Shown: positions 1 to 47,233 of the stretch, piece by piece | How the letters are laid out: every line of letters begins with the position of its first letter | How positions within the stretch are numbered: the first letter of the stretch is position 1 | DNA from: Alphaproteobacteria bacterium | Lineage (GTDB): Bacteria; Pseudomonadota; Alphaproteobacteria; Micavibrionales; CSBR16-224 | Direction of reading: 5' to 3' | NCBI GenBank assembly: GCA_021775895.1 | Contig: JAJFGX010000045.1 | Location: 1 to 47,233 of the forward strand | DNA length: 47,233 nt | Position numbers and translations under genes: made by a program | Notes under the pieces: generated by a model | What the model saw: the letters and a program-made list of their open reading frames with translations, nothing else | Database searches by the model: none | Told to the model about the DNA's origin: nothing

Positions 1-191
1 TGGATTTAAGCCCTAGAGGAATTCGTAAGCATTTAGAATTGAATAAACCAATTTATGCTAGAACAGCGGCATATGGACATTTTGGTCGTGTAGCTGATAA
101 TGATGGTGGTTTTTCTTGGGAAAAACTTGATCTTATAGATGCTCTTAGATTAGAGGCTGGAGCTGGCTTGAAATCAGCTAAGATTATATAG
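1..191 (+). CDS. metK: S-adenosylmethionine synthetase, C-terminal end (partial)
   Basis: Only the last 62 codons are in the window (frame beginning at base 3, stop TAG at 189-191). The translation contains [15 protein letters not shown] followed by FSWEKLD, the conserved C-terminal signature of MetK, which makes S-adenosylmethionine from methionine and ATP in the cytoplasm. The reading frame runs in from the left edge, so the start, promoter and catalytic loops are not visible. trmB, which uses S-adenosylmethionine, starts four bases after the stop and is probably co-transcribed; this pairing is common in alphaproteobacteria. Confidence 0.88.
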
Positions 192-195
192 TTCT

Positions 196-882
196 ATGCA
201 CGAACATCGTTTCTATGGACGTAGACAAGGTCGGAAACTTAGCCCATTTCGTGAAAATGTGTTAAAAAATACTTTGCCAAAGTATATTATTGATATTCCA
301 GAAGAAACACAAAACTCTAGCCTTAATCCAAATAGTTTATTTGGCGATATGCAACCAACTGAAATATGGCTTGAAATCGGTTTTGGTAATGGCGAACATT
401 TAGCTGAGCAAGCAAAAAAATATCCTAATATTGGTATGATAGGCTGTGAGCCTTTTATTAATGGTGTATCAAAGCTATTAACTGCAATTGAAGATGAAAA
501 TATAACTAATATTCGTATATGGCCAGATGATGCTCGTATATTAATGGATAGTTTGCAAAATAAAACTCTTTCACGTTGTTTTGTTCTGCACCCTGATCCA
601 TGGCCAAAAAAGCGACATAGCAGGCGTCGCTTCATTCAAACGGAGCAACTAGATCAATTTTCAAATCTAATGAAAGAAGGATCAGAGCTGCGCATAGCAA
701 CAGATGATTCTGATTTAGCAAACTGGATGTTTGAGAAAACATGGAACCACCCAAATTTTCAATGGCAAGCCAAATCAGCTGATGACTGGCGTATTAGACC
801 AAATGATTGGCCAGAAACTAGATATGGTCAAAAGCAACTAGCTGGCAAGCCTAACTATTTCAGGTTCATCTCAGCCATTTAA
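196..882 (+). CDS. trmB: tRNA (guanine-N7-)-methyltransferase TrmB
   Basis: 228 aa, normal length for TrmB, which methylates G46 in the variable loop of tRNAs using S-adenosylmethionine. The cofactor loop EIGFGNGEH is at residues 60-68, the family signature PDPWPKKRH at 133-141, and the C-terminal ETRYGQKQL segment that closes the active site near 207-215. The N-terminus HEHRFYGRRQGRKL is typical of the alphaproteobacterial branch. The start lies four bases after the metK stop, so translation is probably coupled to metK. No internal oddity; the assignment is firm by motif. Confidence 0.95.
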   Translation: MHEHRFYGRRQGRKLSPFRENVLKNTLPKYIIDIPEETQNSSLNPNSLFGDMQPTEIWLEIGFGNGEHLAEQAKKYPNIGMIGCEPFINGVSKLLTAIEDENITNIRIWPDDARILMDSLQNKTLSRCFVLHPDPWPKKRHSRRRFIQTEQLDQFSNLMKEGSELRIATDDSDLANWMFEKTWNHPNFQWQAKSADDWRIRPNDWPETRYGQKQLAGKPNYFRFISAI

Positions 883-884
883 TT

Positions 885-990
885 TATAGTCATTCCACTT
901 AAATTTTACACGTTGTTATTTCGTCTCTCACCTAGGTTTACTAGGCTTCGTTCCTTATGCCTAGTGTAAAAATAAATTGAAAAGACTATA
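885..990. repeat. MITE-like palindromic repeat, copy A
   Basis: A 106-bp element bounded by TATAGTC and GACTATA, lying between the convergent ends of trmB and the carboxypeptidase gene. Its reverse complement matches 19954-20058 at about 95% (a handful of substitutions and one single-base indel). Inside are nested inverted segments: GTGTAAA/TTTACAC outside and ACTAGGC/GCCTAGT within, so the whole can fold as one long hairpin. At this site it may also act as a bidirectional terminator. There is no ORF in it. Confidence 0.85.
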
Positions 991-999
991 TAGTAAAAA

Positions 1000-2142
1000 T
1001 TATTGTTTAAATAAGAAATATTTAGCTTTTTTAATAGTTTTAGGAATTAGGCCTAGTTCATCAACATTTGCACCTGTGTATAGTGGGTATTTATACTTAC
1101 CAAAATTAGGTACATTTACGGTTAATAGACCAACTTTATCACCTTTTTTGACCGGCGCTGATAGAGGGCCATCATATGATACTGTGAATTTTATTTTATC
1201 TCTTCCAACTTTTGGCAGAGTGAGAATAATATCCTCGCCAACCACTAAAGGCACATCGTTTGATACTCCAAGCCAAACCATAGCTTTATCTGCAACATCA
1301 TTCTTTTCTAATAATTTAAAGTTTTCAAAACTGCGGAAACCCCACTCTAGTAGTCTTGCAGATTCATCAGCTCTTTCTTTTTCAGAGCTTAAGCCATTAA
1401 CAACCAGTGTTAGTCGTCTATCATTACGTATGGCAGATGACATTAATCCATAACCGCCGGCCTCTGTATGTCCAGTTTTAATACCATCAACACCAAGATT
1501 ACGAAACAATAAAGCATTTCTATTTCCCTGTTTAATATCATTATAAGTAAAGCTTTTCTCCCCAAAATAACTGTAATAATCTGGATAATCTTTAATTAAA
1601 TGCATGGCAAGGGTAGATAAATCTTTAGCAGTTGAATAGTGTTTTGGGTTTGGCCAACCACTTGCATTCATGAACTGGCTATTTTTCATACCCATTGCGT
1701 GAGCCTGTGCTGTCATTGATTGAGCAAAAACTTCTTCTGTACCAGAGATTCCTTCAGCCAAAACAATTGTTGCATCATTTCCTGATTGTATAATTACTCC
1801 CCGTAATAAATCTTCGACACTTACTTTTGTGCCTAAGCCAACAAACATTTTTGACCCGCCTTTTTTCCAAGCTTTCTCGCTAACTGGCAATTTATCATTT
1901 AGAGATAATCGACCTTCCTTTAAAGCATCAAACACCATGTAGACTGTCATTACTTTACTCATAGATGATGTAGGCATTCTGCTCTCAGAATTTTTTTCTA
2001 ATAATACAGTACCAGTTGAATTTTCAATTAAAATAGCTTGCTTAGCTTTAGTACTTTGCATCGCCTGAGCTTGTAGATTAGTTGTGTACATACATACACA
2101 AATAGCCAAAACAATGATGTATGCTAGGTTTTGAGTTTTCAT
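1000..2142 (-). CDS. dacC: D-alanyl-D-alanine carboxypeptidase (penicillin-binding protein 5/6 family)
   Basis: 380 aa. Removes the terminal D-alanine from peptidoglycan pentapeptides in the periplasm. A hydrophobic N-terminal segment (residues 8-20, then polar TTNLQAQA) serves as signal peptide. The three penicillin-binding motifs are present: SMSK at 60-63 with the nucleophilic serine, SGN at 120-122 and KTG at 222-224. The remaining C-terminal part has the length of the PBP5 C-terminal domain. It is the last gene of the minus-strand envelope block, 30 bases after rlpA. dacC versus dacA/dacF cannot be told apart from sequence alone. Confidence 0.92.
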   Translation of the reverse strand: MKTQNLAYIIVLAICVCMYTTNLQAQAMQSTKAKQAILIENSTGTVLLEKNSESRMPTSSMSKVMTVYMVFDALKEGRLSLNDKLPVSEKAWKKGGSKMFVGLGTKVSVEDLLRGVIIQSGNDATIVLAEGISGTEEVFAQSMTAQAHAMGMKNSQFMNASGWPNPKHYSTAKDLSTLAMHLIKDYPDYYSYFGEKSFTYNDIKQGNRNALLFRNLGVDGIKTGHTEAGGYGLMSSAIRNDRRLTLVVNGLSSEKERADESARLLEWGFRSFENFKLLEKNDVADKAMVWLGVSNDVPLVVGEDIILTLPKVGRDKIKFTVSYDGPLSAPVKKGDKVGLLTVNVPNFGKYKYPLYTGANVDELGLIPKTIKKAKYFLFKQ

Positions 2143-2172
2143 ATCTTAGTCCTAATATTCTTATCTAGTGAT

Positions 2173-3336
2173 TTAATTTTCTACAATTATATTCATTTTG
2201 TCCAAATGTCCTGAATTTTGAACATCTTGTTTTATAGAATTTGCTTCTTGCATAGTTTTAAGAGGCCCTATGCGTACACGGTAAAGAGGCTTATTTCTTG
2301 ACTGCACTTCACTTATTTCAGCCAAAACAATCTTAGATAGCTTCTTACTTAACCTATCTGCATTATCATAAATAGAAAAAGCACCCGCTTGAATGTAAAT
2401 ATTTTTTGCTTTACCAGTTTTGGGTTTATTTAATTGTTCAAGGTCTGGTGATAGCTCTTGAAGCGATAAAGGTCTTACATCATAGTCGGTTGTAGTTTCA
2501 TTGTCTGAATAATAAGATGTTTCTTGGGTTTCAGACCATTCTGGCTCTTTAATGTTATTACCGTAGTTGTTACTTTTATTTGCTGCCTCAGCTTCAACTT
2601 GACGTGAAGTCATAACAGGGCGCTGTAGGCTTTCTGGCATATTATCAAATTGTATCTTACCTATAGGTTCATACTCTATTTTAGCATCATTTTCTAAATA
2701 TGCGACATTGTGCATAAGCTGTGTATTAGTTTTTTTCTTATAATTTGCTCTATAGTTTTCTTTGGGAGCTTCGCTATACCTCATATTGCTAGTATCATGT
2801 CCATTTTGTGCTGCTCTTGCTACTTGCCTACTTTGTTCTGGCAGCACTTCCAAGCGTATTTTTGCTGTGCCTTTTCCAATTACTCCAAGTTTTTTTGCGG
2901 CTGCTTTTGATAAGTCTAAAATACGACCTTTTTCATACGGTCCTCTGTCATTGATGCGTACAATTGTACTGCGACCATTTTCAAGATTAGTAACTCTAGC
3001 CACAGCTGGTAATTGTAGAGTCTTATGAGCTGCGGTCATATCATATTGATTATATATTTCGCCATTTGCTGTTTTCTTACCATGAAAACCAGGGCCGTAC
3101 CACGAAGCAATACCTGTTTGCACCAAGTAAAAATCTTCTTTTGGATAATATCGTCTGCCTGCAATTTTATAAGAGCTTCCGACTTTATATGTTCCCTTTG
3201 ACCTACTATCTTTTGTCCAAGGAGAAAAGGCTTTCTTAGTATAGTGGCTAGCCAATTCCATTTGAGAACAACCAGAGATACTAAAACTTAGTCCAATTAA
3301 TAATAGTGTTTTATATATAGTTGTTTTTCTGAACAT
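2173..3336 (-). CDS. rlpA: RlpA-family septal-ring lytic transglycosylase, SPOR-domain lipoprotein
   Basis: 387 aa. N-terminal lipoprotein signal with the lipobox ISGC and Cys23 as the probable lipidated residue. A double-psi beta-barrel follows at about 75-165 (GIASWYGPGFHGKKTANGE, later IVRINDRGPY and ILDLSKAAA), the RlpA catalytic core that cleaves denuded glycan strands. A low-complexity linker (about 170-305) leads to a C-terminal SPOR domain (about 310-387, IYIQAGAF and VRIGPLK), which binds denuded septal peptidoglycan. Located 24 bases downstream of the mltB-like gene and presumably co-transcribed. The domain order is the usual one for RlpA. Confidence 0.93.
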   Translation of the reverse strand: MFRKTTIYKTLLLIGLSFSISGCSQMELASHYTKKAFSPWTKDSRSKGTYKVGSSYKIAGRRYYPKEDFYLVQTGIASWYGPGFHGKKTANGEIYNQYDMTAAHKTLQLPAVARVTNLENGRSTIVRINDRGPYEKGRILDLSKAAAKKLGVIGKGTAKIRLEVLPEQSRQVARAAQNGHDTSNMRYSEAPKENYRANYKKKTNTQLMHNVAYLENDAKIEYEPIGKIQFDNMPESLQRPVMTSRQVEAEAANKSNNYGNNIKEPEWSETQETSYYSDNETTTDYDVRPLSLQELSPDLEQLNKPKTGKAKNIYIQAGAFSIYDNADRLSKKLSKIVLAEISEVQSRNKPLYRVRIGPLKTMQEANSIKQDVQNSGHLDKMNIIVEN

Positions 3337-3360
3337 ATGCCTCTCTTCTCCATTATTACT

Positions 3361-4335
3361 TTAGTAGCTAATATGATTGGATAATAATCCGATAGCTGTC
3401 GCAAAATATGTTGATTTATTCCATTTCATAATTACACGATAATTATCATACACCAAATATGTCTCAGTGTCTGCACCATTTATGAATTTTACCAGAGATC
3501 CTTGCATTTTAGATGATACTGGTAAAGCACTACCATCTATTTTTCGGACACCTAGTTTTTGCCATTCACTAAGTTGTTTCTTAACCTTTAGGTCAAACAA
3601 ACTATCTTTCATATTGGCGGGTACTTGTACTTGTCTTCCCCAAAGTTCACCTGTTTTCCAGCCATGCTGGATCAGATAGTTGGCAGCAGATGCGAAAACA
3701 TCAGTTTCTGTATGCCAAATATCTCTTTTACCATCATTATTATAGTCAACCGCATAATTCAAAAAACTAGATGGCATAAATTGACTTTGTCCCATTGCAC
3801 CCGCCCATGAGCCTTTCATAGCTTTAGGTGTTATGTGTCCTTGTTCTAATACCAGTAGAGCATTAAAAAGCTCTTTTCTGAAGTATTCACTACGTCTGCC
3901 ATCATAGGCAAGCGTTGCTAGAGCTTCCACAATACTAAAACCGCCAGTATAACCACCATAATTGGTCTCCATACCCCATAGGGCAACAATTATTGCTTTT
4001 GGCACTCCATATGATTTAGAGATTTTATTTAGTATATCGCTATGCTCATGCATCATACGACGACCTTTTTTAACCCTAGCTTTAGAAATTATCTTATGAC
4101 GATATTCTTGAAAAGAAATACTGTTTTCTGGTTGCTTACGGTCAAGCTCAATAATTCGGGCTATAGGTTTTATATCATTGTTTAGGGCTTGATTGACAAT
4201 ATGCTTAGAAATGCCTTTTTCTAGGGCTTCAGCCCTTACATCTTTTAGCCATAAATCAAAGCTCTGCTCGTTCGATGCCATTGCAGGCTTGAAAGCTAGA
4301 GCTAGAACAATAAATATCCACAATAAATGTTTCAT
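3361..4335 (-). CDS. mltB: Lytic murein transglycosylase, MltB family
   Basis: 324 aa from the chosen start. Cleaves the glycan strand of peptidoglycan with formation of 1,6-anhydro-muramic acid ends. Signal peptide MKHLLWIFIVLALAFKPAMA; the catalytic glutamate is in GMETNYG (E123), followed by YDGRRSEYF and AGAMGQSQFMPSSF, all hallmarks of the SLT_2/MltB fold. The frame is open upstream to 4368, but that would overlap tolB; the ATG at 4335 has an AGAGG ribosome site five bases ahead and directly precedes the signal peptide. It takes the place where pal normally follows tolB. Confidence 0.92.
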   Translation of the reverse strand: MKHLLWIFIVLALAFKPAMASNEQSFDLWLKDVRAEALEKGISKHIVNQALNNDIKPIARIIELDRKQPENSISFQEYRHKIISKARVKKGRRMMHEHSDILNKISKSYGVPKAIIVALWGMETNYGGYTGGFSIVEALATLAYDGRRSEYFRKELFNALLVLEQGHITPKAMKGSWAGAMGQSQFMPSSFLNYAVDYNNDGKRDIWHTETDVFASAANYLIQHGWKTGELWGRQVQVPANMKDSLFDLKVKKQLSEWQKLGVRKIDGSALPVSSKMQGSLVKFINGADTETYLVYDNYRVIMKWNKSTYFATAIGLLSNHISY

Positions 4336-4346
4336 TAATACCTCTG

Positions 4347-5690
4347 TTATGGATTGATTGGAGACCAAGCGGGATCAGATCCATCACGAGGTGTGTTTAA
4401 TAAACGTTCATTGAATCCTGTTAAATCAATTGTATATAATCGTGCAGACCGTTTCTCGCCTTTTCGACCAACAGCACGCTCTTTAAAATAAGAAAGCACA
4501 CGACCATTGGGAGCCCAAGTAGGGCCTTCAACATGGTGTGCCTCAGTAATTAGTCTCTCACCACTACCGTCTGGTTTAATAACGCCAATATAAAAACGTC
4601 CTTTATACATCTTAGTGAAAGCGATTAAATCACCACGAGGTGACCAAACAGGATTGGCATATCTACCATTACCAAAAGTAATTCTATGCGCATCACGTCC
4701 ATTTGCATTCATCACATATATTTGTTGTTTACCACCACGATCAGATTCAAAAACTATTTTTTTAGAATCTGGTGAATATGATGGGCTAGTATCAATAGCC
4801 ATATTTGAAGTTAATCTTTTTACTTTTTTGTTTCTTAGATCCATAGTGTATATATCACTATTACCCTTAGTGGATAGGCTCATTATCACCTTGTTACCAT
4901 CGGGTGAGAAGCGTGGGGCAAATGTCATTCCAGAAAAATCACCTAATACTTCTTGCCGGCCACTATCAATATCATATAGATAAACTCTAGGTTTATCATT
5001 CACATATGCCATGTAAGTTATTTGTTGCTGTGTTGGTGAAAAACGTGGAGTAAGCACAAGGTGACGACCGTCAGTTAAATATTTATGATTCTCACCATCT
5101 TGATCCATAATTGCTAAACGTTTGACACGTCTATTTGCAGCACCTGTTTCAGAAATATATACAATACGAGTATCAAAATAGCTGTCTTCACCAGTCATGC
5201 GGTTATAAATCACATCAGATATTATATGAGCAATTCGTCGCCAATTATCAGGAGTTGTCATGTAGGCAACGCCTGCTATTTGCTTTTCTACGACTACGTC
5301 CCATAAACGGAATTCTACTCTAGTACGCCCATCTGCTGCCTGTCCGATAGAGCCAGCAACCAAAGCTTGCGATCTAGTTGAACGCCAAGCACCAAAATCA
5401 GGGTTCTCTACTAAAGTATTAGCTTCTTGTATATTTAAATTCGATGGAAAAACATCAAACAATCCAGTGCGTTCCAAATTACTTTGAATTACTCTAGCCA
5501 TGTTTTTAGCTAAAGTTTTGTTCTCATCTCTTTCAGTATAAAAATTGGGTATCGCAATTGGAATGACCTTAGCATTTCCAGAGCCTACTTGTACTTGCAA
5601 GGGGGCAGCAGATACAAGATTTGGCAATATAGTAAATATAACCAATAATAAAGATATGTATAAATAATGTATGGATTTAAGTTGTATCAT
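4347..5690 (-). CDS. tolB: Tol-Pal system beta-propeller protein TolB
   Basis: 447 aa periplasmic protein. Signal peptide to about residue 28 (LVSAAP). An N-terminal TolB domain (about 30-165) is followed by five PD40/WD40-like propeller blades, visible as [36 protein letters not shown] and PTWAPNGRV. TolB links the inner-membrane TolQRA motor to the outer-membrane lipoprotein Pal during division. Ribosome site AGAGGA lies six bases before the ATG. It follows tolA by 18 bases; pal, its usual next neighbour, is missing. Confidence 0.96.
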
Positions 5691-5708
5691 TTTATTCCTC
5701 TTTAAATA

Positions 5709-6611
5709 TTAAAACATATCTTGTGGATCAAAAGTAACAATAATTTCTTTCCACGATCTATATTTTTCTGGTGGAAGCTCTAATGGTGAGCATTCCGGAT
5801 TATATACTGCACGCAAAGCACTATCAGCAGCCGCTCTAAAGAAAGCATCTTTCTTATACTGCGATTGATTAACTATTTTTGCATGATGCACTGTCCTGTC
5901 TGAATTGACAACCATGAAAATGTCAATTGAAAGGTTTTCTGCATTTCTAGCACCAATGGAAATATTCCAACAACTAGATAATTGCCGTCTTAGAAGGTCA
6001 ATTTCACTAATTGTTACGGTGGTTCCCAAAGGTATGTCATGACCTTTCTCTTTTTTATCAAGGTTTAACTTGCTTAGGAAGTCCTCACTATTAATGTCTT
6101 TTTCTACAGTTTTTTTAGGTTGCTCTAGCTTTTCTGTTTTGATTTGACCATCAGCTAAATTCTTCAAAACGGAAGAAAAATCTTGCTCTGCCTTAGGTTC
6201 AGTTTTTTTCTTAATTGGTTTTCTAGGTGGCTTCTTCTTTGGAGGCACCAAAACCTTATTTGAGGTTTCTTTGATTACTTCTTTTTTTGCTTGTTTTTTA
6301 TTTTTATCCTGCTTTTCTAGCAATGGGGCTTTCGTAGTTTGGCTTTTACTTGTAGCGGCTTTTGCAGGTTTTTCTGATTTTTTTATTGGCTTAGTTTTTT
6401 TTTCAACCTTTTTTTTCTTAGGCTGGCTTTTAGCCTTACTAATTTTCCTTTTGTTCGTTTGAGTCTTTTCTGCAACTTCAATGATTTCAACTGATATATT
6501 AGGCGGTATATCAAGTTCTTTTTTTGTCCATAACCAACCAGAGCCAATGGAGAATATAACAATTACAACAACATGTAATAAAACCGATAAACTAATTGTT
6601 TTAATCCGCAT
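5709..6611 (-). CDS. tolA: TolA, cell envelope integrity protein
   Basis: 300 aa. One N-terminal membrane anchor (about 7-28), a long highly charged Lys/Pro-rich central stretch (about 50-150) that would span the periplasm as a helix or extended rod, and a C-terminal domain (about 205-300) containing RRQLSSCWNI and AADSALRAVYNPE, the TolA/TonB-like fold seen in alphaproteobacterial TolA. TolA couples the TolQR proton motor to TolB and Pal. It lies between tolR (19 bases) and tolB (18 bases). Sequence is diverged, as usual for TolA; the call rests on architecture plus operon position. Confidence 0.9.
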   Translation of the reverse strand: MRIKTISLSVLLHVVVIVIFSIGSGWLWTKKELDIPPNISVEIIEVAEKTQTNKRKISKAKSQPKKKKVEKKTKPIKKSEKPAKAATSKSQTTKAPLLEKQDKNKKQAKKEVIKETSNKVLVPPKKKPPRKPIKKKTEPKAEQDFSSVLKNLADGQIKTEKLEQPKKTVEKDINSEDFLSKLNLDKKEKGHDIPLGTTVTISEIDLLRRQLSSCWNISIGARNAENLSIDIFMVVNSDRTVHHAKIVNQSQYKKDAFFRAAADSALRAVYNPECSPLELPPEKYRSWKEIIVTFDPQDMF

Positions 6612-6630
6612 TACTACTGTTCAACCTTCA

Positions 6631-7068
6631 TTAATTAGACTTAGAAATAAGGGCTATTTTGGATAGACCAGATTTATTAATTAAGACCATAATTTTCATG
6701 ACTCTGCCGTAATCAACATTGGTATCTGCCTTAACGTAGACCTGTTGATTGGTAGATTTACCTGCAATATGCCTTAATGTTTTAATTAGTTCAGCTTCAT
6801 TAGTTTGATTATCGCCAAAATAAATATCACCATTATTATCAATTGTAACTTCAACAGGAGTATTGTCTTGTTTTTGAAAGGCTTTTGCCTTTGCATCGGG
6901 CAGTTCAATTTTTACTCCAGCCGATAAAAGTGGAGCTGTAATCATAAACACGACTAATAAAACCAGCATTACATCGACAAAAGGAGTTACATTTATCTCT
7001 GACATTCGGTTATGCCCACGACGGCGACTGCTTACTCCTTTTAATCGACCTTGTAATTGAGCTCCCAT
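6631..7068 (-). CDS. tolR: TolR, ExbD/TolR-family proton channel subunit
   Basis: 145 aa. Starts with an Arg-rich cytoplasmic tail, then MSEINVTPFVDVMLVLLVVF, the ExbD/TolR signature with the proton-handling aspartate in the single transmembrane helix (about 30-50), then a periplasmic domain. AAGGA lies eight bases before the ATG. Works with TolQ to energise TolA. tolQ, which almost always precedes tolR, is absent here: the gene just upstream is an N-formylglutamate amidohydrolase-like gene ending 38 bases away. Confidence 0.95.
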   Translation of the reverse strand: MGAQLQGRLKGVSSRRRGHNRMSEINVTPFVDVMLVLLVVFMITAPLLSAGVKIELPDAKAKAFQKQDNTPVEVTIDNNGDIYFGDNQTNEAELIKTLRHIAGKSTNQQVYVKADTNVDYGRVMKIMVLINKSGLSKIALISKSN

Positions 7069-7106
7069 TGAATAGTCCTTTTATTGTAGTTAATGTTCTA
7101 CCCATT

Positions 7107-7883
7107 TTAGAACAATGGAATGAAGCTTTCTAGGAAAACATCAGATATTCTTTGTGCTTTCGCAGGCGTATCAATCATATCTTGACGAATTTCTACAATC
7201 ATCGAGGGGATACCACGTGACGTAGCTTGTAATTCAACTGTGTTGTTAAAATTCTTATCTTCTTTAAGTGAATATGGCTGATTATCACCGATACACATAT
7301 CAGGATTATTTTTCTGCAAGGATAAGATTATTTCTTGTGAACGATAATCATCATCCATCCATAAGATACCAATTTCCCATGGACGTTTGTAATTATTCAT
7401 TTCAGGGGTGAAACTATGTATAGATAGCATAAAACTGTCTTTGCCATCATTTATTCGTTCATCTATTTTAGACCTTATTGTGTTCTGATATGGATTATAT
7501 ACTTCATCTATGCGTGCCTGTCTTTCTTGATCAGAAATATTTTTATTCCCAGGTACTTGGATACCATCGCTAACAGGCATCATGAAATCACTATGAGTAG
7601 GGCCTCTATTCACATCAGCAACTAACCTAGAATAATGTGCAATAAATGTAATTGCATCTAGCTTTTCACCAATATATGAGCCTACTTCTTCAGTGCCGAT
7701 ATCATAAGTGATATGCTTTTTTGTTTCTGCCTCAGGAAGACCAAGATTATTAAGTTTTTTTGGAAAGTTCTGTCCTGCATGATCACAAACAATCACAAAT
7801 TGACTCGTGGACGTATTTTCTCTTTCAATACGAAAGGGTTCTAAATCATTTTCTTCAAGTAATTTGTAATTCGACATATGCAT
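7107..7883 (-). CDS. N-formylglutamate amidohydrolase family protein
   Basis: 258 aa. The family hydrolyses N-formyl-glutamate or related N-acyl amino acids with a metal. Seen motifs: VIVCDHAGQNFP near 31-42, the DIGTEEVG stretch, HYSRLVADVNR near 83-93, LSIHSFTPEM, and C-terminal MIVEIRQDMI, all matching this family and its metal-binding His/Glu positions. No other histidine-degradation genes are near, so the true substrate is uncertain. It sits in the place of tolQ ahead of tolR. A second ATG six bases inside (7877) is an equally good start; neither has a strong ribosome site. Confidence 0.85.
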   Translation of the reverse strand: MHMSNYKLLEENDLEPFRIERENTSTSQFVIVCDHAGQNFPKKLNNLGLPEAETKKHITYDIGTEEVGSYIGEKLDAITFIAHYSRLVADVNRGPTHSDFMMPVSDGIQVPGNKNISDQERQARIDEVYNPYQNTIRSKIDERINDGKDSFMLSIHSFTPEMNNYKRPWEIGILWMDDDYRSQEIILSLQKNNPDMCIGDNQPYSLKEDKNFNNTVELQATSRGIPSMIVEIRQDMIDTPAKAQRISDVFLESFIPLF

Positions 7884-7924
7884 TTTTCACTATATATATT
7901 TTTATATATATTTTTATACACTTT

Positions 7925-9049
7925 TTATAGCTTGCGTGCAAACTTTACTTCACGGTGAACGCCAACAGATAAAATTAAACCAAAACCAAACAATACTGCC
8001 ATCATAGCAGAGCCACCATTTGATATCATTGGTAGAGGTACACCAACAACAGGAATCAGCCCCATAACCATTGCAATATTTATAAATATATAAAGGGCAA
8101 AATTAATAATAATCCCCGTGGCTAATAAGCGACCATATTGATTATAACTGCGTCTGGCTATTAAGAAACCATAGGCAATAACCATGGCAAGGATAGTAAA
8201 TAAGCTTAATCCTCCAAGCAGTCCCCATTCTTCGGCTAATAAAGTAAATATAAAATCTGTTTGCTTTTCTGGTAGAAAGTTAAGGTGACTTTGAGTGCCT
8301 TGTAGGAAGCCTTTGCCTTTAATTCCGCCAGAGCCTAGAGCAATTTTTGATTGAATAATGTGATAGCCATCACCTAAAGGGTCATTTTCTGGATTAATAA
8401 ATGTTAAAATACGCTTTTTTTGATAGCTATGTAAGAATTGCCAAAATATCGGCATAGATGCCATAATTAATGCTATAACACCACCAAACATCCATAAAGG
8501 AACTCCAGATAGGAAAAACAAACTACCAGCCGCTGTAATAAGCATTAACGCTGTACCTAAATCAGGTTGTATTAAAACAAGAGCAGATGGCAAAGCAACT
8601 AGAATTAGAGGTTTTATTAATAGCAATGGACTTTTAACATCTTCTAGATTAGCACCATGAAAAAATCTTGCTAGAGCCATAATTAAAGTAATTTTCATCA
8701 CTTCAGATGGTTGTAGACGCATAAACCCTAGGTCAATCCAACGTTGAGCTCCCATGCCTATATGTCCTTTTACTTCGACCGCTATTAATAATAACAAAGA
8801 TAAAATATAAAACGGATAAGATAGTTTGAGCCAAAAGCGGATATTTATCATTGCAACTATCATCATACCGCAAAAGCCAGCACTAAAACGTATGATATGC
8901 TTCGATGCCCAAGGCTCTAGGTTGCCATTTGCCGCAGAATACAATGCCAATAAGCCAATCATTCCAACAATTATAATCAACAGAATTAGACCAAAGCTTA
9001 ATTGCTGTATTTTCTCAAAGAATGATAAATTTTCGTTTTCTCTATACAT
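7925..9049 (-). CDS. rodA: RodA, peptidoglycan glycosyltransferase of the elongasome (SEDS family)
   Basis: 374 aa integral membrane protein with about ten hydrophobic segments. SEDS signature features are present: GAQRWIDLGFMRLQPSEVMK around residues 113-132, QPDLGTALM, LPEKQTDFIFTLLAEEWG and the C-terminal PLPMISNGGSAMM. RodA polymerises lipid II during lateral wall growth with a class B penicillin-binding protein. Its usual partner mrdA (PBP2) and the mreBCD genes are not adjacent; upstream is instead the direct-repeat region. It heads the minus-strand envelope block. Confidence 0.94.
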   Translation of the reverse strand: MYRENENLSFFEKIQQLSFGLILLIIIVGMIGLLALYSAANGNLEPWASKHIIRFSAGFCGMMIVAMINIRFWLKLSYPFYILSLLLLIAVEVKGHIGMGAQRWIDLGFMRLQPSEVMKITLIMALARFFHGANLEDVKSPLLLIKPLILVALPSALVLIQPDLGTALMLITAAGSLFFLSGVPLWMFGGVIALIMASMPIFWQFLHSYQKKRILTFINPENDPLGDGYHIIQSKIALGSGGIKGKGFLQGTQSHLNFLPEKQTDFIFTLLAEEWGLLGGLSLFTILAMVIAYGFLIARRSYNQYGRLLATGIIINFALYIFINIAMVMGLIPVVGVPLPMISNGGSAMMAVLFGFGLILSVGVHREVKFARKL

Positions 9050-9079
9050 GTTGATAATTATATAACTATTAGTATCTTT

Positions 9080-9230
9080 GTTGTAACAAAAAGATATTAC
9101 TCTACGAATATTTATATAGACAGTATATTAACGAGCGATGGCGAAGCGGGCTTTGCCCGAAAAATATTATATAAAGGATAAAAATCATGCCCAGCTTTAA
9201 ATGGAAATTCATCAGATTATTTTTTGTAGC
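9080..9230. repeat. 151-bp direct repeat, left copy (carries a dead start of the DUF3179 gene)
   Basis: Matches 10069-10219 in the same orientation with two mismatches (T9139/C10128 and C9191/T10180). It includes one core of the dispersed G+C-rich hairpin repeat (9131-9161), the AAGGA ribosome site, and the first 14 codons of the DUF3179 gene. From the ATG at 9187 the copy reads MPSFKWKFIRLFFVAA and then stops at 9235-9237, so this is a truncated duplicate of the 5' end of that gene. Confidence 0.93.
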
Positions 9231-9320
9231 TGCATAGCTTAGATGTGCATACCACTTGCATAAGGAACGTTAAAACAATATGATTTCATTGAGGTTATAT
9301 TATTGTTCGGAGAAAATATA

Positions 9321-9978
9321 TTGGTTACTAAATACTATTCACTTAATTACAGTAACAACAAAGGTAACGCCTTATTTTTAATTCTAATCGCTGTAGCCCT
9401 ATTTGCTGCATTATCTTATGCGGTGACAAAATCAAGCAAAGGTAGTGGGACTATTGATAAGGAGAAAGCCATAATTGAAGCTGCCCAAATAATGGAATAC
9501 AGTGCTTATTTGGAATCAACCTATACACGTATGGTCTTATTGGGTACACCGCGAAATCAAATTAAATATGCTGAAAATAGTGCAGTGTCTCGAACGGATG
9601 AATGCATAAGTGGTACTGGCTGTCTTTTTGTCTCAGAAGGGGGGGGCTACTCTTTATAAGGGAACGGAGTATTCATACGATGCAACGTTAATAAAAGGAT
9701 TTTATTTTACTTCTAAAGACCCTACATCACCTGATTATAGTCCTTTTAACTATTCATTTGATGATATAGCTGGAGCAGATACGCTTTTTCTTATGTGGGG
9801 TATTCCAGATAATATTTGTTCCCAAATTAACAAAGCTATGACTGGTGATTCAACTATTCCTGTTGTTGCTGTCAAGTACAATAATGCTGTGCCACGCATG
9901 CAACGTGTTGGCTGTATTCGTAGCACACCAGATGCTGGACAGAATCTTTATATTCATCTTATAGATGATCCATCGTAA
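9321..9978 (+). pseudogene. Prepilin-like membrane protein, frameshifted at a G8 tract (possibly phase-variable)
   Basis: Two overlapping frames that read as one protein of about 218 aa if the run of eight G at 9639-9646 is taken as seven. Frame one (TTG at 9321, GGAG eight bases ahead; stop at 9659) has a single N-terminal hydrophobic helix, GNALFLILIAVALFAALSYAV, preceded by a short polar segment, like prepilin or pseudopilin N-termini and like small alphaproteobacterial proteins of unknown role. Frame two (to 9978) gives a secreted-looking domain with a few cysteines. As sequenced the first frame ends nine codons past the conserved part. It lies wholly between the two 151-bp direct repeats. 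Sequencing error, a true pseudogene or slipped-strand phase variation are all possible. Confidence 0.7.
9639..9646. repeat. Homopolymer tract of eight G
   Basis: The longest G run noticed in this A+T-rich window. It lies exactly where the two frames of the prepilin-like gene meet; a change to seven (or ten) G would join them. Confidence 0.9.
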
Positions 9979-10068
9979 CGGAATAGTTAAAGAGATAGTT
10001 TTTTGGATGCCTTTAATTTTAGTGCTTATGAGAATATAACCTTTCTTTAAAAATCATCATATATTCTC

Positions 10069-10219
10069 GTTGTAACAAAAAGATATTACTCTACGAATAT
10101 TTATATAGACAGTATATTAACGAGCGACGGCGAAGCGGGCTTTGCCCGAAAAATATTATATAAAGGATAAAAATCATGCTCAGCTTTAAATGGAAATTCA
10201 TCAGATTATTTTTTGTAGC
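10069..10219. repeat. 151-bp direct repeat, right copy
   Basis: Intact partner of 9080-9230, offset 989 bases. It holds the upstream region, ribosome site and first codons of the functional DUF3179 gene, plus a hairpin-repeat core at 10120-10150. The pair encloses the prepilin-like gene. Confidence 0.93.
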
Positions 10220-11195
10220 AGTATTACTAATTATGAGTACAACCGCAATTGCTGTGTCTTTAACTGAGAACAGCCAAGCATCTTCATGGAGCATTGCTTG
10301 GCCAAAGACTGATTTTTCCAAGCATAGCATTCCATTATCAGAAATAATGTCAGGCGGCCCTGCTCGTGATGGTATTCCTCCTATTGATAACCCTAAATTT
10401 AAATCAGTAGACAAAATAAAGAATATTCAACCCAAAGAGCCTGTTATTAGTCTTGTGGTTAATGGCGAGGCGAAAGCATACCCATTGCAAGTTATGACAT
10501 GGCATGAGATTGTTAATGATAGAATTGGTAATATTCCAGTGACTGTTACTTATTGTCCCCTTTGTAATGCAGCAATTGTTTTTGATCGTCGCCTAGATGG
10601 TAAAATCTTGGACTTTGGCACTAGTGGTAAATTACGTCATTCTGACTTAATTATGTATGATCGCCAAACAGAAAGCTGGTGGCAACAGTTTTTAGGTGAA
10701 TCTGTAGTTGGTGTAATGACAGGAGCTAAACTTAAAAGAATACCTGCCAGATTAGAGAGCTTCCAGAGGTTTAAGAAGAAATACCCAGAAGCTATGGTCT
10801 TAGTTCCAAATAATAAAATGTCACGTCAATATGGTAGCAATCCATATGCGGGATATGATGGATTGCAAAAGCCATTTTTATATAATGGAGCAATGCCAAA
10901 AGATTTAGCGCCAATGATGCGTGTTGTTGTGGTAAATAAAACAGCATGGACTCTGCCATTAATACAGAAAAAATCTCCATTAGAAGTCTCTATTAACAAT
11001 AAGGCCTTTATCATTAATTGGTCTTCAGGACAAAATTCAGCTCTAGATACAAGAGCTATTGCAAAAGGACGAGATGTAGGAAATATCACGGTGCAACAAA
11101 AGCATAAAGACGGCAGTTTAGATGACGTTCCCTATGACGTCACCTTTGCCTTTGTATTTCATGCCTTTTATCCAGATAGCATAATTAACCAATAA
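10176..11195 (+). CDS. DUF3179 domain-containing protein
   Basis: 339 aa. A hydrophobic N-terminus (about 8-27, FIRLFFVAVLLIM) suggests a signal peptide or anchor, so the rest is probably periplasmic. The body has the DUF3179 hallmarks: GIPPIDNPKF near 66-75, AYPLQVMTWHEIVND near 101-115, the cysteine pair CPLC at 127-130, then FGTSGKLR and QTESWWQQF. The cysteine pair and conserved His suggest redox or metal chemistry, but the family has no settled function. AAGGA lies eight bases before the ATG. Ends eight bases before the convergent ctrA end. Its 5' end is duplicated at 9187. Confidence 0.9.
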   Translation: MLSFKWKFIRLFFVAVLLIMSTTAIAVSLTENSQASSWSIAWPKTDFSKHSIPLSEIMSGGPARDGIPPIDNPKFKSVDKIKNIQPKEPVISLVVNGEAKAYPLQVMTWHEIVNDRIGNIPVTVTYCPLCNAAIVFDRRLDGKILDFGTSGKLRHSDLIMYDRQTESWWQQFLGESVVGVMTGAKLKRIPARLESFQRFKKKYPEAMVLVPNNKMSRQYGSNPYAGYDGLQKPFLYNGAMPKDLAPMMRVVVVNKTAWTLPLIQKKSPLEVSINNKAFIINWSSGQNSALDTRAIAKGRDVGNITVQQKHKDGSLDDVPYDVTFAFVFHAFYPDSIINQ

Positions 11196-11203
11196 GTTGA
11201 GGA

Positions 11204-11905
11204 CTATACTGCAGCGGCAGAGTCATTCATGTTAGGATCACGTAAGACGTAGCCTCTACCCCATATTGTCTCAATATAATTTTTACCATCAGCAACATCA
11301 GCAATTTTCTTGCGAAGTTTACAGACAAAAACATCAATAATTTTTAATTCTGGTTCGTCCATACCGCCATAAAGGTGGTTTAGGAACATTTCTTTAGTTA
11401 ATGTCGCACCTTTACGTAAGGATAGTAATTCTATGATAGAGTATTCTTTGCTAGTTAAATGCACAGGAACTCCTGCAATATCAACAGTTCTACTATCAAG
11501 ATTAACGTTTAAGTCGCCAATTTGAATTATATTATGAGCATGTCCTTTACTTCTACGGACTATCGCTTGAATACGAGCCATTAATTCACGCTTATCAAAC
11601 GGCTTAGTTAGGTAATCATCTGCACCGTAACCTAGGCCTTTAATTTTACTATCTAGCTCTGAAAGTCCAGATAAAATTAAGATAGGAGTTTCTATTTTTG
11701 CTGCACGTAAACGTTTTAAAACTTCATAGCCGTCCATGTCTGGCAACATTAGATCCAAAATAATGATATCGTAATCATAGAGTTTGCCAATTTCTAAACC
11801 ATCTTCACCTAAATCTGTAGCATCTATTGTATACCCGTCAGATTTCAGCATTAGCTCAATACTCTTTGCAACAGAAAGATCGTCTTCAATTAGCAATACA
11901 CGCAT
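11204..11905 (-). CDS. ctrA: Cell-cycle response regulator CtrA
   Basis: 233 aa OmpR-type regulator. Receiver domain 1-120 with acidic pocket E7/D8/D9, phosphoacceptor D51 ([14 protein letters not shown]) and the K of LTKPFD; winged-helix DNA-binding domain about 125-225 ending in [14 protein letters not shown], the CtrA hallmark. In Caulobacter CtrA controls replication, division and flagellar genes and binds TTAA-N7-TTAA sites. The C-terminus ends in SAAAV, reminiscent of the Ala-rich tail needed for ClpXP turnover in other CtrA proteins. AGGAGA lies six bases before the ATG. Single gene; divergent from the wecA-like gene. Confidence 0.96.
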
Positions 11906-11946
11906 ATTTTATCTCCTAAATTTATTTTTTTATTTTTTTGTTTTGT

Positions 11947-12068
11947 GAATCGTAGTAAGAAAAATTTAACCCACCCTAATAATATATTAATAAATTCTTT
12001 AAGAAAGGTTAACTCTTTTTTATTTTTTGTAATTAATTAACAATTATTAACAATTATTAACATTTTAA
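11947..12068. promoter_or_regulatory. ctrA upstream region: TTAA-pair array and a GANTC site
   Basis: Part of the 372-base gap between ctrA and the wecA-like gene. A GAATC (GANTC, CcrM-type methylation motif) lies at 11947-11951. TTAA pairs separated by six bases occur at 11999-12012 and, as a chain with 10-base period, at 12037-12060 (TTAACAATTA repeated), followed by another TTAA at 12065. Caulobacter CtrA boxes have seven bases between half-sites, so these are box-like rather than canonical. CtrA autoregulation is inferred, not shown. Confidence 0.45.
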
Positions 12069-12080
12069 GTTAGCCATATA

Positions 12081-12168
12081 GTGGTTTTTAATAAGAATAT
12101 TAAAAACCACGTTCAAATGCCACTTAAGGCTTCGGGCAAAGCCCGCTTCGCAGTCGCTCGTTATAATT
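12081..12168 (-). repeat. G+C-rich hairpin repeat, long form, with distal hairpin
   Basis: Read on the minus strand: ACGAGCGACTGCGAAGCGGG, the CGGGC-TTT-GCCCG hairpin, then GAAGCCTTAAGTGGCATTTG and a perfect 13-bp hairpin with a four-base loop at 12081-12110 (arm GTGGTTTTTAATA). The same order is found at 42255-42328. It lies between ctrA and the wecA-like gene. The remaining gap up to 12277 shows only A+T-rich sequence and the wecA start region. Confidence 0.85.
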
Positions 12169-12277
12169 TCTATTAATAATACAATATTTTTTAATAGAAG
12201 TTACTATATCTGTACAACTTGCTTTCTGTATGATAAAAGTTCAGTATTAAATAATTAAAAGGATTTAGTTAAAAGTA

Positions 12278-13321
12278 ATGATTTTAGAAGTACTTATTAT
12301 CCTTGTGGCGATGGTTGCCTTCATTCATTTTGGTCAGAGAGTGGCACCATATATTGGGCTAATAGACCACCCGTCTGAAGCTAGAAAGAAACATAAAAAT
12401 GCTACTCCAGCAATTGGTGGGGCTGTTATTTTTATAGTTTTTACATTATCTTTATTAATATTTTTGCCAATGCTCTCAAATATTTATTCAACATTGTTGG
12501 CTGGAATGGGTGCATATGTTGTGCTTGGCGTTCGTGATGATATAAAACACATTAGGGCACATAAAAAAATGTTACTACAAATTGTGATAGCATTGTTTTT
12601 TGTTGCTGGTGCAAAAATGGAAATTCATTTATTAGGCAATATTTTTGGTATGGGTGATATTGGCACTAGATGGGCTGCATTTCCGTTTACTGTTCTGTGC
12701 ATCATTGTACTTATTAATGCAATTAATTGGATTGATGGTCTAGATGGTTTAGCTGGCGGAGTATTGTTTTCAATACTCGGTTTGCTTTTCTATTCTACAT
12801 ATGGCTCGGTAATAACTCCGATAATAATCATACTTATGGCTACAATTGCAGGCTTTCTATTATTTAATATACGGACAATGTTTCGTGCGAAAGCGGCTAT
12901 ATTTCTAGGAGATGCTGGCAGTTTAGGCCTAGGTTTCGCTTTATCTTGGATTGTTATTTATCTTACACAAATAGAAGTCACTCATCAGCTAACGCCGATG
13001 GTTGCTGTTTGGATTATTTCCTATCCTATTTTTGATATGATTAGTAGCATGATAAATAGAACACTTAATAAAACGCCACTTCATTCGGCGGATAATATGC
13101 ACATGCATTTTTTAATTCAAAATTTAGGTATATCTGTGCAAAATAGTAGTTATATTTTAATCACTACTTCAACATTGTATGGGTTGATTGGTATTTTTGC
13201 ACATAGGTTTGGATTGCCTGAATTTGGACTAACTTTTTTATGGTGTGTTACTTTATGTATTCACTTTGGAGTTTTTCGTTGGTTGTCTATTAGTGGGCTG
13301 TCCACTAAGAACATCAACTAA
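12278..13321 (+). CDS. wecA: WecA-like undecaprenyl-phosphate sugar-1-phosphate transferase
   Basis: 347 aa polytopic membrane protein of the MraY/WecA superfamily, which starts lipid-linked glycan synthesis by moving a HexNAc-1-phosphate from its UDP sugar to undecaprenyl phosphate. Conserved cytoplasmic motifs: PAIGG near 45-50, GVRDD near 84-88, INAINWIDGLDGLAGG near 145-160, FLGDAGSLGLGF near 208-220 and the carbohydrate-recognition loop LHSADNMHMHFL near 265-276. About ten membrane helices. It overlaps the convergent glycosyltransferase gene by 69 bases at the 3' end. Sugar specificity (GlcNAc, GalNAc or a 6-deoxy HexNAc) cannot be read from the sequence. Confidence 0.88.
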   Translation: MILEVLIILVAMVAFIHFGQRVAPYIGLIDHPSEARKKHKNATPAIGGAVIFIVFTLSLLIFLPMLSNIYSTLLAGMGAYVVLGVRDDIKHIRAHKKMLLQIVIALFFVAGAKMEIHLLGNIFGMGDIGTRWAAFPFTVLCIIVLINAINWIDGLDGLAGGVLFSILGLLFYSTYGSVITPIIIILMATIAGFLLFNIRTMFRAKAAIFLGDAGSLGLGFALSWIVIYLTQIEVTHQLTPMVAVWIISYPIFDMISSMINRTLNKTPLHSADNMHMHFLIQNLGISVQNSSYILITTSTLYGLIGIFAHRFGLPEFGLTFLWCVTLCIHFGVFRWLSISGLSTKNIN

Positions 13322-14512
13322 AACATTCTCAAGTGTTTTTCCAATTTGTGTATAGCTATTATTTTTTAAAATTGAATTATAGCCATTTTTCCCAAGTTGT
13401 TCACATTCATCATCTGACATTTTTTCTAGTTTTAGTACAGCATTTGCTATTGCCTTGGCATCATTGGCGGCAACAGTTATACCTGCATTTGCCAGTTTTA
13501 TAGGATTAGTTGGGGCAGAACAGCCAATTATTGTTGGTCTGCCAACACCCATATAATCATATAGTTTATTTGGTGATACCCCGCCTTCACGTAAAACATT
13601 TAAATCTTTAAAATTCATAATAAATGCATTTGCTTGTTGTAACTCCGCATATATTTTATCTTTGGGCAGAGGTTCAAAGAACTTAAGGTTTGTAATATTT
13701 TCGTTTACAGCACGCTCTTGTAGACCTGCTTTATCAGTGCCATCGCCTATAAAAATAAATTCAATATTACTATTAGTACCTTGGATAATTTTAGCCGCAT
13801 TTAATATAGCATCTAAGCTGTTTGCAGGGCCATGAGCACCTGCATAATATATTTTAAACTTCTTTGATAATTCGGGCTTCTTATATTTAGGTAGCTTATC
13901 AATATCTACTCCATTAGGAAGCCACACAATATTGTCTGGATTGCCTCCATTACGTGCTACATGATTTTTTATTGTAGGAAGTGGCGTTATAATTCGATCA
14001 GCATTTTTATAAAGATACTTCTCAATCATTCCAACTAATATAATAAAAGGATGGTACTTTGAAATGCTACCGATATCAATCAATGAAAGAGGCCATAGAT
14101 CTCCCATATGCAGGATATAAGGCACTTTATACCTCTTTGCTATTAGTAATGCGGCTAATGCTGCAAAAGGTTCTGGAGAACAGCCAATTATTACATCAGG
14201 CTTTTGCAATTTATTAAAGCCTGTTCTAAGCATTAAACGCCAGAAAAATATAAACATGTTTACAACACGTTTTATATAACCCTCACTACTGCTAATCGTT
14301 TTAAGCCAAAGAAATGGTATATTATCATATATTTCATATAAATAATTTTTACCTTTAGGAATTATAGTATCTTTGTTCTTATGATTAAGATTTGCCGCAA
14401 TAATTGTCGGGCTATGTCCTTGTTTTTCTAGTTCTTTTGCCAGCATAAAATGCTTGGTGATGCCAGATAGGAACGGAGGCATAGCATAATGATGTATAAT
14501 CCAGACGTTCAT
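13253..14512 (-). CDS. Family 4 glycosyltransferase (WbuB-like)
   Basis: 419 aa, GT-B fold. N-terminal acceptor domain starts WIIHHYAMPPFLSGITKHF; C-terminal donor domain has WLPNGVDIDKLP, IYYAGAHGPANSLDAILNAA and the donor-site stretch EGGVSPNKLYDYMGVGRPTI, as in GT4 enzymes of O-antigen loci such as WbuB. Probably adds one sugar to the lipid-linked repeat unit on the cytoplasmic face. The start overlaps the end of the polymerase gene by four bases (ATGA), indicating translational coupling. The last ~15 residues are polar, low-complexity and encoded in the overlap with the wecA-like gene. Confidence 0.88.
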   Translation of the reverse strand: MNVWIIHHYAMPPFLSGITKHFMLAKELEKQGHSPTIIAANLNHKNKDTIIPKGKNYLYEIYDNIPFLWLKTISSSEGYIKRVVNMFIFFWRLMLRTGFNKLQKPDVIIGCSPEPFAALAALLIAKRYKVPYILHMGDLWPLSLIDIGSISKYHPFIILVGMIEKYLYKNADRIITPLPTIKNHVARNGGNPDNIVWLPNGVDIDKLPKYKKPELSKKFKIYYAGAHGPANSLDAILNAAKIIQGTNSNIEFIFIGDGTDKAGLQERAVNENITNLKFFEPLPKDKIYAELQQANAFIMNFKDLNVLREGGVSPNKLYDYMGVGRPTIIGCSAPTNPIKLANAGITVAANDAKAIANAVLKLEKMSDDECEQLGKNGYNSILKNNSYTQIGKTLENVLVDVLSGQPTNRQPTKNSKVNT

Positions 14513-15693
14513 TCTATTTCCTTGATTCCTTCATTCATTTTAACTGTAACGACAAAGAGAAGAGCTACTGTTAACTGTAAACCAACCAGCCAGCTTTGCC
14601 ATACTCCATACCCAACAAGGTTGACTACAAGCGTAGCTGTAAAACATGCAATTATAAATTTTAGGTATTTTTCGTTGAACAATAAAAAGTGTTTTAGACA
14701 TAGATAAATAAATATTACACCGCTTAAAGCACCAATAATTCCTAATTCTATCCATAGTTGGAGGGCAAAGTTATGTGGATGAAATACTCTGGTTCTTAAA
14801 TATAATATTTGAGCGCTGTCAAAGTCTTTAATATATTTTGTTGCTTCAATACCCCAACCATACCAAGGTTGTTCTAATGCCCTTCTTGCAACGAAATCCC
14901 AAAGCTCCATACGTTGCCCAGCACTAGCATTTCTCCAATCAACCAAAATCTCTGGACGTAAATTGTATAACCATTGTGCTAGCCAAGGGCTTATAATAAT
15001 TCCAATAATCGTGGCACTGCAAATAGCATATAGTAGGCATTTAGGTTTTTTAAAAGATAAGAATAAGGATAAAGAGCCAAATATTAAAGCAACCATTGCC
15101 GATTGACTGGTTGCAGAAAATATTGCTGAGAACACAGCTATAAGCACGGCAGGTATAAGTAGCTTATTCTTTTCTAGCCATAAGTTTAGAAGCACAGGCC
15201 ATATCAATAGAGATATAATAATAAGTGACCAATTAATTTTTGCAGGTGCGACAACTTCCTCTGCGGGCAGGGAGCGAAGAAAATGGTATATCGGGTATTT
15301 CAAATATGTTTCTATGATTAATAAAATTGAGGCAAAAATTAGAGTATAAGGTAGATATTTGAAAGCCTGTATATTAACAATATTTACAGATCTTGCTGTA
15401 AATAACAAAAGTAAGCTTGGTATAATGATGGCGGTAAGTTTGATAACACGCATAATCGTTGCATCTGGATTAACTGCCCAGAAATAACTTATGCCAGCAA
15501 ACATAAGAAATACAGAAATAAAACTCAAAAGAACCCAGTCAATTTTTGGGGTTTTCTTATAGGTAAATATATACTCAATAAAAGCGATTAATCCAAGTGT
15601 TGGCGGAATAAAGCTAAAAGCGCGAGGTGCAATAACACCAATAATCGGCAGTGCAATAATACAAAAAGTTATAATTAATCGTGATATATGCAT
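14509..15693 (-). CDS. O-antigen ligase/polymerase (Wzy-like) membrane protein
   Basis: 394 aa with about eleven hydrophobic segments. The periplasmic loop at about 265-330 carries the Wzy_C/O-antigen ligase signature: GQRMELWDFVARRALEQPWY, GWGIEATKY and VFHPHNFALQLWIELGIIG. The family either polymerises repeat units (Wzy) or ligates polysaccharide to lipid A-core or proteins (WaaL, PglL); sequence alone does not settle which. The location between a glycosyltransferase and nucleotide-sugar genes favours a polymerase. Stop and start overlap with both neighbours, so it belongs to one transcript running from the aminotransferase gene to the glycosyltransferase gene. Confidence 0.85.
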   Translation of the reverse strand: MHISRLIITFCIIALPIIGVIAPRAFSFIPPTLGLIAFIEYIFTYKKTPKIDWVLLSFISVFLMFAGISYFWAVNPDATIMRVIKLTAIIIPSLLLLFTARSVNIVNIQAFKYLPYTLIFASILLIIETYLKYPIYHFLRSLPAEEVVAPAKINWSLIIISLLIWPVLLNLWLEKNKLLIPAVLIAVFSAIFSATSQSAMVALIFGSLSLFLSFKKPKCLLYAICSATIIGIIISPWLAQWLYNLRPEILVDWRNASAGQRMELWDFVARRALEQPWYGWGIEATKYIKDFDSAQILYLRTRVFHPHNFALQLWIELGIIGALSGVIFIYLCLKHFLLFNEKYLKFIIACFTATLVVNLVGYGVWQSWLVGLQLTVALLFVVTVKMNEGIKEIE

Positions 15694-16253
15694 TAAACTT
15701 CTACTAATTGTCCATCTTGTACTTCATATTTACGGTTTTCTCGTGGGCATGTTAAATCATAGCTAAGAATTTCTCCAGCATGTGAAACCCACCCGATTCT
15801 TTTTGCTGGAATACCAACCATTAAAGCATGTGGTTTAACATCTTTGGTGATAACCGCTCCTGCACCAATCATTGAGTATTCTCCAACAGTATTGCCGCAA
15901 ACAATAGTGCAGTTTGCTCCTAGTGTAGCACCTTTTTTAATTAGGGTTTTACGGTATTCATCTTTACGTTCGATGTTTGCTCTTGGGTTGTAAACATTCG
16001 TGAATACCATAGATGGGCCACAGAATACATCATCTTCTAATATAACGTCATCATATATAGAAACATTATTTTGTACTTTAACTTGATTACCAATTTCTAC
16101 ACGATTTGCAACAAAAACATTTTGTCCAAATACACAATTTGTTGATATTTTTGCACCACCACAAATATGTGTCCAATGCCATATTTTTGTACCAGTGCCA
16201 ATGGTCGCACCATCATCAATAACTGCTGTTTCATGCACAAAATAATCGGACAT
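15693..16253 (-). CDS. wbpD: WbpD-like UDP-2-acetamido-3-amino-glucuronate N-acetyltransferase
   Basis: 186 aa left-handed beta-helix acetyltransferase. Hexapeptide turns run from about residue 8 to 145 ([53 protein letters not shown]), and the C-terminus has [18 protein letters not shown], as in WbpD/WlbB. It acetylates the 3-amino group made by WbpE using acetyl-CoA, giving UDP-GlcNAc(3NAc)A. The ATG region abuts the oxidoreductase gene by 24 bases; its stop overlaps the polymerase start by one base. Specific activity is inferred from the complete set of neighbours. Confidence 0.88.
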
Positions 16254-16277
16254 TTTTATACCTTAATTCTTTAATTT

Positions 16278-17336
16278 TTAGAAAGTTATTGGCTGTTTCT
16301 TTTCACTAGATTTATAAATAGCGTCTAGTAATTGCAGAGAGTGAAGTCCCCCATCACCGCTAATTAACGGTGGTTTTGTACCCATAAAAACACTAATAAT
16401 ATTCTCATAGTATCTTACGTGACCAAAACCATATACAGAGGCGGTTTCATAATTAGATTGCCTTATTGCATCATCATTTGGCCATTGATCGGCAAATTCC
16501 CAATGCTCAATTGCATTCATTGCAACACCGCCAATTTTAACAGTTCCTTTTTCGCCTATAATTGTGCAAGAACCTTCATAATTTTTTGGGTAAGTTAGCA
16601 CAGTCATATTTATTGACCCTAAAACACCATTTTCCCACTCAAAAATCGCAGAGCCAGAATCTTCAGTATCAATATTTCTAGCTAGAGTTTTAATATTAGC
16701 ATAAACGCTTTTAGGCTGGGTATCGCCAGCAATCCACTGCATTAAATCGACATAATGACTAGCTTGAGTTAAAAAAGCACCACCGTCCATATCTTTGCTT
16801 CCATGCCAATCGCCGTCAACATCATAATATGACTGTGGTCTTGTCCAAAATACATTTGAGGTTATCATATATATCTTGCCAAAACGCCCCGTTGTGCAAG
16901 CTTTCCAGACTTCTTGTACAGTATCATTTAGACGATTTTGATGAATAACAAATAGTTGTACATTTTTTTCTTTGCAATAGTTATTAACTTTTATTCCATC
17001 TTCCAAAGTAATAGCCATTGGCTTTTCTGTGATAACATGTACCCCAGCATCAGCGACCTGCATAATATGTTTAGGGTGAAGCCCATTAGGGGTTGCAATG
17101 GTTACAATGTCTAGCTCTTCATGATCGAGCATATCTTGTATATTTGTGTAGTGGTTTGCTTCCATTTTTTTAGCAGCTGCAATTGCAGATTCTTCAATGA
17201 CATCACAAACAGCAACAACCTCTATATTTGTAGTGTGTTGTTCTAAAGCTTCAAAATGCTTGTTTGATATACGTCCACAACCGATAAATCCTAAGCGGAT
17301 TCTGCGATCTTTAATTGTGGAGAGGAGATGTTTCAT
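16278..17336 (-). CDS. wbpB: WbpB-like UDP-HexNAcA 3-dehydrogenase (Gfo/Idh/MocA family)
   Basis: 352 aa. N-terminal NAD-binding Rossmann domain with RLGFIGCGRISNKHFEAL (about 14-31), then the EKP motif (VITEKPMAI near 104-112) and a C-terminal alpha/beta domain with DGGAFLTQASHYVDLMQW carrying the catalytic-region His. In the WbpB/WlbA pathway it oxidises C3 of UDP-GlcNAcA, giving the 3-keto sugar for WbpE. It overlaps the aminotransferase gene by four bases (ATGA), so the two consecutive enzymes are translationally coupled. Confidence 0.9.
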   Translation of the reverse strand: MKHLLSTIKDRRIRLGFIGCGRISNKHFEALEQHTTNIEVVAVCDVIEESAIAAAKKMEANHYTNIQDMLDHEELDIVTIATPNGLHPKHIMQVADAGVHVITEKPMAITLEDGIKVNNYCKEKNVQLFVIHQNRLNDTVQEVWKACTTGRFGKIYMITSNVFWTRPQSYYDVDGDWHGSKDMDGGAFLTQASHYVDLMQWIAGDTQPKSVYANIKTLARNIDTEDSGSAIFEWENGVLGSINMTVLTYPKNYEGSCTIIGEKGTVKIGGVAMNAIEHWEFADQWPNDDAIRQSNYETASVYGFGHVRYYENIISVFMGTKPPLISGDGGLHSLQLLDAIYKSSEKKQPITF

Positions 17337-18424
17337 AGTGCGGCCTCTTTAGTGGTTTCTATGATAAATTGTTGATCTTTTTTATTTAAATAAGGGTGCA
17401 TTGGTAGGCTTACGACACTTTTTGCTACTTTTTCTGAAATAGGAAGTTCACCTACTTTGATATCAAGTGATTTAAAAACTGGTTGCATATGCAATGGTAT
17501 AGGGTAATGAACGGCCGTTGGGATATTCACAGCCTTTAGCTTTTCGCAGAAATCATCACGATTATTAACTTCAATTGTATATTGAGCGTAAACACTAGTA
17601 TAACCCTCTTTAATTACTGGAGTTTTAACGTATTCTTTTAATTGGTCTGTATATCGCTCACCAATTTTAGCCCGTTGCTTGACTTCATCTTCAAATATTT
17701 CCATTTTTGCTAATAATATGGCGGCTTGCAATGAATCCAACCTAGAATTTACACCAACTATAGTATGGCAATATCGCTTTGCTTGACCATGATTCGCAAT
17801 CATACGTAATCTATCAGCAAGTTCTTGGTTGGAGGTGAAAATCATTCCGCCATCACCGTAACAGCCGAGTGGCTTAGAGGGAAAAAAACTTGTTGTGGCA
17901 ATAGAAGATAAATTACAAGACTTTTTACCATGATATTCTGCACCAAAACTTTGAGCCGCATCTTCAATTACAATTAGATCATGTTTTTTAGCAATAATAT
18001 TAATAGCAGCCATATCAGAACATTGTCCATATAGGCTAACAGGCAGAATCACACGAGTTTTTTCTGTGATTTTCTCTTCAATCTTTGTTGCATCAATATT
18101 ATAAGTATCTGGATCTATATCAACGAATACTGGCTTTAACCCTAATAAAAGAATCACCTCGCCAGTTGCAATAAATGTGAATGGAGTCGTGATAATTTCA
18201 TCGCCAGCCTTTAAATTAAGAGCCATTAACGCCATTTGCAGGGCATCAGTACCATTGCCGCAACCAATAGCATATTCTGCCCCTGTGTATTGGCAAAGCT
18301 TTTCTTCTAAGGCTTCAACTTCTGGGCCTTTTATATAGCGACCATGGTCTAAAACCTCAGCTATACGCTTGTTTAGATTAAGTTTAATTTCTTTTTGCTG
18401 TTGCTTTAAATCAATAAAATCCAT
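17333..18424 (-). CDS. wbpE: WbpE-like UDP-3-keto-GlcNAcA aminotransferase (DegT/DnrJ/EryC1/StrS family)
   Basis: 363 aa PLP enzyme. Phosphate-binding GNGTDALQMAL near 57-67, PFTFIAT near 81-87, the PLP aspartate in VIEDAAQSFGAEYHG (D155) and the Schiff-base lysine in FFPSKPLGCYGDGG (K184). It transfers an amino group from glutamate to C3 of the UDP-3-keto-GlcNAcA made by WbpB. First gene of the minus-strand polysaccharide transcript; faces the wbpA-like gene across a 140-base gap that holds a palindrome. Confidence 0.92.
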   Translation of the reverse strand: MDFIDLKQQQKEIKLNLNKRIAEVLDHGRYIKGPEVEALEEKLCQYTGAEYAIGCGNGTDALQMALMALNLKAGDEIITTPFTFIATGEVILLLGLKPVFVDIDPDTYNIDATKIEEKITEKTRVILPVSLYGQCSDMAAINIIAKKHDLIVIEDAAQSFGAEYHGKKSCNLSSIATTSFFPSKPLGCYGDGGMIFTSNQELADRLRMIANHGQAKRYCHTIVGVNSRLDSLQAAILLAKMEIFEDEVKQRAKIGERYTDQLKEYVKTPVIKEGYTSVYAQYTIEVNNRDDFCEKLKAVNIPTAVHYPIPLHMQPVFKSLDIKVGELPISEKVAKSVVSLPMHPYLNKKDQQFIIETTKEAAL

Positions 18425-18500
18425 TGTACCATTCCAATAATTTATAGATATGTATGTTTATTGTATAGCAATAGCAGATATAAAATAGCAAGATTTTTAA

Positions 18501-18517
18501 TTTCCTAAATTAGGAAA
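18501..18517. promoter_or_regulatory. Perfect 8-1-8 palindrome between divergent wbpE and wbpA
   Basis: TTTCCTAA-A-TTAGGAAA, a perfect 17-base dyad, 48 bases before the wbpA-like start and 77 bases before the wbpE-like start. Size, symmetry and place fit an operator for a dimeric regulator able to control both arms. On the minus strand TTGCTA with TATACA 18 bases later (about 18460-18490) is a possible wbpE promoter. The binding protein is unknown. Confidence 0.5.
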
Positions 18518-18564
18518 AATGTGATATTTAAATTAAATAATAATTATAAAGAAGGAGATACATC

Positions 18565-19950
18565 ATGCAACATATGCAGCAAAAAGTCGTGCAAGACAAT
18601 AATGAAGAAATTTCTTTTATTGATACGCTTTGCGATAAATTCAAAGAACGCAAGGCTACTATTGGTATTGTTGGTTTAGGTTATGTTGGTTTGCCACTTG
18701 CTTCTGCAACATGTAGTGCAACATTCAAAACAATTGGCTATGATGTTGATGCTACAAAGATTGAGAAACTTTCCAAAGGTGAGTCTTATATCGGCGGTGT
18801 TTCTGATGATAGCATTGCAAAATTTGTAGAATATGGACTTTTTGAAGCTACAGATGATTTCTCAAGGCTTTCTGAATCTGATGCTATATTGATTTGTGTG
18901 CCGACTCCCATTACTAAATATCGTGACCCAGACTTATCATATGTTATTAAAACAACGGAAGTTATCGCAAAATATTTGCGAGCAGGGCAATTAATTATCC
19001 TAGAGTCCACAACATATCCAGGGACTACTACTGATGTAATGCGTCCAATATTAGAGGAAGTATCAGGGCTTAAGTCTGGCGTAGATTTCTTCATTGCATA
19101 TTCACCAGAGCGGGAAGATCCTGGTAATCCAGACTTTAACACAGCTGCAATCCCTAAAGTTGTTGGTGGTGATGGAGCAGATGCTTTGCGCTTATCACAA
19201 ACCATGTATGATGAATTTCTAACTGGATATACAGTTCCTGTGTCGTCGCCAGCAACGGCGGAGGCTGTAAAGTTAACTGAGAATATTTTTCGTTCAGTTA
19301 ATATTGCCTTGGTTAATGAACTTAAAACTATTTATAAAACACTAGGCATTGATATTTGGGAATTGATAGAAGCGGCAAAAACTAATCCATTTGGCTATAT
19401 GCCTTTCTATCCTGGCCCGGGGCTTGGTGGTCACTGTATTCCGATTGATCCTTTTTACTTGAGCTGGAAGGCTCGTGAACATGGGATTTCTACACGATTT
19501 ATTGAGCTTGCGGGTGAAATTAATGTTTCAATGCCAGCCTATGTTATTCGTCAATTAGCTACAGTGCTAAATGAGAGATATTCTAAGCCATTAAATGGCA
19601 CAAAAATTCTTATTTTAGGTGTTGCCTATAAAAAGAATGTTGCTGATTTACGTGAAAGTCCAGCTTTTGCAATTATGGATTTATTGCGAAAATATCGTGC
19701 AGAAACATCTTTTCATGATTCTCATGTGTCTGAGATACCAGATTTAAGGGAACACCCTGAATTTAAAGGGCTTAAGTCTGTAGAGCTAACGCCAGAGATT
19801 CTAAGATCTCATGATGCTGTGATGATAGTTACAGATCATGACAACATTGATTATGATTTTGTTGCAAAACATGCAAAGTTGATTGTTGATACACGTAATG
19901 CAACACATAATATTTCTGAAGAATTTAAAGACAAAATTGTGAAAGCATAG
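18565..19950 (+). CDS. wbpA: WbpA-like UDP-N-acetylglucosamine 6-dehydrogenase
   Basis: 461 aa, UDP-glucose/GDP-mannose dehydrogenase family. NAD-binding GLGYVG at 37-42, middle-domain stretch LTENIFRSVNIALVNELK, catalytic cysteine in GPGLGGHCIPIDP (C291), and a C-terminal UDP-binding domain beginning VLNERYSKPLNG. It oxidises C6 of UDP-GlcNAc to UDP-GlcNAcA, the first step to UDP-ManNAc3NAcA. Strong ribosome site AAGGAGA six bases before the ATG. Divergent from wbpE; followed on the same strand by the wbpI-like epimerase with a MITE-like repeat between them. Confidence 0.92.
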   Translation: MQHMQQKVVQDNNEEISFIDTLCDKFKERKATIGIVGLGYVGLPLASATCSATFKTIGYDVDATKIEKLSKGESYIGGVSDDSIAKFVEYGLFEATDDFSRLSESDAILICVPTPITKYRDPDLSYVIKTTEVIAKYLRAGQLIILESTTYPGTTTDVMRPILEEVSGLKSGVDFFIAYSPEREDPGNPDFNTAAIPKVVGGDGADALRLSQTMYDEFLTGYTVPVSSPATAEAVKLTENIFRSVNIALVNELKTIYKTLGIDIWELIEAAKTNPFGYMPFYPGPGLGGHCIPIDPFYLSWKAREHGISTRFIELAGEINVSMPAYVIRQLATVLNERYSKPLNGTKILILGVAYKKNVADLRESPAFAIMDLLRKYRAETSFHDSHVSEIPDLREHPEFKGLKSVELTPEILRSHDAVMIVTDHDNIDYDFVAKHAKLIVDTRNATHNISEEFKDKIVKA

Positions 19951-19953
19951 CTT

Positions 19954-20058
19954 TATAGTCTTTTCAATTTATTTTTACACTAGGCATGAGGAACGAAGCC
20001 TAGTAATCTAGGTGAGAGACGAAATAACAACGTGTAAAAGTTAAGTGGAATTACTATA
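19954..20058. repeat. MITE-like palindromic repeat, copy B
   Basis: 105-bp inverted copy of 885-990, here filling almost all of the gap between wbpA and wbpI and ending three bases before the wbpI ATG. Ends TATAGTC and ACTATA; internal ACTAGGC/GCCTAGT stem. As part of the mRNA it would place a large hairpin directly before the wbpI start. Confidence 0.87.
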
Positions 20059-20060
20059 TT

Positions 20061-21128
20061 ATGAGGAAAATATTAACTGTCATTGGAGCTCGCCCACAAT
20101 TTATAAAAGCGGCAACAATTTCACGTGTTATAAAAGAAAAATACTCCAATAAAATAAAAGAAATTATTGTGCATACAGGACAGCATTACGATGCAAATAT
20201 GTCTGATATTTTCTTCACTGAAATGGAAATTCCAAAACCTGATTATTATTTAAATGTTGGTGGAAAATCACATGCCGAGATGACAGGAGACATGCTGACT
20301 AAGCTTGAAAAATTGATGTTGGAAGAAAAACCAGATGTTGTACTGGTTTACGGTGATACGAATTCAACTCTTGCCGCTGCCTTATGTGCTTCAAAATTAT
20401 TGATACCTATCGCTCATATAGAGGCAGGTATGCGTGCTTATAATAAAAATATACCAGAAGAAATAAATAGAGTTATGGTTGACCATGTCACAAATCATTT
20501 CTTTTGTACAACAGATGTTCCAGCAAATAATCTGCGAAAAGAAGGTCTTGTGGATAATATTAATATAGTTGGTGATGTCATGTATGATGCTGTTTTATTT
20601 TATAAAGAAATAGCCCAGCCAACTGCCACAGTTAAAAACCTACCAGATGATTTTTATCTTGTGACGTGTCATAGACAGGAAAATACAGATAATAAAGATA
20701 ATTTAATTAGTATTTTTAAAGCTCTTGAGATTTTATCTAAAAACAGCCCTGTCGTTCTACCACTGCACCCTAGAACAAAAAAATATATCGCAGAGTATGG
20801 AATAGATATAAGTAGCCTTAATATAATTGAGCCTGTTGGCTATTTTGATATGCTTTATTTATTAGAGCATTCAAAAATGGTTTTAACTGATTCTGGTGGA
20901 CTGCAAAAAGAGGCATATTACTTTGAAAAGCCTGTAATTATTATGCGTGATCAAACAGAATGGCTGGAAATCGTTGAGCAGGGATTAGGAATATTAACTG
21001 GTGCAGATAAAGGTAAAATCTTAGATGCGGTTAGTAAGCTCCATGATATAAAATCATTCAAAGCAAATATATATGGTGATGGTAGAGCTGCGGAAAAAAT
21101 TGTGGCAGTACTATCTAAGGTAGCCTAA
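20061..21128 (+). CDS. wbpI: WbpI-like non-hydrolysing UDP-HexNAc 2-epimerase
   Basis: 355 aa, GT-B-like epimerase fold. Motifs: TVIGARPQFIKAA at 6-18, VYGDTNSTLAAAL near 95-107, IAHIEAGMRAYNKNIPEEINR near 115-135, VTCHRQENTD near 203-212 and LTDSGGLQKEAYYF near 275-288. In the context of wbpA, B, E and D this is best read as WbpI, which epimerises C2 of UDP-GlcNAc(3NAc)A to UDP-ManNAc(3NAc)A, rather than WecB making UDP-ManNAc. The start lies inside the end of the repeat element; the ribosome site is poor. Confidence 0.88.
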   Translation: MRKILTVIGARPQFIKAATISRVIKEKYSNKIKEIIVHTGQHYDANMSDIFFTEMEIPKPDYYLNVGGKSHAEMTGDMLTKLEKLMLEEKPDVVLVYGDTNSTLAAALCASKLLIPIAHIEAGMRAYNKNIPEEINRVMVDHVTNHFFCTTDVPANNLRKEGLVDNINIVGDVMYDAVLFYKEIAQPTATVKNLPDDFYLVTCHRQENTDNKDNLISIFKALEILSKNSPVVLPLHPRTKKYIAEYGIDISSLNIIEPVGYFDMLYLLEHSKMVLTDSGGLQKEAYYFEKPVIIMRDQTEWLEIVEQGLGILTGADKGKILDAVSKLHDIKSFKANIYGDGRAAEKIVAVLSKVA

Positions 21129-21143
21129 AAATTATTTTTTAAC

Positions 21144-21241
21144 CCAAGTCCCAACTTCATATCATAATTGCAACCTAACTAATTGATATATAACAGGTGC
21201 TGGGTTATGTAAAATAGATGAGGTGGTTTAAGGGGACTTGG
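21144..21241. other. Long-range inverted repeat between convergent genes
   Basis: CCAAGTCCC (21144-21152) pairs exactly with GGGACTTGG (21233-21241), which is followed by eight T; the 80-base loop has a further AACCCA/TGGGTT pairing option. It could act as a poor terminator for wbpI. The right arm lies in the last codons of the convergent hypothetical gene. Confidence 0.3.
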
Positions 21242-22010
21242 TTTTTTTTAGTTCTTTTATAAATAATTCAGAAATTTCTACAACGGTATTCCAATCTGCT
21301 ATGATTTGTGCGTGAAAAACTACCCGCTTTGATTCTTCTTCAAAAGAATGGGTCATCCACGGTATAAAACTTCCAAGAATTTCAATTTCACCCGAAAGGC
21401 GTTTATATTCATCAAACTGGTAATCTTTTAATGCATTATCTTGCAAAGTTTTTAATTCTTTTTCTTTTTTTTCTTCCTCTTCATTGAAAACATAAGGCGG
21501 TACATACAGCGAAATCCTATGTGCCAATGTATGGCGGAAATCTTCAATATAAGAGAACCATTTTTCATGCTCTTTGGTCTTCAAATATTTTTTCAAATCC
21601 TCAGGAAATGAACCTCGAACACATTTATATTTTTTTCCAAAGCCAATTTGAGAGTTTTCCAAAGGTTGATTTTTCTTATTCCGTACATTGTTTTCTTTAG
21701 CCCATATCCAAGCTAAATTGTCTAACGCCCCACAAATGTTGAAAACAAATGCTTGTAGATTGATTTCAGTATCATCCAATTCTTCTGATGAAAGCTTACG
21801 ATCAATATCTGGAGGGCATATTCTGTAGATGTTATCGATACATCTCTTTAGTGTTTTCATTCGTCTAATAAATCCATGGTAAGCAAATTCAGCTGCTCGC
21901 TCACTCTGAAAACTATATGTGTTAAAACTTAAAAATAAAGACTCACATTTACCCTCTATCTCTTCGTAAGATTGTTTTAGTTCTTGAATGTTTTCTTTAG
22001 AGAAATACAT
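21228..22010 (-). CDS. Conserved hypothetical protein with a HEPN-like RX4H motif
   Basis: 260 aa from the chosen start. All-helical, charged, no signal peptide or membrane segment. The core ALDNLAWIWAKE, then WFSYIEDFRHTLAHRISLY, then IPWMTHSFEE resembles a widespread family of bacterial hypothetical proteins; R159-HTLA-H164 fits the R-x4-6-H active-site motif of HEPN ribonucleases, but this is only a motif match. The frame is open upstream through ATG 22028 to GTG 22049, inside the preceding gene; ATG 22010 begins one base after that gene's stop, suggesting coupled translation. The three starts cannot be ranked firmly. Function unknown. Confidence 0.7.
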   Translation of the reverse strand: MYFSKENIQELKQSYEEIEGKCESLFLSFNTYSFQSERAAEFAYHGFIRRMKTLKRCIDNIYRICPPDIDRKLSSEELDDTEINLQAFVFNICGALDNLAWIWAKENNVRNKKNQPLENSQIGFGKKYKCVRGSFPEDLKKYLKTKEHEKWFSYIEDFRHTLAHRISLYVPPYVFNEEEEKKEKELKTLQDNALKDYQFDEYKRLSGEIEILGSFIPWMTHSFEEESKRVVFHAQIIADWNTVVEISELFIKELKKTKSP

Positions 22011-22011
22011 T

Positions 22012-23562
22012 TTATTCTTTAATCTCATTTGTAGGTTTACTTCTTTCACTGTTAACCATTAACATAGATTTAGAATTACAGCTGGATATAATTTCATATA
22101 AACTATCTAAGTTTAAAGCTATACAGCCCTCCGTTGGGGTTTTATTTGGGTGCATTACATGCATGAAAATTGCACTGCCTTTATTCTTAATTGCAGGACT
22201 ATCATTATAACCAAGCTCAACCACCAAATCATAAAGCTTATCATTTCGCCACATTTTTTCATATGACCCGTCATGCGGTAGCTCAACCAATTTATTATAG
22301 CTTTGACAATTGGCATCATCGCACCAACCAATATTTTTTAAAATTGATTGCATTGGTAGCTTTGTTTTGGGAGTGTTGATTTTATCTGCTCGATAAAAGA
22401 CTCTACGCATTGCCCATTCTCCAGCAGGTGTTGCTCCATCGCCTTCTTTTTTATCTTCTGCAGAAACAATGCCACTGCGACCTAGTAAACAGGGGTATTT
22501 TTTGCCATTAAATGAAATTATGCCTTTTGTTTTATCATCTGCATTAGCAGAGACATAAATATTGTTATCAAGCTCTAAAACTGGGTAGTTGCCAGTTCTG
22601 TCCATTTTATAATTTCGCCATTTGGTAAAGTGTATAGGCTTGTTGTTTTCTAGTGGCTCGCCAAACATTTCCCAATTCCATATATATAATTCAATCATAC
22701 GCAAGCGTATAAAACCATCAATAATATCCAACCATTTTTGGGGTAGCGGATAAACCTCAAGGTAAGATGACAGAAGCTTATCACGAAACTTTTGTTTATA
22801 TTCATCTGATAAATCAAGGCTATTGAGATAGCATAAAGGCACAGCAAGGTCATAGATAAAAAAGTTATAAGCACAACCATCAAAATCAATCAAAGTTAGC
22901 TTGCCATTACTATCCATAAACATGTTGTCGCCATGTGCGTCCATATGGCTTAACCCATATACTTTTTTATCAATGGGTAGGCTATTATACCATTTTATTG
23001 CTTTTTCAAACTCTACTCTAGCATCTTTGGCTTTTGCGGGCAGGATTTTTAAAGCATTTTTAATTTCATTAATATCACGATAATGGAATCGTCTCATCCA
23101 TGGTAGAAATGGTCTATATTTAGCGCTTGTTTTATGTAGATAACCTAAGTAACGTCCTAATTTTTTTGCATTGTTAATGTCATTATATAATTTATCTTTA
23201 CCAATGATATTGCCATGAGCTTTTTCAAACATACAAATTGAATAGCTTGAATTTGCAGTCTTTATTTCCTCTACATCATTGTCGGCACTAGATGGAATAA
23301 CTCCCGCAACTTGCAGGTTATTTTTTGCTAGAAATTGCATGAAAGCCATTTCAGCTCTTACATTATATACTGAACGATGCCTTTCTTCAGTTATACGCAA
23401 TATATATTCAGGATTTGATGGAATACGATAAACAATATTTTCAGACGCACCGATAAATTGTGGTTTTGCAGATATTCCCCATAGAGCAATAGCTGATTCT
23501 GCTAGATCATATAATTCTTCTAAATTACGTTGATTTGCAAATCCTTCCATAACCACTACCAT
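22012..23562 (-). CDS. Fusion of an APH-family small-molecule kinase and an L,D-transpeptidase (YkuD-like) domain
   Basis: 516 aa, one uninterrupted frame. Residues about 20-300 are an aminoglycoside/choline-kinase-type phosphotransferase: catalytic loop HMDAHGDN (H206, D208, N213) and metal-binding LIDFDG (D226, D228). Residues about 330-500 are an L,D-transpeptidase-like domain: LGRSGIV, EGDGATPAGEW, GWCDDANCQSYN, MWRNDKLYDLVVELGYN, and the active-site pattern AIFMHVMHPNKTPTEGC (H468, C480). This C-terminal part resembles short (about 170 aa) stand-alone alphaproteobacterial proteins. No signal peptide is seen. It follows sucD by 15 bases and precedes the HEPN-like gene. ATG 23550 is an alternative start with a slightly better ribosome site. 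Substrates of both halves are unknown. Confidence 0.85.
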   Translation of the reverse strand: MVVVMEGFANQRNLEELYDLAESAIALWGISAKPQFIGASENIVYRIPSNPEYILRITEERHRSVYNVRAEMAFMQFLAKNNLQVAGVIPSSADNDVEEIKTANSSYSICMFEKAHGNIIGKDKLYNDINNAKKLGRYLGYLHKTSAKYRPFLPWMRRFHYRDINEIKNALKILPAKAKDARVEFEKAIKWYNSLPIDKKVYGLSHMDAHGDNMFMDSNGKLTLIDFDGCAYNFFIYDLAVPLCYLNSLDLSDEYKQKFRDKLLSSYLEVYPLPQKWLDIIDGFIRLRMIELYIWNWEMFGEPLENNKPIHFTKWRNYKMDRTGNYPVLELDNNIYVSANADDKTKGIISFNGKKYPCLLGRSGIVSAEDKKEGDGATPAGEWAMRRVFYRADKINTPKTKLPMQSILKNIGWCDDANCQSYNKLVELPHDGSYEKMWRNDKLYDLVVELGYNDSPAIKNKGSAIFMHVMHPNKTPTEGCIALNLDSLYEIISSCNSKSMLMVNSERSKPTNEIKE

Positions 23563-23577
23563 TGGTTTTTATTAGAC

Positions 23578-24453
23578 TTATGCCACCATTGCTTTTTCCA
23601 TCGCATCTCCCAGTCCAGCAGGGCTATCAGATACGATAATACCAACATCACGCATAGCTGCCATTTTACTGGCTGCATCACCTTTGCCACCAGCAATAAT
23701 TGCTCCAGCATGTCCCATACGCTTACCAGCAGGGGCTGTAACGCCTGCAATAAAGCCTGCGACTGGCTTCTTACGAGGGTCATTTTTCAAGAATTCAGCA
23801 GCTTCTTCCTCAGCTGTACCGCCAATTTCTCCAATCATTAGAATGCCTTCTGTCTCATCATCATCAAGGAACATATCAATTGCATCAATGAAATTAGTGC
23901 CATTAACAGGGTCTCCACCAATACCGATACAAGTTGTTTGACCTAAACCATTAGCTGTTGTTTGAGCAACTGCTTCATAGGTTAATGTACCTGATCTGGA
24001 GACAATACCAATTTTTCCACGTTTATGAATATGCCCTGGCATGATACCAATTTTACATTCATCTGGAGTAATAACACCTGGGCAATTAGGCCCTATAAGA
24101 CGAGTGTTTGAACCTTCTAATGCATGGCGTACGCGTACCATATCTAAAACAGGTACACCCTCAGTAATGCATATGATTAATTCGATTCCAGCATCAATTG
24201 CCTCTAGCATTGCGTCTGCGGCGAATGATGGTGGTACATACAAGACACTTGCTGTTGCGCCTGTATCACGTACAGCATCTTGTACTGTATTAAATACTGG
24301 TAGTCCAAGGTGTAATTGCCCACCTTTACCAGGGGTCACTCCACCAACCATTTGTGTGCCGTAAGCAATTGCTTGCTCAGAATGAAATGTGCCTTGAGCT
24401 CCTGTAAAGCCCTGACAAATAACTTTTGTGTTTTTTCCAATAAGTACAGACAT
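23578..24453 (-). CDS. sucD: Succinate-CoA ligase, alpha subunit
   Basis: 291 aa. CoA-binding domain at the N-terminus ([15 protein letters not shown] near 15-30), [18 protein letters not shown] near 123-140, and the phosphohistidine in [10 protein letters not shown] (H248). With SucC it interconverts succinyl-CoA and succinate with nucleotide triphosphate formation in the TCA cycle. Stop of sucC and start of sucD share one base (TAATG), so the subunits are made from one message. Length and motifs are standard. Confidence 0.97.
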
Positions 24454-25625
24454 TATGCAGCATCCTCTCTAACAGCATGAACAACTTTTTGTGCGGCATC
24501 AGCAAGATTATCCGCAGTAATAATATTCAGTCCTGATTTTTGTAATATATTTTTACCTTTTTCAACGTTAGTACCTTCTAGGCGTACAACTAAAGGCATG
24601 GTTAATCCCATCTCACGGGCAGCCACTATTACGCCCTCTGCGATAACATCGCAACGCATAATTCCACCAAAGATATTAACTAAAATACCTTCAACATTAG
24701 GATCAGATAGAATCAGTTTGAATGCCTCAGTAACACGCTCTTTCGTTGCTCCGCCCCCAACATCAAGGAAGTTTGCAGGAGATCCGCCATAAAGCTGGAT
24801 AATATCCATAGTCGCCATAGCAAGACCAGCACCATTGACCATACAACCAATATTACCAGCTAGTTTAACGTAGTTTAATTCGTGCTCTTTAGCTTTTAGC
24901 TCTGTTTCATCTTCTTCTGACTTATCTTGCAGTTTTTCAATAGTTGGGTGACGATATAGAGCATTATCATCAAAGTTCATTTTTGCATCAAGTGGCAAAA
25001 CCTCACCATCTTCAGTCACTACTAATGGATTAATTTCAACAATAGAGGCATCAAATTCTACGAATGTATTATATAATGCTGTGATTAACTTAACAGCTTG
25101 ACCAACTTGTTTTCCTGTTAGACCTAGACCAAAAGCTAATTTGCGACAATGAAATGGTTGAATGCCCATTGCAGGGTCAATCGCAACTTTTTGAATTAGT
25201 TCAGGAGTTTTATCCGCAACTTCTTCAATATCAACCCCACCTTCAGTTGATGCCATGACAGTAATAGATGATGTTGCTCTATCAACTAGCATGCCTAAAT
25301 AAAGTTCACGAGCAATAGCACAGCCAGACTCGATATAAATCCGCATTACTTCTTTACCCTCAGGGCCTGTTTGATGTGTGACTAATTGCATGCCAAGAAT
25401 TTCTTCGGCTGTTGTTTTCACTTCGTCTAAAGATGTGACAACTTTAACGCCACCACCCTTGCCCCTGCCACCAGCATGTATTTGTGCTTTGACCACATAT
25501 ACGCTGGTATTTAAGCCTTTAGCGACTTCAACAGCTTCTTCAACAGTATATGCAACTCCACCGTCTAATACTGGAATTCCTCGAGATTTTAAAATTTCTT
25601 TTGCTTGGTATTCATGGATATTCAT
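24453..25625 (-). CDS. sucC: Succinate-CoA ligase, beta subunit
   Basis: 390 aa. N-terminal ATP-grasp domain beginning [19 protein letters not shown], with the glycine-rich [16 protein letters not shown] near 46-61, and the C-terminal ligase domain with [13 protein letters not shown] and [18 protein letters not shown]. Gives nucleotide specificity and binds succinate. First gene of the minus-strand group sucC-sucD-kinase/LDT-HEPN-like; mdh and sucAB, frequent neighbours in alphaproteobacteria, are not present here. Confidence 0.97.
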
Positions 25626-25793
25626 TTTTTATTCCTACTTTTAATAAGTCTATTTATTTTACAACGATTCAGCATAGCATTAAAAGAAAATAGAGCAAAT
25701 AGGAAATGTTTAATTATTACACTTTACTTTTTATGACAGATTAATATACAATCCACTATCTTAAAATTGTTCAAAATTTAGATAGGATTAATA

Positions 25794-27209
25794 ATGGCAC
25801 GTAAGTATTTTGGAACTGATGGTATTAGAGGAACAGCAAATAACGGGTCAATGACTCCAGAAATTGTTTTAAATGCGGCAATGGCAACGGCTCAAATACT
25901 ACGAAAAGGCAATCACAGACATAAAGTAGTTATCGGTAAGGACACAAGATTATCTGGCTATATGATAGAACCATCGCTTGTTTCTGGTTTTATCTCTATG
26001 GGTATGGATGTTGTGTTATTAGGGCCTATACCAACCCCTGCTGTTGCTATGTTGACTAGGTCTTTGAGGGCTGATTTAGGCGTGATGATTTCTGCCTCAC
26101 ATAATAGATACCAAGATAATGGTATTAAGCTTTTTGGTGCTGATGGTTATAAATTATCTGATGATATAGAGCTGGAAATTGAAAAATTAATGGATAACCC
26201 TGATTTAATAGAAAATAGAGCAATATCAGAGGATTTAGGCAGAGCTTCAAGGCTTGAAGATGAAAGTGGTAGATATATCGAACATGTAAAAGCCACTTTT
26301 CCTAAGGACTTAAGGCTTGATGGTATGAAAATAGTAATTGATTGTGCCAATGGTGCTGCCTATAAAGCTGCACCTAAAGTTCTATGGGAGCTAGGTGCAG
26401 AAGTAATTGCAATTGCAACAGAGCCAAACGGAACAAATATTAATAAAGATTGCGGTGCAACTGCAACCAATGCTATGTGCGAGGCTGTAGTCGAGTATCA
26501 GGCAGATATAGGCATTGCTTTAGATGGTGATGCTGACCGCATTATTATGTGTGACGAAAAAGGGCAGGTAATAGATGGCGACCAATTAATAGCTCTTATT
26601 GCTAAAAGCTGGCAGGAAAAAGGGTTATTACACGATGGTGTAGTAGTGACGACAGTTATGTCGAATTTAGGGTTAGAGCGTTTTTTAAGCGATAAGGGCA
26701 TGCAGTTAAAACGTATGCCTGTTGGTGATAGATACGTTGTTGATCATATGCGTGCTAATAATTATAATCTTGGAGGCGAGCAATCTGGCCATATAGTTCT
26801 TGGAGATTACAGCACAACAGGTGATGGTATTCTTGCCGCTTTACAAATCCTTGCTATATTAAAAACCACTGATAAATTAGCTAGCGAGGCTTTGCATGTT
26901 TTTAAGGCTGTGCCACAAATACTAAAAAATATACGTTTCGAGCATAATATAGATATTGATACTTCAGAAGTTAATGGATATTTGTTGCATATTGAAAAAA
27001 GGTTAAATGGCAATGGACGTATTTTAGTTCGTAAATCTGGTACAGAGCCTTTAATTCGTGTAATGGCTGAGGGAGATGACGAAAAGTTAATAATTGAAAT
27101 TGTTGATGAAATATCTGCTTGGTTATTGGAATTAGATAAGCCACAAGTTGAAACTTCAACTTTACCTATGGCTAAGTTTCGTCATTGCGAGCATAGCGAA
27201 GCAATCTAG
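25794..27209 (+). CDS. glmM: Phosphoglucosamine mutase GlmM, with a repeat-derived C-terminal tail
   Basis: 471 aa. Converts glucosamine-6-phosphate to glucosamine-1-phosphate for peptidoglycan and LPS precursors. Starts ARKYFGTDGIRG; phosphoserine in ISASHN (S102); metal-binding DGDADR near 245-250; C-terminal phosphate loop RKSGTEPLIRVMAEG. Typical GlmM proteins are about 445-450 aa; here the last ten residues, FRHCEHSEAI, are encoded by the first arm of a REP-like palindrome that also supplies the stop codon, showing insertion of the element into the gene end. Activity should be unaffected, as the tail follows the complete fourth domain. Confidence 0.95.
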   Translation: MARKYFGTDGIRGTANNGSMTPEIVLNAAMATAQILRKGNHRHKVVIGKDTRLSGYMIEPSLVSGFISMGMDVVLLGPIPTPAVAMLTRSLRADLGVMISASHNRYQDNGIKLFGADGYKLSDDIELEIEKLMDNPDLIENRAISEDLGRASRLEDESGRYIEHVKATFPKDLRLDGMKIVIDCANGAAYKAAPKVLWELGAEVIAIATEPNGTNINKDCGATATNAMCEAVVEYQADIGIALDGDADRIIMCDEKGQVIDGDQLIALIAKSWQEKGLLHDGVVVTTVMSNLGLERFLSDKGMQLKRMPVGDRYVVDHMRANNYNLGGEQSGHIVLGDYSTTGDGILAALQILAILKTTDKLASEALHVFKAVPQILKNIRFEHNIDIDTSEVNGYLLHIEKRLNGNGRILVRKSGTEPLIRVMAEGDDEKLIIEIVDEISAWLLELDKPQVETSTLPMAKFRHCEHSEAI

Positions 27210-27271
27210 TCTTTAGTTATAACTATAATTCTGGATTGCCACGTCAGGCTAACGCCCTCCTCGCAATGACG
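27180..27271. repeat. REP-like palindromic element overlapping the end of glmM
   Basis: Arms CGTCATTGCGAG (27180-27191) and CTCGCAATGACG (27260-27271) are perfect inverted copies; inner GCAATC/GATTGC and a central 10-base palindrome AGTTATAACT also pair. This type of repeat, read as RHCEHSEAI-like peptide, is common in Rickettsiales and some other bacteria. It could also terminate glmM transcription. The rest of the gap to 27401 shows no gene. Confidence 0.85.
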
Positions 27272-27401
27272 TACTAGGCTATAGAACCAATAAACTAAAG
27301 GGCTAAGCAATAATTATTAATATCACTTAACTCTATAGTTTTGCTTTAATTATCTAGCTGCTCTTCTTATTTTTTGAGATGTATAGTACAATGATTCTAT
27401 A

Positions 27402-27932
27402 ATGATAAATAATTACCAAATAATTGATTATAATGAGTTTGGAATTCCATTTATGGAAGTTCAAGGGGATAGTTTTCTCTATGAAGATCTGTATGAGTTA
27501 GTCGGCTGTCAACAATATATGACTACATTTAATTTAAAAGAAAATAGCCAATCACACAATAATTATGGTGAAGATGTTATAGGAGTTATTTACTATGCTT
27601 CTGAAACTATAGAGCAACTCAGACAAGGTATAGTTCAAAGCATTGATACTTCTTATATTAGAATAGTTTCTCCTAAAGTTAACTTATCAGAGAAGCTAAG
27701 AGCCAAACTAAGGTATTATGATGGAGTGCAAGTTTCAGATATTGAGAATTTAATTGGACAAGTCCTTAAATCTGTTCGTCATGAATATAAAAGTCATATG
27801 GACGAAAAGCCAGATAGACCTTTTTTAAGAGGTGGTGTTCAGGCTATTCCATTTAATGGTGATCATTATGCAGTAAGAGTATCACCTGATGGTCGTCTAG
27901 AGCAATTCTATGCTTTGAAAGATCATACTTAG
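27402..27932 (+). CDS. Hypothetical protein
   Basis: 176 aa, not recognised. No signal peptide or membrane helix; mixed alpha/beta composition, with a charged middle (EKLRAKLRYYDGVQVSDIENL) and a C-terminal segment FNGDHYAVRVSPDGRLEQFY that looks like a short beta-hairpin. Codon use is like that of its neighbours, so it is probably a genuine, old gene. It stands alone between glmM and the convergent serA. Confidence 0.65.
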   Translation: MINNYQIIDYNEFGIPFMEVQGDSFLYEDLYELVGCQQYMTTFNLKENSQSHNNYGEDVIGVIYYASETIEQLRQGIVQSIDTSYIRIVSPKVNLSEKLRAKLRYYDGVQVSDIENLIGQVLKSVRHEYKSHMDEKPDRPFLRGGVQAIPFNGDHYAVRVSPDGRLEQFYALKDHT

Positions 27933-27955
27933 TGTAAGTATAGTCATAATGCATT

Positions 27956-28005
27956 ATTTTAGAGGCCTAGGTAAGGCTTTAAATCAAGTAAAACTACTCT
28001 AAAAT
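27956..28005. terminator. Possible bidirectional terminator between hypothetical gene and serA
   Basis: ATTTTAGAG (27956-27964) pairs with CTCTAAAAT (27997-28005) around a 32-base loop that contains a GCCT/AGGC mini-stem followed by TTTAAA. A+T-rich and overlapping the serA stop, so only a weak candidate. Confidence 0.3.
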
Positions 28006-29582
28006 GACAATATATGCGCCCGCTTGATTTGTGGTAGGGTATTAATTGTTGTCAATGTTTCGGCAGAAATTGGCTCATCAATAGATACCAAAGCAATTGC
28101 TTGATCCTTATTTGGAATACGACCTAAACGAAATGAGGCTACATTTACACCAGCATCACCCAAAACATTACCCAATGCACCGATTAATCCCGGTTTATCA
28201 AGGTTGCGTATAAATAGCATATTTTCTGTAAGTTCTGCCTCAACTGGCACGCCATCAATATTGACTACCCTTGGTAATTCTCCGCCAAATAAAGTGCCAC
28301 TTGCTGTGTATGTATGGTTTTCTGTTGTGACATCTATGCGTATTAGGCTTTGGAAGTTTGCTGTGGTCTCTTTAAAAGTCTCGCTTATATCAATACCTCT
28401 ATCTGCCGCACGAGCTGGCGCATTAACAATATTGACTCCATCTAAAATTGGACGTAGCAAACCAGCTAATAAAACGGCACTAAGTGGTTTAACATTTAAG
28501 GCACTAACTGAGCCTTCATAGGTAATATTTACAGATTTTATCGCACTTTGGGCAATTTGTCCTATTAGCCCGCCTAATTGTTCGGAAAGCTTCATATAGG
28601 GACGAAGTTTTGGTGCATCTTTGGCACTTACTGACGGCATATTAAGTGCATTCTGTACTGCTCCCGTTAGTAAATAATCTGCAATTTGTTCTGCGACTTG
28701 CACGGCGACATTTTCTTGAGCCTCTGCTGTTGATGCGCCTAAATGCGGAGTGCAAATTACTCTTTCATGCCCAAATAGAATATTGTTAGTTGCAGGTTCT
28801 TCTGCATAAACGTCAAGAGCTACGCCAGCTATATGTTGATTATCTAGAGCCTCTTTCAAGTCCTCTTCAATTACTAAAGCACCTCTAGCACAATTAATTA
28901 AGAATGCTCCTTTTTTAGTGTTCTTTAAGAAGTCTGCATTTACCATTCCTTTAGTTTTTTCTGTGGCTGGAGTATGCAAAGTGATGTAATCTGCACGGGA
29001 TAAAAGCTCATCTATATCAACTTTCTCAATTCCTATTGCTTTAGCTTGCTCATCTGTCATGAATGGATCGTGGGCAACTACTCGCATTTGTAGCCCTAAA
29101 GCTCTATTTGCTACAATTTCCCCAATATTTCCACAGCCTATGATACCCAAGGTTTTGCTGTAGAGTTCCTGCCCCATGAAACTTGATTTTTCCCATTTTC
29201 CAGCATGTGTTGATGCATTAGCTTGTGGAATATGACGGCTTAATGCAAACATCATCGCAATCGTATGTTCAGCAGTTGTTATTGCATTAACAAAAGGTGT
29301 ATTCATCACTACAATCCCTGCGTGAGTGGCAGCAGTTTTATCAATATTATCAGTACCTATACCAGCCCTGCCAATAACTTTAAGGTTCTTTGCAGCACTA
29401 ATAATTTCTGGCGTTACTATTGTTGAAGACCTTATAGCCAAACCATCATAATTAGAAATTTTTGATTGTAGCTCTTCGATAGACATATTTGGGCAGAAAT
29501 CAACCTCAACGCCACGGTGCTTGAAAATTTCTTCTGCACGATTGCTCATTTTATCACTGATTAGTACTTTTACTGCTGACAT
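27999..29582 (-). CDS. serA: D-3-phosphoglycerate dehydrogenase
   Basis: 527 aa, the long form. Substrate/NAD domains 1-310 with GRAGIGTDNID near 75-85, NAD loop GIIGCGNIGEIV near 147-158 and CTPHLGASTAEAQENVA near 280-296 with the catalytic histidine; then an allosteric ASB domain (about 320-450) and a C-terminal ACT domain (about 455-527, FIRNLDKPGLIGALGNVLGD). First enzyme of serine synthesis, probably inhibited by serine through the ACT domain. It follows serC by 21 bases on the same strand. Confidence 0.96.
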   Translation of the reverse strand: MSAVKVLISDKMSNRAEEIFKHRGVEVDFCPNMSIEELQSKISNYDGLAIRSSTIVTPEIISAAKNLKVIGRAGIGTDNIDKTAATHAGIVVMNTPFVNAITTAEHTIAMMFALSRHIPQANASTHAGKWEKSSFMGQELYSKTLGIIGCGNIGEIVANRALGLQMRVVAHDPFMTDEQAKAIGIEKVDIDELLSRADYITLHTPATEKTKGMVNADFLKNTKKGAFLINCARGALVIEEDLKEALDNQHIAGVALDVYAEEPATNNILFGHERVICTPHLGASTAEAQENVAVQVAEQIADYLLTGAVQNALNMPSVSAKDAPKLRPYMKLSEQLGGLIGQIAQSAIKSVNITYEGSVSALNVKPLSAVLLAGLLRPILDGVNIVNAPARAADRGIDISETFKETTANFQSLIRIDVTTENHTYTASGTLFGGELPRVVNIDGVPVEAELTENMLFIRNLDKPGLIGALGNVLGDAGVNVASFRLGRIPNKDQAIALVSIDEPISAETLTTINTLPQIKRAHILSF

Positions 29583-29603
29583 TTGATTATACCTTTTTTA
29601 AAG

Positions 29604-30779
29604 TTATGCGGCTTCTTGTTTGTGTTGGCTACGTGTCACAGAATATCCCCAATCAAGCCATTCTAAGAAACACTCAATATTTTTTTGTTCGGTCATACCG
29701 CCGCCCCAAATACGAAAACCAGGGACGGATTCTCGGTGATTGGCAAAATCATATCCAACACCTTCATTTTCCAATAATGCTTGTATTTCTTTGACTATTT
29801 CCCATTGTTTATTATTTTCTAAAGCGACAAACCATGGATCAATAATTTTCAGGCAAATACTAGTGGAAGAACGAATATCTTTAGTTTCTGGCAAGAAATC
29901 AGCCCAATTTGTTTGCTCAACCCAATTTTCAACAGCTATAAGATTGTTAGCGCTACGTTTTATCATACCTGCAAGCCCATTATTATTTTCCACCCATTTC
30001 AGGGCGGATAAACAATCTTCCACGGCCAGCATAGATGGAGTGTTAATAGTCTTGCCAATAAAAGCACCTTCCATAAACTTTCCATTTTTAGTAAGGCTAA
30101 AAACTTTAGGAATAGGCCATTGAGGTCGATAGCTCTCTAAACGTTTAACTGCCCTAGGAGATAGAGCAATCATGCCGTGACCAGCCTCGCTACCAAGGCA
30201 TTTTTGCCATGACCATGTGACAACATCAAGCTTTTCCCAAGGTATATCCATGGCAAATACAGCAGAGGTTGCATCACAAATGGTTAGCCCCTCACGACTA
30301 TCTTTAATCCAATCACCATTTGGAACAGTAACGCCAGAGGTTGTGCCATTCCATGTAAAAACTACATCACGATCTGTATCTATATCATTCATATTTGGCA
30401 AACAGCCAAAATCAGCTTCAAATACTCGTACATCAGAGATTCTTAATTGAGAGACTATATCAACAATCCATATTTTACCAAATACTTCCCATGCTGCAAC
30501 ATCAACGCCTCTACTTCCTAGTAAGTTCCACAGAGCCATTTCAAATGCTCCAGTATCTGAACCAGGGACAATTGCTAGCTTATACTCATCAGGCATTCCT
30601 AAAATAGAATGTGATAAAGATATAACTTCTTGCAATTTTGATAGTTGAGATTTTGATCTATGCGAACGTCCTTGCTGAAAGCCACTTAAGTTATCAAGGC
30701 TCCAATTTGGGTGTTTTACACAGGGCCCTGAAGAAAACTCTGGGTTATTTGGCTGGTTTTTAGGCTTGTTAAAAGACAT
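29604..30779 (-). CDS. serC: Phosphoserine aminotransferase
   Basis: 391 aa PLP enzyme of the alphaproteobacterial/archaeal-type SerC group. Begins NNPEFSSGPCVKHPNW; GRSHRSKSQLSKL near 38-50; PLP lysine in VTWSWQKCLGSEAGHG (near 190-205). Converts 3-phosphohydroxypyruvate to phosphoserine with glutamate. First gene of the serC-serA pair and divergent from serB, so all three serine-pathway genes are together with 75 bases between serC and serB. Confidence 0.95.
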   Translation of the reverse strand: MSFNKPKNQPNNPEFSSGPCVKHPNWSLDNLSGFQQGRSHRSKSQLSKLQEVISLSHSILGMPDEYKLAIVPGSDTGAFEMALWNLLGSRGVDVAAWEVFGKIWIVDIVSQLRISDVRVFEADFGCLPNMNDIDTDRDVVFTWNGTTSGVTVPNGDWIKDSREGLTICDATSAVFAMDIPWEKLDVVTWSWQKCLGSEAGHGMIALSPRAVKRLESYRPQWPIPKVFSLTKNGKFMEGAFIGKTINTPSMLAVEDCLSALKWVENNNGLAGMIKRSANNLIAVENWVEQTNWADFLPETKDIRSSTSICLKIIDPWFVALENNKQWEIVKEIQALLENEGVGYDFANHRESVPGFRIWGGGMTEQKNIECFLEWLDWGYSVTRSQHKQEAA

Positions 30780-30854
30780 GATTGTTTTTACCCCTCTCTT
30801 ATTGCTATAGTCAAATTTATAGTAACTTGTCTTTGACAGAAAATAAAATAAAGA

Positions 30855-31751
30855 ATGAAATATATTTTGACATTAATTGCTGGAACAAAGCAAAAACTAA
30901 ATGCAGATCATATAAAATCTGTGGCAAACATTTGCCCTTATACTTCTATCAATTGGCTTGCAGCTGATAAAGCAGTCGATTTATTTTTTGATGATAATAA
31001 TATTTATAAATATAGATCTACAATTAAAGAAATGATGGACAAAGAGACCATCGATTTTATTATACAGCCAAATGATGAATATCGCCGTAAAAGGCTTTTA
31101 TGTGCTGATATGGACTCAACTTTGATAGAACAAGAATGCCTTGATGAATTAGCAGAGTATATAGGTATTGGTAGTGAAATATCTGCAATCACTGAGCGTG
31201 CGATGAGGGGGGAGCTTGATTTTAATGAGTCACTTACCCAAAGAGTCTCTTTGTTAAAAGGAACACCTGTCTCTGTTCTAAGTGAGGTTTATAAAAGACT
31301 AACCCTAACAAGTGGAGCATTAGAATTAATTCAAACCATGTCTAAACATAGTGCAGCGTGCATTTTAATCTCTGGTGGGTTTACTTTTTTTGCAGACCCA
31401 ATTGCAGAGAGACTTGGTTGTGCTGAATCTTATAGTAATAGTTTTGAGATTCAAGATGATAGGCTAACAGGGCAGGTAATTAGACCTTTTGTTGATGATG
31501 TTCGTAAAGAGCAAATATTAGAGACTGAAAGTAAAAAGAGATCGTTAGATAATAAATTAGTTATGGCAGTAGGAGATGGAGCAAATGATATTCCTATGCT
31601 GAATAAAGCAGGCATAGGTATTGCTTTTAAAGCCAAGCCTGCAACCGAAGAAGCTGTAGAGCATATTATACGCTATAGTGATTTATCTGCCCTTTTATAT
31701 ATTCAAGGTTATACTCAAGAGCGCTTTATTAATAATAAAAATTATGAATGA
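30855..31751 (+). CDS. serB: Phosphoserine phosphatase
   Basis: 298 aa HAD-family enzyme. Small N-terminal domain (1-80), catalytic DMDSTL with D85 and D87 (DxDxT motif), LISGG motif II near 170-175, and GDGANDIPML motif IV near 240-249. Hydrolyses phosphoserine to serine, the last pathway step. A run of six G lies in codons for MRGEL (31206-31211). About 30 bases of its 3' end are repeated, degenerate, at 32439-32471. Confidence 0.95.
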   Translation: MKYILTLIAGTKQKLNADHIKSVANICPYTSINWLAADKAVDLFFDDNNIYKYRSTIKEMMDKETIDFIIQPNDEYRRKRLLCADMDSTLIEQECLDELAEYIGIGSEISAITERAMRGELDFNESLTQRVSLLKGTPVSVLSEVYKRLTLTSGALELIQTMSKHSAACILISGGFTFFADPIAERLGCAESYSNSFEIQDDRLTGQVIRPFVDDVRKEQILETESKKRSLDNKLVMAVGDGANDIPMLNKAGIGIAFKAKPATEEAVEHIIRYSDLSALLYIQGYTQERFINNKNYE

Positions 31752-31820
31752 TAATAAATTGTTAAGGTAATTAATGCTATAAATGAAATAGAGGTTTGTT
31801 AATTTTGGAAGAGATATAGT

Positions 31821-32420
31821 ATGGAAGCAAAAATAGAAAAAAAAGTTCCTGATACATTAGATGAACGTTTATCAGTTCTTGAAACCTTTATAGCACGTCG
31901 TTTTGATGAGCTTTCTGCAGAAATAAATGCAACATCAGTAATGATTGATATGAATGAGGAAGCTTTGGAAAAAAGATTTTCTGAAGTTCTTAAAGTAATG
32001 GACGCTGTTTCTACCTTTCAAGATGGAGGAACTAGTAGTAATTCTGGCTATGAGCTGGACACAGTGGTTAGCGAAACAGAGAAAGCAACAAACGATATAA
32101 TGGACGCCGCTGATCGTATAGATAGTATGCTAAAAAATGAAGATTCTTGGGATAATAAAAAAGAAAGAGATGAGTTATTAGAGGAAATGAGAAAAGATAT
32201 AGAAGCAATTATGATGTCTTGTTCTTTTCAGGATTTAACTGGTCAGCGTATTCATAAGGCAGTAAATAATATTAAGGATGCTGAAAAAAGACTTGAGCAA
32301 ATATTGAAAGATATCGGTATTCAAGTAAGCACTGTGGAAAACTTAAGCGATGATTTAAGACGGGTTGCTACTTCACAAGATGATATAGATATTTTATTTT
32401 CTGCACAAAGAGAAGAATAG
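31821..32420 (+). CDS. cheZ: CheZ-family chemotaxis phosphatase
   Basis: 199 aa, predicted almost wholly helical. The central SFQDLTGQRIHKAV segment contains the CheZ catalytic pair at D138 and Q142, equal in spacing to D143/Q147 of the E. coli protein. The C-terminus TSQDDIDILFSAQ resembles the acidic peptides (as in FliM) that bind phospho-CheY. Likely removes phosphate from CheY to set flagellar switching. No other che genes are nearby. The last 88 bases are repeated at 33132-33219. Confidence 0.8.
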   Translation: MEAKIEKKVPDTLDERLSVLETFIARRFDELSAEINATSVMIDMNEEALEKRFSEVLKVMDAVSTFQDGGTSSNSGYELDTVVSETEKATNDIMDAADRIDSMLKNEDSWDNKKERDELLEEMRKDIEAIMMSCSFQDLTGQRIHKAVNNIKDAEKRLEQILKDIGIQVSTVENLSDDLRRVATSQDDIDILFSAQREE

Positions 32421-32438
32421 CCCCAATTATTGGTCTGC

Positions 32439-32471
32439 GATTTATCTGCTTTTTTATATATTTAAGGCTAT
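32439..32471 (+). repeat. Degenerate copy of the serB 3' end
   Basis: 33 bases, 29 identical to 31680-31712 inside serB. Together with the cheZ remnant at 33132-33219 it marks an old tandem duplication of the serB-end/cheZ segment. Confidence 0.75.
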
Positions 32472-32481
32472 GAAAAAGAAG

Positions 32482-32910
32482 TTAAGGTGTTTTCCTATTT
32501 GGTCTATCTGCCTTTTTAGGACGAGGATCAGAAGGTAATATCTCTAGTAATTCTGGGTCATTATCTACAAAATCCCAGACACTCATGCCTTCAGGGGTTT
32601 GAAATGTTGTATCTGCCCCTTTTTCCAACAGTAAAGAAATAATCTTTTTGTGGCCTTTATTACCTTCAGGGCCGTAAACAGATGCCCAATTCACAGCCAC
32701 TATCAATAAACTATGATTTTCTGGGCGTATAATATGGTTTACATCAACATTCTTTTTATTTATAAGATGTTTGAAGAAGAGATAGCGACCATTTAATGCG
32801 TGATCAGCAGCCTTCTCTTCATTGCTTCTGTTAAGTAGGTCTTTACCTTCGTTCACTGTACCTTCAAAAAGCTGTATTAACCAATGTTTGCCATTGTCTT
32901 CAAATGTCAT
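32482..32910 (-). CDS. Small ankyrin-repeat-like protein
   Basis: 142 aa. Two ankyrin-type helices are recognisable: HSLLIVAVNWASVYG and HKKIISLLLEKGADTTFQTP followed by GMSVWDFV, the usual ankyrin consensus of LL-x-x-GAD-x-x-x-x-T. The first half (about 1-60) may hold a diverged repeat (HALNGRYLFFKHLINKKNVD). The Lys/Pro-rich tail DPRPKKADRPNRKTP is probably flexible. Such proteins mediate protein contacts; the partner is unknown. It sits on the opposite strand between the two cheZ-end copies. Confidence 0.65.
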   Translation of the reverse strand: MTFEDNGKHWLIQLFEGTVNEGKDLLNRSNEEKAADHALNGRYLFFKHLINKKNVDVNHIIRPENHSLLIVAVNWASVYGPEGNKGHKKIISLLLEKGADTTFQTPEGMSVWDFVDNDPELLEILPSDPRPKKADRPNRKTP

Positions 32911-33045
32911 TTTTCTTTTCCAATTTAATTTAAAAGTTGTAGCAACTCAACATATAGCATTATAAAAGATAAAGAAATAGAAACATGACAAATCTGAACA
33001 AGGCATGATAATATAGCTGATTTAAATTTACTAAGGTGGTACTAA

Positions 33046-33219
33046 TTGCTAGGATCAACTAGTAGCAAACTTAAGGCATTATCCGTTATTTATATTATAA
33101 ATCATGCTACTACCTCTGAAGGCTTTGTAAATGTGGAAAACTTAAGCGATGATTTAAGACGAGTTGCTACTTCACAAGATGATATAGATATTTTATTTTC
33201 TGCACAAAGAGAAGAATAG
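33046..33219 (+). CDS. Small chimeric ORF ending in the CheZ C-terminal tail
   Basis: 57 codons from TTG 33046 to TAG. AAGGTGG (33033-33039) is a strong ribosome site six bases ahead, and an in-frame TAA lies right before the TTG. The first 28 residues (MLGSTSSKLKALSVIYIINH and on) are unlike CheZ; the last 29 (VENLSDDLRRVATSQDDIDI and on) equal the cheZ C-terminus, with the CheY-binding-like acidic motif. One base differs from cheZ over 88. A possible promoter (ATGACA, GATAAT 16 bases later) lies near 32983-33010. It may be a real micro-protein or just a duplication scar. It fills the otherwise gene-free gap 32911-33243. Confidence 0.45.
   Translation: MLGSTSSKLKALSVIYIINHATTSEGFVNVENLSDDLRRVATSQDDIDILFSAQREE
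33132..33219 (+). repeat. Duplicate of the cheZ 3' end
   Basis: 88 bases identical, except one (G32363-region versus A here), to 32333-32420, offset 799. In frame with the small ORF starting at 33046. Confidence 0.93.
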
Positions 33220-33243
33220 TCTTAGGGTACGGATCTTATAGAA

Positions 33244-34074
33244 TCACTTCTTTCTAACGTTCACATAAATCATAAACGGTAGATGCTTATCAAGAAAGCG
33301 ATGTATAAACTTAGGAATTTTTATAGGTAATGCTCGTGCAGGAAAGAAGTGATAATATATTTTTTCAACTTCAAAATATGGTGTGAGCATTTCTATAAAT
33401 TCTTGTTTGGTATAAGATTTACCAATTGGATTCTCAGAACCATCATAATGTCTAACAATTTCATCTATATCAGATGTATCTGCTAGTTTTTCACGTCCAC
33501 GCCCTTTTAAACTAACAAGTTTCCCTAACCAGCTCACGAAGCCCCAGTTTCTCAGAATGATATTTTTATAGTAAACTGATAGGCATGCAGTTCCATTTTC
33601 TTCTAATACACGAGCTATTTCAGAGACTGCTTGTTCTGTATTTGGTGTGTGGTGTATAACCCCTTGGCAATTCACATGGCTGAAAGAGCCATTTGCAAAA
33701 CTAAGGTTCTCAGCATTTTCTTTAAATGTTTCTGCCGTTAAATTGTAGTGTTCTAGGCGTTTTTTTGTTAAATCAATTGCTTGTTGAGTAAGGTCAGCAC
33801 TTACCATGTTAATAATAGAGCTACGCTTTTGTAATTCAATAGTCCAAAACCCAGGACCACAACCTAAATCAAGCACTTTATTGCAGTTACTTGGTTCAGG
33901 AAGCATACGATTATCAAATTGCCCAGCATAACAGTCTACAATACAAATTTTGCGGTGTTCTTCAAAATAGTCAAAAGAGCCAGTGTCAGAATTACTCTCA
34001 CCAACAAAAAGTGGGTTGTTTTCCCAGAAATTATATACATCATCAATATTCGCAGTTTTAGGTTCTACAGTCAT
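33244..34074 (-). CDS. Class I SAM-dependent methyltransferase
   Basis: 276 aa, Methyltransf_11-type. Cofactor motif I VLDLGCGPGFWTIEL near 67-81, acidic motif near SADLTQQAIDL, motif NAENLSFANGSFSHVNCQGV and HHTPNTEQAVSEIARVLEENG near 135-155. No membrane part. Substrate unknown: the closest look is to small-molecule or lipid methyltransferases linked to surface glycans. Stands alone, divergent from flhB. Confidence 0.8.
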   Translation of the reverse strand: MTVEPKTANIDDVYNFWENNPLFVGESNSDTGSFDYFEEHRKICIVDCYAGQFDNRMLPEPSNCNKVLDLGCGPGFWTIELQKRSSIINMVSADLTQQAIDLTKKRLEHYNLTAETFKENAENLSFANGSFSHVNCQGVIHHTPNTEQAVSEIARVLEENGTACLSVYYKNIILRNWGFVSWLGKLVSLKGRGREKLADTSDIDEIVRHYDGSENPIGKSYTKQEFIEMLTPYFEVEKIYYHFFPARALPIKIPKFIHRFLDKHLPFMIYVNVRKK

Positions 34075-34208
34075 TATTATCTCTTTTTACATTTGTTATA
34101 CTTCTTATTTATGCCACTATATCTTTAAAATTACCATAGTTTTTTTAGTATATTTTATATATTTAGGTTATAGTTAAAAAATAAATAATAATTAAGGTCA
34201 TTAAATAA

Positions 34209-35285
34209 ATGTCAGAAGAAGACAATACAGACGACAGTCAGAAGACGGAAGAGCCATCGCAGAAGAAATTGCTAGATGCTCGAAATCGTGGTCAAGTTGT
34301 GATGAGTCGTGAGATTAACAACTGGATAATGCTATTTGTCGCTGTGATGGTAATTGCGATGCTTGCACCTAGCGTGATGAGTAAAATGCGGGATAGTTTA
34401 AGTGCATTTTTATCCTCACCACATTCAATGCCAGCTGATGCTTATGGTCTTAAAATGACGGTGCAAGATTTATTAAAGGAAATTGGCTTGATATGGTTTA
34501 TGCCGTTATTGTTTTTATTTATTGGTGCAATGATAGGGCCTTTTGTTCAAATAGGGCCAATGTTCTCTGCCGAATCTATCAAGCCCACTCTTGATAAAAT
34601 ATCAATATTTAAGGGTATCAGCAGATTATTTTCATCAAAGTCATTGATGGAATTTCTGAAAGGGATATTTAAATTATTATTGGTTGGTATGGTTGGTGTA
34701 ATCATACTCATACCCTTTTTTCCAAGTGTAGAACATTTTATATTCTTAGACTTTTCACAAATGTTGGGAGAGCTTCATTTTTTGCTTATTCGGTTATTTA
34801 TTGGTGTTCTGGCAGTATTGGTAGTAATTGCAATTGTAGATTATATGTTTCAACGCCATGATTTTATGAAGCGTATGAGAATGAGCAAGCAAGAGCTAAA
34901 AGAGGAATATAAACAAACAGAGGGTGACCCTCAGGTGAAAGCTCATTTACGTGAATTACGAGAGACTAAAGCTCGCCAACGTATGATGGCATCAGTGCCA
35001 GAGGCAGATGTTGTGATTACTAACCCAACCCATTATGCGATTGCATTAAAATATGATTCAGAGAATATGAATGCACCAATAATGCTAGCTAAGGGTATTG
35101 ATAAAGTTGCTCACCGTATTAAAGATGTTGCTAACGAAAATGATATTCCTGTTATTGAGAATCCGCCATTAACTAGAAGTTTATATGCAGCAATGGAAAT
35201 TGGGCAGATGATACCAGCTGAGCATTATAAAGCGGTAGCAGAAGTTATTTCACATGTATTTAAGCTAAAAAATAAGACGGTTTAA
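34209..35285 (+). CDS. flhB: Flagellar export apparatus protein FlhB
   Basis: 358 aa. N-terminal charged segment with the family signature KTEEPSQKKLLDARNRGQV (about 12-30), four membrane helices to about 210, and the cytoplasmic switch domain with the autocleavage site NPTH at 272-275, which changes export from rod/hook to filament substrates. The injectisome paralogues (SctU family) share this motif, but the length and N-terminus fit FlhB. The usual neighbour fliR is absent; no other structural flagellar gene lies in the window. Confidence 0.93.
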   Translation: MSEEDNTDDSQKTEEPSQKKLLDARNRGQVVMSREINNWIMLFVAVMVIAMLAPSVMSKMRDSLSAFLSSPHSMPADAYGLKMTVQDLLKEIGLIWFMPLLFLFIGAMIGPFVQIGPMFSAESIKPTLDKISIFKGISRLFSSKSLMEFLKGIFKLLLVGMVGVIILIPFFPSVEHFIFLDFSQMLGELHFLLIRLFIGVLAVLVVIAIVDYMFQRHDFMKRMRMSKQELKEEYKQTEGDPQVKAHLRELRETKARQRMMASVPEADVVITNPTHYAIALKYDSENMNAPIMLAKGIDKVAHRIKDVANENDIPVIENPPLTRSLYAAMEIGQMIPAEHYKAVAEVISHVFKLKNKTV

Positions 35286-35350
35286 TTGAGGCAGAACTCA
35301 CTGTATATATTTTACTTAGTAACTCTAAGGACTATTTTTATAGAAATAAC

Positions 35351-35379
35351 TTGACATATATTATATGCCGACTTATTTA
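35351..35379 (+). promoter_or_regulatory. Sigma-70 type promoter of the first LRR-like gene
   Basis: TTGACA (35351-35356), 17-base spacer, TATTTA (35374-35379), followed by AATATGTTTTTATTTTATAG, which is nearly the same as before the second paralogue. Confidence 0.6.
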
Positions 35380-35421
35380 TAATATGTTTTTATTTTATAG
35401 TTATCTATGGGCGTGGTTTTA

Positions 35422-36132
35422 ATGAAGAAGCAATTTAATAATAATTCTAGGGCAAGTACTAGCTCAAATGTCGAGGCAAAAGAGTTCCTTGGTAAGATGG
35501 GTATTGATTATACAGAAAACACAAAAACAGGCGAAATCACTGTTGATGGAAATTTAAATATCTTAAATCAGAATTTAAAAAAGCTACCTGATTTAACTAT
35601 GGTGATAGTTAAAGGCAATTTTTGGTGTTATGGCAACCAATTAACCACTCTTGATGGTTCCCCACAAAATGTTAGTGGTAGTTTTTCTTGTAGTGGCAAT
35701 CAACTAACTAGCCTTGTAGGGTCTCCACAAAGTATTGGCGGTGGCTTTTATTGCTATGGTAATGATTTGACCACTCTTGAAGGTGCACCACAAATCATCG
35801 GCGATGACTTTAGTTGTCATAATAATAAACTAACTAGTCTTATAGGTGCTCCAAAAATTGTTGAGGGTTATTTTAATTGTGATGAAAACCTATTAACTAA
35901 TCTTGCAGGTGCTCCAGAAAGTGTTGGTCTTACATTTTCTTGTATTAACAATCCTAATAAAGAATTAAGATATGAAGAGCCATATGATCAATATTGGATT
36001 GCTCCAACTGAGATAAAACCAATAAAACCAATAAAACAAGTGCCAGATAAGAAAACACGTACACAAAAAATTGCTGACTTCAGACGCTTTGCCAAAGCCC
36101 GTATAAAGAAAACCATAAATTCACACAAATAG
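35422..36132 (+). CDS. LRR-like repeat protein, paralogue 1
   Basis: 236 aa from ATG 35422 (ATG 35407 also possible, but the paralogue shares only the MKKQFNNNS start). Conserved N-terminal region [20 protein letters not shown], then five to six repeats of about 21 residues with consensus xLTSLxGAPxxVGGxFxCxxN, a leucine-rich-repeat-like solenoid known from many phage and bacterial proteins of unknown function. The C-terminus is basic ([20 protein letters not shown]). No signal peptide. Own promoter at 35351. Role unknown; such solenoids usually bind proteins. Confidence 0.75.
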   Translation: MKKQFNNNSRASTSSNVEAKEFLGKMGIDYTENTKTGEITVDGNLNILNQNLKKLPDLTMVIVKGNFWCYGNQLTTLDGSPQNVSGSFSCSGNQLTSLVGSPQSIGGGFYCYGNDLTTLEGAPQIIGDDFSCHNNKLTSLIGAPKIVEGYFNCDENLLTNLAGAPESVGLTFSCINNPNKELRYEEPYDQYWIAPTEIKPIKPIKQVPDKKTRTQKIADFRRFAKARIKKTINSHK

Positions 36133-36133
36133 A

Positions 36134-36162
36134 TTGACATATGCATTTCATTCAGCTATTTG
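36134..36162 (+). promoter_or_regulatory. Sigma-70 type promoter of the second LRR-like gene
   Basis: TTGACA (36134-36139), 17-base spacer, TATTTG (36157-36162), starting one base after the stop of the first paralogue. The downstream leader is nearly identical to that of the first gene. Confidence 0.55.
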
Positions 36163-36204
36163 TAATATGTTTTTATTTTATAGTTATCTATAGGCATGGT
36201 TTTA

Positions 36205-36837
36205 ATGAAAAAGCAATTTAATAACAATTCTGGGGCAAGTTTGAGCTCAAATATTGAGGCAAAAGAGTTCCTTGGTAAGATGGGTATTGATTATACAGAA
36301 AACACAAAAACAGGCGAAATCACTGTTGATGGGAATTTGAATATTTCATATAGGAAGCTAAAAAAACTGCCTAACTTAACCATGGTTATAGTTAAAGGCG
36401 ATTTTTTGTGTAGTGACAATCAATTAACTAGCCTTGTAGGGTCTCCACAAAGTATTGGCGGTGGCTTTTATTGCTATGCTAATAATTTGACCACTCTTGA
36501 AGGAGGACCACAAAATGTGAGGGGTAGTTTTTCCTGTAGTGTCAATCAACTAATTAGCCTTGTAGGGTCTCCACAAAAAATTGGTGGTAGCTTTTGGTGT
36601 CGCAACAATCAATTAACTACGCTTACAGGGGCGCCACAAACTGTTGGTGGTGATTTTGAATGCTATAATAACCTTAAAGAATTGAAATATAGTGAGCCAT
36701 ATGACCAATATTGGATTGCTACTGCTGAAGAAAAATCAATAAAACAAGTACCAGACAAAAAAACACGTACACAAAAGATTGCTGATTTCAGATGCTTTGC
36801 TAAATCTCACAGAAAACAAAACAATGTTAAGAAATAA
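36205..36837 (+). CDS. LRR-like repeat protein, paralogue 2
   Basis: 210 aa from ATG 36205 (ATG 36196 is in frame). Clear tandem duplicate of the preceding gene: same N-terminus, same repeat unit ([20 protein letters not shown]), same C-terminal [10 protein letters not shown] and [12 protein letters not shown], but one repeat fewer. Differences are concentrated in the repeats, with some blocks identical at the DNA level, which suggests unequal crossing-over or gene conversion. The 3' end overlaps the convergent kbl gene by 11 bases. Confidence 0.75.
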
Positions 36838-38023
36838 TATTCATTTCCTTACCGATTTTTTCAAATGCAGCTATTGCTTTATCTAAATGTTTAATTTCAT
36901 GTGCAGCTGACATTTGAGTTCTAATTCTAGCTAGCCCCTCTGGCACTACTGGGTATGAAAAAGCAACTACATAAAGTCCTTCGGCAAGCAGTTTATCTGC
37001 CATTTCTTTAGCTATTTTAGCATCGCCAAGCATTACAGGGATAATTGCATGCTCCCCTGCGACTAGCTCAAAACCTAGTGTTGTCATTTTCTCACGGAAA
37101 TATTCGCTATTTCTACGCAAGCGAGCTAAAGAGTCAGAGTCCTTAGATAGCATATCTAATGCTTTAATTGCTGCGGCAACAATTGGCGGAGACATTGTAT
37201 TTGAAAATAAATATGGTCTAGAGCGTTGACGTAGCCAGTCTATGACTTCCTTTTTGCCAGAGGTGAATCCACCCGCAGCACCACCAAGAGCTTTGCCAAA
37301 TGTACCTGTGATAATGTCTATTCTATCTTGCACGCCCCAATGTTCTGGCGTGCCACGTCCTGTTTCACCAACAAAGCCTACGGCATGGCTATCATCAACC
37401 ATTACCATTGCATCATATTTATCAGCCAAATCACAAATTGCAGGTAGGTTAGCAATTATACCGTCCATAGAAAAAACACCATCTGTTGCAATTAAGCGAT
37501 ATCTACAGTCTTTTGCTTCTTTTAGTTTTTCTTCCAGAGCTGCCATATCATTATTTGCGTAACGCAAGCGTTTTGCTTTACACAGACGAATACCATCAAT
37601 GATACTAGCATGATTTAAGCTGTCGCTAATTACCGCATCTTCATTTGTGAGCAGAGTTTCAAATAACCCAGCATTAGCATCAAAGCAAGAAGAATATAAT
37701 ATTGTATCTTCCATGCTTAGAAAGTCACTAACGCTACGCTCTAATTTCTTGTGCAAGTCCTGAGTACCACAAATAAAGCGAACCGATGCCATGCCTAAAC
37801 CGTGGCTATCTAAGGCTTCTTTTGCGGCTGTGATTAATTGCTGGCTATCTGCGAGCCCTAAATAATTATTTGCACATAAATTAATCACTTCATGATTGTC
37901 ATTAATACTGTCTGTAACTGTAATCTCTGCATTTTGTGGTGATTTAATAATGCGTTCTGCTTTATAAAGACCTTTATCTTGTAGAGCTTGCGTTTCTTCT
38001 TTTAGATGTTCTATTAATGTCAT
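36827..38023 (-). CDS. kbl: 2-amino-3-ketobutyrate CoA ligase (glycine C-acetyltransferase)
   Basis: 398 aa PLP enzyme of the alpha-oxoamine synthase family. Starts [33 protein letters not shown] near 49-59; [15 protein letters not shown] near 210-224; PLP lysine in [14 protein letters not shown] (K244, the same number as in E. coli Kbl). Splits 2-amino-3-ketobutyrate with CoA into glycine and acetyl-CoA in threonine breakdown. The partner threonine dehydrogenase (tdh) is not adjacent. Follows dut by five bases. Confidence 0.95.
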
Positions 38024-38028
38024 TGTTA

Positions 38029-38493
38029 TTATGCTGCCTTACCTGTACCTGTTGAACCAAAACCGCCAGAGCTACGCTCTGTTTCATCTAGCGATGATAC
38101 TTGCTCCCAAGTCACATGGCTATGCTCGGCTATAATCATTTGGGCAATACGCATGCCACGTTCAATGATAAAATCTTCTTTTCCGTGATTAATCAGGATA
38201 ATTTTAATCTCACCTCTGTAATCTGCATCAATAGTACCAGGGCTGTTTAGAACTGTAACGCCATGTTTAGCAGCTAAGCCAGAGCGTGGACGTATTTGAG
38301 CCTCATACCCAGCCTCTAAAGCAATACCAAGCCCTGTTGGAATTAACTTCCATTCACCTGAGCCAATAGTTAATGGAGCATCAATTGCAGCTTCTAAGTC
38401 CATTCCAGCTGATTGCTCTGTTGCATAGTTAGGCAAATTTAATCCTTCAGCGTGAGGTAATACGTTAATAGCAATTTTTGTTTTGTTAGTCAT
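38029..38493 (-). CDS. dut: dUTP diphosphatase
   Basis: 154 aa trimeric dUTPase. All five family motifs are visible: [26 protein letters not shown] (with the catalytic Asp), RGMRIAQMI and [10 protein letters not shown] at the C-terminus. Hydrolyses dUTP to dUMP, keeping uracil out of DNA. Nine bases after coaBC, an arrangement (coaBC-dut) common in many Proteobacteria. Confidence 0.97.
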
Positions 38494-38502
38494 GTTAAGC
38501 TC

Positions 38503-39726
38503 CTAATAGTTTAAATGTTGAATAATATTATCAATTAATTTCTCTGCGACTTCTGTTTTGTGTAGTTTAGGTAAACTCTCAATAGTAACTTTTTTATCTT
38601 TTTTACATTTTAATATATGAATGGTGTTGAAGTCACCGCCAAAAACCTCTGTACCAGCACTAACGTCATTAGCAATAATCCAGTCACAATTTTTACGTTT
38701 TAATTTTTCCTCTGCTTTATTTAGAATATCTTCTGTCTCCGCCGCAAAACCAATTACAAGTGAAGGTCTTTTATTACCAAGGTTAGATATTGTATGTAGA
38801 ATATCTGGATTTTCTTTTAATTCTATAGTTGGTGGTTTTTCATTCGGTTGCTTCTTAATTTTGTTAGTTTTTATTTGCTTAGGCGTCCAATCTGAAACAG
38901 CCGCGGCACAAACGGCAATATCACAAGGTAAGTTATGATTACAAGCATCTAACATTTCTTGAGCAGTCGTCACTCGAATAGTATTTAGTCCTGAAGGAAT
39001 AGGCTCTGAGCTTGGGCCTATTATAAGTGTTGTTTCAGCTCCTGCCATCATTAACAAGTTAGCAATCGCAATCCCTTGCTTGCCAGAAGAATAATTACCA
39101 ATAAAACGAACAGGGTCAATTGGCTCGTAAGTGGGGCCACTAGTGACTATAGCTTTTTTGCCTTTTAATGGTTTATTGTTTGTAGATATTTTAGCTTGAA
39201 TAGTATTTAGAATTGCTTCTGGCTCGGCAAGTCTTCCTTGCCCTTCTTCACCACAAGCCATCATTCCAATTTCAGGTTCAACAAAATTAATGCCACGACC
39301 TTTTAGAGTTTTTATATTTTCTTTAGTTGCAGGGTTATCCCACATCATATGATTCATCGCAGGTGCTACAATAATAGGGGCATTGCTAGCAAGCAGGGTT
39401 GTACTTGCTAAATCATCAGCAAGTCCATGAGCCATCTTTGCTAGTATATTTGCAGTTGCAGGAGCAACCACAATTAAATCAGCTTCTCTGGATAGGCGAA
39501 TATGCCCCATTTCTGTCTCGTCTTTTAGGGAGAAAATATCAGTGTAGACTTGATTTTCAGATAGTGCAGAAACAGCAAGTGGAGTGACAAACTCTTCACC
39601 ACTTTTGGTTAGAATACAGCGAATTGTTGCATTGGCTTTTTTTAACAATCGTATAAGCTCTAGGGCTTTATAGGCTGCAATGCCACCACTTATAACAAGC
39701 AGAATATTTTTATTAGATAGACTCAT
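38503..39726 (-). CDS. coaBC: Bifunctional phosphopantothenoylcysteine decarboxylase / phosphopantothenate-cysteine ligase
   Basis: 407 aa. N-terminal flavin decarboxylase CoaC (about 1-185) with VSGGIAAYKALELIR, PAMNHMMW near 120-127 and GMMACGEEGQGRLAEP near 155-170; C-terminal ligase CoaB (about 190-407) with VTSGPTYEPIDPVRFIGNYS, AAAVSDW and ENPDIL. Two steps of coenzyme A synthesis. The start shares one base with the ubiE stop (TAATG). Confidence 0.96.
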   Translation of the reverse strand: MSLSNKNILLVISGGIAAYKALELIRLLKKANATIRCILTKSGEEFVTPLAVSALSENQVYTDIFSLKDETEMGHIRLSREADLIVVAPATANILAKMAHGLADDLASTTLLASNAPIIVAPAMNHMMWDNPATKENIKTLKGRGINFVEPEIGMMACGEEGQGRLAEPEAILNTIQAKISTNNKPLKGKKAIVTSGPTYEPIDPVRFIGNYSSGKQGIAIANLLMMAGAETTLIIGPSSEPIPSGLNTIRVTTAQEMLDACNHNLPCDIAVCAAAVSDWTPKQIKTNKIKKQPNEKPPTIELKENPDILHTISNLGNKRPSLVIGFAAETEDILNKAEEKLKRKNCDWIIANDVSAGTEVFGGDFNTIHILKCKKDKKVTIESLPKLHKTEVAEKLIDNIIQHLNY

Positions 39727-40505
39727 TATTCTAGATTTTCTTCAGTCGGTTTTGTACCGCTATGTATAGCAACAATGCCACCAGTCATATTGCGATATTG
39801 TACGCTTTTAAATCCTGAGGCCTCCATTCTGTGGGCTAAATCTTCTTGAGCTGGGAATTGACGTATGCTTTCAGCCAAATACTGATAACTATCTGCATCT
39901 TTAGCAATCCATTCACCAATTTTTGGAATAATATGAAATGAATATGCATCATATATTTTATCTAAAATAGGTAATACAACATGGCTAAATTCTAAGCAAA
40001 AGAAACGACCGCTTGGCTTTAACACTCGAAGAATTTCTTCAAAGGCAGTATCAATATGTGTCACATTTCTAAGTCCGAATGCTATTGTGCAGACATCAAA
40101 ACTGTTATCAGCAAATGGCAGCTTTTCAGCATTGCCATTTATCCATTCGATTTCTTTTATAATGCCTTTATCGAAAGCTCGACTTTTACCAACAGCAAGC
40201 ATATCTTTGTTTAGGTCACATACAGTTATTTTAGCTTTACGTTTTGTCGTCTCTAAATACTTAAAAGATATATCACCAGTTCCGCCTGCAAGGTCAAGCA
40301 AGTGGTGGTCTGCTCTAGGGTGGACAAGTGAGATAAAACGACGCTTCCACAAACGGTGCAACCCACCAGACATTAGGTCATTCATCAAATCATATTTAGA
40401 TGCAACGGAGGAGAAAACTCCATCAACCATATTGGTTTTATCTTTCGCAGATACGTTCTCAAAACCAAACCATTCAGATTCTGGATTTTCTTTTTTGTTT
40501 TCCAT
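39726..40505 (-). CDS. ubiE: Ubiquinone biosynthesis C-methyltransferase UbiE
   Basis: 259 aa. Motifs: DGVFSSVASKYDLMNDLMSGG near 29-49 and SAM loop DLAGGTGDISFKYLE near 72-86, GNAEKLPFADNSFD, and IAFGLRNV. Methylates the quinone ring in ubiquinone (or menaquinone) synthesis. ubiB, which often stands between ubiE and coaBC in alphaproteobacteria, is missing; the two genes overlap directly. Divergent from murJ. Confidence 0.95.
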   Translation of the reverse strand: MENKKENPESEWFGFENVSAKDKTNMVDGVFSSVASKYDLMNDLMSGGLHRLWKRRFISLVHPRADHHLLDLAGGTGDISFKYLETTKRKAKITVCDLNKDMLAVGKSRAFDKGIIKEIEWINGNAEKLPFADNSFDVCTIAFGLRNVTHIDTAFEEILRVLKPSGRFFCLEFSHVVLPILDKIYDAYSFHIIPKIGEWIAKDADSYQYLAESIRQFPAQEDLAHRMEASGFKSVQYRNMTGGIVAIHSGTKPTEENLE

Positions 40506-40590
40506 GGCTATCTTCTCTATAATATATTTTGTTAGTTATATAATAATAAGAAACATACTAATAAGACAAGAAATTTCGAGGTTTACTCAT

Positions 40591-42153
40591 ATGAAACTTT
40601 TCAAGGCTGTAGCTACAATTGGCGGAATGACGCTGTTAAGTCGCATTGCGGGTTTTATTCGTGACATGCTAACCGCAGTTATATTAGGTGCAGGGCCTGT
40701 AGCTGATGCATTTTTTGTTGCACTAAAGCTGCCTAATTTTTGTCGTAGAATCACAGCGGAGGGAGCTTTTAGTGCTGCCTTCATTCCAATATTCTCTGGC
40801 AAGGTAGCAACTGATGGTAAAGATGAGGCTTTAAAGTTTGCTCGTGATGTTCAAGCAATGATGTTGATGATTCTGTTGCCTTTCAGTTTGATAGTCATGA
40901 TGGCTATGCCTTTTGTTATACATGTGATTGCTCCGGGATTTTCTGATGGTGATTTGCGTTTTGAATTAGCAGTGAATTTATCTAAAATTACTTTTCCCTA
41001 TGTTGTGCTGATTTCAATTGTTGCGTTATTGGGCGGAATGATGAATTCTTTTGATCGTTTTGCACCTTTTGCTTCTATGCCAATTTTCTTTAATCTTGCT
41101 TTAATCTCAGCTCTTTTATACGTGATGTTTGGCGGCGTGACACCTACGCCAGCCCATGCTCTGGCGGTTGGTGTGATAGGTGCTGGAGTATTACAATTAT
41201 TATGGATGCTATATCATGCCTACCGCATGAAAATTATGCTTAAAATAAAAGCACCTGAAGTAACGCTTGAAATTAAAAAAGTATTTAAGTTGATGGGGCC
41301 TAGTATTATTGGCTCTGGCGTTGCACAAATTAATGTGTTTATTGATATGATTTTAGCATCTTTACTTCCAATGGGAGCAATTTCATATCTTTATTACGCT
41401 GATAGGCTTTATCAATTTCCTTTAGCTATGATTGGAATTTCAGTTGGTACTGCTTTATTGCCCGTATTAGCAAAAAAGATTAAAGCAAAGAAAATTAAAG
41501 AGAGTAAAGCTATATTTGCAGAAGCTTTAGAGCTAGGCTGGGTACTATCTGTACCTGCTGCTGTAGGACTTGCTTTGTTGGCTAGAAATATTATTGGTGT
41601 ATTATTTGAATATGGAGCATTTACTGTCGAAGATAGCCTAATGTCAGCTCGTGCCTTACAAGCATATGCTTTGGCATTGCCAGCTTTTATTGGAATCAAA
41701 ATTCTTAGTTCGGCTTCTTTTGCAGCGGAAAACACAAAAACACCTGTGCGTTATGCGATTATTGGTTCAGTTGTTAATATTATCATGAGTCTTGTTTTAT
41801 TAGTGCCACTGCAGCATGTTGGAATTGCATTAGCAACAGCATTAGGGGCATGGGTTAATTTAATTTTACTTGGAATATCGCTTAACCGTCATAATTCTGC
41901 TGTGGCAATAGGTGCAAAAGAGATAAGACAATTGGGCACAATTATATTTTGTTCTGTTTTCATGGCATCAACACTGATTCTTTTTTATGCTTTATGGCCT
42001 AAAATATTAATGCCATCGCATAAGTTTGGTGAGTTTATGCAACTTATAACTCTTATTATACTAGGTGGAATTTCGTACTTTATTGCATTGTATCTAACTG
42101 GAAACAAAAGAATATTTAAGAATATTATCAGTCTGGTAAAAAAGAAATCTTAA
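40591..42153 (+). CDS. murJ: Lipid II flippase MurJ
   Basis: 520 aa, about 14 membrane helices, MATE/MOP superfamily. Begins KLFKAVATIGGMTLLSRIAG and FIRDMLTAVILGAGPVADAF, the MurJ N-terminus, with the conserved RRITAEGAFSAAFIPIF. Moves lipid II across the inner membrane. The frame is open far upstream (to 40087) but that part runs antisense through ubiE; ATG 40591 has GAGG eight bases ahead and matches the family start. Wzx-type flippases are related, but the motifs fit MurJ better. Confidence 0.94.
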   Translation: MKLFKAVATIGGMTLLSRIAGFIRDMLTAVILGAGPVADAFFVALKLPNFCRRITAEGAFSAAFIPIFSGKVATDGKDEALKFARDVQAMMLMILLPFSLIVMMAMPFVIHVIAPGFSDGDLRFELAVNLSKITFPYVVLISIVALLGGMMNSFDRFAPFASMPIFFNLALISALLYVMFGGVTPTPAHALAVGVIGAGVLQLLWMLYHAYRMKIMLKIKAPEVTLEIKKVFKLMGPSIIGSGVAQINVFIDMILASLLPMGAISYLYYADRLYQFPLAMIGISVGTALLPVLAKKIKAKKIKESKAIFAEALELGWVLSVPAAVGLALLARNIIGVLFEYGAFTVEDSLMSARALQAYALALPAFIGIKILSSASFAAENTKTPVRYAIIGSVVNIIMSLVLLVPLQHVGIALATALGAWVNLILLGISLNRHNSAVAIGAKEIRQLGTIIFCSVFMASTLILFYALWPKILMPSHKFGEFMQLITLIILGGISYFIALYLTGNKRIFKNIISLVKKKS

Positions 42154-42254
42154 TTCATTTGCATAAGGTAAAATTTCACTTGCTTTATTGATTAAACTTT
42201 GACAATAATGTAGAAAATAATAGCTGGTATAGTAATTTGTATTAATACAAATTG

Positions 42255-42328
42255 TAACGAGTGACTGCGAAGCGGGATTTGCCCGAAGCCTTAAGTGGCG
42301 TTTGAACGTAGTTTGTATAACAAACTAC
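42255..42328 (+). repeat. G+C-rich hairpin repeat, long form, with distal hairpin
   Basis: ACGAGTGACTGCGAAGCGGG, near-palindromic ATTTGCCCG, GAAGCCTTAAGTGGCGTTTG, then a perfect 9-bp hairpin GTAGTTTGT/ACAAACTAC with a three-base loop (42308-42328). Same layout as 12081-12168, but with different, still pairing, hairpin arms. It directly precedes TATAAT (42329-42334) and the leucine dehydrogenase ribosome site. The remainder of the gap from 42154 shows nothing else. Confidence 0.85.
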
Positions 42329-42352
42329 TATAATATTTAAGGAGGCTCTATT

Positions 42353-43450
42353 ATGACTCTATTTACACACTCAGAATTTGATAATCATGAACAAGTTATT
42401 CATTATTTTGATAAACCAACAGGATTAAAGGCAATTATTGCGATACACAACACCAATCTAGGCTCTGCTTTGGGTGGTTGTAGAATGTGGAATTATGCCA
42501 ATGATGATGAAGCTTTAACTGATGTCCTGCGTTTATCAAAAGGTATGACTTATAAAGCAGCCATTACTGGCTTGCCATTAGGCGGTGGAAAATCTGTAAT
42601 CATAGGTGATGCAAAAACAGAGAAGACACCAAAAATGATGCAAGCTATGGGACGTGCAGTTGAAAAACTAAGTGGTCGTTATATAATTGCTGAAGATGTT
42701 AATACAACAGTCGACGACATGGTTAATATCCATAAATACACAAATCATGTTGTAGGTTTGCCATCAGAAGGCACTAAACAGGCAGGCGGAAACCCATCTC
42801 CTTTAACTGCTCTAGGTGTATTTTTAGGATTAAAAGCAACAGTTAAGCATCGCTTAGGCAAAAATAGCATTGCTGGTCTTCGTGTTGCTGTTCAAGGCTT
42901 GGGTAATGTTGGTTACAATTTGTGTGAGCGTTTGCATGAAGAGGGAGCAGAACTATTTGTCACAGATATTAATGATTCAAGTATCCAAAAAGCAGTGAAT
43001 AATTTGGGAGCAACGGCGGTTGCCTTAAATGATATTTATTCACAAGATGTTGATGTGTTTGCTCCTTGTGCATTGGGCGGTATTATTAACGATGATACTA
43101 TACCTCAGATAAAAGCAACTGTTGTTGCAGGGGCGGCTAATAATCAAATGGCAACAAGTAATCATATTGGGGCTTTAAAAAGCAGGAATATTTTATATGC
43201 TCCAGATTTTGTAATTAACGCTGGTGGTTTGATCAATGTTTACTATGAACATGAATCTAGAATTAATAATTGCAGTAATAGCAAAAAATCTGCAATGGAG
43301 CATATTAACTATATTACAACAACTATAGAAGAGATATTTAAATATGCTGATGTAGAAGATATTTCGACTGCTTTGGCGGCAAATAAAATTGCAGAATCTA
43401 GATTTCTAACTGGTAATACTGAAGATAAAATATTAAAGTTTAATAGTTAA
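42353..43450 (+). CDS. ldh: Leucine dehydrogenase-type amino acid dehydrogenase
   Basis: 365 aa, Glu/Leu/Phe/Val dehydrogenase family. Catalytic segment LGGCRMWNYANDDEALTDVL near 40-59, GMTYKAAITGLPLGGGKSVI with K68 and K80, then the NAD domain with VAVQGLGNVGYNL near 180-192 and PCALGGIINDDT. Reversibly deaminates branched-chain amino acids with NAD+; Phe or Val preference cannot be excluded. AAGGAGG lies seven bases before the ATG. First gene of a four-gene plus-strand operon. Confidence 0.9.
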   Translation: MTLFTHSEFDNHEQVIHYFDKPTGLKAIIAIHNTNLGSALGGCRMWNYANDDEALTDVLRLSKGMTYKAAITGLPLGGGKSVIIGDAKTEKTPKMMQAMGRAVEKLSGRYIIAEDVNTTVDDMVNIHKYTNHVVGLPSEGTKQAGGNPSPLTALGVFLGLKATVKHRLGKNSIAGLRVAVQGLGNVGYNLCERLHEEGAELFVTDINDSSIQKAVNNLGATAVALNDIYSQDVDVFAPCALGGIINDDTIPQIKATVVAGAANNQMATSNHIGALKSRNILYAPDFVINAGGLINVYYEHESRINNCSNSKKSAMEHINYITTTIEEIFKYADVEDISTALAANKIAESRFLTGNTEDKILKFNS

Positions 43451-43489
43451 TTTATTAGACTACTTATAGTATTTTTAGGAGTATAAACC

Positions 43490-44905
43490 ATGACGCAAGC
43501 TTTAAAGAATGATATGCCTAAGCACTTTCAAACAATTTCCCCTGTTGATAATAGCGTTTATTGTGAACGCTCATATAATGATGTTTCTGATATTGAAGCA
43601 GTACTTAGTAGCTCCGCAAAGGCAGAGCGTAACTGGCGTAAAACTCCTTTATCGGAACGTAAGCCTATGCTAACTAAAGCTTTGGAAATAATGCTTAGCT
43701 GGACTGATGCTATGGCGGAAGAGCTAACATGGCAAATGGGGCGTCCTATATCGCAAGCGGCAGGAGAAATCAGAGGCTTGGAAGAGCGAGCTAGATATAT
43801 GCTAGATATTGCAGATGATGCATTGGCAGATATCGTTCCAACAGAAAAAGATGGATTTGTACGTTCTATAAAGCGTGTTCCATTGGGAACTGTAGTGATT
43901 ATTGCTCCTTGGAATTATCCGTATTTAACTTCAGTCAATGGAATTTTTCCAGCTCTTTTAGCTGGTAACACAGTTATTTTGAAACACTCGCACCAAACCC
44001 CTATCTGTGCTGATCGTTATGCTGAAGCGTTTAAAGAAGCTGGATTGCCTGATGGAGTTTTTCAAAATCTTGATTTAACTCATAGCGATACTGAAATATT
44101 AATTGCCGATAGCCGCGTTGATTTTGTCAATTTTACAGGCTCTGTTAATGGTGGACACGCTGTGCAGAAAGCGGTTAGTGATAAGTTTATTGCGACAGGT
44201 ATGGAGCTTGGTGGTAAAGATGCAGCTTATGTTCGTGCTGATGCTGATATTGACCATGCAGCTGAGAATTTAGTAGATGGTGCATTTTTTAATTCAGGTC
44301 AATCTTGCTGTGGGATTGAGCGTATCTATGTACATGCAGATGTTTATGATAGTTTTGTTGAGAAGTTTGCTCAGATAACAAAAACTAGCTATAAATTAGG
44401 TGTTCCAACGGATGCAAATACTAATATAGGGCCAATGGTTCGTACTAGTGCGGCAGATTTTGTTCGTGCAGAAATTCAAAAAGCAGTTGATGCGGGCGCA
44501 TCTATGATGATAGATGAGAGCTTATTTCCAATGAGCAAGCAAGGAACGCCATATTTAGCCCCACAAGTATTAATTAATGTTAATCATGATATGAGTATTA
44601 TGACGGAAGAAAATTTTGGCCCTGTCGTTGGTATTATGGAAGTTTCATCAGATGCAGAAGCGGTTAATTTAATGAATGATAGTGATTATGGTTTAACAGC
44701 ATCTATTTGGACGAAAGATATTTCCACAGCTGAGATTTTAGCTGATGATATAGAGGCTGGAACAATCTTTACTAATCGTTGTGATTACCTTGACCCTGCC
44801 TTAGCGTGGACAGGAGTGAAGGATTCTGGTCGTGGTTGTACATTATCTAAATTAGGTTTTGAGACTTTGACTCGCCCTAAAAGCTATCATTTCAGAATTC
44901 TATAA
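43490..44905 (+). CDS. NAD(P)-dependent aldehyde dehydrogenase
   Basis: 471 aa. PWNYP at 140-144 with the oxyanion Asn142, cofactor-site FTGSVNGG near 215-222, general base E239 in MELGGKD and nucleophile C273 in FNSGQSCCGIER. AGGAG precedes the ATG by about eight bases. Lies 39 bases after the leucine dehydrogenase gene and 25 before the alcohol dehydrogenase gene. Context with a PuuD-like hydrolase suggests an amino-aldehyde or gamma-glutamyl-aminobutyraldehyde (PuuC-like) substrate, but this is inference. Confidence 0.88.
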   Translation: MTQALKNDMPKHFQTISPVDNSVYCERSYNDVSDIEAVLSSSAKAERNWRKTPLSERKPMLTKALEIMLSWTDAMAEELTWQMGRPISQAAGEIRGLEERARYMLDIADDALADIVPTEKDGFVRSIKRVPLGTVVIIAPWNYPYLTSVNGIFPALLAGNTVILKHSHQTPICADRYAEAFKEAGLPDGVFQNLDLTHSDTEILIADSRVDFVNFTGSVNGGHAVQKAVSDKFIATGMELGGKDAAYVRADADIDHAAENLVDGAFFNSGQSCCGIERIYVHADVYDSFVEKFAQITKTSYKLGVPTDANTNIGPMVRTSAADFVRAEIQKAVDAGASMMIDESLFPMSKQGTPYLAPQVLINVNHDMSIMTEENFGPVVGIMEVSSDAEAVNLMNDSDYGLTASIWTKDISTAEILADDIEAGTIFTNRCDYLDPALAWTGVKDSGRGCTLSKLGFETLTRPKSYHFRIL

Positions 44906-44930
44906 AATTTCTATAAAGGAGACTTATAAA

Positions 44931-46118
44931 ATGACAACATCATTAGCAGGAACATGGAATTATCCAACAAAAGTTATTTTTGGTGCAGGTACTATTGCTC
45001 GCTTGCCAGAGCTTTGTCATGAATTAAAAATGTCAAAACCACTTTTAATTACTGATGAGGGGCTTGCTGGTTCAGATATTCTAAGTAAAACTTTGGAAAT
45101 TAATAAAAATGCTGGACTAGAAACTGGCGTTTTTACAGAAGTTAAAGGCAATCCAACAGGTAAGAATGTTATGGACGGCGTTGCCGCTTACATAGATGGT
45201 GGTTATGATGGCATTATTGCTTTTGGTGGCGGTAGTGGGCTTGATGCTGCAAAAGCGGTTGCTCTTATGGTTGGACAAACATTACCATTATGGGATTTTG
45301 AAGATGTTGGTGATAACTGGACACGGGTAAATGTTGATGCTATGGCAGCCCTAATAGCTGTGCCAACAACCTCTGGTACAGGCTCTGAAGTTGGGCGTGC
45401 AAGCGTTATTACTAATGAAGACAGCCATGAAAAGAAAATTATTTTCCACCCAAATATGTTGCCTGCTATTGTATTGTCTGATCCAGATTTAACTGTTGGC
45501 CTGCCAGCACATTTAACCGCAGCAACTGGAATTGATGCTTTTGTTCACTGCTTTGAAGCCTTTTGTTCTCCTTTTTACCACCCGATGGCACAAGGAATTG
45601 CAGTTGAAGGAATGAAATTAATCGCAGAGTTTTTACCTAAGGCATATGCTGATGGCACAGATATTGAGGCACGTAGCCATATGTTGATAGCATCATCTAT
45701 GGGAGCGACGGCCTTTCAAAAAGGGCTTGGTGGAGTGCATGCCTTAGCTCATCCATTAGGGGCAATCTACGATAAACATCATGGCTTGCTCAATGCAATT
45801 ATTCTACCATACGTGATGGTGAAAAACCGTGAGGTAATCGAAGAGCTTATGATTGATTTAGCAAGATATCTTAATCTTACAGAATATAGTTTTGATGCAG
45901 TTTTATCATGGGTTTTAAAATTGCGGGAAGATTTAAACATACCTCATAGCCTATCTGAAATTGGTATTACGGCAGAAAAAGCAGTTGATATTGGTAAGAT
46001 GTCTTTCAGAGATCCATCAGCTGGTGGAAACCCTATAGCCTTAACTGAAGAAGAGTATGCAGAGTTATTTGTTAATGCGGTAGGTGGAAAATTAACTGGA
46101 TTAGCTCAGGTGGCATAA
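44931..46118 (+). CDS. Iron-containing alcohol dehydrogenase
   Basis: 395 aa, group III ADH. NAD-binding FGGGSGLDAAKAVAL near 98-112, PTTSGTGSEVGRASVI near 144-159, and the metal-binding signature TGIDAFVHCFEAFCSPFYHP followed by GGVHALAHPLGAIYDKHHG (His ligands). Oxidises an alcohol or reduces an aldehyde or semialdehyde; substrate not evident. AAAGGAGA lies about seven bases before the ATG. Four bases separate it from the PuuD-like gene, so they are tightly linked. Confidence 0.88.
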   Translation: MTTSLAGTWNYPTKVIFGAGTIARLPELCHELKMSKPLLITDEGLAGSDILSKTLEINKNAGLETGVFTEVKGNPTGKNVMDGVAAYIDGGYDGIIAFGGGSGLDAAKAVALMVGQTLPLWDFEDVGDNWTRVNVDAMAALIAVPTTSGTGSEVGRASVITNEDSHEKKIIFHPNMLPAIVLSDPDLTVGLPAHLTAATGIDAFVHCFEAFCSPFYHPMAQGIAVEGMKLIAEFLPKAYADGTDIEARSHMLIASSMGATAFQKGLGGVHALAHPLGAIYDKHHGLLNAIILPYVMVKNREVIEELMIDLARYLNLTEYSFDAVLSWVLKLREDLNIPHSLSEIGITAEKAVDIGKMSFRDPSAGGNPIALTEEEYAELFVNAVGGKLTGLAQVA

Positions 46119-46122
46119 AACC

Positions 46123-46872
46123 ATGCAACGATTGCGTATTGGTATTTCTTCTTGTTTTTTTTATGCAGGCACAGTTCATCAGCATAAGACATTTATGTAT
46201 GCTGAAAGAGAGCTATATCAATGGATAGCCAGTGCTGGTGCTATCCCGTATCTTATTCCAGATGTTGGCGATACTATAAATGGCTTAAACTTGCATGATG
46301 TTATATCTGATCTTGATGCAGTTATTTTAAGTGGCGGAGTTGATGTTTCTCCAAAATCATATGGTGAAAAGCCCTTAAAACCTGAATGGGAAGGCGATTA
46401 TTATAGAGACCAGTATGAAATAGAAATATTTAATACTGCCAGAGAATTAGCAAAGCCAATATTAGGTATTTGTCGAGGGCATCAATTGATAAATGTGGCT
46501 CTAGGTGGAACTTTATATCAAGACTTAAATGAGCAAGAAGCAACGAATGTGATACATCGAGATGCTGATATTTATGATAATTTAAAGCATGAAATGAAAA
46601 TTATGCCAGAAACTGAATTGGCAAGAATTTTCCCAGATATTACAAATGCAACAATTAATACAGTGCATCATCAAGCTATAAAAGACTTAGGTGAAGGCCT
46701 TATCGTGCAAGCATTATCTACCCCAGATAATATTATTGAATCCATTTGGTTGGAAGGTAGTAAGTCTTACGTAATGGGCGTGCAATGGCACCCCGAATGG
46801 ATTAAAGATAGCAATTTATTACCCTCTAGAAATATCTTAGATCACTTTTTAGCTGTTGCAAAAGACATCTAG
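46123..46872 (+). CDS. puuD: PuuD-like gamma-glutamyl-GABA hydrolase (peptidase C26)
   Basis: 249 aa class I glutamine-amidotransferase-like hydrolase. Nucleophile C117 in ILGICRGHQLINVALGG, second half of the triad H223 and E225 in VQWHPEW, plus SGGVDVSPKSYGE and NTVHHQAIKDLG. The family frees glutamate from gamma-glutamyl-GABA or similar gamma-glutamyl amides. Last gene of the operon. A gamma-glutamyl synthetase (PuuA-like), needed for the complete pathway, is not in the window. Confidence 0.85.
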   Translation: MQRLRIGISSCFFYAGTVHQHKTFMYAERELYQWIASAGAIPYLIPDVGDTINGLNLHDVISDLDAVILSGGVDVSPKSYGEKPLKPEWEGDYYRDQYEIEIFNTARELAKPILGICRGHQLINVALGGTLYQDLNEQEATNVIHRDADIYDNLKHEMKIMPETELARIFPDITNATINTVHHQAIKDLGEGLIVQALSTPDNIIESIWLEGSKSYVMGVQWHPEWIKDSNLLPSRNILDHFLAVAKDI

Positions 46873-46904
46873 GCTTCTGGTAGTCTCACAAAGAAAATAT
46901 TCAG

Positions 46905-46933
46905 TTGACATAATCGTAATGCTGTGATAAGAT
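46905..46933 (+). promoter_or_regulatory. Near-consensus sigma-70 promoter
   Basis: TTGACA (46905-46910), 17-base spacer, TAAGAT (46928-46933), 36 bases before the ATG of the last, partial gene. One of the two best promoter matches in the window. Confidence 0.7.
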
Positions 46934-46968
46934 GGAGCTACTTAATCAGATAAATTAAAGTGGCTAAT

Positions 46969-47233
46969 ATGTACAAGAAACTGAAAAAACAAAATGGCGA
47001 GAAATTCGCACAAACAATCAGGGATTACCACAATGGAATCTTGGAGCTTCCAGATCTTGATATTATTCTCCGTCATGCAGGGCGGAATGCAGAGCCTTTA
47101 CTGCCATATCTTACGAGCCTACTCACGGCTGATGACTCTGAGTCTATAGCCACACCAAAAGATCCATTTGTATTGCTTGACCAAGCAGGATATGAGGCTT
47201 TTCACGCAGACACACTGGAAAAACAAAATAGCA
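46969..47233 (+). CDS. Unrecognised protein, N-terminal part
   Basis: 88 codons of an open frame that leaves the window. Begins MYKKLKKQNGEKFAQTIRDY, then LPDLDIILRHAGRNAEPLLPYLTSLL, followed by acidic linker and FVLLDQAGYEAF. No known domain seen; no signal peptide. The 180 bases at 46981-47160 are 44% G+C by count, against roughly a third in neighbouring genes, suggesting foreign origin. Behind a strong promoter at 46905. Confidence 0.6.
   Translation, partial: MYKKLKKQNGEKFAQTIRDYHNGILELPDLDIILRHAGRNAEPLLPYLTSLLTADDSESIATPKDPFVLLDQAGYEAFHADTLEKQNS

Follow-up and report, generated by a model that had tools for sequence, protein, structure and literature searches.

A single gene in the window, that is, the whole 47,233-nucleotide stretch of alphaproteobacterial DNA that was analysed, joins an APH-type kinase and a leaderless YkuD domain in one protein of 516 amino acids. 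We consider it probable that this protein is a young fusion of two enzymes, in which the YkuD half works as a cytoplasmic L,D-carboxypeptidase in place of LdcA and the kinase half has a role of its own. The frame lies on the minus strand, starts with ATG, and contains no internal stop; the gene is present in a single copy in its genome. The open reading frame list and the translation thus bear out the uninterrupted 516-codon frame described in an earlier, sequence-only reading, which had also proposed a domain search; in Pfam, both the APH and the YkuD profiles matched above the gathering score. The motifs named in that reading (HMDAHGDN, LIDFDG, H468, and C480) are all present, and the gene is co-directional with sucCD, as had been stated. 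The features are listed below; G001 is a genome of the same genus as the window genome, and G002 and G006 represent genus g2 of the same family.

22012..23562, minus strand: fused gene for an APH-type kinase and a leaderless YkuD domain (open reading frame, translation, Pfam)
22762..23448, minus strand: APH kinase domain, aa 39-267 (Pfam, phmmer, kinase alignment)
22558..22620, minus strand: junction, aa 315-335, from the end of the kinase frame to the YkuD frame (codon comparison with G001)
22042..22572, minus strand: YkuD domain, aa 331-507, LdtGo1-like, putative cytoplasmic L,D-carboxypeptidase (Pfam, pLDDT, fold matches)
22159..22161, minus strand: codon of catalytic His468 (invariant in 81 sequences)
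22123..22125, minus strand: codon of catalytic Cys480, in TEG-C-I-A (invariant in 81 sequences)
23578..24453, minus strand: sucD (open reading frame), 15 nt upstream of the fused gene and the same neighbour in G001, G002, and G006
24453..25625, minus strand: sucC (open reading frame)

On its other side, the 3' part of the fused gene is overlapped by an uncharacterised open reading frame without a family match (21228-22049, minus strand). It had been labelled HEPN-like, a label that is not upheld: the Pfam HEPN_Apea profile matches with an E value of 3.2 only, and NCBIfam and PADLOC gave zero matches.

The kinase half matches APH (PF01636) over aa 39-267 (E 2.5e-17, 63.9 bits against a gathering cut-off of 23.2) and carries the motifs H206-x-D208-x4-N213 and D226-F-D228. 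In particular, H206, D208, N213, D226, and D228 are conserved in an alignment of four homologues, from the window, G001, G004, and G110, the last three carrying the nearest kinases that were found. The best solved matches in phmmer are the amicoumacin kinases 6sui (1.9e-28) and 6sum (1.7e-24), both at low identity; a literature search on the amicoumacin kinase YerI was without result. Judged by its sequence, the kinase half resembles an amicoumacin kinase and may act on a small molecule. The homoserine kinase model (PRK05231 / thrB_alt) gives the kinase half 46 bits against an NCBIfam cut-off of 271, and the genome's own homoserine kinase gene scores 333. Moreover, neither of the AmgK models NF045698 and NF045759 matches the kinase half at E 10, and a separate AmgK-like gene in the same genome matches NF045698 at 1.1e-39, below the cut-off of that model.

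If the kinase half were an antibiotic-inactivating enzyme of the amicoumacin type, its fusion to a housekeeping gene would be a matter of chance. The solved matches and the patchy distribution of the kinase, which is found in 3 of the 142 genomes of the order (close relatives outside the window genome occur there only in G001 and G004), agree with this explanation, but the identity is low, Arg56 stands where amicoumacin kinases have lysine, and the locus offers no resistance context; the explanation is thus possible, if on balance unlikely. Less likely again is a bifunctional recycling enzyme, whose kinase half would phosphorylate a sugar or muropeptide of the same pathway in a reaction coupled with trimming. 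Gene neighbourhood followed by fusion, together with intact catalytic residues in both halves and the example of AmgK, an APH-fold kinase that acts in recycling, would suit such an enzyme; however, the genome has its own AmgK-like gene, the best matches of the kinase half are amicoumacin kinases, and the kinase occurs in only three genomes of the order, compared with 20 for YkuD, and is unlinked to YkuD in one of the three (G004). The version in which one cytoplasmic protein trims D-Ala from imported muropeptides with its YkuD half and phosphorylates the same molecule, or its sugar, with its kinase half is quite doubtful, and no description of such a recycling kinase was found. A pathway common to the two halves is possible, the fusion being the one observation that points to it.

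The YkuD half matches PF03734 over aa 354-490 (E 6.1e-9, 37 bits against a cut-off of 23.4). A search with an alignment of this half retrieved 80 stand-alone relatives, mostly of about 165-200 aa and mostly beginning at the domain, which supports the earlier suggestion that this half is related to short proteins standing alone in Alphaproteobacteria. All of the 81 sequences compared have H468 and C480, and the second position after the cysteine is alanine (A482) in 77 and glycine in 2 of the 81. Many L,D-transpeptidases carry an arginine at that position (PMC10653827); this transpeptidase-type Cys-x-Arg is not found in the YkuD half, which has Cys-x-Ala instead. By eye, no signal peptide is evident in the fused protein, which begins with the kinase; this agrees with the sequence-only reading. 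The same holds for most of the stand-alone relatives, in which YkuD begins at its first strand.

Structure prediction, which had been proposed as a check, succeeded for one half of the protein. The YkuD domain was modelled with pLDDT 92-98 over aa 331-500; the kinase half reached pLDDT 38 when predicted alone and, with too few rows available, scored low in the full model as well. Fold comparison of the YkuD half with VIA-align placed the L,D-carboxypeptidases Csd6 (Z 12.6) and Pgp2 (Z 11.9) ahead of Bacillus subtilis YkuD (11.1) and transpeptidases (about 10-10.5), a small margin of 0.8 to 1.7 Z over YkuD and the transpeptidases. Pgp2 is also the only YkuD-type protein in a profile search of solved sequences, as a weak match (E 0.016). 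When the full model was compared by Foldseek, mycobacterial transpeptidases came out on top, at low TM-scores; VIA-align was used for the YkuD half. A Tyr/Trp pocket for D-Ala and a lysine contact to mDAP have been described for YkuD L,D-carboxypeptidases (PMC10653827).

LdcA (PF02016) is absent from the window genome, and across genomes the two enzymes tend to exclude each other. In tests that count genomes as independent and leave shared ancestry uncorrected, the 142 genomes of the order comprise 1 with both, 19 with YkuD only, 111 with LdcA only, and 11 with neither (Fisher p 5e-15); in the class (385 genomes, ambiguous YkuD matches set aside), the respective counts are 16, 179, 64, and 103 (p 4e-12). 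Six families of the class sample contain both YkuD-only and LdcA-only members. Genomes with YkuD also tend to carry the recycling kinase AmgK (odds ratio 4.9). When only AmgK-bearing genomes are considered, LdcA and YkuD exclude each other more strongly (odds ratio 0.09, p 7e-14); these tests, too, count genomes as independent and leave shared ancestry uncorrected. The window genome itself carries NagZ-like and AmgK-like genes. Mpl was not found in it, which counts against the recycling role as far as the further use of trimmed tripeptides is concerned; the best match to the Mpl model has 200 bits against a cut-off of 389, and we take it to be MurC.

Several genomes merit separate mention. Within the order, YkuD and LdcA occur together in G004 alone, where the kinase, YkuD, and LdcA genes are on separate contigs (loci L039 and L040). 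G032 departs from most of its family (f3): LdcA is present and YkuD gave no match, a pattern that fits an exchange of LdcA and YkuD enzymes. In the class, 44 AmgK-bearing genomes have neither LdcA nor YkuD, which speaks against the proposed replacement of LdcA; it is possible that they possess a third L,D-carboxypeptidase, or none.

Taken together, the exclusion with LdcA, the co-occurrence with AmgK, the narrowly best fold matches to Csd6 and Pgp2, and Cys-x-Ala make a cytoplasmic L,D-carboxypeptidase the most likely identity of the YkuD half. The domain had been regarded in the sequence-only reading as an L,D-transpeptidase working in the cytoplasm, perhaps on a precursor or recycling product phosphorylated by the kinase half. 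The cytoplasmic location and a place in recycling remain plausible, and a substrate common to both halves is conjectural, but Cys-x-Ala and the exclusion with LdcA favour carboxypeptidase over transpeptidase activity. We give little credence to a true L,D-transpeptidase, whether periplasmic or acting on a cytoplasmic acceptor: a Pfam YkuD match with histidine and cysteine in place and Z scores of about 10 for LD-transpeptidases would be expected of one, but Cys-x-Ala replaces Cys-x-Arg, a signal peptide is lacking (by eye) here and in most relatives, LdcA and YkuD exclude each other, and the genome has another YkuD enzyme that probably bears a signal peptide. The latter (L209:1207-2202), with a likely signal peptide and Cys-x-Arg, is probably the periplasmic L,D-transpeptidase of the window genome; by eye, it also has a possible LysM-like stretch.

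The junction between the halves can be followed within one family. In genus g2 (G002 and G006), the gene order is sucC-sucD-YkuD. G001 has a kinase gene interposed between sucD and YkuD. There, the kinase and YkuD genes overlap by 22 nt in different frames, so that the YkuD ATG, preceded by the Shine-Dalgarno (SD)-like sequence AAGGTGG, falls within the 3' end of the kinase gene. In the window, kinase and YkuD are joined as one frame at the very site where G001 has two, and a codon comparison with G001 shows that both AAGGTGG and the YkuD ATG are absent from the aligned site. The kinase adjoins YkuD only in the genus of the window genome, via a presumed insertion into the sucCD-YkuD order; in G004, the kinase and YkuD genes are on separate contigs. 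As the SD-like sequence and the ATG are both missing, the window and G001 differ by more than one base, and such a loss is not what an error in one base at the junction would produce. Codon 320 of the fused frame is an ATG for which no ribosome site is evident, and separate translation of the YkuD half from the fused gene appears unlikely.

The same two-domain order, which the sequence-only reading had proposed to look for in other genomes, was not seen a second time in about 900 genomes. The search covered overlapping samples of 142 genomes of the order, 385 of the class, and 398 of the phylum, as well as 80 named relatives and plasmids. A contig search with the whole fused protein as the query gave zero matches, the plasmid collection contained zero records covering 80% of the fused protein, and viral contigs contained zero relatives of the kinase. 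One longer match (L144, query 204-504) was set aside, its upstream part having no similarity to the kinase. It is improbable that two overlapping genes have been merged artificially by an error of assembly or base calling: the draft assembly (137 contigs), the two frames at the same site in G001, and the lack of a second fused genome would be compatible with an artefact, but the SD-like sequence and ATG of the G001 YkuD gene are absent, more than one base differs, and the remainder of the fused frame is open and conserved.

The fusion thus appears to be a recent merger of neighbouring genes, as judged by the comparison of sequences, and the two overlapping frames of G001 at the same site mark it as lineage-specific; it may be an event of one genome. 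Because YkuD stands alone in other genomes, we infer the order of events to be insertion, overlap, and fusion, and the three gene orders within one family give a stepwise picture of these events. According to the preferred reading of a young fusion with a carboxypeptidase half, a kinase gene would have entered the locus in the genus of the window genome, with sucD on one side and the carboxypeptidase gene on the other; it would have come to overlap the carboxypeptidase gene and then fused to it, so that both halves would now be made together. Cys480, with His468, would attack the mDAP-D-Ala bond of tetrapeptides derived from imported cell-wall fragments; D-Ala would be released, and in peptidoglycan recycling the YkuD half would take the place of LdcA, which the genome lacks. 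The N-terminal half would be a kinase in its own right, of the amicoumacin-kinase type, that uses ATP to phosphorylate a small molecule and is probably independent of this role. The reading offers a testable function for the short leaderless YkuD family, which is present in about half of the sampled Alphaproteobacteria.

Among known systems, LdcA (Peptidase_S66, PF02016) is the usual L,D-carboxypeptidase of the cytoplasm and thus corresponds to the YkuD half in the proposed reaction and compartment. LdcA is a serine peptidase and belongs to a family different from YkuD. Csd6, Pgp2, and Bd1075 are L,D-carboxypeptidases with the YkuD fold; they differ in that they act on the sacculus and cell shape and bear other accessory domains. 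As to the kinase half, the amicoumacin kinase 6sui shares the APH fold over aa 20-294 (E 1.9e-28), a likeness of sequence; 6sui and 6sum have lysine where the fused protein carries Arg56, and the amicoumacin kinase is stand-alone, whereas the kinase half is fused.

LdtGo1 (GOX2269) of Gluconobacter oxydans is a YkuD protein without known activity (PMC10727944, PMC12729407). Like the relatives of the YkuD half, it is a short alphaproteobacterial YkuD protein (171 aa), and Acetobacteraceae relatives of that size were found; the YkuD half probably belongs to the same family, likened through these size-matched relatives, and differs from LdtGo1 in not being stand-alone. In one study, deletion of gox2269 had no effect on the muropeptide profile, and in another the effect was only marginal (PMC10864386, PMC10727944). 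This result for a probable relative lends no positive support to the carboxypeptidase role; it is compatible with it, since sacculi are not necessarily affected by an enzyme that works on recycling in the cytoplasm.

The experimental precedent is ElsL (LdtK) of Acinetobacter baumannii, a YkuD L,D-carboxypeptidase that has no leader and serves recycling in the cytoplasm of a host without LdcA (PMC8649774, PMC9239154). The two are likened by description: both have a leaderless YkuD domain, an LdcA-less genome, and the role proposed here, whereas ElsL is stand-alone and lacks a kinase. Reports of ElsL come chiefly from Gamma- and Betaproteobacteria, with others from Verrucomicrobia. If the proposed role is true, cell-wall recycling in many Alphaproteobacteria without LdcA would proceed via a YkuD enzyme, and the case of ElsL would be extended to another class.
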